A DNA stretch of 39,727 nt. Source: Bacteroidaceae bacterium. GTDB taxonomy: Bacteria > Bacteroidota > Bacteroidia > Bacteroidales > Bacteroidaceae. Both the position numbers and the translations under genes were made by a program. Position 1 is the stretch's first letter. Each line of letters opens with the position of its first letter. The notes below the pieces were generated by a model. It did not search any database and was not told where the DNA came from. It saw nothing but the letters and a program-made list of their open reading frames with translations. Of the stretch, positions 1 to 39,727 are shown piece by piece. The DNA is taken from NCBI GenBank assembly GCA_017560945.1, contig JAFZDY010000012.1, positions 1 to 39,727 on the forward strand, given 5' to 3'.

Positions 1-39
1 TCTGACGAAAGTCCACCGATACAACTGACACTTTTCTGA
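1..39 (+). pseudogene. Partial 3' end of a probable transposase gene
   Basis: Read from base 1, the frame gives SDESPPIQLTLF and then TGA at 37-39. The inverted copy at the right edge gives SDDSPPIQLTLY and then TGA. Five of the nine substitutions between them are synonymous, two accompany the D/E change or conservative positions, and the rest give F/Y. That pattern is expected for two copies of a coding sequence. The rest of the gene lies outside the window, so whether this copy is intact cannot be judged. The transposase identity is inferred from the repetition and the flanking palindrome, not from any catalytic motif. Confidence 0.4.
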
Positions 40-70
40 CCAGAGGGAGCTTGTAATTTTAAAAAAAGAA

Positions 71-99
71 TCTCAACCGCATTAAATCAGCGATTGAGA
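71..99 (+). terminator. Stem-loop after the left element frame
   Basis: Arms tctcaaccgc (71-80) and gcgattgaga (90-99) pair with one C-A mismatch around a 9-nt loop. The same hairpin, with perfect pairing, is at 39608-39636 in the inverted copy, so it belongs to the repeated element. It lies about 30 bases after the stop codon and probably ends transcription of the element gene, shielding the mraZ promoter from readthrough. Confidence 0.5.
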
Positions 100-177
100 C
101 CCTATTTCTACGCATTGTCGATTTTTATCGGACAGCAATAAAATACAATCTTTTCTGAACTTTTTTCGTAAAAAGTG

Positions 178-197
178 TGGGGAATTGTGGGGAATTG
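178..197 (+). promoter_or_regulatory. Probable MraZ operator (two TGGGG repeats)
   Basis: Two identical 10-mers TGGGGAATTG stand back to back at 178-187 and 188-197, followed by a degenerate third unit starting TGTAC. MraZ proteins are known to bind direct TGGGN repeats with 5-nt spacers upstream of their own gene. The spacing here is exactly that, and the repeats lie just before the likely -7 element of the mraZ promoter, which suits autorepression of the dcw cluster. Confidence 0.75.
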
Positions 198-199
198 TG

Positions 200-207
200 T
201 ACCTTTA
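200..207 (+). promoter_or_regulatory. Probable mraZ/dcw promoter, -7 element
   Basis: TACCTTTA matches the Bacteroidetes -7 consensus TAnnTTTG except for the last base. No clean TTTG -33 element is seen about 19-21 bases upstream, where the MraZ repeats lie. Transcription would start near 213, about 20 bases before the GTG start of mraZ. Confidence 0.45.
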
Positions 208-232
208 CACCCGAAAACTCATTTTAAGTAAG

Positions 233-703
233 GTGAACAAGATTCAATTCATAGGAAGTAGCGATGCAAAGGCTGATTCGAAGGGACGTGTATTCCTTCC
301 AGCTAACTTTCGCCATGCAATGCAAAATGCAGGAGAAGAGAGCATGGTTATGCGCAAAGATGTATTCCAAGATTGTTTGGTAATCTATCCAGAGACCATT
401 TGGAAAGAGCAATTGGCTACATTGCGCACCAAACTTAGCCGTTGGAATCGACATGAACAGCAAATATTCCGCCAGTTCGCTGCTGATGCCGAAATCCTCA
501 CAGCTGACACCAACGGAAGAATCCTATTGCCACGTCGCTATCGCGAATTGGTAGGAATCAACATGGACGTGCGCTTCATCGGTATGGATGACACTATCGA
601 GATTTGGGCACGCGAAAAAGTGGAGGTCCCCTTCATCGCACCTGAGGAATTCGGAACAAAGTTGGAAGAACTGATGGAAACCAACCAAGAAAACACTCTA
701 TAA
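233..703 (+). CDS. mraZ: Transcriptional regulator MraZ
   Basis: MraZ is a DNA-binding protein of the SpoVT/AbrB-like fold that controls the dcw cluster. The sequence has the two expected half-domains, each with a D-x-K/N-GR-hydrophobic-LP signature: ADSKGRVFLPANFR near the N-terminus and TADTNGRILLPRRYR in the second half. I chose the GTG at 233 (MNKIQFIGSSDAKAD, 156 aa), preceded by aagtaagg. A longer in-frame reading from a TTG at 185 would begin inside the operator repeats and upstream of the predicted transcription start, and adds residues unlike the family. The gene is first in the cluster, 40 bases before rsmH, with its presumed own binding sites directly upstream. Confidence 0.93.
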   Translation: MNKIQFIGSSDAKADSKGRVFLPANFRHAMQNAGEESMVMRKDVFQDCLVIYPETIWKEQLATLRTKLSRWNRHEQQIFRQFAADAEILTADTNGRILLPRRYRELVGINMDVRFIGMDDTIEIWAREKVEVPFIAPEEFGTKLEELMETNQENTL

Positions 704-743
704 AAACAAAACAACGCATAAACGAGCAATAAAGAACAAGCAC

Positions 744-1682
744 ATGGATACCAAAGCAAACATAATTACAGCAGAAACATATCACGTGCCCGTGATGTTG
801 CACGAAACGGTGGATGGAATGAATATCCAACCTGGTGGTATCTATGTAGATCTCACTTTGGGTGGTGCTGGACATTCACGCGAGATATTGGCTCGCATGG
901 ACAAGACTGCTCGCCTCTATGGATTCGACCAAGACGAAGATGCAGAGCAGAACATCCCATCGGATGAGCGTTTCACTTTTGTACGTAGCAATTTTCGCTA
1001 CTTGAGTAACTTCATGCGCTACCATGGAGTGAACGGAAAGGTTGATGCAATATTGGCTGATTTAGGAGTTTCCTCACACCATTTTGATGATTCAGAGCGC
1101 GGCTTTTCCTTTCGCTTTGATGGAAAATTAGATATGCGTATGAACAAGAGAGCTGGACATACGGCCGCCGAGTTGTTAAACACATTGAGCGAGGAAAGAC
1201 TTGCAGATATCTTCTACCTGTATGGGGAATTGAAAAATAGTCGTAAGTTGGCTTCAGCCATTGTAAAGGCTCGTGGAGGCAAACAGATAGAAACAATCGA
1301 AGACTTTCTCAACATTGTTAAGCCAATGTTTGGTCGTGAACGCGAGAAGAAAGAATTGGCCAAAGTTTTCCAAGCATTACGTATCGAGGTAAACCAAGAG
1401 ATGGACGCATTGTGTGAAATGTTGAAATCTGCCATTCAAGTACTGAAGCCAGGGGGAAGGTTAGTAGTCATCACCTACCATTCGTTGGAGGACCGCATGG
1501 TGAAGAATATTATGCGCACAGGAAATGTTGAAGGTCGTGCAGAGCAAGACTTTTTTGGTCGTACGCAATCACCGCTTCGTCCTACGAGCAACAAGGTGAT
1601 AACTCCCACAGAGGATGAATTGAAACGAAATCCTCGTTCACGCAGTGCCAAATTGAGAATAGCAGAGAAAATAGAGTTATAA
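744..1682 (+). CDS. rsmH: 16S rRNA (cytosine(1402)-N(4))-methyltransferase RsmH
   Basis: RsmH (MraW) uses S-adenosylmethionine to methylate N4 of C1402 in 16S rRNA, in the ribosomal P site. The 312-aa product has the usual length. It starts with the conserved YHVPVMLHE segment, followed by the SAM-binding YVDLTLGGAGHS motif near residue 35. ILADLGVSSHHFDD and RGFSFRFDGKLDMRM follow in the middle, and the C-terminal YHSLEDRMVK and NPRSRSAKLRIAE segments are present. The ATG at 744 gives the standard N-terminus. It is second in the dcw cluster, as in most bacteria, 23 bases before the ftsL-like gene. Confidence 0.96.
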   Translation: MDTKANIITAETYHVPVMLHETVDGMNIQPGGIYVDLTLGGAGHSREILARMDKTARLYGFDQDEDAEQNIPSDERFTFVRSNFRYLSNFMRYHGVNGKVDAILADLGVSSHHFDDSERGFSFRFDGKLDMRMNKRAGHTAAELLNTLSEERLADIFYLYGELKNSRKLASAIVKARGGKQIETIEDFLNIVKPMFGREREKKELAKVFQALRIEVNQEMDALCEMLKSAIQVLKPGGRLVVITYHSLEDRMVKNIMRTGNVEGRAEQDFFGRTQSPLRPTSNKVITPTEDELKRNPRSRSAKLRIAEKIEL

Positions 1683-1705
1683 ACGAAAGACGGAGGAAAG
1701 AAGAT

Positions 1706-2092
1706 ATGGCAGAATCTGAACATTTAGGCACAACAACGTCTTCCAAAGAGGGTACACCTGACGGAAAACCTTCTACTTCAGGAAAAAAAATAAACTTGAA
1801 GAACATCTTTTTGGGAGATTTCCTTGTCAATGATTTCTTGCGTCGACAAGCAAAGTTGCTACTACTGATAACAGTCTACACATTCATCTACATTGGTAAC
1901 CGATACTCTGTACAACAAGAGATGATTGAAATAGACCGCCTAAGAAAGAAGTTAACTGACATCAAATACGATGCATTGACACGCTCAAGCGAACTAACCG
2001 AACGCACTCGTCAGTCACGCATCGAGGAGTATGTATCAAGTGAGCATAGTAATCTGCAAACATCTACAACTCCACCGTACGTAATCGAATAA
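1706..2092 (+). CDS. FtsL-like cell division protein
   Basis: This 128-aa protein has the layout of the Bacteroidetes FtsL-like family: a polar cytoplasmic N-terminus of about 48 residues, one membrane segment (LLLLITVYTFIYIG, near 51-65), and an extracytoplasmic helix with coiled-coil-like charge and hydrophobic spacing (QQEMIEIDRLRKKLTDIKYD). Family proteins bridge FtsQ/FtsB-type partners and the FtsW-FtsI synthase. Sequence conservation is low, so the call rests mostly on position between rsmH and ftsI, size and topology. The end (SNLQTSTTPPYVIE) is polar and probably unstructured. Confidence 0.8.
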   Translation: MAESEHLGTTTSSKEGTPDGKPSTSGKKINLKNIFLGDFLVNDFLRRQAKLLLLITVYTFIYIGNRYSVQQEMIEIDRLRKKLTDIKYDALTRSSELTERTRQSRIEEYVSSEHSNLQTSTTPPYVIE

Positions 2093-2119
2093 AAAAGATA
2101 ATAGAACAAAACTACATTT

Positions 2120-4273
2120 ATGGATTTTAGAAAGAGTACATCCATACGCTATTTAGCCATTGTCGCCCTATTGGTGATAGTGGCCATCTCTATTATTGTG
2201 CGTGCAGGTTTTCTGATGTTCGTAAAACGAGGCTATTGGGAACAAGTAGCCAACCGTTTTGTAAAAGAGAATGTTGTAGTTAAGCCCAATAGAGGAAATA
2301 TCCTTTCAGAGGACGGACAACTAATGGCAAGTAGTTTGCCCGAATATAGGATTTATATGGACTTTATGACCTCGGAATCGAAGAAATTTCCTGAACGCAG
2401 AGAAAAAGACCAGTATAGACGAGATACTCTATTGAAAAATAACATTGATGAACTTTGTGAAGGATTGCATCGTATTCTTCCCGACCAAAGTGCGGCAGAG
2501 TTCAAGGCTCATCTGCTAAAAGGAAGAAAACAGGAAAGTCGCCATTGGTCTATCTATCCTAAACGAATCTCCTACATCCAATACAAGGAAATAAGCAAAT
2601 TGCCGATATTTAACTTGGGACAATACACAGGAGGATTTATCGGAGAAAGCGTAAATCGACGTAAGAAACCATTTGGTTCATTAGCAATGAGAACATTAGG
2701 AGACACCTTTGCTGGCTATCCTGACTCTGCTAAGAATGGTTTAGAATTGGCTTATGACTCCATATTAAAGGGGAAAACAGGTATCACTCATCGCCAAAAA
2801 GTGATGAATCGATACCTGAACATTGTAGATGTGCCAGCCGTGGATGGTTGCGACATTGTGAGTACCATCAACGTCAATATGCAGGATATTGCCGAAAAGG
2901 CCCTCTTGGACAAAATGGAAGAATTGAAAGCCGACATGGGAGTAGTGATCCTGATGGAAGTTGAAACTGGTGAAGTTCGTGCAATTGTCAACATGAGCAA
3001 AGCTGATGATGGAAAGTACTACGAAATGAACAATCATGCGATCTCAACTCGTATGGAGCCTGGTTCAACATTTAAAACTGCCTCCATATTGGTAGCACTC
3101 GACGATGGTGTGGTGGATACCACTGAAGTTGTAGACACTGGCACAGGCGTACTCATGATGTATGGAAGTGCCATGAAGGATCACAATTGGCATAGAGGTG
3201 GTTACCAAAAGATTTCCTTGCCAGAAATATTAGGCGTGTCATCCAACATCGGTGTATCACGTATTATTGACGAGCATTATGGTGACAATCCAACAAAATT
3301 CGTAGAAGGTTTGTATCGCGTAGGAATTGGCGAGGATTTGGACTTGGATATACCTGGTTACCAACCTCCTATTATCCGATATCCAAACAAACAAAATTGG
3401 TGGAAGACCACATTGCCATGGATGTCCATAGGATACGAAACACAGATTGCTCCTATCAATACATTGGCATTTTATAATGCAATAGCCAATAATGGTCGAA
3501 TGGTAAAACCTCGCTTTGTAAAGGCGATTGTACGCGATGGTGAGGTAATAGAGGAATTCAAACCTATTGTCCTTAAAGAGTCCATTTGCTCTACAAGTGC
3601 TTTGAGAAAGATGCAAGATATGTTAGAAGGTGTAGTAAGTGAAGGATTGGGAAAACAAGCCGGCTCGAAACAATTCCATGTCTCTGGTAAGACAGGAACA
3701 GCTCAAGTAGCACAAGGATCTGCAGGATACAAAAGTGGAGCCATGCAATACTTGGTAAGTTTTTGCGGATATTTCCCCTCTGAAAAACCAAAATATAGTT
3801 GCATCGTCGCGATTAGAAAACCCGATTACCCTGCTTCAGGAGGAGGAATGGCAGGTCCTGTATTCAGCCGAATAGCCGAACGAGTGATGGCAGAAAGTTT
3901 GAAACGAGACATTAGAGAGGCCATAGATTCCAATACCGTGGTAATACCCGACGTAAAGAATGGAAACCTTAACGAAGCTCGATACATCCTACGTGAGTTG
4001 GACATCGATAATGAATGGGAAGGCCACTATGACAAAGAAGGTGCTTTCGGAAAAACAGACTTGATTGCCGATGGGGTTAGATTGACTCGCATGGAGTTAA
4101 AAGAGGGAGTTGTACCCGACGTAAGAGGTATGGGCGCCAAGGATGCCGTATACTTGATGGAGAAAGGCGGATTGAAAGTACAACTTAGCGGTGTCGGCAA
4201 AGTGAGAACTCAAAGCATACCTGCAGGTAACCGATTGGTGAAGGGACAAACAGTAAGACTTGTATTGAAATAA
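2120..4273 (+). CDS. ftsI: Penicillin-binding protein, FtsI/PBP3 type, with PASTA domain
   Basis: This septal D,D-transpeptidase cross-links peptidoglycan at the division site. A single membrane anchor (residues 10-33) is followed by the PBP dimerisation domain ([16 protein letters not shown] near 58). The transpeptidase domain has all three active-site motifs: S316-TF-K319, S374-S-N376 and K524-TG. After residue 600 comes a degenerate PASTA-like segment and then a clear PASTA domain beginning [14 protein letters not shown] and running to the end. At 717 aa it is longer than the proteobacterial enzyme because of this tail. PASTA domains are usual in Bacteroidetes FtsI. The gene lies between the ftsL-like gene and murE, as expected for a division PBP. 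Confidence 0.95.
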
Positions 4274-4304
4274 AAACCTATTTATATATAATCAAGGATA
4301 TCTT

Positions 4305-5759
4305 ATGAAACTACAAGAGATAATTCAAGGATTAGAGATTACTAGTATATTGGGTTCTACCTCCGTAGAAATCAATGAAATACATATAGACTCTCGCAAG
4401 GTATCGGAAGGAAGCCTCTTCATCGCCATGCGAGGGACACAATCAGATGGACACACGTTCATCCCCAAAGCAATAGAAGCAGGAGCAAACGCTATCTTGT
4501 GCGAAGAGATTCCTACTTTGAGTCACGAGTTTGAGAAGGTAACATTCATTTGTGTACCTAACACAGAGATGATAGCAGGAAAAGTCGCTACACATTTCTA
4601 TGGAAATCCGACTCAAAAGTTGAAATTGGTGGGCGTAACTGGCACAAATGGAAAAACCACCATTGCGACACTATTGTACCAAATGTTTCGCGAAATGGGA
4701 CACAAGGTAGGATTACTATCGACCGTGTGCAACTATGTTAATGACAAGGCCATACCCTCCACTCACACAACACCTGACCCCATCAGTTTAAATAGTTTAC
4801 TGAAAGAGATGGTGGAAGACGGGTGCGAATATGCCTTCATGGAAGTAAGTTCACACTCTGTAGCACAAGACCGAATTGCAGGATTAGAATTTGCAGGAGG
4901 CGTGTTCACAAATCTTACACGCGACCATTTGGATTACCATAAGACAGTAGAAAATTATTTGAAGGCTAAGAAAAAATTTTTTGATAACCTGAAAAAAAAT
5001 GCGTTCGTAGTAACCAATATCGATGATAGGAATGGATTGGTAATGACGCAAAACACTTTGGCCAAAGTAACCACGTACTCATTGCGTAGTTTGAGCGACT
5101 TTAAGGGACGTATTCTTGAAGACCATTTTGAAGGAATGCTGATAGACTTTAATGGACGCGAAACGGCAGTACAATTTGTAGGAAAATTCAATGCCAGCAA
5201 CTTGTTAGCAGTATTTGGCACTGCCGTTATGTTGGGCAAAGATACGGACGAAGTTTTGCGTGTCCTCAGTATGTTGAAACCAGTTTCTGGTCGCTTCGAG
5301 ACTGTACGTTCTTCCAAAGGCTACACCGCCATTGTCGACTATGCACATACACCTGATGCACTTGCCAATGTGTTAAGTACCATCAGAGAGGTGCTTGGCA
5401 CACGAGGAGAGGTGATAACCGTGGTGGGCGCAGGTGGAAATCGCGACAAAGGCAAACGTCCCATAATGGCACAAGAGGCCGTTAAAGGAAGTAATCGAGT
5501 GATTATCACTTCGGACAACCCTCGATTTGAAGAACCATCAGAGATTATCCAAGATATGCTTGCAGGGCTTACGGACGAGGAGCGTCAAAATGTATTGAGC
5601 ATTACTGACCGACGTGAGGCCATACGTACTGCGTGTATGTTGGCCAAGCAAGGCGACGTCATTTTGATTGCAGGAAAAGGCCATGAGGACTATCAGGAAA
5701 TAAAAGGTGTGAAATACCACTTCGATGATAAAGAAGAGGCAAAGAAAGCAATGGCATAA
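4305..5759 (+). CDS. murE: UDP-MurNAc-L-Ala-D-Glu:meso-diaminopimelate ligase
   Basis: MurE adds the third residue of the peptidoglycan stem peptide in the cytoplasm, using ATP. The 484-aa product has the three Mur ligase domains, with the P-loop G113-TNGK117-TT and the STHTTPD segment in the central domain. The DNPR motif at 404-407 (SDNPRFEEP) is the known signature for meso-diaminopimelate rather than lysine, so this cell wall should be of the mDAP type. The gene is separated by 31 bases from ftsI and by 42 from mraY. There is no murF between murE and mraY. Confidence 0.96.
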
Positions 5760-5801
5760 TTAAGTTCAACAGAAAAAAGACAAAACAAAAAAGCACAATA
5801 T

Positions 5802-7070
5802 ATGCTATACTATTTATTCGAACATTTAGAGCAAATAGACTTCCCAGGAGCACGCGTAATGGGATATGTATCTTTCCGCTCACTGATGGCTGTGATATTG
5901 GCACTCCTAATCTCTGCCATATTCGGAGAATACTTCATCAAACTACTCAAGCGCAAGCAAATAACTGAAACGCAACGCGATGCGAGTATTGACCCATTCG
6001 GTGTAGAAAAGAAGGGAGTCCCCTCTATGGGAGGAGTCATTATCATCGTGGCAATTCTGACTCCATGCTTGCTATTAGGTAAACTTGAGAATGTCTATAT
6101 GCAACTGATGCTTATCACTACCTTGTGGTTGGGAGCATTGGGATTCGCAGATGATTACATTAAGATTTTCCATCACAATAAAGAAGGACTTCACGGCCGA
6201 TTCAAGATTATCGGTCAAGTAGGCTTAGGACTGATTGTAGGTTTGACCTTATACTTGAGTCCAAACGTGGTAATAAGGGAAAACATAGAAGTTAACCGCC
6301 AAGGAGAAGAAACAGAAGTGATACACAAAAGCGAGCCTCAGAAATCGACAAAGACGACTATTCCTTTCTTCAAAAACAACAATTTGGATTATGCTGACCT
6401 TGTCGCATTTGCAGGCGAACATGCACAAACGGCTGGATGGATTTTATTCGTCATCGTTACAATCTTTGTAGTAACCGCCGTATCTAATGGCGCCAATCTT
6501 AACGACGGAATGGATGGTATGGCAGCAGGAAATAGTGCAATCATAGGAGTCACATTGGGAATATTAGCCTATGTATCAAGTCATACTGGATTCGCTTCGT
6601 ACTTGAATATTATGTACATACCTGGGTGTGAAGAGTTGGTTATCTTTATCTGCGCATTCATCGGAGCACTTATCGGATTCTTGTGGTACAACGCATTTCC
6701 TGCGCAAGTCTTCATGGGTGACACTGGAAGTTTGACCATCGGAGGTATCATTGCCGTATTTGCCATAATCATACACAAGGAGTTGTTAATACCTATCTTG
6801 TGCGGTGTATTTTTGGTTGAAAACCTAAGTGTAATCATGCAAGTCCGATATTTCAAGAAATGGAAAAAACGTGGAGAAAAAAGAAGGATCTTTAAGCGCA
6901 CACCAATACACGACCATTTCCGTACACTCCCATCTATGTTGGACAAAGAGTGTAAATACCTTATTACGCGACCTACAGCCGTATTTCACGAATCAAAAAT
7001 TACCATAAGATTTTGGATTGTGACCATTGTGTTAGCGGCCATTACTATAATCACATTGAAGATTAGATAA
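5802..7070 (+). CDS. mraY: Phospho-MurNAc-pentapeptide transferase
   Basis: MraY transfers phospho-MurNAc-pentapeptide from UDP to undecaprenyl phosphate, forming lipid I at the inner face of the membrane. The 422-aa protein is polytopic. It shows the FADDYIK motif (D117, D118) and the NLNDGMDGMAAG motif (N234, D235, D238), which contain the essential acidic residues, and a C-terminal histidine-rich loop (KRTPIHDHFR). A polar stretch of about 50 residues (near 155-200, with NRQGEETEVIHKSE) enlarges one loop compared with the roughly 360-aa proteobacterial enzyme. As far as I know this insertion is common in Bacteroidetes. The stop is only 6 bases before the murD start. Confidence 0.96.
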   Translation: MLYYLFEHLEQIDFPGARVMGYVSFRSLMAVILALLISAIFGEYFIKLLKRKQITETQRDASIDPFGVEKKGVPSMGGVIIIVAILTPCLLLGKLENVYMQLMLITTLWLGALGFADDYIKIFHHNKEGLHGRFKIIGQVGLGLIVGLTLYLSPNVVIRENIEVNRQGEETEVIHKSEPQKSTKTTIPFFKNNNLDYADLVAFAGEHAQTAGWILFVIVTIFVVTAVSNGANLNDGMDGMAAGNSAIIGVTLGILAYVSSHTGFASYLNIMYIPGCEELVIFICAFIGALIGFLWYNAFPAQVFMGDTGSLTIGGIIAVFAIIIHKELLIPILCGVFLVENLSVIMQVRYFKKWKKRGEKRRIFKRTPIHDHFRTLPSMLDKECKYLITRPTAVFHESKITIRFWIVTIVLAAITIITLKIR

Positions 7071-7076
7071 TTAAGG

Positions 7077-8408
7077 ATGAAAAGAATTGTTATATTAGGT
7101 GCAGGAGAGAGCGGCACAGGAGCAGCCGTATTGGCCAAGATGCAAGGAATGGACACATTCGTGACAGATATGGGTGGTATCAAACTCGAATACAAAGAGT
7201 TGATGAACCAATACGGAGTATCTTGGGAAGAGGGAAAACATACCGAGGAACTGATATTGACGGCAGATGAGGTCATAAAAAGTCCCGGAATACCCGATCA
7301 TGCCCCTATAGTAAAGAAGATAAAAGAACACAATATTCCCATAATCTCAGAAATCGAGTTTGCAGGACGATATACCGATGCCAAGATGATTTGTATTACA
7401 GGGAGTAATGGAAAAACCACTACTACCTCTCTCATCTACCATATATTTAAACAAGCAGGACTAAACGTAGGCTTGGCTGGAAATATCGGAAAAAGTTTAG
7501 CATTGCAGGTTGCGTTAGAAAAGCACGATTACTACGTAATAGAATTAAGTAGTTTTCAATTGGACAATATGTATAATTTTCGCGCACATATCGCGGTCTT
7601 GATGAATATCACACCAGATCATTTGGACAGATATGAGAACGAAATGCAAAACTATGTGGACGCAAAGTTCCGCATTTTGCAGAATCAAACCGAAGATGAT
7701 GCTTTTGTCTTTTGGAATGACGATCCCATCATCCAACGCGAACTGAAACGATATGGAATACATGCTAAGCTATGCCCTTTTGCACAAGCTAAAGAACAAG
7801 GGTTGGTAGCATATACTGAAGAGGAAAAGGTCTACTTTACCCAACCTATTGCGTTTAACATGGAGCAAGAGGATTTAGCCCTTACAGGAGTGCATAACCT
7901 TTACAATTCAATGGCTGCCGGAATCTCTGCAAACTTAGCGGGAATTCGCAAAGAAGACATTAGAAATGCATTAGGTAATTTCAAAGGAGTAGAACATCGA
8001 TTGGAGCGAGTTTGCAGAGTAAGAGGAGTGGAATATATCAACGATTCTAAAGCTACTAACGTAAACTCTTGCTGGTATGCATTACAAAGCATGACCACCC
8101 CTACTGTACTCATTCTGGGTGGGAAAGATAAAGGAAACGACTATAGTGAGATTTTAGATCTTGTAAAACGAAAGTGTAAAGCTCTTATCTACATGGGCTT
8201 ACATAACGAAAAACTGCACGAAGCATTTGACCATTTGGGACTCCCAATTTGCGATGTACAGAGTATGAAAGATGCTGTAGATGCAGCATATCGCATGTCA
8301 AATCCAGGCGATACAGTTTTGTTAAGCCCTTGTTGTGCAAGTTTTGACCTTTTTACAAGTTATGAAGATCGTGGCCAGCAATTCAAAGAGTGTGTAAAGA
8401 ATTTGTAA
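7077..8408 (+). CDS. murD: UDP-MurNAc-L-alanine:D-glutamate ligase
   Basis: MurD attaches D-glutamate to UDP-MurNAc-L-Ala in the cytoplasm. The 443-aa product opens with a Rossmann-like domain (RIVILGAGESGTGAA) that binds the uridine nucleotide. The ATP P-loop is G109-SNGK113-TTTTS, followed by YVIELSSFQLD and LMNITPDHLDRYE of the central domain. The C-terminal domain has INDSKATNVNS and the LSPCCASFDLF segment typical of MurD. The start ATG follows taagg, one of the better ribosome-binding sites in this cluster. Confidence 0.96.
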   Translation: MKRIVILGAGESGTGAAVLAKMQGMDTFVTDMGGIKLEYKELMNQYGVSWEEGKHTEELILTADEVIKSPGIPDHAPIVKKIKEHNIPIISEIEFAGRYTDAKMICITGSNGKTTTTSLIYHIFKQAGLNVGLAGNIGKSLALQVALEKHDYYVIELSSFQLDNMYNFRAHIAVLMNITPDHLDRYENEMQNYVDAKFRILQNQTEDDAFVFWNDDPIIQRELKRYGIHAKLCPFAQAKEQGLVAYTEEEKVYFTQPIAFNMEQEDLALTGVHNLYNSMAAGISANLAGIRKEDIRNALGNFKGVEHRLERVCRVRGVEYINDSKATNVNSCWYALQSMTTPTVLILGGKDKGNDYSEILDLVKRKCKALIYMGLHNEKLHEAFDHLGLPICDVQSMKDAVDAAYRMSNPGDTVLLSPCCASFDLFTSYEDRGQQFKECVKNL

Positions 8409-8487
8409 ATCAAAACTACTAATATACTCAACAAAAGCAATATTAAAGAAACGAACTATTAAATAACTCAACAAAGTTTTCGAATAT

Positions 8488-9780
8488 ATGGATTTATTGA
8501 AAAGCCTTTTTAAAGGAGACAAGGTTATCTGGGTAGTATTTTTAATGCTATGCATGATATCCGTTATTGAGGTATTTAGTGCTGCGAGTACACTTACATA
8601 CAAGAATGGTAATTATTGGGTACCAATCTCCCAACATTTATTGTATATGATGATAGGTGCCGGAGTCGTATTATTGACACACAATATGCCATGTAAGATA
8701 TTTCGTCTGATACCAGTAATTACATTACCCACTTCTGTTATATTGCTTTTGATTACTATGTTTTTTGGTGAAAGAGTGAATGGTGCTGGTCGTTGGTTAA
8801 CTATTGGAAGCATAAATTTTCAACCTTCAGAAATAGGGAAATTAGCCGTTATTACTTCAACAGCGCTTATACTATCCATGATGCAGGAGGAAAAAGGTGC
8901 TAATCCACGAGCATTCAAATACATATTGGGGATAACAGGACTTATCTGCCTTCTTATTGCCCCTGAAAACTTCTCTACCGCGGGTATGTTGTTTGGTGTA
9001 ACTGTATTGATGATGTTTATTGGAAGAGTTCCTTTTAGACAACTTGGAAAAATGTTGGGCTGTATTTTCTTGGTATTAGGAATAGCCGTAGGAGCACTCT
9101 TTGCCACGCCTAATAAGGTGTTGGATGAAATTCCTGGACTTCATCGTGCTGTTACTTGGAAAGGACGTTTGACAGGTTTTTTCGTAGATGAAGGAGAAGT
9201 TACACCTCAAGAATACGATATCAACAAAAATGCACAAGTTGCGCACGCAAATATTGCTATAGCGACAAGTCATCTTATTGGTAAAATGCCAGGAAATTCT
9301 GTGGAACGCGATTTCCTTTCGCAAGCTTTTTCTGATTTTATCTATGCTATAATCATAGAAGAATTAGGATTGATTGGAGGGGCTTTTGTCGCATTCCTCT
9401 ATATCATTTTACTCTTACGAACAGGACGAATAGCTGGGCAATGCGACAAGAAATACTTGTCGCTAATGATAATGGGGCTTGCTCTTTTGTTAGTATGTCA
9501 GGCCATGCTAAATATGATGGTAGCAGTAGGATTGTTCCCCGTTACAGGTCAACCATTGCCTCTAATCAGCAAGGGAGGAACATCTACACTCATCAATTGT
9601 GTTTACATTGGCATCATTCTTAGTGTAAGCCGTTACGTAGAGAAGAAGAAACAACAAGAAGCCTTGTTGGCCAGCGTGCAAGCACAATCTGTAATTGGTG
9701 GGGATGCAATTTCATTGTCAGCAATCGAAACTGAACAAGCAGAAGACGAATACGAAGAATTAGAAAGTAGTAATAATTAG
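8488..9780 (+). CDS. ftsW: Septal peptidoglycan glycosyltransferase FtsW (SEDS family)
   Basis: FtsW polymerises lipid II at the septum together with FtsI. The 430-aa sequence is a polytopic SEDS protein. It has the family segments GAGRWLTIGSINFQPSE in the first half and VAVGLFPVTGQPLPLISKGGTS near the C-terminus, the latter being the SEDS signature. The extracytoplasmic loop after the middle (HRAVTWKGRLTGFF) precedes QVAHANIAIATSHLIG. The C-terminal 50 residues are charged, ending in an acidic run (EQAEDEYEELESSNN), and should lie in the cytoplasm. Its place between murD and murG is the standard one, which separates it from the elongation paralogue RodA. Confidence 0.95.
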   Translation: MDLLKSLFKGDKVIWVVFLMLCMISVIEVFSAASTLTYKNGNYWVPISQHLLYMMIGAGVVLLTHNMPCKIFRLIPVITLPTSVILLLITMFFGERVNGAGRWLTIGSINFQPSEIGKLAVITSTALILSMMQEEKGANPRAFKYILGITGLICLLIAPENFSTAGMLFGVTVLMMFIGRVPFRQLGKMLGCIFLVLGIAVGALFATPNKVLDEIPGLHRAVTWKGRLTGFFVDEGEVTPQEYDINKNAQVAHANIAIATSHLIGKMPGNSVERDFLSQAFSDFIYAIIIEELGLIGGAFVAFLYIILLLRTGRIAGQCDKKYLSLMIMGLALLLVCQAMLNMMVAVGLFPVTGQPLPLISKGGTSTLINCVYIGIILSVSRYVEKKKQQEALLASVQAQSVIGGDAISLSAIETEQAEDEYEELESSNN

Positions 9781-9805
9781 AAGATAGATCATAACACATA
9801 AAATT

Positions 9806-10936
9806 ATGGATAGAGGAAACTTCAAAATTATCATTAGCGGAGGTGGTACAGGAGGTCACATCTTCCCTGCAGTATCAATAGCCAATGCTTTAAAAAAGAA
9901 ATATCCAGAAGTGGAAATTCTATTTGTTGGAGCAGAGGGACGCATGGAAATGCAACGTGTACCAGCAGCAGGCTATCGCATAATGGGATTACCCATTTGT
10001 GGATTGGATCGTAAGAATCCATTAAAGAATTTCTCTGTCATAATCAAATTTATCAAAAGTGGGTGGATTGCTCGAAAGATTATCAAAGATTTCCATCCTC
10101 ATACAGTTGTGGGTGTTGGAGGATACGCCAGTGGCCCCACACTGAAAATGGCTTCCATTATGGGAATTCCTACGCTGATTCAAGAACAAAATTCATATGC
10201 AGGCGTCACTAATAAAATGTTAGCGAAAGGTGCAAAACGAATCTGTGTGGCATATAAGGGAATGGAACGTTTCTTCCCTGAAGAAAAAATTATGCTCACA
10301 GGAAACCCCATACGACAAGAATTGGCAGAAACAACTATTACGCGCGAAGAAGGAATCAAAGCATTCGGTCTTGACCCCGATAAGCGCACAATACTTATTG
10401 TAGGTGGTAGTTTGGGAGCACGTACCATCAACGATAGTGTACTCAAACACTTAGATTTAGTGAAGCAATCAGGGATACAAATCATCTGGCAAACAGGTAA
10501 GTATTACTACAAAGACATTTTAGATCAACTGAATAGATATGAGAAATTACCCATGCTCTATGTCACTGACTTCATCTCTAAAATGGAAGAGGCATACGCT
10601 GCTGCTGACTTGGTTATTTCACGAGCTGGTGCAGGATCTATATCTGAATTTTGCGTATTGAGAAAGCCTGTCATTCTCGTTCCTTCACCGAATGTAGCCG
10701 AGGATCATCAAACACAAAATGCTCTCGCGTTAGTGAATAACAATGCAGCTATCTATGTGAAGGACGTCGATGCTCCAGATACACTACTCAAGCAAGCCAT
10801 CGAAACAGTGAATAATACAAATCTATTAAAGAATCTTAGTGACAATATTGCCACATTGGCTTACACCAATTCTGCAGAAGTAATAGCCGATGAAGTTTAC
10901 AAGTTGGCAAAGGAGTACCAAGAAAATAAGAAATAA
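9806..10936 (+). CDS. murG: Undecaprenyl-PP-MurNAc-pentapeptide GlcNAc transferase
   Basis: MurG adds GlcNAc from UDP-GlcNAc to lipid I, giving lipid II, at the inner membrane face. The 376-aa product has the N-terminal glycine-rich loop SGGGTGGHIFPA (residues 9-20), the VVGVGGYASGP acceptor-site motif, IQEQNSYAGVTNK, and the C-terminal donor-site signature ISRAGAGSISE followed by DHQTQNA. These are the diagnostic motifs of the GT28 family. It sits between ftsW and murC with short gaps (25 and 23 bases) and should be translated from the long dcw message. Confidence 0.96.
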   Translation: MDRGNFKIIISGGGTGGHIFPAVSIANALKKKYPEVEILFVGAEGRMEMQRVPAAGYRIMGLPICGLDRKNPLKNFSVIIKFIKSGWIARKIIKDFHPHTVVGVGGYASGPTLKMASIMGIPTLIQEQNSYAGVTNKMLAKGAKRICVAYKGMERFFPEEKIMLTGNPIRQELAETTITREEGIKAFGLDPDKRTILIVGGSLGARTINDSVLKHLDLVKQSGIQIIWQTGKYYYKDILDQLNRYEKLPMLYVTDFISKMEEAYAAADLVISRAGAGSISEFCVLRKPVILVPSPNVAEDHQTQNALALVNNNAAIYVKDVDAPDTLLKQAIETVNNTNLLKNLSDNIATLAYTNSAEVIADEVYKLAKEYQENKK

Positions 10937-10959
10937 AGAACAAGGAGATAAAACAAACG

Positions 10960-12345
10960 ATGAATATTAGTAACATTAAATCAGTATATTTCATAGGTGT
11001 TGGAGGTATTGGTATGAGTGCAATTGCCCGCTATTTCCTATCTCAAGGAAAGGTGGTAGCAGGATATGATCGTACCCCCAGCGAACTGACAAATCGCCTT
11101 GTTCAAGAAGGTGCGCAAATTCACTATGAAGAAGATGTGAATCAAATACCTTCATCTTGCAAGGATAAAGATGAGACACTTGTAATTTACACTCCCGCCA
11201 TCCCTTCAGAACATCAAGAATTGGTATGGTTTCAGAATCATGGTTTTGAGATACAAAAACGTGCTCAAGTATTGGGAACAATCACACGATCAGCCAAAGC
11301 CTTGTGTGTGGCAGGCACACATGGTAAAACTACAACTTCCACCATGTTGGCTCACGTGATGAACAGAGCAACGGACGGATGCAATGCCTTTCTCGGAGGT
11401 ATAGCCAAAAATTATGGAACAAACTATATCTTATCGGAAAATAGTCCATGGGTTGTTATAGAAGCGGATGAATTTGACAGATCGTTCCATCATTTATCAC
11501 CTTATATAACAGCTATTACCTCCACCGATCCTGACCATCTTGACATTTATGGTACGAAAGACGCCTATTTAGAAAGTTTCAGTCATTATACCTCACTCAT
11601 TCAACCAGGTGGTTCTTTGGTTATACACGAAGGATTAGAGATGAAGCCATGCCTGCAGGACGGAGTGAATCTCTATACCTATGGTAGAAATACGGGTGAT
11701 TTTCATGCTGAAAATATACGAATAGGAAATGGCGAAATTCATTTTGACTTTATTTCACCTTTGGAAAACATTAAGGATATAGAGTTAGGAGTTCCTCTCA
11801 GCATCAATATCGACAATAGTATTGCGGCTATGGCCATTGCACAATTGTCTGGAGTTCAAGCAGAAATTATAAAGCAAGGTATATCATCATTCAGTGGAGT
11901 CGATCGTCGTTTTGATTTCCATTTGAAGGGTGCTGACCGAGCATTTATTTGTGATTATGCACACCATCCCGCAGAAATCAAGCAAAGTGCTCTTTCCATA
12001 CGCGAATTATATAGCGAAAAGCGCGTTACAGCCATTTTCCAACCGCACTTGTATACTCGTACACGCGACTTTTACAAGGAGTTTGCCGATAGTCTGTCTC
12101 TTTTCGATGAAGTCATCCTTACAGACATCTATCCTGCTCGCGAATTACCCATTCCTGGTGTAACGAGCCAACTGATAGCGGACAATTTAAAGTCTGGTGT
12201 ACCTTACACTTTGTGCAACAAGGATGAAGTAACCAATATCCTGCATCAGCGAAACGATATAGAAATATTAGTATTGTTGGGTGCTGGAGATTTGGAAAGT
12301 AAAGCAAAAGAGATTAAAGAGATAATGAATAAATCTGAAATCTGA
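10960..12345 (+). CDS. murC: UDP-N-acetylmuramate:L-alanine ligase
   Basis: MurC starts the stem peptide by joining L-alanine to UDP-MurNAc with ATP. The 461-aa product begins with the nucleotide-binding loop VYFIGVGGIGMSA and has the P-loop G119-THGKTT and EADEFDRSFHHL in the central domain. The C-terminal domain has FDFHLKG, DYAHHPAEIK and the IFQPHLYTRT motif, which is typical of MurC. It ends 14 bases before ftsQ. In this cluster murC is followed directly by ftsQ, with no murB or ddl between them. Confidence 0.96.
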   Translation: MNISNIKSVYFIGVGGIGMSAIARYFLSQGKVVAGYDRTPSELTNRLVQEGAQIHYEEDVNQIPSSCKDKDETLVIYTPAIPSEHQELVWFQNHGFEIQKRAQVLGTITRSAKALCVAGTHGKTTTSTMLAHVMNRATDGCNAFLGGIAKNYGTNYILSENSPWVVIEADEFDRSFHHLSPYITAITSTDPDHLDIYGTKDAYLESFSHYTSLIQPGGSLVIHEGLEMKPCLQDGVNLYTYGRNTGDFHAENIRIGNGEIHFDFISPLENIKDIELGVPLSINIDNSIAAMAIAQLSGVQAEIIKQGISSFSGVDRRFDFHLKGADRAFICDYAHHPAEIKQSALSIRELYSEKRVTAIFQPHLYTRTRDFYKEFADSLSLFDEVILTDIYPARELPIPGVTSQLIADNLKSGVPYTLCNKDEVTNILHQRNDIEILVLLGAGDLESKAKEIKEIMNKSEI

Positions 12346-12359
12346 TTCAACTATAAACA

Positions 12360-13088
12360 ATGAAACGAGTCTTGTTATTACTCATAATGTTAGTCGTGTC
12401 GGCCTATTTGGTTCTCGCATTCACATTGTTAAACAATGCTCCTTCTGGACGATTGGTCGAGCAAGTGAAGGTTGTCGTCGAAGATAGTGCACGCATCTGC
12501 TTTATTACCCCAGCAGAGGCTACGGCTTTGCTTAAGCGTAATCGTCTCTATCCCACAGGAGAAATTCTTGATAGTATCAAGTGCAAAGATATCGAAGAGA
12601 CACTAAAAAAGAATGCATTTATTGAGGATGCAGAATGCTATAAAAGTTCAGCAGGCAATATATGTATCAACATTAAGCAACGAGTACCCATATTACGAGT
12701 TATGACTGTAAGTGGGAATGACTATTACATCGACGATAAAGGCTACTCAATGCCAGGAAATGGACATGCCGCACATTTGCCAATCGCCACCGGTTACATT
12801 GACAAAAATATGGCAGAAGGTCCCCTCTTCAAGTTGGCCCAATTACTCAGTAATGACGACTTTTGGAGGCGACAGATAGAGCAAATAAATGTTACCAATG
12901 AGGGAGAACTTGAGTTAGTACCTCGGGTGGGCGATCATATATTATTTTTAGGTAAGCCTATCCATATAGAAGAAAAACTTAAGCATATACGCACCTTTTA
13001 TACTAAAGGTCTGAGTCGTGTAGGTTGGAATAAATACTCTCGCATTAGTGTAGAATTTAACAATCAGGTCATTTGCACGAGAAAATAA
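12360..13088 (+). CDS. ftsQ: Cell division protein FtsQ
   Basis: FtsQ is a bitopic scaffold of the divisome that recruits FtsL/FtsB-type partners. The 242-aa product has an N-terminal membrane anchor (residues 4-24, VLLLLIMLVVSAYLVLAFTLL) with almost no cytoplasmic part. An extracytoplasmic region follows with a POTRA-like segment (ITPAEATALLKRNRLYPTGE near 40-60, then AFIEDAECYKSSAG). The later beta domain has YYIDDKGYSMP, which is a recognisable FtsQ feature. Overall conservation is low, so position between murC and ftsA supports the call. Confidence 0.88.
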   Translation: MKRVLLLLIMLVVSAYLVLAFTLLNNAPSGRLVEQVKVVVEDSARICFITPAEATALLKRNRLYPTGEILDSIKCKDIEETLKKNAFIEDAECYKSSAGNICINIKQRVPILRVMTVSGNDYYIDDKGYSMPGNGHAAHLPIATGYIDKNMAEGPLFKLAQLLSNDDFWRRQIEQINVTNEGELELVPRVGDHILFLGKPIHIEEKLKHIRTFYTKGLSRVGWNKYSRISVEFNNQVICTRK

Positions 13089-13154
13089 TTTGAATACGTA
13101 TAGGCGACTATACGATTGTAAATAGTAGAAATAAATATCATAAGAATATAGCAT

Positions 13155-14612
13155 ATGGGACAGACAACTGATTTCATGGTAGCCATCGAGTTGGGCTCTA
13201 CAAAAATCACAGGTGTTGCAGGCCAAAAGGATACCGACGGTAAACTCACTATTTTGGCATACGCCAGCGAAGATGCTTCTGCCTGCATCCGCAAGGGAGT
13301 CGTCTTTAATATCGACAAAACTGCTGGAGCCATCACCTCCATCATCAATAAGTTAGAAGCCACATTAGAGGCTTCGATTGCTAAGGTTTATGTCGGCTTT
13401 AGCGGACAATCCGTACGTACAATCAAGAATACCGTCATTCGTCAGTTTGAAGAGGAAACTCGCATCACCACTAACATTGTAGATGAATTACTCTCCACCA
13501 GTCGTAGTACACGCACCGATGGATATGAGATATTGGAAGTCGTTCCTCAAGAATATAAGGTCGGAACAGGCTTGCAAATAGATCCTGTTGGAGTCATCAC
13601 CACCCACATCGAAGGACGTTTCCTTCATATCGTGGCTCGTCAAGGTGTACGACGCAAGATTGAGGAAAGTTTTCAATTGGCAGCAACCCGCATCGCAGGT
13701 TACTTCATATCACCATTGGAAATGGCCAAAGTCACAGCCACTGATACTGACTTGCGCTCAGGTTGTGCTCTTATCGATTTTGGAGCAGAGACAACTACTG
13801 TACAAGTTTACAAGGATTATTTACTGCGTCACCTCGTCGTATTGCCACTTGGTAGTAACAATATTACAAAGGACATATGCAGCAAGGGCATTGAAGACGC
13901 CGATGCAGAAGACCTGAAAATCAAGTATGCATCTGCATATTCCGAACCTTTTGATGCCGAAAGCAAACCTGTAATTTACACTTATGGGACAGACGATTCT
14001 ACCATTACGGATCGTGTGCTAAACGAAATCACCGAAGCACGTACAGAAGAAATTATAGCGAACGTATGGAATCAGATTTGTCTTTCTGGATACGATGACA
14101 AACTTTTATCAGGCATCATCATTACTGGTGGTGGTTCACATTTGGGACAACTCCAAACTGCTATTCAAAAGAAGACACATATCGAGAAATTCCGCCACGC
14201 CACTTACATTATTCCTCAAGTAGAGAGTGTGACCCATGAACTATTGAGCAAGAACAGCCGTCAAAACACATTGTTGGGCTTACTCTATGGCGCTCGTGAG
14301 AATTGTTGCGAACAAGCACCTCCGCGTGACCTGTTCGACCCTGATCGTATTGCTCAACAGGAGGAAATCGAACGCCAAAAGTTAGAAGCTGCTCGCATAG
14401 CACAAGAGGAAGAAGCAGCTCGTGCAGCCGAAGCACAACGCATTGCGCAAGAGAAGGCTGAGCAAGAGGCTGCCATCCGCCGTGAAGAGGAAGAACGACA
14501 AGAAGCCGAACGTCGTGCAAAAGCAGAGGAAGAACGTCGTCGCAAACGTGAAAACTCATTGTTTGGCCGCTTGCAGAAATGGACAGAAGACCTTTTGAAC
14601 GGCGACGAATAA
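13155..14612 (+). CDS. ftsA: Cell division protein FtsA with long charged tail
   Basis: FtsA is the actin-like ATPase that ties FtsZ filaments to the membrane. The core is the usual FtsA fold, with phosphate-1 loop MVAIELGSTKITGVAG, GCALIDFGAETTTVQVY and the adenosine motif GIIITGGGSHL. From about residue 400 the protein continues into a strand of roughly 70 residues that is almost all Glu, Arg, Ala, Gln and Lys, and is predicted to be a long helix or coiled coil. It ends in an amphipathic helix (NSLFGRLQKWTEDLLNG), which matches the known FtsA membrane-targeting element. The tail is thus a spacer between core and membrane anchor. The gap to ftsZ is 115 bases, the longest within the cluster. 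Confidence 0.95.
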   Translation: MGQTTDFMVAIELGSTKITGVAGQKDTDGKLTILAYASEDASACIRKGVVFNIDKTAGAITSIINKLEATLEASIAKVYVGFSGQSVRTIKNTVIRQFEEETRITTNIVDELLSTSRSTRTDGYEILEVVPQEYKVGTGLQIDPVGVITTHIEGRFLHIVARQGVRRKIEESFQLAATRIAGYFISPLEMAKVTATDTDLRSGCALIDFGAETTTVQVYKDYLLRHLVVLPLGSNNITKDICSKGIEDADAEDLKIKYASAYSEPFDAESKPVIYTYGTDDSTITDRVLNEITEARTEEIIANVWNQICLSGYDDKLLSGIIITGGGSHLGQLQTAIQKKTHIEKFRHATYIIPQVESVTHELLSKNSRQNTLLGLLYGARENCCEQAPPRDLFDPDRIAQQEEIERQKLEAARIAQEEEAARAAEAQRIAQEKAEQEAAIRREEEERQEAERRAKAEEERRRKRENSLFGRLQKWTEDLLNGDE

Positions 14613-14727
14613 GTATTTCTTTATTGATTTCGGATTCACTCTAAAAGGGATCAACGAAACTATAAGGACAAATGACAATAGCGTCAGTGTTTTAATACAA
14701 AAAACTAATCTCAACGAATCAACGCAT

Positions 14728-16071
14728 ATGAACAACAACGAAATAAATAACATACTCCCCATCGATTTGCCGACAGGAGATTCACACATAATCAAAGTTA
14801 TTGGTGTAGGTGGAGGTGGTAGTAACGCTGTCAAAAACATGTATCGCGAAGGTATTCGCGATGTGACCTTTGTTCTTTGTAATACCGATCGTCAGGCATT
14901 GGCCTCATCCGATATACCCATCAAGATTCAACTTGGCCGTCAAACCACTAAGGGTCTTGGTGCTGGTAACGACCCCGAGGTTGCTCGTCTGGCAGCAGAA
15001 GAGAGCATCGATGAGATTCGTGCCCTCTTTGAGGACGATACCCAAATGGTTTTCATCACTGCAGGCATGGGAGGAGGAACAGGCACAGGTGCCGCCCCCG
15101 TTGTAGCCCGCATAGCCAAGGAGATGAATATTCTCACTGTAGGTATCGTCACCATTCCTTTCAAGTTCGAACGTCAGCGCAAGATTGTGCAAGCCCTTAA
15201 GGGAGTGGAAGCGATTGCGCGCCACGTGGATGCCCTCCTTGTCATCAACAACGAACGTCTGTTGGAGACCTATCCCAGCTTACCCATTAAGGAAGGATTC
15301 CGCGTAGTGGACGAAACACTTACCACTGCCACCAAGAGTATTGCCGAAATTATTACAGTGGAGGGTACTATGAATCTCGATTTCCGCGATGTCAGCAAGA
15401 TTCTCAGAGACGGTGGAGTTGCCATTATGAGTAATGGTATTGGTTCAGGTGAAAAGCGCCTTGATGCAGCCATTCGCGACGCGCTGAATTCTCCTTTGCT
15501 CAACGACAATGACATCTATAATTCTCGCAAGATTCTCTTCAACATATATCAGTCGTCCAAGAAGCCGCTTATTGTGGAGGAGTTGGAAGAGTTGAATCGC
15601 TTTATGGAGCAATTCGAAAGCAGCGACATCGAAGTCATTTGGGGAGTTGCCGATTCTGAGGAGTTAGACGAAGAGGTAAAAATCACCATCCTTGCATCAG
15701 GTTTCGGCATGGGCAACATCCCTGGTATGGAGCAAGCTATGCGTGAGCGTATAAATAAAGAAAATGCCATCAACGAACGCGAACGCCAACAGCGCGAGGA
15801 GGAAGACCGCGAGATGGTGGAGAAGTTCTACGGACGCTCCAAACTCGCTTCAAAGCGCGTAGTACGTAGTTTCATTCTTCAGGACTCCGATCTTGACAAC
15901 GATGCACTCATCTCATCCATTGAGTCAAGTCCTACCTACCGCCGAACCTCTGCCGAGTTATCCGAATTGGAGACCTCAGCTCGCACAACAGCAGATGGCT
16001 CCAATGCGACCAACTCAGCCACCAATCCTGACGCTTCTACAGATGGCACTGCAGGATTCATCACTTTCTAA
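14728..16071 (+). CDS. ftsZ: Cell division protein FtsZ
   Basis: FtsZ is the tubulin-like GTPase that forms the division ring. The 447-aa product has IKVIGVGGGGSNAV at the N-terminus, the tubulin signature GMGGGTGTG at 113-121, and the NLDFRDV and DDTQMVF segments. The globular part ends near residue 330 and is followed by an acidic, Arg/Glu-rich linker. The segment with DNDALISSIESSPTYRR (about 390-406) resembles the conserved C-terminal peptide that binds FtsA in Bacteroidetes. Unusually, it is not at the end: 41 more residues rich in Ser, Thr, Ala and Asn follow. It is the last gene of the dcw cluster and converges with tatC. Confidence 0.97.
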   Translation: MNNNEINNILPIDLPTGDSHIIKVIGVGGGGSNAVKNMYREGIRDVTFVLCNTDRQALASSDIPIKIQLGRQTTKGLGAGNDPEVARLAAEESIDEIRALFEDDTQMVFITAGMGGGTGTGAAPVVARIAKEMNILTVGIVTIPFKFERQRKIVQALKGVEAIARHVDALLVINNERLLETYPSLPIKEGFRVVDETLTTATKSIAEIITVEGTMNLDFRDVSKILRDGGVAIMSNGIGSGEKRLDAAIRDALNSPLLNDNDIYNSRKILFNIYQSSKKPLIVEELEELNRFMEQFESSDIEVIWGVADSEELDEEVKITILASGFGMGNIPGMEQAMRERINKENAINERERQQREEEDREMVEKFYGRSKLASKRVVRSFILQDSDLDNDALISSIESSPTYRRTSAELSELETSARTTADGSNATNSATNPDASTDGTAGFITF

Positions 16072-16149
16072 GAGAGAAAGAGAAAGGAAATAAAAATGGG
16101 TTGAATGTCTCACTCTGTCCAAAGGGAGAGAAGAAGATTCGATGCACAT

Positions 16150-16920
16150 TTATCTCTTTACAATCAGTATACTGATTTCGTAAAGTAGCCACATGGGAAG
16201 TGCTACAAGCGATAGTGTGAACACGTCAGAAGTAGGTGTGATAATGGCTGCTGCCACAAGCAACGCAACGATTACATGCCTACGATAGCGACTCATCATC
16301 GACGCGCTGATAAGTCCCATACGGCCAAGCACCCAACATACAACAGGTATTTCGAACACGATTCCTATGGATACACTTACCGTCATTAGTGTATCCATGT
16401 AGGAGTCTATGGTCACGGTGTTGGCCACCATTTCACTCACCTGGTATGTCCCCAGAAAACGGAATATCAGGGGGAATATAAGGAAGTAACTCAGCACCAC
16501 CCCTATCATAAACATGAAGTATCCACTTACTACCAAGTACACCGCATACCTGCGTTCATGAGTGTAGAGGGCAGGGGAAACAAAATGAAATAGCAAGTAA
16601 ATGATGTAGGGCAATGTGAGTAGTACACCTGCACACAGCGAAGCCTTCACATGAAGGAGGAACTGCTGTGCAAGTCCTGTATTGATTAGTTGTACACCCA
16701 TTGCCTCCATACCCAGTATGTCACCTTCAAAGAGTGATTCACCGATGAGTGTCAGCAAGCGATAGGTCACAAAGTCGCCCCCTTGTGGAGCAAGGATGAC
16801 ATGAAACAGTTCCTCCTTGAAGAAAAAAGCCACGATGGCACACACCACCACAGCGACAACAATCTTTATCAAACTGCCACGCAATTCATCAAGATGATCC
16901 CAAAATGTCATATCATTCAT
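16150..16920 (-). CDS. tatC: Sec-independent protein translocase TatC
   Basis: TatC is the multi-spanning receptor for twin-arginine signal peptides. The product, about 256 aa, starts with TFWDHLDELRGSLIK, which contains the conserved cytoplasmic HLxELR motif. Six hydrophobic segments follow, with LPYIIYLLFHFVSPALY and FEIPVVCWVLGRMGLIS, both typical of TatC. I chose the ATG at 16920. A GTG directly upstream at 16923 is also possible. The gene lies downstream of tatA in the same direction, with a terminator-like hairpin in between whose T-run touches the start codon. It converges with ftsZ. No tatB is seen, as expected for a two-component TatAC system. Confidence 0.95.
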   Translation of the reverse strand: MNDMTFWDHLDELRGSLIKIVVAVVVCAIVAFFFKEELFHVILAPQGGDFVTYRLLTLIGESLFEGDILGMEAMGVQLINTGLAQQFLLHVKASLCAGVLLTLPYIIYLLFHFVSPALYTHERRYAVYLVVSGYFMFMIGVVLSYFLIFPLIFRFLGTYQVSEMVANTVTIDSYMDTLMTVSVSIGIVFEIPVVCWVLGRMGLISASMMSRYRRHVIVALLVAAAIITPTSDVFTLSLVALPMWLLYEISILIVKR

Positions 16921-16923
16921 CAC

Positions 16924-16991
16924 AAAAAAGGGGAACTACAAACACGCGAGGGACTCCTTTTTTCTTCTTGAGCACTCGCCATTTGTAGTTC
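16924..16991 (-). terminator. Terminator-like hairpin between tatA and tatC
   Basis: On the - strand the arms at 16991-16982 (gaactacaaa) and 16942-16933 (tttgtagttc) pair perfectly over 10 bp. A further 5 bp (gcgag with ctcgc) pair inside a small internal loop. The second arm is followed by CCC and then six T (16929-16924), directly before the tatC start. This is the shape of an intrinsic terminator placed between two genes of one operon, so I read it as partial termination that lowers tatC expression relative to tatA. Confidence 0.6.
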
Positions 16992-17018
16992 ACCATATCA
17001 CAAGGTTTATTCTTTTAT

Positions 17019-17180
17019 TTACTCTTTCTTTTCTTCAGGTTCAGAGCCATTCATTCCGTCCTTGAAACTACGCACTCCCTTGCCAAGTCCCTTCATCAAT
17101 TCGGGGATTTTCTTTCCTCCAAAGAACAGGAGTACAACCAGTGCGATGACTATGATTTCTTGAAAACCTATACCAAACAT
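17019..17180 (-). CDS. tatA: Sec-independent protein translocase TatA/E
   Basis: This is a 53-aa protein starting [21 protein letters not shown] short membrane helix (residues 7-20) is followed by the hinge and amphipathic helix with the family pattern [20 protein letters not shown], and then a charged tail (GSEPEEKKE). TatA oligomers form the pore or membrane-weakening element of the Tat translocase. It is at the short end of the family (usually about 60-90 aa), but all landmarks are present. It lies 45 bases downstream of the S-component gene and about 98 bases upstream of tatC. Confidence 0.93.
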
Positions 17181-17225
17181 ATCTTTTCAGTTTTTTATTA
17201 TCAGTGTCTATTTTTTAGGAATCTA

Positions 17226-17732
17226 TTAGTTCTTTATCCTGTTCAGCAGCAAATATCCACCCACCACTTGGAAGGCCATGCCAGGAAGCCCTATGCGGAA
17301 GTCCTGAAGTGCGGCATACAAGCTGCTTGTCAACATCCACTCGCCCAATGTGCCTATAACCTGATACGCCAATACCACACCCACCAGCGACAGCAGGGTT
17401 ACTCGCTGACAACGTTGCGCCATCCATCCAGCAACAATGGCCAGTATCGATGATTTCATCAATATGGCGGGCAACATAGCTTGTGCAGGCATGCCAAACA
17501 ACGCTGAGTTCACTATGGGCGAAGCCAATGCAGTCAATAGTCCTACCTTCCATCCGTACTTATACGCACCAACGAGGGTAAAGAAGTAGATGGGCAACCA
17601 TGTGAGTCCACCCTGCGGCACCAGGTGGCAAAGTTGTGGCAAGGCAATGTTACCAACCACAAAGAGGAGAGCCATCCAATACGTTTTCGCTTCGCTATAC
17701 GACAGAGTATAAAGTTTTACTGTTTTTTCCAT
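17226..17732 (-). CDS. ECF-type transporter S component (substrate unknown)
   Basis: This 168-aa, very hydrophobic protein has about five or six membrane segments (YWMALLFVVGNIALPQL near the N-terminus, LPIYFFTLVGAYKYGW, VGLLTALASPIVNSAL, ILAIVAGWMA, LLSLVGVVLAYQVIGTLGEW). Size, topology and the small-residue-rich helices fit the S (substrate-capture) subunits of energy-coupling factor transporters. The substrate cannot be told from sequence, and no EcfA or EcfT gene is in the window, so it would have to use a shared module. Its ATG overlaps the stop of the DUF1893 gene by one base (TAATG), which implies translational coupling. Confidence 0.6.
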   Translation of the reverse strand: MEKTVKLYTLSYSEAKTYWMALLFVVGNIALPQLCHLVPQGGLTWLPIYFFTLVGAYKYGWKVGLLTALASPIVNSALFGMPAQAMLPAILMKSSILAIVAGWMAQRCQRVTLLSLVGVVLAYQVIGTLGEWMLTSSLYAALQDFRIGLPGMAFQVVGGYLLLNRIKN

Positions 17733-18151
17733 TACGCTTTTCTATTTATAAATTTACCTATTTCGTTATACATATCCTCTATGGAGTGAAGTTGAGTGCA
17801 CAGGGTCTCTACGGGGCATATACCATCACCTTTTCTATTTATTATGTTGTCGGTCACTATGTGGTAGGTTGTCGGCACTCCGTGCTCCTGCAACAGGGCA
17901 AGGGCAGGCTTACTTATTACCTCGGCATACACCTCTCTGACTCCCCCATACACCATCAAGGCTGCGGCACCTTTTCCCACCACCTTGTCGGCTATTTGTA
18001 CCTCGTGCAGCAGTCTCTCTTCGCTTTGACACAGTGCCCACAGGTCTGCCACGCCACGCTGGTGAAACGTTCGTATCTCACCCTGTTTGCCTATCACGCA
18101 GGAGTATCCGCCTTGGTGCAAGAGGTCAATCAACTCATCCATGTCAGCCAC
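17732..18151 (-). CDS. DUF1893 family protein
   Basis: This 139-aa soluble protein matches the DUF1893 pattern as I remember it: a short N-terminal helix (MDELIDLLHQGGYSCVIGK), the central VVGKGAAALMVYGGVREVYAEV and the later GICPVETLC segment with a CP-x-E motif. From memory, solved members have a cytidine-deaminase-like fold, and the CPVE motif would fit a metal site, but no reaction is established. It starts 3 bases after the aldo/keto reductase stop and overlaps the S-component gene by one base, so the three genes are probably translated as a unit. Confidence 0.7.
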   Translation of the reverse strand: MADMDELIDLLHQGGYSCVIGKQGEIRTFHQRGVADLWALCQSEERLLHEVQIADKVVGKGAAALMVYGGVREVYAEVISKPALALLQEHGVPTTYHIVTDNIINRKGDGICPVETLCTQLHSIEDMYNEIGKFINRKA

Positions 18152-18154
18152 CCT

Positions 18155-19501
18155 TTACAGCACGTTCTGCTTCAGTTTTTCCACAAAGTCATCAATCTTT
18201 CTCAACTCACGAGGGATGTTGATGCGTTGCGGACAACTGCGGCTACAATGGTTACAACCTATGCAGTGGTTTGCTTGGCGCAACTTCGGCACACTGCGGT
18301 CGTATCCTACGAGGAAGGCGCGTCGTGCCTTTCTATAGTTCTCGTCCTGCTGGTCTTCGGGCACATTACCCTCGTTCACACACTTATTGTAGTGCAGCAG
18401 TATGGCGGGGATGTCTAAGCCATAAGGGCAGGGCATACAGTACTTGCAGTCGTTGCAAGGAATGGTAGGATATTGGCTTATCAGTCTTCCTGTCTCGTAC
18501 AGGAACTCCTTCTCTTCCTCGGTCAATGGCACCAGGGGCGAATAGGTGCGCAGGTTGTCCTGCAAGTGCTCCATGTAGGTCATTCCACTCAGCACAGTCA
18601 GTATCATCTCAGGCGAACCTGCAAAGCGGAAAGCCCACGATGCCACACTGCTTTGGGGACTCTGTTGCTTCAGTCGTCCCACGATGTGGTCGGGCAACTT
18701 CGACAATCGGCCACCCAACAAGGGCTCCATGATGATGCCAGGGATGTTGTATTTGACAAGTGCCTCGTAAAGGCCCTTTGCATTCGAGCCATTCCAATCC
18801 ACGTAGTTCATCTGTATCTGTACAAAGTCCCAGTGGTACTGTTCGTGGTACGACAGCATCTCCTCGAATCCGTCCTGCGAGCCGTGGAACGAGAATCCCA
18901 GTCGGCGTATGCGCCCAGCCTTGCGTTCTTCCATCAGGAAGTCCATCATGCCGTTATCGATGTATCGTTGTTTCAGTGTCTGTCCGTTACCCACCGAGTG
19001 CAACAGGTAATAGTCGATGTAGTCCACCTGCAATTCCTCGAACGAGCGGCGATACATAGCCATGGAGTTCTCGCGTGTGGGGTTGGAGAAGTTCGACAAC
19101 TTGGTAGCCACGTAGTACGACTCACGCGGATGTCTCTTCAAGGCAATACCTGTTGACTTTTCCGACCATCCCTGCACATACACTGGTGACGTATCAAAGT
19201 AGTTCACGCCGTGCGCTATGGCGTAGTCCACCAGTGCATTCACCGCGTCTTGGTCAATCATTTCACCTCTTCCGTCGGGGTTGGGTATAGTCGGCCAACG
19301 CATACAGCCGTAGCCCAATATCGACACCTTGTCATTTCCCAGCGAGGGGAAACTGCGATATGTCATCTTATCAGTGGGTATTTCGCCCAACTCGCCACCT
19401 GCTGCGTTTGCACCACCCTTTGGCTTGCAACCATACAAGGTTGCTGCCCCTGCCGTAGCAGTACTGATACCTACTATTTTCAGGAAATCTCGTCTATCCA
19501 T
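18155..19501 (-). CDS. Tat-exported aldo/keto reductase with C-terminal [4Fe-4S] domain
   Basis: The 448-aa product starts MDRRDFLKIVG, a twin-arginine signal (RRDFLK) followed by a weakly hydrophobic stretch. It ends in a lipobox-like LYGC with Cys25, so it may be a Tat-exported lipoprotein. The aldo/keto reductase barrel follows, with the tetrad D103, Y108, K134 and H168. The C-terminal 120 residues carry two cysteine clusters (CNDCKYCMPCP and CIGCNHCSRSCPQ) of the ferredoxin-like extension seen in this subfamily. I chose the ATG at 19501 because 12 further upstream residues would precede the Tat motif without helping it. The gene is between the polyferredoxin and DUF1893. Its substrate is unknown, and the iron-sulfur clusters suggest electron exchange with the polyferredoxin. 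Confidence 0.85.
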   Translation of the reverse strand: MDRRDFLKIVGISTATAGAATLYGCKPKGGANAAGGELGEIPTDKMTYRSFPSLGNDKVSILGYGCMRWPTIPNPDGRGEMIDQDAVNALVDYAIAHGVNYFDTSPVYVQGWSEKSTGIALKRHPRESYYVATKLSNFSNPTRENSMAMYRRSFEELQVDYIDYYLLHSVGNGQTLKQRYIDNGMMDFLMEERKAGRIRRLGFSFHGSQDGFEEMLSYHEQYHWDFVQIQMNYVDWNGSNAKGLYEALVKYNIPGIIMEPLLGGRLSKLPDHIVGRLKQQSPQSSVASWAFRFAGSPEMILTVLSGMTYMEHLQDNLRTYSPLVPLTEEEKEFLYETGRLISQYPTIPCNDCKYCMPCPYGLDIPAILLHYNKCVNEGNVPEDQQDENYRKARRAFLVGYDRSVPKLRQANHCIGCNHCSRSCPQRINIPRELRKIDDFVEKLKQNVL

Positions 19502-19595
19502 ATATCTTGACTCTTGATTGTGATTCCTCTGCCACACACACGGTGGGCATCCGTGTTCACAATGTTATCTTTTATAAATTCATCTCAGTTATATA

Positions 19596-21128
19596 TCACA
19601 CCTCTTTATGTCTCTCGTGACCCTCCACATAGATGGCGCTGAATGGACGTGCCGGACACAAGTGTTCACAAGCACCACATCCTATGCATCGCTCCACGTT
19701 CACTGCCGGCACTCTGCGGCCGCCTCGTCTGCCACCACCGCCTCCGTTTGCAGGCACCATCTGTATGGCACCCACTGGACAGTGACGCATGCAGTTGTCA
19801 CACGAGTCCTTGCCCTGTGTGTTGATACAGTTCTTCTCCACCCACACCGCATGGCCTATCTGAGTCGATGACTTGTCCTCGCGTGTGATGGGGCGAATGG
19901 CACCCGTCGGGCACACCTCCGAGCACTTGGTACACTCGGGACGGCAATAGCCACGTTCGTATGTCATCTCGGGTTGCATCAGTCTCGTCAGTTTTGTCGA
20001 GGGAGTAAGCACTCCGTTCGGACACGCCGCCACACACAGTTGGCAAGCCGTACAGTGGTCAGCCAGGTTCTTGGCACTCAGGGCACCAGGGGGCACCAGG
20101 TGAGCCTTGCGGTCGGGCACCATCTTATCCTCTATGGCAGCCAGTCCTCCGTCCACCTTCATCTCCTGCGCCTTCAGGGTAGCAGTTGCAGCAACCACCG
20201 CCGTTGTTGTCAGGAATGTACGGCGCGATGTATCCACCGCCTCCTCGCCTCCTGTGGCAGGGGCAGCCTTCGCCTTTGTCGGGTGAGCATACGATATAGC
20301 CCCCTTCTTACAAGCCCCCAGGCAATCCATACACGCCACACAGCGGCTGTAGTCTATCTTGTGCTCCTTGTTGTTGATGCAAGCAGCCTTACAGTTGCGG
20401 GCACACAGTCCGCATCCGTTGCACTTCTCCGTATCGATGACGGGCTTCAGCCACGAGTACTTGGCCACATAACCCAGCACTGTACCCACGGGGCAGATGG
20501 TGTTGCACCACGTGCGTCCACCTCGCCAAGCCAGCACACCTACTACCAACAGGGTAGCCACAGCCACACCCAAGGTTACACCACTCTTTATCCATATCTC
20601 CGTTTCGTAGAAGGCATAGCTCTCGGCACGCTCAGCCAAGTAAGCCAATCCATTGTTGCCCCATTGCCAGATGGGAGCCAACAGGTTGCCCGCTATGCGG
20701 CCATAGGCACTATAGGGAGCTACCAGGTTGGCCAACACGCCCAAACCTGCCACCATCAGTACCACAAACAATGCCAGCACTCCCAGTCGCAACCATCTCT
20801 TCTCACCTGAGTAAGAGTATCTGTTCTTCTTTGCCTTCTTTCCGAACCATGCAAAGATGTCCTGCATCACACCCAACGGACAGATAACCGAACAATAGAT
20901 GCGTCCCAACAGGAGCGTCAGCAACAGGAGTACCACCACTACCCCCACATTCAATGCAAGCAAGGCGGGGAGAAACTGTACTTTTGCCATCCATCCGAAC
21001 CACGCATGTATCGTGCCCGTAAAGTCCAAGAACAGCGCCGTGATGGCGATGTAGAAGATGGCCGCAAGGATAATTCTTGTTTTTCTCAACATACCAATTT
21101 TTGGTTTACTCGATGCCGCCTCCGCCAT
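19596..21128 (-). CDS. Membrane polyferredoxin with internal twin-arginine motif
   Basis: About 510 aa from the ATG at 21128 (a GTG at 21143 and a Met at 21092 are alternatives). The N-terminal half is NapH/YccM-like, with four membrane segments (about 15-38, 53-75, 113-135 and 181-201) and two CxxxCP loops (IYCSVICPLG and TWCNTICPVG). It then has two ferredoxin clusters (Cys 236-246 and 263-273). A second signal-like element follows: SRRTFLTT at 301-308, then an alanine-rich hydrophobic stretch. The C-terminal half has four more clusters (from Cys 359, 395, 434 and 481). So six [4Fe-4S] sites lie on the two sides of a fifth membrane segment. I infer electron transfer from the membrane to periplasmic partners such as the neighbouring aldo/keto reductase. 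Confidence 0.85.
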   Translation of the reverse strand: MAEAASSKPKIGMLRKTRIILAAIFYIAITALFLDFTGTIHAWFGWMAKVQFLPALLALNVGVVVVLLLLTLLLGRIYCSVICPLGVMQDIFAWFGKKAKKNRYSYSGEKRWLRLGVLALFVVLMVAGLGVLANLVAPYSAYGRIAGNLLAPIWQWGNNGLAYLAERAESYAFYETEIWIKSGVTLGVAVATLLVVGVLAWRGGRTWCNTICPVGTVLGYVAKYSWLKPVIDTEKCNGCGLCARNCKAACINNKEHKIDYSRCVACMDCLGACKKGAISYAHPTKAKAAPATGGEEAVDTSRRTFLTTTAVVAATATLKAQEMKVDGGLAAIEDKMVPDRKAHLVPPGALSAKNLADHCTACQLCVAACPNGVLTPSTKLTRLMQPEMTYERGYCRPECTKCSEVCPTGAIRPITREDKSSTQIGHAVWVEKNCINTQGKDSCDNCMRHCPVGAIQMVPANGGGGGRRGGRRVPAVNVERCIGCGACEHLCPARPFSAIYVEGHERHKEV

Positions 21129-21172
21129 TCTTGCATCAGCCACACCGAAAAAGATTAATAATGATTTGGTCG

Positions 21173-21204
21173 CAAAAATAAAGCATATTTTTCATATATA
21201 CAAA
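21173..21204 (-). promoter_or_regulatory. Promoter of the polyferredoxin-tat operon
   Basis: On the - strand a TTTG (21204-21201) is followed after 20 bases by TATTTTTG (21180-21173), matching the Bacteroidetes -33/-7 consensus TTTG and TAnnTTTG. Transcription would start near 21167, about 40 bases before the chosen ATG at 21128, which supports that start over a far upstream one. Confidence 0.7.
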
Positions 21205-21287
21205 TTTTTTTACACGAAAAAGTTAATAGCGACGAGTGTAAAGGATACCCATCCTCTGCCCGACCTCTATATACGGCGAGTGGTATT

Positions 21288-21384
21288 TTTCGTCCGCAGA
21301 TGACGCAGATGACGCGGATAGATAATTTACCATGCGGTGCGTGGGCTTTTCTTTAGGCGCGGATTGCGCGGATTACACGGATTT
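21288..21384. repeat. Short cgcgga-type direct repeats
   Basis: Two small clusters are visible. The first has cgcagatga repeated twice and then cgcggatag (about 21296-21321). The second has gcgcggatt, gcgcggatt and acacggatt in succession (about 21357-21382). They are imperfect 9- to 10-base repeats in otherwise AT-rich DNA and resemble intergenic repeats common in Bacteroidales. A related gcggattatgcgg string lies in the terminator at 39478-39520. No function is evident. Confidence 0.5.
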
Positions 21385-21409
21385 ATTTTTATTGTTTCAT
21401 CATTTATTT

Positions 21410-21436
21410 GTCATTTTGAGCGTAGCGAAAAATGAC
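21410..21436. repeat. REP-like hairpin
   Basis: gtcatttt (21410-21417) and aaaatgac (21429-21436) form an 8-bp stem around a loop containing gagcgtagcga. I recall hairpins with gtcatttcgagcg-type arms as widespread intergenic repeats in Bacteroidetes, and this looks like a diverged member. There is no T-run on either side that would make it a convincing terminator. Confidence 0.5.
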
Positions 21437-21448
21437 AGAATTACACTT

Positions 21449-21466
21449 TACTATAACGTTATAGTA
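21449..21466. promoter_or_regulatory. 18-bp perfect palindrome, possible operator
   Basis: The sequence tactataacgttatagta is a perfect 18-bp palindrome with no loop. Uninterrupted palindromes of this size are typical of sites for dimeric DNA-binding proteins rather than terminators. It lies about 245 bases upstream of the polyferredoxin operon promoter and about 480 upstream of the thuA-like promoter. No regulator gene is adjacent, so its use is unknown. Confidence 0.45.
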
Positions 21467-21572
21467 TGTACACTACACCGTCAACCAGTACATGAAAGAA
21501 CAAACATATTGCTATAATAGCGAACTGGATTGTAGTCGAAAAAACATCGCCAAAACAGCCCTTTAAACTAAG

Positions 21573-21660
21573 CCTACCAAACCTATATACTTTGTCTATC
21601 AAACCTCTGTAGTTTGGTAATCAAAGTTCGGTAGTTTGGTTTACCTATATTTTAGGCTTG
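21573..21660. repeat. Array A: 22-bp units with CAAAC/GTTTG dyads
   Basis: Three consecutive 22-base units (21573, 21595, 21617) and a weaker fourth (21639) each end in TTTG or CTTG. The first three hold CAAAC or CAAAG, then 7 bases, then GTTTG or CTTTG, centred at 21586, 21608 and 21630. The bases outside the dyads vary, so the period and the symmetry are what is kept, not the full sequence. This looks like a set of protein-binding sites two helical turns apart, or a decayed tandem repeat. Confidence 0.6.
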
Positions 21661-21665
21661 AAAAA

Positions 21666-21687
21666 TCAGAATACTCTCAATAAGTAC
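21666..21687. repeat. 22-base repeat shared with the right window edge
   Basis: These 22 bases start tcagaatactc and end aataagtac. They recur at 39701-39722 in the same orientation with one substitution (C at 21677 versus T). At the right edge the element directly abuts the insertion-sequence-like copy. Here it lies between the two 22-bp arrays, so it may mark a further remnant of the same mobile family. Confidence 0.6.
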
Positions 21688-21704
21688 AGCAATCACGCTT
21701 AAGG

Positions 21705-21792
21705 GATACTGCAGTACTCCTTATGTAGTACTGTAGTACCATATGGGGAGTACTGCAGTACCATAAGGTTGGTACTCGAGTATTCCTTAAAC
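21705..21792. repeat. Array B: four 22-bp-spaced palindromes
   Basis: Four palindromes with cores tactgcagta, tactgtagta, tactgcagta and tactcgagta are centred at 21711.5, 21733.5, 21755.5 and 21777.5, so their spacing is exactly 22 bases. Between cores the linkers share the pattern cc-ttat or ccata-gg. One core has a single mismatch that breaks perfect symmetry. A lone ggagtact at 21803-21810 falls out of register. Equal spacing near two helical turns would put all four sites on one face of the DNA. Confidence 0.7.
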
Positions 21793-21844
21793 GAAATTTT
21801 TAGGAGTACTAATTTTGACTGATTATCAGCGAGTTCCTATAAAT

Positions 21845-21905
21845 ATATGCAAGCAGGACTATTGGCAAGCAAAACTACCCACTGGTCACTGGTAACTATC
21901 CACGC
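21845..21905. repeat. Short interspersed repeat, left copy
   Basis: The segment has tatgcaagca, then gcaagcaaaactacccactggtcactgg-type sequence. The reverse complement of 24250-24283 reads almost the same (gcaagcaaaactatcc, then accagtcact). The two copies thus flank the thuA-like and sdaA genes in inverted orientation. Internal repetition of actggt is also visible. No coding or RNA signal is seen. Confidence 0.5.
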
Positions 21906-21925
21906 ATCATTTTTTCCAAGGTTTT

Positions 21926-21956
21926 TTTGATTTTTCAGCAACTCTTACTAACTTTG
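21926..21956 (+). promoter_or_regulatory. Promoter of the thuA-like gene
   Basis: TTTG (21926-21929), 19 bases and then TAACTTTG (21949-21956) match both Bacteroidetes promoter elements without a mismatch. Transcription would begin near 21962, which leaves a leader of about 50 bases to the ATG at 22011 and excludes translation from the more upstream in-frame start at 21927. Confidence 0.8.
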
Positions 21957-22010
21957 CACACAGGCAATGATTCCCCTTGTCACAGAGGGAGAATTTACGC
22001 TGAAAAAGAG

Positions 22011-22928
22011 ATGAATATGAAGAAAGGTATCACATGGCTTGTCACCCTATGGGGCATAGCGACATCGGCCCTTGGACAACGACCGATGGAGGCGCTGTAC
22101 ATCACTGGTCACACCGACAGGTATCACTCGTGGGAGACCATGGCAGGGTATCAGTTGGCTCTGCTGGAGGAGTGTGGCCTGTTTCGCGTGAAGACACTGG
22201 TACTGCCACGTACAGTGACAGGGAAGGCGGTGGACTTTGCTGCGTACGATGTGGTGATACTGAACGTGAACGATGTGCAGTGGCCCGATGATTGGAAAAG
22301 GGACTTCGAGAGGTACATGAGCCGCGGAGGTGGACTGGTGATAGTGCACGAGGCGGACAATGCTTTTCCTGAATGGGTGGCCTTCAACGAGATGATAGGA
22401 CTGGGCGGATGGGGCAACCGAAACGAGGAGGCAGGTCCATACCTCTACTGGACAGAGCAGGGATGGGTGACCGACCACAAGACAAAGGGCAGCGCTGGCA
22501 AGCACGGCGAACGGGTGCCCTTCGTCATCAATGTGAGGATGCCCGAACACCCCATAGTAAAGGGAATGCCTGCACAGTGGCTGCACGTGAACGACGAGTT
22601 GTACGGCGACCTGCGAGGCCCTGCACGCCACATGGAGGTGATAGCCACTGCCCTGTCGGAGGAGCAAAGCGGAGGCACGGGCAAGGAAGAACCGGTGCTG
22701 TGTACCATACGCTACGGCAAGGGACGCATATTTCACTGCGTGCTGGGACACACCATGCCAGGGCACTACGATGCGCTGAAGAACCGTGGCTACCAACTGG
22801 TCTTCCAAAGGGGTACCGAATGGGCGGCCACAGGACGTGTCACACAGAAGTTGCCCAAGGAGGCGGCACTGTCGGCCACAGAGCCCTCGCTGCGGGAGGT
22901 GGAGCCCAAGGGATGGGCTGACGAATGA
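22011..22928 (+). CDS. Secreted ThuA-like domain protein
   Basis: The 305-aa product starts MNMKKGITWLVTLWGIATSALGQ, a Sec signal peptide with cleavage likely after ALG. The mature part is a ThuA-like, glutamine-amidotransferase-type alpha/beta fold. It has LYITGHTDRYHSWE at the first strand, a flavodoxin-like YDVVILNVNDVQWPDDW, the RGGGLVIVHEADNAFPEW segment and the later GKGRIFHCVLGHTMPGHYDAL stretch, which is typical of ThuA proteins. ThuA members act in sugar use, but the substrate here is unknown. The ATG follows aaaagag. The gene lies 113 bases upstream of sdaA. The promoter position rules out the longer N-terminus. Confidence 0.85.
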   Translation: MNMKKGITWLVTLWGIATSALGQRPMEALYITGHTDRYHSWETMAGYQLALLEECGLFRVKTLVLPRTVTGKAVDFAAYDVVILNVNDVQWPDDWKRDFERYMSRGGGLVIVHEADNAFPEWVAFNEMIGLGGWGNRNEEAGPYLYWTEQGWVTDHKTKGSAGKHGERVPFVINVRMPEHPIVKGMPAQWLHVNDELYGDLRGPARHMEVIATALSEEQSGGTGKEEPVLCTIRYGKGRIFHCVLGHTMPGHYDALKNRGYQLVFQRGTEWAATGRVTQKLPKEAALSATEPSLREVEPKGWADE

Positions 22929-23041
22929 GACTACCTACCCCACTCCACACACACACTCGCTGCCACACACATGTGAGTTTTCCCACCCGACAGGAAAGAA
23001 GAAGAATGACTAAATAAACAGTATAGATATAATAAGGAAAA

Positions 23042-24238
23042 ATGGAATCGATACGCGAACTATATAATGTAGGGCAAGGTCCCTCGTCGAGCCACACAAT
23101 GGGGCCTCGCAAGGCTGCCATCAGTTTCTTGGAAAAGGCCCCTCAAGCAGCGGCATACAGGGTGCACCTGTATGGTAGCCTGGCGGCTACAGGAAAGGGT
23201 CACCTGACGGACATGGCCATATTGAATGTGCTGGAGCCTGTAGCCCCCACCGAGATAGTGTGGTGCCCCGAGACGACTCTCCCCTATCACCCCAATGGGA
23301 TGAAGTTCGAAGCCCTTGACCAAGAGGGTGCATGTACAGAGGAATGGGTGGTGTACAGCATAGGCGGTGGTGCCCTGTCGGAAGGTAAGGGCAGGACAAT
23401 ACACCACGAAGATGTGTACAAGATGAGTACCATAGCCGAAATACAGCAGTGGTGCCACGACACTGGATGCAGTTACTGGGAGTATGTGGAGCAATGCGAA
23501 GGCAAAGAGATATGGGACTTCCTGGCAGACATCTGGAAGACAATGGTGGCTGCCGTGGAGCGTGGCCTTGAAGGTGAAGGTGTGCTGAAGGGAGGACTGG
23601 GACTGCGCCGAAAATCGTGTGAATACTTGACAAAAGCCAATGGTCACCAGGGTTCGATGCGTTCAAAGGGACTCCTGTATGCCTATGCACTGGCTACAGC
23701 TGAGGAGAATGCAGCGGGCGGCATCATAGTGACGGCTCCCACCTGTGGAAGTTGCGGAGTGTTGCCTGGTGTGCTATATTACCTGTGGAAGCAACGCAAC
23801 TTCTCCGAAATGCGCATCTATCGTGCACTGGCCACAGCAGGCTTGTTCGGCACAGTGGTGAAGCACAATGCCTCTATCAGCGGTGCCGAGGTGGGTTGCC
23901 AAGGCGAGGTGGGTGTAGCGTGTGCCATGGCAGCTGCGGCAGCAGCACAAATTTACGGAGGCACTGTGAGCCAGATAGAGTATGCGGCTGAGATGGGACT
24001 TGAGCACCACTTAGGACTCACGTGCGACCCAGTATGTGGCCTTGTACAGATACCTTGTATTGAGCGCAATGCCTATGCCGCTTCGCGTGCATTGGACTGT
24101 TGCAGTTACGCCTGCTACGGCGACGGCACACACCGCATCTGCTTCGACAAAGTGGTGGAAGTGATGCGTGAGACAGGTCACGACCTCCCCAGCCTTTATA
24201 AGGAAACTGCCGAAGGCGGATTGGCGAAGAAATATTGA
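23042..24238 (+). CDS. sdaA: L-serine ammonia-lyase, iron-sulfur type, single chain
   Basis: This enzyme deaminates L-serine to pyruvate and ammonia using a [4Fe-4S] cluster as Lewis acid. The 398-aa chain joins the beta domain (SIRELYNVGQGPSSSHTMGPRKA at the N-terminus) and the alpha domain (from about residue 165, with KGLLYAYALATAEENA and PTCGSCGVLPGVLYY, Cys235 and Cys238). Further cysteines in DPVCGLVQIPCIERNAYAA, DCCSYACYGDG complete the likely cluster ligands. The ATG at 23042 follows aaggaaaa. No clear promoter lies in the 113-base gap behind the thuA-like gene, so the two may be co-transcribed. Confidence 0.93.
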   Translation: MESIRELYNVGQGPSSSHTMGPRKAAISFLEKAPQAAAYRVHLYGSLAATGKGHLTDMAILNVLEPVAPTEIVWCPETTLPYHPNGMKFEALDQEGACTEEWVVYSIGGGALSEGKGRTIHHEDVYKMSTIAEIQQWCHDTGCSYWEYVEQCEGKEIWDFLADIWKTMVAAVERGLEGEGVLKGGLGLRRKSCEYLTKANGHQGSMRSKGLLYAYALATAEENAAGGIIVTAPTCGSCGVLPGVLYYLWKQRNFSEMRIYRALATAGLFGTVVKHNASISGAEVGCQGEVGVACAMAAAAAAQIYGGTVSQIEYAAEMGLEHHLGLTCDPVCGLVQIPCIERNAYAASRALDCCSYACYGDGTHRICFDKVVEVMRETGHDLPSLYKETAEGGLAKKY

Positions 24239-24249
24239 TAAAAAGGAGT

Positions 24250-24319
24250 GAATAGTGACTGGTGGATAGTTTTGCTTGCATATTTTCTGGCACGTAGATA
24301 AAGAATCATGCAAGCAAAA
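24250..24319. repeat. Interspersed repeat, right copy, with 12-bp inverted repeat
   Basis: Bases 24250-24283 are the inverted partner of 21845-21905. Within and beyond them, ttttgcttgcat (24270-24281) and atgcaagcaaaa (24308-24319) form a perfect 12-bp stem with a 26-base loop. The hairpin follows sdaA by 31 bases, but no T-run follows it, so it is a repeat-derived structure rather than a good intrinsic terminator. It could still end the sdaA message or stabilise its 3' end. Confidence 0.55.
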
Positions 24320-24393
24320 ATATCAGAATTAGTTCGCTATCGCTCATCAGCTACGCAGTCATAATTCAGAATTCATCTTCTTCCGTCTAAAGA

Positions 24394-24427
24394 ATAAAAA
24401 AAAGGGCAGACACAACGGTCTGCCCTT
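24394..24427 (-). terminator. Intrinsic terminator of asnS
   Basis: On the - strand aagggcaga (24427-24419) and tctgccctt (24410-24402) pair perfectly around an 8-base loop. An unbroken T-run follows (complement of the A-run 24396-24403). It lies about 60 bases past the asnS stop and is the clearest intrinsic terminator in the window. Confidence 0.9.
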
Positions 24428-24486
24428 ATAATTGATAACACTGAGCTGCTCACTTCTCATCGCTCGCAGCGCGGTGTTTTTTCTTT

Positions 24487-25890
24487 TTAGAACTCTGCAT
24501 TGCGCGGTGTACGAGGGAAAGGAATGACGTCGCGAATATTGGTCATACCTGTCACGAACAGCAACAGACGCTCGAATCCGAGGCCGAAACCTGCATGAGG
24601 ACATGTACCATACTTACGAGTATCGAGGTACCACCACATATCCTTCATGGGGATGTCCAACTCCTTGATGCGAGTCATCAACTTGTCGTAGCTCTCCTCA
24701 CGCACACTTCCACCAATGATTTCGCCAATCTGAGGGAAGAGAACATCAGTACCCTGTACTGTCTTGCCATCCTCGTTTTGCTTCATATAGAAAGCCTTGA
24801 TTTCCTTGGGATAATCGGTCATGATGACGGGCTTCTGGAAGTGCTCTTCCACGAGGAAACGCTCGTGCTCGCTGGCAAGGTCGCAACCCCAATATACGGG
24901 GAACTCGAACTTGTGACCACCTGCAATGGCCTCTTCCAAAATCTTGATACCCTCGGTATAGGGCAGACGTACGAAGTCGGACTTCACTACACTCTGCAAA
25001 CGCTCGATAAGACCCTTGTCAACCATCTTGTTGAGGAATTCAAGGTCGTCCTTGCAGTGCTCGAGTGCCCAGTTGACACAGAACTTGATAAACTCTTCCT
25101 CCAAGTCCATCAACTCCTTCAAGTCGGCAAAGGCAACCTCGGGCTCTACCATCCAAAACTCTGCCAAGTGGCGGGGAGTGTTGGAGTTTTCAGCACGGAA
25201 AGTAGGACCAAATGTATAGATGGCTCCCATAGCAGTAGCGGCCAACTCACCTTCCAACTGACCTGAAACAGTGAGGCTTGCCTGCTTGCCAAAGAAATCG
25301 TCGTCATAGATGATAGAACCATTCTCGTCCTTCTTCAAATCATAGAGATTCATGGTTGTTACCTGAAACATCTGACCTGCACCCTCACAGTCAGAGGCAG
25401 TGATGATGGGGGCATTGAAGTAGAAGAATCCCTTCTGGTGGAAGAAATTGTGAATGGCCATGGCCATGTTGTGACGAATGCGATATACGGCACCAAATGT
25501 ATTGGTACGAGGACGCAAGTGGGCAATCTCGCGAAGGAACTCCATTGAGTGTCCCTTCTTCTGAAGGGGATAAGTGTTGTCGCACACACCCAATACCTCG
25601 ATTTCGCGTGCCTGGATTTCTGCTGCCTGACCTGAGCCAACAGACTCTACCAACTCACCATTCACACTCAAGCAAGCGCCAGTGGTAATCAACTTCAACA
25701 TCTCTTCGTCAAAGTTTGCCACATCGACCACAATCTGTACATTATTGATGGTAGAACCGTCATTCAAAGCAATGAAATTCACTTGCTTACTGCCACGACG
25801 AGTACGTACCCAACCTTTTACATTGACCATGGAGCCAAAGTCGGTACGCTTCAACAGGTCAACTATCTTTGTTCTGCAAATATTTTCCAT
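24487..25890 (-). CDS. asnS: Asparagine-tRNA ligase
   Basis: A class IIb aminoacyl-tRNA synthetase that charges tRNA-Asn. The 467-aa product has an N-terminal OB fold ([25 protein letters not shown] near 20-45), motif 1 around [16 protein letters not shown], motif 2 ([25 protein letters not shown]) and motif 3 in [27 protein letters not shown], ending in NAEF. The [13 protein letters not shown] sequence separates it from AspRS and LysRS. It lies 28 bases downstream of the RluB-like gene and is probably read from the same transcript. Confidence 0.96.
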
Positions 25891-25918
25891 TTGTTCAATC
25901 TCTCTTTAAAATTTGTCA

Positions 25919-27298
25919 TTATGCAAACGCACCCATACGCAACATATTCACCTCAGCCTCGGTCAAGAAACGCCAATCTCCACGACGGATACCTTTCTTG
26001 GTAAGACCTGCAAATGATACACGGTCGAGCTTGGTCACCTTGTAGCCCAATGACTCGAATATGCGACGTACGATACGATTCTTTCCTGAATGAATCTCAA
26101 TGCCAACCTGCTTCTTGTCAGTTTCGTGAGCGTAGCTGATGGCATCGGCGTGAATCTCTCCATCCTCCAAAGTGATACCTGCTGCAATCTGGTCGAGGTC
26201 AGCCTTGGTTACATTCTTGTCACAGAAGACGTGATAAATCTTTCTCTTCAAGAACTTGGGATGTGTCAACTTGGAAGCCAAGTCACCATCGTTGGTAAGC
26301 AACAGTACACCAGTGGTGTTACGGTCCAATCGGCCAACGGGATAGATGCGCTCGGCACATGCACCCTTCACAAGTTCCATCACTGTCTTGCGCTCCTGAG
26401 GATCGTCAGTTGTAGTCACACAATCTTTGGGTTTGTTCAAGAGGATGTAAACCTTACGCTCGGTGCTCACCTGCTGATCGTGAAACTTGATAACATCTGA
26501 ACGATGTACCTTGGTACCCAACTCAGTAACGATTTCTCCATTCACAGAAACCACACCAGCTGCAATGAATTCATCTGCCTCGCGACGAGAGCAAATGCCG
26601 GCATTGGCCAAATACTTGTTCAAACGAACGGGCTCATTCGGATCGGCAAGGATTTCCTTGTATTCAATCTGCTTCTTCTTGCTATACTTGGCATTGGGAT
26701 TGTAGCCTGCAGTGCGCTGACGCATACCTCCGCCTTGAGGACGTGCTCCACCTGCACTGAATCCGCCTGTGCGACGTTGAGGACGGTCTTGTCCATAGCT
26801 TCCACCACCTGCATTGTTGCTACGCCAGGGGCGTTCCTCAGCATTGTTGTAATTTCCGCTATTGAAGCGAGGACGTTGGGGACGGTCGCCGTATGAAGGG
26901 CGTCCAGCGCCGTAAGAAGAGGGGCGGAAAGGACGGCTCTCGCCACCTTCCTGACGATTACCATTGTCATACGAGCGTGACTGACGCGGATAGCGTGACG
27001 CGTATCCACCCTCGCCTTGGTTGCCATTCACACGTGAATAGCGAGGACGGCCTTCGCCTCCATTCTCTGATGTCTGTGTGAAGCGAGGACGTTGGGGACG
27101 ATCGGCACGATTGCCATATCCATTTCCTGCGCGATTGCCATATCCACTGGGACGGAAAGGACGGCTACCCTCCTCGCGGTTATAATTGTTGTAACTATTG
27201 TATCTGTTCTCACGGTTATACGATCTGTTGTAACCTTCATTTGCGCCCTCCTGATTCTCATCAGAACCGTTGCGCCATTTTTCATTTTCTGTCATCAT
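25919..27298 (-). CDS. rluB: RsuA/RluB-family rRNA pseudouridine synthase with RGY-rich N-terminus
   Basis: The C-terminal half is a complete pseudouridine synthase: an S4 RNA-binding domain (RLNKYLANAGICSRREADEFI near 223-245) and a catalytic domain with VGRLDRNTTG, in which D325 is the nucleophile. RsuA/RluB enzymes modify rRNA, and RluB acts at 23S U2605 in E. coli. The first 200 residues are of low complexity, rich in Arg, Gly, Asn, Tyr and Ser with repeated RPQRPRF and RPFRPSxYG units, and are probably disordered and RNA-binding. The RluB assignment within the family is likely but not certain. It is the gene before asnS. Confidence 0.85.
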   Translation of the reverse strand: MMTENEKWRNGSDENQEGANEGYNRSYNRENRYNSYNNYNREEGSRPFRPSGYGNRAGNGYGNRADRPQRPRFTQTSENGGEGRPRYSRVNGNQGEGGYASRYPRQSRSYDNGNRQEGGESRPFRPSSYGAGRPSYGDRPQRPRFNSGNYNNAEERPWRSNNAGGGSYGQDRPQRRTGGFSAGGARPQGGGMRQRTAGYNPNAKYSKKKQIEYKEILADPNEPVRLNKYLANAGICSRREADEFIAAGVVSVNGEIVTELGTKVHRSDVIKFHDQQVSTERKVYILLNKPKDCVTTTDDPQERKTVMELVKGACAERIYPVGRLDRNTTGVLLLTNDGDLASKLTHPKFLKRKIYHVFCDKNVTKADLDQIAAGITLEDGEIHADAISYAHETDKKQVGIEIHSGKNRIVRRIFESLGYKVTKLDRVSFAGLTKKGIRRGDWRFLTEAEVNMLRMGAFA

Positions 27299-27378
27299 AC
27301 TTTTTACTTAAAATGTTTACGCCCTCGCGGGCTTTTCTCGTTTTTTCCTTTATCTAAAAATCTTTGTCTGAAGAAGGA

Positions 27379-28725
27379 TTACACACCAGTGTAGGTTCGC
27401 GGTGTAATCACTCTCAATTCTTTCTTAACGTCTTCGCAGACATTTAGTTCTTCAATGAAGGCCTTTATTGACTCCTCGGTGATTGCTTGGTTGGTACGAG
27501 TCAATGCTTTCAATGCTTCATAAGGGTTGGGGTACGCCTCGCGACGCAATACAGTTTGGATGGCCTCAGCCACTACACTCCAGCAGTTGTCCAAGTCGCG
27601 ATAGATAGCGGGCTCGTTGAGCAACAACTTGCGAAGTCCCTTCAAGGTACTCTGAATGGCAATAACGATGTGTCCAAAGGGCACGCCCACGTTGCGCAAT
27701 ACAGTAGAGTCGGTCAAGTCGCGTTGCAAGCGTGACACGGGCAACTTTGAAGAGAGGTGCTCCAATATAGCATTGGCCACGCCCAAGTTACCTTCAGAGT
27801 TTTCAAAGTCAATGGGGTTAACCTTGTGCGGCATTGCGCTCGAACCTACTTCACCAGCCTTAATCTTCTGCTTGAAGTACTCCATTGAGATATATTGCCA
27901 GAAGTCGCGATTCATATCAATCAAGATGGTATTGATGCGCTTCATGGTATCAAAGATAGCTCCCAAGTTGTCGTAGTTGGAAATCTGAGTGGTGTACTCC
28001 TCGCGCTCGAGTCCCAATTTCTCGGCCACGAAGCGATTACCAAAGGCCTTCCAATCGTACATCGGATAGGCTACGTTGTGTGCATTGTAGTTACCTGTTG
28101 CACCACCAAACTTGGCGGTGATAGGGCAAGCCTTCAACACGGCAAGTTGCTTCTCCAAACGATAGACAAACACCATCACTTCCTTACCCAAACGAGTAGG
28201 TGACGCGGGTTGTCCGTGAGTCTTGGCCAACATGGGGATGTTCTTCCATTCCTCGGCATAGGTGCGAAGTTGCTCAAGCAATTCGTCCACCAACGGATAG
28301 TACACATCGTTCAAAGCCTCCTTGATAGAGAGGGGCACTGAAGTATTGTTGATGTCCTGAGAAGTGAGGCCGAAGTGAATGAACTCCTTGTAGGCATCCA
28401 ATCCGCCCAACTTGTCAAACTGCTCCTTGATGAAGTACTCCACAGCCTTCACGTCGTGATTTGTCACACCCTCAATCTCCTTGATACGTGCAGCATCTGC
28501 CTCCGAAAAATTGCGATAGATGTCGCGCAATGCTTCGAAAAGATTCGCATCAAAGCCCTTCAACTGAGGCAGGGGCAACTCACACAGGGTAATAAAATAT
28601 TCGATTTCTACCTGCACTCTGTACTTAATCAGTGCAAATTCAGAAAAATAAGAGGCCAAAGCTCCCGCCTTTCCTCTATAGCGACCATCAATAGGCGATA
28701 TGGCCGTAAGAATATCGAGCTCCAT
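27379..28725 (-). CDS. purB: Adenylosuccinate lyase
   Basis: PurB cleaves SAICAR and adenylosuccinate, releasing fumarate, in purine synthesis. The 448-aa product has the fumarase/aspartase superfamily signature S295-S-AMPHK301-VNPIDFENSEGN, THGQPASPTRLGKE (active-site His segment) and LTSQDINNTSVPL. The N-terminus (LTAISPIDGRYRGK) is that of the E. coli-type PurB. It has its own -7 element upstream at 28752-28759. Downstream, 80 bases separate it from the RluB-like gene with no convincing terminator, so readthrough to that gene and asnS is possible. Confidence 0.95.
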   Translation of the reverse strand: MELDILTAISPIDGRYRGKAGALASYFSEFALIKYRVQVEIEYFITLCELPLPQLKGFDANLFEALRDIYRNFSEADAARIKEIEGVTNHDVKAVEYFIKEQFDKLGGLDAYKEFIHFGLTSQDINNTSVPLSIKEALNDVYYPLVDELLEQLRTYAEEWKNIPMLAKTHGQPASPTRLGKEVMVFVYRLEKQLAVLKACPITAKFGGATGNYNAHNVAYPMYDWKAFGNRFVAEKLGLEREEYTTQISNYDNLGAIFDTMKRINTILIDMNRDFWQYISMEYFKQKIKAGEVGSSAMPHKVNPIDFENSEGNLGVANAILEHLSSKLPVSRLQRDLTDSTVLRNVGVPFGHIVIAIQSTLKGLRKLLLNEPAIYRDLDNCWSVVAEAIQTVLRREAYPNPYEALKALTRTNQAITEESIKAFIEELNVCEDVKKELRVITPRTYTGV

Positions 28726-28751
28726 AAAATATAAAAATAATTATCAAGCCG

Positions 28752-28759
28752 CAAAGTTA
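28752..28759 (-). promoter_or_regulatory. purB promoter, -7 element
   Basis: On the - strand TAACTTTG matches TAnnTTTG exactly and is followed by cggc. The start of transcription would be about 20 bases before the ATG. No TTTG is seen at the -33 position, so this is the -7 half only. Confidence 0.55.
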
Positions 28760-28812
28760 CAGTTTTTTATTGAATTTTTCCCCTGCCTGAAAAAAGTTTT
28801 TTCCCTACGGGA

Positions 28813-28878
28813 GAAAAAAAACGGAGAAACCTTCCCCAAAAGCATGGTTGACACACTTTTCGAGGGCGATTTCTCCGT
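28813..28878 (-). terminator. Terminator downstream of the YfhO-family gene
   Basis: On the - strand acggagaaa (28878-28870) and tttctccgt (28829-28821) pair over 9 bp. Inside the long loop, tcgaaaag and cttttgg-type sequences can pair further. Eight T (complement of 28813-28820) follow directly. It begins 11 bases past the stop of the membrane protein gene and separates it from purB. Confidence 0.7.
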
Positions 28879-28888
28879 AAATATCCTA

Positions 28889-31408
28889 TTACTTGTTGCC
28901 CTTACGGAATTGCAAAGCTATGGCAATCACAAAGCCAACAAGCAGAAGCGCCAATGCAGTGTAAGCAATGGCCTCAGTAATGTGCAACGACTGAGGATCG
29001 AACACAAACTCGATGGTGTGCTTGCCTGCAGGCACATTCATTGCACGCAGGATGTAGTCGGCACGGCCATGCTCCACCTCCTCGCCATCGATGTATGAGC
29101 GCCAACCAGGGTAGTATATTTCAGAGAATACTACCACACCCCCACTCTTGCTATCAGTTTCATAAGTCAGGCGATTGGCATCGTAACTCTTGAGCACTAT
29201 CTGGCCCTCTGACTCCACGGCCTTCACCTGCTCCTTGAACTTATTGTCCACCACAGCAGTAATAGTGGGATTGATAAAATGCAGAGCATCAATCTCTTCG
29301 TTAGCATTAGCCACATACTTCACGTCCTTCACAAACCATGCATTTCCAAATGCGTGAGGATTGAACACAGGCAAGGTTCCTCCACCCTGAGTAGGCATGA
29401 TGAACCAATGCGTATTGAGCATATTCAACACAGGGAATTTAGCTGCTTGCACACTGTCCATGTCTCCATTCGTGCGCACAATTTCCTCCATCACATCACG
29501 CATCTCACCTGCGATGTGTACCTCTATCATCTCCTGATAACGACGGAGTTTAGCTGCATGATAGCCACCCACACTCTTGTGGAAGTACGACGTATTGTTC
29601 TCGTTGAAAGTATTGCTCGCCAAATTCAACACACGATAGTCAAGCGACTTGTCTTGAAGGATGGTTTCATCCGTAGCTGTCTTCTTAAATGTGTTGGCAA
29701 TGGCACGCTTGGGAGTAAACTGAGACTTATCATTGGGATTGAGGTAGCGAAGATTCACTTGCCACATATCGAACAAGCAGAGGACGAACAACAAGCCCAC
29801 CATCCACTTGGCACTGAGCTTGCGCCAAACGAAACACATCACCACAATGGCGCCCACCACGATGATGAAGAAACTACGCCATGCATCGCTGACAAAGATG
29901 CTTTGACGCACTTCCATGAGATTGGCCATGAAGGCATTCAAGTGCTCGGCGGGCAAAGCACTCTTGAGCATAGACACTTCACTGCTCGAGATGTAGTTGG
30001 GGAAGAAAACGCCTGGCATAATGGCAAAGAGCAAGGTGAGGCCTCCCACTATACCCACACTGAGGTAAAGGCTCTTCTGCAAAGAGAGTTTTCCCTTCAC
30101 ATAAAGCGGCTCATTCAACTGACCATCCTTCACACACTGAACAACCTCCTTCAACGCCAACATACCCAACAATGGTATGGTAAACTCGGCTATTACCAAT
30201 ATAGAGGCTACGGCTCTAAACTTCGCATACATAGGGACATAGTCGAGGAAAAAGTCTGTAAATCCCATAAAGTTCTTTCCCCACGAAAGGAGAATAGAAA
30301 GCACAGTTGCCGCCAACAATGCCCACTTTATAGGGCCACGCACAATAAACAAGCCCAACACGAAGAGCACCACCACAAAAGCACCCACATACACAGGTCC
30401 TGAAGTGCCAGGTTGCTCTCCCCAATATTGTCCCATCTGAGTGAAGATGCTACGGTAGATGGGATTAGCCTTCTGCATAGCTTTCTCATTGCGACCCATC
30501 GACACAGACGCTCCTCCCTTGGTGTTAGGCACGAGCAATGTCCAAGTCTCACCAATACCATAACTCCAAGCAGTAATATAGTCACGTTCAAGACCACTAC
30601 TTGTCTGATTACCAGTATCAGCCTTTACCAATTCACTCTTACCACGCATAGTTTCCTTACTATACTCATAAGTGTGGTAAAGATTAGAAAGGTTGGTGGC
30701 AACTCCCACCAAACCAGCTACGAGCAAAACCGCTGAAGCCTTCCAATAACCAGCCAACTTACCTTTACGCCAAGCATCTACACCATACGCAATGGCCATA
30801 AAGAACATAGGATAGAGGAAGTAGTAAGTCATCTGCACATGGTTGGAGCGTATCTGTAATCCTACGAACAAGGCCGTAAGCAAAGCTCCCCACAACCATT
30901 TCCCCCTATAAATCAACACCATACCCGCTATGGTCACTGGGATGTATGCGAGAGTCAACACCTTCCAAATGTGACCAGCCGCAATGATGATGAAGAAATA
31001 GGACGAGAAGGCCCACAACACTGCTCCAAGAGCTGCCATCCAAGCGCGGAAGTCAAATGCACGAAGCAATATGTAGAAGCCCAACAACATGATGAACACG
31101 TAGTAAGTGTACCCTGGGATGAACAAACGATAGGCACGCTCTACCCATCTGAGAGTATCACTCGACTCATAACTGGGAGACATCTGATAGGTAGGCATTC
31201 CTCCGAACAGAGAATTTGTCCAGCGAGTACGCTCACCTGTACGCTCCAAATATTCTACCGATTCTTGTCCAGCGCCAATACCAGCCGCATGGTCATGTTG
31301 TCCAAGAACCAATCCTTCCACATTAGCAGGATAGAAATAGACAAACGAAATAAGGGCAAACAAGGCCACCGCTACCACATCAGGTAGCAATCTTTTTACT
31401 AAATTCAT
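28889..31408 (-). CDS. YfhO-family large membrane protein
   Basis: An 839-aa protein with about 12 or more membrane helices. It starts with VVAVALFALISFVYFYP, followed by the extracytoplasmic loop GLVLGQHDHAAGIGAGQE and the TNSLFGGMPTYQMSP segment, both typical of the Bacteroidetes YfhO group. After the last internal helices (about residue 540) comes a large extracytoplasmic domain with YRVLNLASNTFNENNTSYFHKSVGGYHAAKLRRYQ. It ends with one C-terminal helix (AIAYTALALLLVGFVIAIAL). The fold is related to GT-C glycosyltransferases, and some members of the family modify teichoic or lipid glycans. The substrate here is unknown. It is transcribed divergently from mtnN. Confidence 0.85.
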   Translation of the reverse strand: MNLVKRLLPDVVAVALFALISFVYFYPANVEGLVLGQHDHAAGIGAGQESVEYLERTGERTRWTNSLFGGMPTYQMSPSYESSDTLRWVERAYRLFIPGYTYYVFIMLLGFYILLRAFDFRAWMAALGAVLWAFSSYFFIIIAAGHIWKVLTLAYIPVTIAGMVLIYRGKWLWGALLTALFVGLQIRSNHVQMTYYFLYPMFFMAIAYGVDAWRKGKLAGYWKASAVLLVAGLVGVATNLSNLYHTYEYSKETMRGKSELVKADTGNQTSSGLERDYITAWSYGIGETWTLLVPNTKGGASVSMGRNEKAMQKANPIYRSIFTQMGQYWGEQPGTSGPVYVGAFVVVLFVLGLFIVRGPIKWALLAATVLSILLSWGKNFMGFTDFFLDYVPMYAKFRAVASILVIAEFTIPLLGMLALKEVVQCVKDGQLNEPLYVKGKLSLQKSLYLSVGIVGGLTLLFAIMPGVFFPNYISSSEVSMLKSALPAEHLNAFMANLMEVRQSIFVSDAWRSFFIIVVGAIVVMCFVWRKLSAKWMVGLLFVLCLFDMWQVNLRYLNPNDKSQFTPKRAIANTFKKTATDETILQDKSLDYRVLNLASNTFNENNTSYFHKSVGGYHAAKLRRYQEMIEVHIAGEMRDVMEEIVRTNGDMDSVQAAKFPVLNMLNTHWFIMPTQGGGTLPVFNPHAFGNAWFVKDVKYVANANEEIDALHFINPTITAVVDNKFKEQVKAVESEGQIVLKSYDANRLTYETDSKSGGVVVFSEIYYPGWRSYIDGEEVEHGRADYILRAMNVPAGKHTIEFVFDPQSLHITEAIAYTALALLLVGFVIAIALQFRKGNK

Positions 31409-31430
31409 ATTAAAATGTGATTAAGAGCCG

Positions 31431-31438
31431 CAAAGATA
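31431..31438 (-). promoter_or_regulatory. -7 element for the YfhO-family gene
   Basis: On the - strand TATCTTTG matches TAnnTTTG exactly, 23 bases upstream of the start codon. No TTTG -33 element is evident. It faces the -7 element of mtnN at 31461-31468, so the two promoter regions overlap. Confidence 0.55.
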
Positions 31439-31460
31439 CAATTAACTCTGATAAAATACG

Positions 31461-31468
31461 TACATTTG
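31461..31468 (+). promoter_or_regulatory. -7 element for mtnN-luxS
   Basis: TACATTTG matches TAnnTTTG exactly and lies 24 bases before the mtnN start. The -33 position (about 31438-31441) reads acaa or caat rather than TTTG. It would overlap the -7 element of the divergent gene. Confidence 0.55.
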
Positions 31469-31492
31469 CACGCAGAAATAACATTTTAAAGG

Positions 31493-32197
31493 ATGAAAAT
31501 AGGAATCATTACCGCCATGAGCATGGAGTTCGACCAAGTAGTCGGTCTCCTACAATGCAAAAAAGAATATACAGGTGGCCCCTTCAAGTTCACAGAAGGT
31601 GTAGCAGGAGAGAACACCCTTGTACTGATGAAATGCGGCATCGGAAAAGTAAATGCCGCCGCTGGAGCAGTAGAACTCATCAACCGTTTCCAACCCGACT
31701 GTATCATAAGCACAGGAGTGGCTGGAGGTATCGACCACAGTCTGAAAGTAATGGATGTGGTAGTTAGCAAACACATTGTGTACCACGACGTTTGGTGTGG
31801 AGAGGGAAACGAATACGGACAAGTACAGGGACTTCCCACCTACTTTGCAGGCAATACCACTCTATTGGATTGCGCTCTTTCTCTCACTCCCAAAACAGAA
31901 GGAATGACTATCCATGGTGGTCTCATCTGTAGTGGAGACAAGTTTATCACCGACCGCAACGAATTAGACTTTATCAAAAGTCGTTTCTCCAATGGTTTGG
32001 CCGTAGATATGGAGTCAGGCTCCATTGCCCAAGTATGCCACCTCTACAAGGTACCCTTCATCAGTTTCCGCATCATCAGCGATACTCCTGGTGCCGATGA
32101 GCATTGGCAACAGTACACAAACTTTTGGGAAACTATAGCCGAACGTTCATTCAGCATTACCCACCAATTCTTAAACGCATTACCGAAAACTTTATAA
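31493..32197 (+). CDS. mtnN: 5'-methylthioadenosine/S-adenosylhomocysteine nucleosidase
   Basis: MtnN (Pfs) hydrolyses S-adenosylhomocysteine to adenine and S-ribosylhomocysteine, the substrate of LuxS, and also methylthioadenosine. The 234-aa product has MKIGIITAMSMEFDQV (catalytic Glu12), IISTGVAGGID, VDMESGSIAQVCH (the Met-Glu pair that binds ribose) and the catalytic Asp in RIISDTPGADEH. These are the diagnostic motifs of the family. luxS follows after 12 bases, so the two successive steps of the pathway are encoded by one message. The ATG at 31493 is preceded by aaagg. Confidence 0.96.
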   Translation: MKIGIITAMSMEFDQVVGLLQCKKEYTGGPFKFTEGVAGENTLVLMKCGIGKVNAAAGAVELINRFQPDCIISTGVAGGIDHSLKVMDVVVSKHIVYHDVWCGEGNEYGQVQGLPTYFAGNTTLLDCALSLTPKTEGMTIHGGLICSGDKFITDRNELDFIKSRFSNGLAVDMESGSIAQVCHLYKVPFISFRIISDTPGADEHWQQYTNFWETIAERSFSITHQFLNALPKTL

Positions 32198-32209
32198 AGA
32201 TTTGGACAA

Positions 32210-32689
32210 ATGAAAAAGATACCAAGCTTCACCATCGATCATAACCGCCTTGTACGCGGCATATACGTATCTCGTCAAGACAATGTTGGAGACGATATGG
32301 TAACAACATTCGACGTTCGAATGAAGGAACCTAATCGTGAGCCCGCACTCGGTCAAGGAGCCTTACACACCATCGAGCATTTGGCCGCCACTTATCTGCG
32401 CAACCACCCCACATGGGCTGACAAGATTATCTATTGGGGACCTATGGGTTGCCTCACAGGAAACTACCTCTTGGTCAAGGGAAACCTTACCTCGGCCGAT
32501 ATCCTTCCACTGATGATTGAAACATTCAGCTTCATTGCCAATTACGAAGGAGAGATACCTGGCGCTTCAGCCAAGGATTGCGGAAATTACCTATTGCAAG
32601 ATTTGCCTATGGCTCGTTGGGAAGCCAACAAATATTTGACAGAGGTTTTAGACGTCGCCACCGAGCAAAATCTTGTATATCCGCAATAA
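32210..32689 (+). CDS. luxS: S-ribosylhomocysteine lyase LuxS
   Basis: LuxS splits S-ribosylhomocysteine into homocysteine and 4,5-dihydroxy-2,3-pentanedione, the precursor of autoinducer-2. The 159-aa product has the metal-binding H53-TIE-H57 motif, the GPMGC81-LTG segment with the catalytic Cys, and the third metal ligand C124 in SAKDCGNYL. All key residues are present and the length is normal, so the enzyme should be active. Being directly downstream of mtnN, it completes the detoxification of S-adenosylhomocysteine. A strong terminator follows at 32753. Confidence 0.97.
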   Translation: MKKIPSFTIDHNRLVRGIYVSRQDNVGDDMVTTFDVRMKEPNREPALGQGALHTIEHLAATYLRNHPTWADKIIYWGPMGCLTGNYLLVKGNLTSADILPLMIETFSFIANYEGEIPGASAKDCGNYLLQDLPMARWEANKYLTEVLDVATEQNLVYPQ

Positions 32690-32752
32690 CTCAGTAGAGA
32701 ATCCCCCTACGAATCCTACAAATATATCGTTTGAAAGACGTAATCTTTTAAT

Positions 32753-32796
32753 ACAAAGAATGCTAATCTTGTCAGGTAAAGATTAGCATTCTTTGT
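32753..32796. terminator. Bidirectional terminator, luxS / DUF4834
   Basis: Arms acaaagaatgctaatctt (32753-32770) and aagattagcattctttgt (32779-32796) pair perfectly over 18 bp around the 8-base loop gtcaggta. The right side is followed by tata and attt, and the left side is preceded by an A/T-rich run, so it can work for luxS on + and for the DUF4834 gene on -. It is the longest perfect stem in the window. Confidence 0.85.
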
Positions 32797-32828
32797 TATA
32801 TTTCATAATGTTTTCAGAAAGGACATCG

Positions 32829-33086
32829 TCAAACCTCTTCAAAATCCACGTATTCACCTTCATCATCAGCGATGACCTTCTTACTTTTCGACGTTTTTTG
32901 TTTTGATGAGCCATCATTTTGAGATTGACGACCATTTCCATCATCAACCTTTTTACCATAGTTTTGCTGACCACGCCCCCAACCGAACATGTGCAACACA
33001 TTTCGAACTAAGGTAAGGCCAATACTCAGCACTACAAGCAAAATAATTATTGGCAGTATAATAAATATCAATCCGAATATTCCCAC
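32829..33086 (-). CDS. DUF4834 family small membrane protein
   Basis: A short protein of Bacteroidetes with one membrane helix (IFGLIFIILPIIILLVVLSIGL), then GWGRGQQNYGKK, a Ser/Gln/Lys-rich linker and the conserved end KKVIADDEGEYVDFEEV, which is the DUF4834 hallmark. The function is unknown. There is no ATG. I took the GTG at 33086 (85 aa) because it puts the helix at the N-terminus as in the family. A TTG at 33131 would add 15 mostly polar residues and cannot be excluded. It is the last gene after psd and pssA on the - strand and ends 33 bases from the luxS terminator. Confidence 0.75.
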   Translation of the reverse strand: MGIFGLIFIILPIIILLVVLSIGLTLVRNVLHMFGWGRGQQNYGKKVDDGNGRQSQNDGSSKQKTSKSKKVIADDEGEYVDFEEV

Positions 33087-33172
33087 AATCTTTTTGTTTT
33101 TTGTTACATCTATTTCTACTATAACAAACAACGTGCCAACCTGTCATTTTGGCACAATCATTTTAAGACTGA

Positions 33173-33880
33173 TTAGGCTTTCCGCTGAGTTATCAAAGAG
33201 AGCAATGCATACCAAATAATAATAGCAGCCAATCCTGCAATACCTAAAATCAACATTAAAGGTACGCATCCCAACAAGAAGATGAATCGAACACGGTTAT
33301 CATACCATGACAAATTCTTAAACTTCAGGGAGAACATAGGTATTTCAGAAACCAGCAACCACGATGTAACCAACACCAAGGCCAACAGATAAAGAGCATT
33401 GAAACTGTCTGACACCAAGAAATCATGCGCCCCCACTACCAACGATCCCCAAAAAAGGGCATTGGCCGGCGTAGGCACACCTATGAAAGAGGATGTCTGA
33501 CGGGTGTCGATATTGAACTTAGCCAAGCGCAAAGCGGAAAAAACAGCTATTAAAAATGCCGTGTACGGAAAAATTTCTTCTCCCACAGACAAAAAATCGG
33601 GCACACGCACTTCTTTAAAAAGGGAGAACACGATCATGGCTGGAGCTACACCAAAGGTGACATCATCGGCCAGTGAATCCAGTTCTTTGCCCAAAGGAGA
33701 ATATGCATTTAATGCACGAGCCAACATCCCATCGAAAAAATCAAAGACTGCACCCAATACAATAAAGGCAAGGGCCATACGATAGTCTCCTTGATAGGCC
33801 GCAACTATAGCGAGGCAACCTGAAAACAGGTTGCAACACGTTACAGCATTAGGAATATGACGTGTAATGCAATTTGCCAT
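33173..33880 (-). CDS. pssA: CDP-diacylglycerol-serine O-phosphatidyltransferase
   Basis: PssA makes phosphatidylserine from CDP-diacylglycerol and L-serine in the membrane. The 235-aa polytopic product has a complete CDP-alcohol phosphotransferase motif, D50-G51-x2-A54-R55-x8-G64-x3-D68-x3-D72, between the first helices, and about seven hydrophobic segments. The start (MANCITRHIPNAVTCCNLFSGC) is that of the B. subtilis type II enzyme. It lies 19 bases downstream of psd, so the two consecutive steps to phosphatidylethanolamine are encoded together, in reverse pathway order. Confidence 0.95.
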   Translation of the reverse strand: MANCITRHIPNAVTCCNLFSGCLAIVAAYQGDYRMALAFIVLGAVFDFFDGMLARALNAYSPLGKELDSLADDVTFGVAPAMIVFSLFKEVRVPDFLSVGEEIFPYTAFLIAVFSALRLAKFNIDTRQTSSFIGVPTPANALFWGSLVVGAHDFLVSDSFNALYLLALVLVTSWLLVSEIPMFSLKFKNLSWYDNRVRFIFLLGCVPLMLILGIAGLAAIIIWYALLSLITQRKA

Positions 33881-33899
33881 ACAAAAAGACTCCTTAGGA

Positions 33900-34586
33900 T
33901 TACTTCAATTTGGCAATGATAGTCTCATTACCTACCGTACGATCCCCCAAATTGACAAGCACTTCGGTACCAAGTGGCAAATAGACATCTACGCGCGAAC
34001 CAAACTTAATGAATCCCATATGTTCGTCGATGTAGCAATCCTCACCAGCTTCAGCATAAGTAACGATGCGTCGAGCCATAGCACCTGCAATCTGACGAGC
34101 CATAACTTCTGCACCTTCGGGAGTTTCGATAACAACCATCGAACGCTCATTCTCAGTACTTGACTTGGGCAACCAAGCAGCCTGATAACGTCCATCTTGA
34201 TGGCCAACCTTCTTTACTACGCCATCTACAGGATACCAGTTTGCATGTACATTCAGTACACTCATAAAAATGCTGACCAAAAGACGGCGATCATGAAAAT
34301 ATTCATGCTCATCGACCTCTTCAATACACACTATCTTTCCATCAGCTGGCGCCACAACTACCTGCTTTGTCTCCCCTTCAAACAATCGGATGGGGCAACG
34401 GAAGAAGTTCAATAAAAGCAACCACACAACTGCACTAATCGGTGCAATGATATAGAACGGCCACTTGGGCTCCACGTAGTAATATAAAGAAGAATTCAAT
34501 ACCAACACCAAGATAGCACTGATGATAAGAGTATCAGTACCTTCGTGATGAATTCTGATTTTTTTTAGTTTTTTTAATTGCTTCAT
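33900..34586 (-). CDS. psd: Phosphatidylserine decarboxylase, short type
   Basis: Psd converts phosphatidylserine to phosphatidylethanolamine. The 228-aa proenzyme is of the short, archaeal-like class. It has a N-terminal hydrophobic hairpin ([19 protein letters not shown] and [19 protein letters not shown]), the [16 protein letters not shown] segment, and the self-cleavage site G196-S197 ([11 protein letters not shown]). Ser197 becomes the pyruvoyl group of the alpha chain, which would be the last 32 residues. It is the first gene of the - strand group with pssA and has a full promoter upstream at 34613-34644. Confidence 0.95.
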
Positions 34587-34612
34587 AGATTAACAAAGTA
34601 TCTTTTATCGCG

Positions 34613-34644
34613 CAAAGGTATGTAATCCTTTTAAAATTTGCAAA
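34613..34644 (-). promoter_or_regulatory. Promoter of psd-pssA
   Basis: On the - strand TTTG (34644-34641), 20 bases and then TACCTTTG (34620-34613) match both Bacteroidetes promoter elements. Transcription would start near 34607, about 20 bases before the psd start codon. It diverges from the dnaE promoter, with about 80 bases between them. Confidence 0.75.
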
Positions 34645-34722
34645 TAAATAGCCTTATAATCACAAACAAAAAAATAAAAAACACAAAAACAACACAGATT
34701 ATGGAAGTTTTTAATTCTGAAG

Positions 34723-34753
34723 TTTGACATCCGACAAAAGAGAACTATCTTTA
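34723..34753 (+). promoter_or_regulatory. Promoter of dnaE
   Basis: TTTG (34723-34726), 19 bases and then TATCTTTA (34746-34753) match the consensus with one mismatch in the last base of the -7 element. The transcription start would be near 34760, about 24 bases before the dnaE ATG. Confidence 0.6.
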
Positions 34754-34783
34754 TGCGCTTTTTAAGAAAACCCATAAAAGACA

Positions 34784-37700
34784 ATGCAAGATTTTGTTCA
34801 CTTACACGTCCACACACAATACTCCATCCTTGATGGACAAGCCAGTATCCCCCGTTTGGTAGATAAAGCCATCGCAAATGGTATGCGAGGAATGGCCGTC
34901 ACCGACCATGGCAGCATGTTCGGTATCAAGGAGTTTTTCAACTACGTCAACAAGAAAAACGGCGGAATCAATGGCGATATCAAGAACTTAAAGAAGCGAA
35001 TAGCAGCTCTGAACAACGGAGCCGAAGCTGAAGAAGAGTGGAATGGAGACGTTCAAGCAGAATTGGACGACTGCAAAAAACGACTTTCAGAAACACAAAA
35101 GAAGTTGTTCAAGCCCATTATTGGTTGCGAAATGTATGTCGCACGCCGTCGCTTGTTCAACAAAGAAGGCAAGGAAGACCAAGGAGGTTACCACTTGGTG
35201 GTGCTGGCAAAAAATGAGAAAGGCTATCACAACCTTATAAAATTGGTTTCAAAAGCCTGGACAGAAGGACATTACAACCGCCCCCGTACCGACCGTGTCG
35301 AATTAGAGAAGTACCATGAAGGCCTCATCGTATGTAGTGCCTGTATTGGTGGCGAAATACCCAAAAAGATTCTTGCCGGCCGTATGGAAGAGGCAGAAGA
35401 AGCCGTACAATGGTTCAAAAATATTTTCGGAGACGACTATTATTTGGAATTACAACGTCACAAAGCCACTGTACCACGTGCCAACCACGAAACTTACGAA
35501 TTGCAAGTTCAGGTAAATGAGAAGTTGATTGAACTCAGCAAGAAATATGACATCAAACTCGTATGTACTAACGACGTACACTTTGTCGAAGAAGAGAATG
35601 CCGAGGCCCACGACCGTCTTATCTGTCTGAGTACCAGCAAAGATTTGGATGACCCAAGACGTATGCTTTATAGTAAGCAGGAGTGGTTCAAAACACGTGA
35701 AGAGATGAACGAACTCTTTGCCGACATCCCCGAAGCACTGAGCAATACTTGCGACATTTGTGACCGAGTGGAATTCTATAGTATCGACCATGCCCCCATT
35801 ATGCCCAACTTTGCCATTCCTGAGGAATTCGGAACGGAAGAAGGTTACCGACAAACACTGACAGAAGAAGACCTTTTCAACGAATTTACCCGCGATGAGA
35901 ATGGTAATGTAGTGCTGAGCGAAGAAGATGCTAAAGATAAAATAAACAAACTTGGAGGATACGACAAACTCTATCGCATAAAGTTAGAAGCGGACTATCT
36001 GAAGGAACTGACCATGATAGGTGCCAAGAAACTCTATGGAGATCCATTGAGCGACGAGGTAATGGAGCGACTGACTTTCGAATTGCACATCATGAAGACA
36101 ATGGGTTTCCCTGGTTACTTCCTTATAGTGCAGGATTTCATTGGAGCTGCGCGTCGCGAATTAGGTGTATCCGTTGGCCCAGGACGTGGTTCAGCAGCAG
36201 GTTCGGCAGTAGCCTATTGCTTAGGTATTACCAAAATCGACCCTATCGCCTACGATTTGCTGTTCGAACGTTTCCTAAACCCCGACCGTATTTCACTCCC
36301 TGATATCGACGTTGACTTCGATGACGACGGACGTGGTGAAGTACTCCGTTGGGTAACCGAAAAGTATGGAGCAGAAAAGGTGGCTCACATCATCACCTAT
36401 GGAACCATGGCTACTAAGATGGCAATCAAAGATGTAGCCCGTGTACAAAAACTTCCATTGGACGAATCGAATCGTCTATGCAAATTGGTACCAGACAAGA
36501 TTCCTGATAAAAAATTGAATCTTCCCAATGCCATTGCTTACGTACAAGAGTTGCAAGAGGCCGAAGCATCTACTAACCCCATTTTACGCGACACCATCAA
36601 GTACGCCAAGATGCTTGAAGGCAATGTTCGTGGCACAGGTGTACACGCTTGTGGTACCATCATCTGCCGCGATGATATCACCGATTGGGTTCCTGTGAGC
36701 ACTGCTGAAGACAAGGAAACAGGCGAAAAAATGTTGGTAACCCAATACGAAGGAAGCGTCATCGAAGACACAGGACTCATCAAGATGGACTTCTTGGGGC
36801 TTAAAACCCTCTCCATTATTAAAGAGGCTGTGGAGAATGTACGTTTGAGTTTGGGCATCGAGATAGATATCGACTCCATCGACATTAACGACCCTACGAC
36901 CTACAAACTTTATTGTGAAGGAAAGACCATCGGAACCTTCCAATTTGAATCGGCGGGTATGCAAAAATATTTGCGCGAACTACAACCTTCTACATTTGAA
37001 GATCTCATTGCAATGAATGCCCTCTACCGACCAGGACCGATGGACTACATCCCAGACTTCATTGATCGTAAGCATGGGCGCAAACCCATTGAGTACGACA
37101 TCCCTATCATGGAGAAGTACTTGAAGGACACCTACGGAATCACTGTATATCAGGAGCAGGTGATGCTTCTATCGCGCTTGCTGGCAGACTTTACCCGAGG
37201 CGAGAGTGATGCCCTTCGTAAAGCTATGGGTAAAAAATTGCGCGACAAACTGGATCAGATGAAACCCAAATTCATCAAAGGCGGCCAGAAGAACGGACAC
37301 GATCCAAAGGTCTTGGAGAAAATTTGGACAGACTGGGAAAAATTTGCATCATATGCATTCAACAAGAGTCACGCCACTTGTTACTCATGGGTTGCTTACC
37401 AAACTGCTTATCTGAAAGCCAACTACCCCAGCCAATACATGGCTGCCACCATGAGCCGCAACATCAACAACATTACAGAAATCACCAAATTGATGGACGA
37501 ATGTAAGTCGATGGGCATACAGACACTCGGCCCCGACGTGAACGAAAGTAATCTGAAATTCTCTGTCAATGCAGCCGGAGACATCCGCTTCGGTATGGGC
37601 GCCGTCAAAGGTGTGGGCGAAAATGCTGTGGCCTGCATCATCAAAGAGCGAGAAGAAAATGGTCCATACAAAGATATTTTCGACTTTATCCAACGAGTAA

Positions 37701-38596
37701 ATCTCTCTGCATGCAATCGTAAAAATATCGAATGTTTGGCACTGGCAGGTGCTTTTGATAATTTCAAGGAAATTACACGCGAGCAATTCTTTGCCATCAA
37801 TAGCAAAAATGAGGCGTTCAGTGAACAACTTGTCCGCTACGGAAACCTTTATCAAGCAGCCAAGGCAGAAGCTGCCAATAGTCTGTTCGGAGGATTCGAC
37901 TCTGTGGAAATTGCGACTCCAGAAATACCTTTTGCAGAGCCTTGGAGCGACCTGGAACGTCTCAACAAAGAGCGCGAGTTGGTAGGCATCTACCTTTCAG
38001 CCCATCCGTTGGACGAATATTCAGTTATTTTGGAGCACGTCTGCACCACCCATGTCAATGAGCTAAATGAACAACTTGCCCAATTGGCCAATCGAGACAT
38101 TACATTCGGAGGTATAATCACAGGCTTACGCGAAGGATACTCCAAAAATGGCAATCCCTATGGCATAGCCAAAATTGAAGATTATTCGAGCGCCTATGAG
38201 ATTCCCCTATTTGGACAGGATTGGATAGATTGGGGACGATATATGAGAGAAGGATGCTTCCTCTACATTCACGCCAAGGTACAACCCAAGCAATGGCGTC
38301 CCAATGAATTGGAAGTAAAAGTCAACAAGATAGAACTCTTACCCGATGTCAAGGACAAGCTGATTGAAAAGATTACCATCACTACCACCTTGGACGAGTT
38401 GGACGAATCCATGATGTCAGAGTTACTCCCTTTACTTACCCAAAATAAAGGAAACGTAGAACTGCATTTCTCCATAAAGGACATTGAAACTCAAATGCAG
38501 ACCAATCTGATGTCGAAGAAAATCAAAATATCGGTTGGAAAAGAACTTGTCAATTATCTCAAGAACAACCCTGCATTGGAGTTCTCTATAAACTAA
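34784..38596 (+). CDS. dnaE: DNA polymerase III subunit alpha
   Basis: This is the replicative polymerase subunit. The 1270-aa chain opens with a PHP domain (DFVHLHVHTQYSILDG, VTDHGSMFG, CTNDVHFVEEENAEAHD). The polymerase core has SVGPGRGSAAGSAVAYCLGIT and the catalytic acidic motif PD507-ID509-VD511-FDDDGR. The fingers include IGTFQFESAGMQKYL, and ALYRPGPMDYIPDFIDRK follows. Next come the helix-hairpin-helix segment (AVKGVGENA), the beta-clamp-binding region and an OB fold (ITFGGIITGLREGYSKNGNPYGIAKIED near 1100). A short insert of about 45 residues rich in Lys and Glu lies in the PHP domain (50-95). The length is normal for DnaE1 of Bacteroidetes. Confidence 0.97.
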   Translation: MQDFVHLHVHTQYSILDGQASIPRLVDKAIANGMRGMAVTDHGSMFGIKEFFNYVNKKNGGINGDIKNLKKRIAALNNGAEAEEEWNGDVQAELDDCKKRLSETQKKLFKPIIGCEMYVARRRLFNKEGKEDQGGYHLVVLAKNEKGYHNLIKLVSKAWTEGHYNRPRTDRVELEKYHEGLIVCSACIGGEIPKKILAGRMEEAEEAVQWFKNIFGDDYYLELQRHKATVPRANHETYELQVQVNEKLIELSKKYDIKLVCTNDVHFVEEENAEAHDRLICLSTSKDLDDPRRMLYSKQEWFKTREEMNELFADIPEALSNTCDICDRVEFYSIDHAPIMPNFAIPEEFGTEEGYRQTLTEEDLFNEFTRDENGNVVLSEEDAKDKINKLGGYDKLYRIKLEADYLKELTMIGAKKLYGDPLSDEVMERLTFELHIMKTMGFPGYFLIVQDFIGAARRELGVSVGPGRGSAAGSAVAYCLGITKIDPIAYDLLFERFLNPDRISLPDIDVDFDDDGRGEVLRWVTEKYGAEKVAHIITYGTMATKMAIKDVARVQKLPLDESNRLCKLVPDKIPDKKLNLPNAIAYVQELQEAEASTNPILRDTIKYAKMLEGNVRGTGVHACGTIICRDDITDWVPVSTAEDKETGEKMLVTQYEGSVIEDTGLIKMDFLGLKTLSIIKEAVENVRLSLGIEIDIDSIDINDPTTYKLYCEGKTIGTFQFESAGMQKYLRELQPSTFEDLIAMNALYRPGPMDYIPDFIDRKHGRKPIEYDIPIMEKYLKDTYGITVYQEQVMLLSRLLADFTRGESDALRKAMGKKLRDKLDQMKPKFIKGGQKNGHDPKVLEKIWTDWEKFASYAFNKSHATCYSWVAYQTAYLKANYPSQYMAATMSRNINNITEITKLMDECKSMGIQTLGPDVNESNLKFSVNAAGDIRFGMGAVKGVGENAVACIIKEREENGPYKDIFDFIQRVNLSACNRKNIECLALAGAFDNFKEITREQFFAINSKNEAFSEQLVRYGNLYQAAKAEAANSLFGGFDSVEIATPEIPFAEPWSDLERLNKERELVGIYLSAHPLDEYSVILEHVCTTHVNELNEQLAQLANRDITFGGIITGLREGYSKNGNPYGIAKIEDYSSAYEIPLFGQDWIDWGRYMREGCFLYIHAKVQPKQWRPNELEVKVNKIELLPDVKDKLIEKITITTTLDELDESMMSELLPLLTQNKGNVELHFSIKDIETQMQTNLMSKKIKISVGKELVNYLKNNPALEFSIN

Positions 38597-38678
38597 CAAA
38601 CAAGTAAGAAAAAGGTGGCAGATAATAAGCATTCACATTAAGGAGTTGGAAGACATTGAAAAAAATAGATGATTTTAT

Positions 38679-38709
38679 TTTGTTCTTCACTCTACTTACA
38701 CTATCTTTG
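38679..38709 (+). promoter_or_regulatory. Promoter of the thioredoxin gene
   Basis: TTTG (38679-38682), 19 bases and then TATCTTTG (38702-38709) match both Bacteroidetes promoter elements exactly. The predicted start near 38716 is about 36 bases before the thioredoxin ATG, so this gene and the next one are transcribed independently of dnaE. Confidence 0.8.
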
Positions 38710-38751
38710 TCCACAAAAACATTTAATACGAACTTTAAAGACTAAAGAATT

Positions 38752-39066
38752 ATGGCATTAGAGATTACAGACAGCAACTACGAAGAGTTGGTTGCACAAG
38801 GAAAACCCATCGTATTGGACTTTTGGGCTACATGGTGCGGACCCTGCAAAAAGATTGCACCAGACATCGAAGCCTTGGCTGAAGAGTTTGAAGGACAAGT
38901 GATTGTAGGAAAATGCGACGTGGACGAAAATGACGATCTCACCTCTCGTTTCGGTGTACGCAATATCCCTACCGTTTTGTTCATCAAGAACGGCGAGGTA
39001 GTGGACAAGCAAGTTGGTGCCGCTCCCAAGTCTGCTTTTGCCGACAAGATCAAGGCTATGTTGTAA
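38752..39066 (+). CDS. trxA: Thioredoxin
   Basis: A 104-aa cytoplasmic protein-disulfide reductant with the active site W28-C29-G-P-C32 in LDFWATWCGPCKKIAPD, the cis-proline segment NIPTVLFIKNGE, and the terminal helix AFADKIKAML. There is no signal peptide. The length and motif are those of standard thioredoxin 1. It has its own promoter and is followed after 38 bases by a small acidic gene in the same direction. Confidence 0.95.
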   Translation: MALEITDSNYEELVAQGKPIVLDFWATWCGPCKKIAPDIEALAEEFEGQVIVGKCDVDENDDLTSRFGVRNIPTVLFIKNGEVVDKQVGAAPKSAFADKIKAML

Positions 39067-39104
39067 ACCACAACCTAAAATATTAACCATTAAAACTTAC
39101 CACT

Positions 39105-39446
39105 ATGAGTTCAGAAGACGATTTTTTGTTGGACGATGCTGTAGAAGATGCAAAGACTGTTGCATTCATCAGAAATTACCTGCCACAGGAGTATAAGGAA
39201 CATTTCACTGACGATGATCTCTACTACTTCCTCGATCTTATCTTCGAGTATTACGCTACCAGCGGATGCTTGGATGCAGAGCCCGATGAAGAGGGATACA
39301 TCAATATCGACCAAGAGGAAATTGTAGAATTCCTCCTCTCCGAAGCAAAGAAAGATAAAATGGATAGATTCTCAGCCGAAGAACTTCTTTTTGTTGTTCA
39401 AGGCGAAATGGAATATGGAAACAGTCTGAACGAGGACGAGGTTTAA
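39105..39446 (+). CDS. Small acidic protein of unknown function
   Basis: I do not recognise a characterised family. The 113-aa product is strongly acidic, with many Asp and Glu and no membrane segment or signal. Its N-terminus reads MSSEDDFLLDDAVEDAKT. A patch rich in aromatic residues follows (DDDLYYFLDLIFEYYATSG near 45-63). The C-terminal half (NIDQEEIVEFLLSEAKKDK, FSAEELLFVVQGEMEY) looks helical. It is probably soluble and all-alpha. It lies 38 bases behind the thioredoxin gene and is closed by a strong terminator, so the two form one short transcription unit. The function is open. Confidence 0.75.
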   Translation: MSSEDDFLLDDAVEDAKTVAFIRNYLPQEYKEHFTDDDLYYFLDLIFEYYATSGCLDAEPDEEGYINIDQEEIVEFLLSEAKKDKMDRFSAEELLFVVQGEMEYGNSLNEDEV

Positions 39447-39477
39447 CAACTTTCTTCCTCCTATACATACTGGTGAC

Positions 39478-39520
39478 AAGTGCGGATTATGCGGACAAAG
39501 AGCCTGCATAATCCGCACTT
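39478..39520 (+). terminator. Terminator after the thioredoxin unit
   Basis: Arms aagtgcggattatgc (39478-39492) and gcataatccgcactt (39506-39520) pair perfectly over 15 bp around a 13-base loop, followed by cttttat. It lies 31 bases after the stop of the small acidic gene. The arm sequence gcggatta resembles the short cgcgga repeats at 21288-21384, so the hairpin may derive from that repeat. Confidence 0.8.
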
Positions 39521-39607
39521 CTTTTATCCTTTGGAGGAGAGGTGAACGATTTTTTTATTCTTTAATTATTGGTGTCCGGTAAAAATCAAAACAGATATAA
39601 AAAGGTG

Positions 39608-39636
39608 TCTCAATCGCTGATTTAATGCGATTGAGA
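39608..39636. terminator. Stem-loop of the right element copy
   Basis: tctcaatcgc (39608-39617) and gcgattgaga (39627-39636) form a perfect 10-bp stem with a 9-base loop. A T-run follows on the + strand (39637-39645) and acaccttttt on the - strand, so it can stop transcription from either side. Confidence 0.6.
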
Positions 39637-39666
39637 TTCTTTTTTGTAATTACAAGCCCCCTCTAA

Positions 39667-39705
39667 TCAATAAAGAGTCAATTGTATAGGTGGACTATCA
39701 TCAGA
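39667..39705 (-). pseudogene. Broken 3' end of a probable transposase gene
   Basis: On the - strand this frame reads SDDSPPIQLTLY and then stop (39669-39667). Going further upstream in the same frame, a TAA at 39714-39712 interrupts it three codons before the conserved start. This copy is therefore frameshifted or truncated, or the homologous coding sequence begins here. The left-edge copy cannot be followed as far. Confidence 0.35.
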
Positions 39706-39722
39706 ATACTCTTAATAAGTAC
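39701..39722. repeat. 22-base repeat shared with 21666-21687
   Basis: The same 22 bases as at 21666-21687, with one substitution, overlap the first five bases of the right element copy. The match stops at 39722, five bases before the window ends, so any longer similarity outside cannot be judged. Confidence 0.6.
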
Positions 39723-39727
39723 CAGAA

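Follow-up and report, generated by a model that had tools for sequence, protein, structure and literature searches.

The sites of parS/ParB, Noc, SlmA and MatP are short palindromes that are scattered over the chromosome and kept by selection; they are mostly single, and their binders are known. The arrays described here differ from these in that their sites are grouped at 22 bp, and to our knowledge the parS, Noc, SlmA and MatP site sequences do not match the arms of the arrays (AGTA and TACT) as a whole. LexA sites were rejected as well, since neither of the Bacteroidetes LexA motifs drawn from the portion of PMC8565304 available to us (GGA-N5-TCC and CTAA-N5-TTAG) matches the arms. REP/BIME elements bear a likeness to the arrays, being dispersed extragenic palindromic units that sometimes form composite arrays (PMC3733652, PMC6006769, both in part), and REP units are described mainly between convergent and tandem genes (PMC3733652, same portion). 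Our arrays are unlike them in the rigid 22-bp length of their units, which come in groups of about four, and in numbering tens, not hundreds, of units. BrickBuilt of Porphyromonas gingivalis is a minisatellite inside a MITE, with 19 elements, a 22-23 bp unit, a very variable repeat number and terminal inverted repeats that resemble those of ISPg1/ISPg9 (PMC4596501, in part). The likeness here lies in dispersed tandem units of 22-23 bp in a Bacteroidales genome, with positions largely kept between strains, but the BrickBuilt unit is 23 nt with another consensus, and the available part of its description gives no invariant short dyad, so that the arrays are set apart by the printed consensus and description (PMC4596501). 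No description of the arrays was found in the literature searched, which was largely that outside subscription journals.

The window, by which we mean the whole stretch of 39,727 nt that was analysed, carries four TACTNNAGTA dyads in a non-coding gap, with starts exactly 22 bp apart (21707-21782). Dyads 1 and 3 (21707-21716 and 21751-21760) both read TACTGCAGTA, dyad 2 (21729-21738) reads TACTGTAGTA and dyad 4 (21773-21782) reads TACTCGAGTA; all four were read directly and found by pattern match. Direct reading thus bears out the regular row of dyads in the initial annotation, and its description of them as four palindromes holds for the symmetric four-base arms; the second core is an imperfect palindrome because its central GT is not self-complementary. 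Read the other way, the same letters form three strict AGTA-N12-TACT units (21713-21776), with spacers at 21717-21728, 21739-21750 and 21761-21772. The array extends beyond the four dyads on both sides: a degenerate dyad, TACAGCAATC (21685-21694), lies in register 22 bp to the left of dyad 1, and an outlying inverted arm, AGGAGTACT (21802-21810), pairs with AGTATTCCT at 21779-21787 across a longer spacer. Both lie inside a block that is kept among 15 aligned copies of the source genome (21665-21841, plus strand, as oriented in the alignment). A longer stretch, 21560-21841 on the plus strand (-184 to +97 from the array centre), is common to the copy on contig C20, with 92.9% identity over 282 bp; ACCAAAC/GTTTGGT motifs are repeated to the left of the array at 21560-21660, and also occur in the C20 copy. 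In the whole window, TACTNNAGTA occurs five times where 0.40 are expected, a number reached in none of 100 shuffles, and the fifth copy, at 999, is solitary. The array lies between two divergent genes, a ThuA-family gene that starts 229 bp away and an adjoining Fer4 gene.

A search of the whole source genome with the pattern of two dyads 22 bp apart matched 45 places, compared with none for the reversed-pattern control, and these group into 16 arrays, the window array among them. A sequence model built from 15 copies recovers the same 16 places, 15 of them at 119 bits or more and one, cut by a contig end, at 77 bits; of the model's 39 rows, the rest stem from the opposite strand, from overlapping matches or from weak places (e.g., C45:29374 with 33 bits and C16:28698 with 22 bits). 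The alignment of the 15 copies spans about 177 bp, and some copies have longer common flanks. Flanks are common between copies at 26 of 29 sides. The ends of the element are fuzzy and differ between subfamilies. The spacer CTACATAAGAAG is found in the first strict unit of five source-genome arrays, while its exact reverse complement occupies the same place in three others, which suggests that single units were inverted or underwent inverted conversion. Two contigs of this genome (C29 and C53) start inside the array element, which therefore probably breaks assemblies. Four of its arrays (L013, L016, L019 and L021) lie behind paralogous MacB/FtsX permease genes, often in tandem pairs.

Across genomes, the canonical array comprises about four AGTA-N12-TACT units with 2 bp between units, and in other genomes its edges are often CAGTAC at the start and GTACTG at the end. 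The distance between neighbours is 22 bp in 226 of 243 distances up to 100 bp, a count biased by the 22-bp patterns that were used to fetch the loci. Arrays have four units in 63 of 120 cases, three in 23, five in 19 and other numbers in 15, where end units were accepted at 5 of 8 arm letters (random pass rate 2.5%) and three end-cut arrays were left out. Exactly four units are present in 18 of the 19 arrays of the isolate set, and five to seven in 14 arrays of the source genome. The array itself is what the genomes have in common: ten of the 16 genome groups have no flank likeness between arrays. A flank motif, TTTTYCTGATT, had been suspected by eye but did not emerge clearly from the k-mers, among which array remnants and a GTTGAC repeat prevailed. 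A second interspersed motif (approximately GTTAACG-N5-10-GTTGACTA) occurs near arrays in several Prevotella-type genomes (L011, L028, L030, L111, L124, L139 and L143).

Lone sites are not above chance. The 1.04 Mb of fetched loci contain six lone TACTNNAGTA sites, compared with about ten when the window expectation is scaled, and in B. mediterraneensis P2644T AGTAC-N10-GTACT falls outside arrays at three of 29 places, with four for the reversed control.

The initial annotation proposed that selection acts on the dyad and not on the full sequence, and two sets of comparisons support this. Among 14 copies of the source genome (copy L020 is left out), the mean pairwise difference is 0.013 for the arms, compared with 0.21-0.22 for the flanks, 0.388 for the inner spacers, 0.133 for the spacer edges and 0.475 for the central pair. 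Compared between three isolates (B. mediterraneensis P2644T, strain An793 and P. plebeius DSM 17135), orthologous arrays have no changes at 192 arm positions and 77 changes at 676 flank positions (p 3e-9), while spacers (27/288; p 0.43 against the flanks) and central pairs (6/36) drift. These numbers are from six of eight pairs, with L239 serving in two; the pairs L276/L222 and L276/L230, in which unit numbers differ, and one duplicated L239 unit are left out. Detection of an array required two or more units with exact arms, which biases the arm counts. The end units, which were detected with tolerance, show what happens when arms do change: among 178 changed pairs in 108 end units, one is compensated, 125 are broken, 47 become G-U and five have both letters changed and unpaired. 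Arm changes are thus almost never compensated, and it is the letters that are kept, not a stem. The annotation had also read the core changes (tgca, tgta, tcga) as paired, which does not generalize: outside the source genome the central dinucleotide is self-complementary in 68 of 226 dyads (30%, compared with about 41% expected from composition), and in the source genome in 15 of 29 (36% expected). The four-base arms are therefore symmetric, and the middle two bases largely free.

Arrays are found mostly behind genes. The gaps that hold 96 arrays are convergent in 43 cases, tandem in 45 and divergent in eight, compared with 32, 118 and 59 among 209 other gaps of more than 100 bp at the same loci, so that convergent gaps are enriched (p 1e-7) and divergent gaps depleted (p 5e-5). 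Genes for this comparison were called by a greedy longest-ORF method, and the count omits nine duplicates, nine arrays that overlap a called ORF and 21 that have no called gene to one side. In the isolates the distance to the nearest gene end is 3-159 bp (median 38, 23 arrays), and in the source genome it is 97-452 bp (median 268, 13 arrays). The window copy is atypical, a divergent exception among arrays that mostly lie at gene ends. Functions of the neighbours are mixed, and include MacB/FtsX permeases, glycoside hydrolases, ThuA, LuxS and threonine synthase, among others. In several genera, the array directly follows the end of a gene for DUF6078 (PF19555), which has conserved cysteines and an RRRG motif; this holds for seven of 104 arrays plus two more (L012, L027, L082, L100, L101, L114, L149, L222 and L230). 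As a partner of the array DUF6078 was rejected, the gene being present also in eight of nine array-free congeners; its AlphaFold model is poor (mean pLDDT 54.5). On the 4.03-Mb contig C1 of genome G041, there are just eight arrays (at 0.93, 1.16, 1.25, 1.42, 2.61, 2.75, 3.89 and 3.92 Mb), and the terminus, placed near 2.0-2.2 Mb by sampled GC skew, falls within the largest stretch free of these eight.

Carriers occur among the relatives of Bacteroides and Prevotella in gut and rumen. Of 399 family genomes, 41 have the two-unit form, patchily spread over 11 of 30 genera, and the reversed-pattern control matched two genomes of the same sample. Nine of the 41 carriers have a single place only, and at least one of these (G1084) resembles another repeat; at the other extreme are 48, 32, 28 and 25 two-unit places in the four richest genomes. 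In the genus of the source, six of 15 relatives are carriers, compared with none of 26 other relatives. Outside the family, a stricter three-unit pattern matched none of 387 genomes of the order and none of 390 in the phylum sample. Named carriers among the matches listed include Phocaeicola plebeius, Bacteroides mediterraneensis, Mediterranea massiliensis and Leyella stercorea, together with many Prevotella MAGs and with MAGs labelled Parabacteroides and Porphyromonadaceae. Presence on phages or plasmids was not seen: the three-dyad pattern matched no viral contigs, and the 177-bp block had no match to plasmids or phages at E 1e-5.

The reading that we prefer, and hold about evenly poised, is that the array serves as a multi-site docking element at gene ends for a putative dyad-binding, probably dimeric, DNA-binding protein. 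Frozen dyads, a narrow range of unit numbers, regular spacing, no excess of lone sites and a place at gene ends fit such an array, judged on the sequences compared here. The arms AGTA and TACT would be the invariant recognition parts. They could be presented in either of two geometries: as TACT-NN-AGTA dyads 22 bp apart (about two helical turns), and so on one face of the DNA, or as about four successive AGTA-N12-TACT units. That unit numbers keep to a narrow range suggests a complex with a set size rather than a string of independent sites. Rather than serving as a promoter operator, such a complex may act at gene ends or on the chromosome, as a transcription boundary or roadblock or as a supercoil or nucleoid site. 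Of the cooperative one-face binding proposed in the initial annotation, the protein-binding array fits the arm constraint and the 22-bp spacing, whereas the promoter operator finds no support; a partition or nucleoid-protein site, which the annotation also named, is conceivable. Several points weigh against the docking reading, namely the divergent position of the window copy, the bias of exact-arm detection, the shared flanks, the Fer4 loci of congeners that lack an array, the P2644T arrays with no An793 counterpart, the patchy distribution and the favourable RNA folding energies, the last of which are described below.

A rather doubtful alternative, though one that has to be weighed at length, is that the arrays are a REP/BIME- or MITE-like non-autonomous repeat, copied by a transposase (HUH/RAYT or other) and without host function, for which a place at gene ends would reflect tolerance. 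In the source genome the element multiplied with its flanks (about 180-280 bp), and there it is also REP- or MITE-like. The patchy distribution and the convergent or tandem placement agree with this as well, the latter being that given for REPs in the accessible portion of PMC3733652. The Fer4 gene is found without an array within the fetched 1.5 kb at 12 loci from 11 congeners (some cut by contig ends), and these loci together with the shared flanks suggest spread in the source lineage. We dropped the interpretation of these loci as empty sites of the window copy, since in relatives the Fer4 gene does not have the ThuA gene beside it; with ThuA elsewhere, either the region was rearranged or the window copy is specific to its lineage. 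Positional orthology among the isolates counts against spread: all six An793 arrays are at loci with an array in one or both of the other isolates, and their arms are frozen, although three of the eight P2644T arrays (L221, L223 and L227) have no counterpart among the six of An793. The ten genome groups whose arrays have no flank in common also argue against a copied element.

Other features of REP systems are largely absent. Of 252 array ends, the tags GTAG and CGTC lie within 20 bp at ten and eight, respectively, and CTAC at 29, compared with about 17 expected per 4-mer from simple composition. Compensated stems are limited to the single changed arm pair noted above; folding energy alone favours structure. 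Copy numbers of more than 100 are reached in no genome of the family sample, whose maximum is the 48 two-unit places. The evidence on a cognate RAYT is divided. Three array-bearing congeners encode a RAYT-like protein (L241:1773-2804, L242:1364-2395 and L243:2097-3134) that is 343-345 aa in length and has a long C-terminal part; its NCBIfam score of 42-45 bits falls short of the cut-off of 80, and it has relatives in 104 of the 399 family genomes. These are enriched in genomes with arrays (19/41 compared with 85/358; Fisher p 0.004, not corrected for kinship), as are close homologues in two genera (7/12 compared with 2/22, p 0.004). The protein is missing from all four of the richest genomes, however, and is thus not required; on this ground we rejected RAYT/REP mobilisation as a requirement. 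RAYT types other than this protein were covered in 41 relatives by a search for Y1_Tnp (PF01797), which was not found in the source genome (81.8% complete).

It is unlikely that the arrays are instead a transcribed RNA element behind genes, such as a terminator, a series of small hairpins or a stabiliser of mRNA 3' ends. The main favourable result is that RNA folding energy is below that of dinucleotide shuffles (mean z -3.3 in the source genome, -6.9 in isolates and -4.2 elsewhere) and of spacer-only shuffles (-3.1, -5.3 and -2.4, respectively), and the position behind genes would also suit such an element. Pairing between spacers is largely wanting: in the source genome only S1:S3, one of ten pairs tested, pairs better in cis than in trans (p 0.024), and in the 19 isolate arrays cis pairing is no better than trans. 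The cis excess across 41 mixed-species arrays is what species-specific spacers would give. Within units of the source genome, only positions 2 and 11 pair more often in cis (0.64 compared with 0.38 in trans), and the RNAalifold consensus has two-sided change at two of 32 pairs. Besides the uncompensated arm changes, Rfam speaks against an RNA: at the window array there was nothing above the gathering score, with sub-threshold matches to microRNA precursors, and at six other loci tRNAs were the only matches, the arrays being unmatched.

A promoter operator, from which a neighbouring gene would be repressed or activated via cooperative sites, is very improbable. The window copy, flanked by divergent genes, is placed as such an operator would be, but the place of most arrays behind genes and their avoidance of divergent gaps speak against it, as do the mixed functions of the neighbours and the chance level of lone sites; neither the promoter sites nor the common single sites of a transcription-factor regulon are seen. 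The simpler alternative of the initial annotation, a decayed ordinary tandem repeat (minisatellite), is hardly credible, since decay should strike arms and spacers alike and the arms stay while spacers and central pair drift, although one orthologous array does have an extra tandem-duplicated unit and locus L127 is a perfect, minisatellite-like tandem repeat, the single exception among the loci read to the absence of the homogeneous repeat without symmetry that, in relatives, would have refuted the annotation.

If the arrays are merely a repeat, their frozen arms and narrow unit number are still unexplained by ordinary REP/MITE models. Tentatively, we consider that they could belong to a chromosome-wide system previously undescribed in the literature searched, in which a putative dimeric protein on about four 22-bp units would build a fixed-size complex that sets limits to transcription or organises the chromosome, and which would be gained or lost whole between species. 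Cultured carriers such as Phocaeicola plebeius DSM 17135 offer sites for direct tests, and if it is true that a protein binds the arrays, gut Bacteroidales would own a chromosome-wide site system that as yet has no name.
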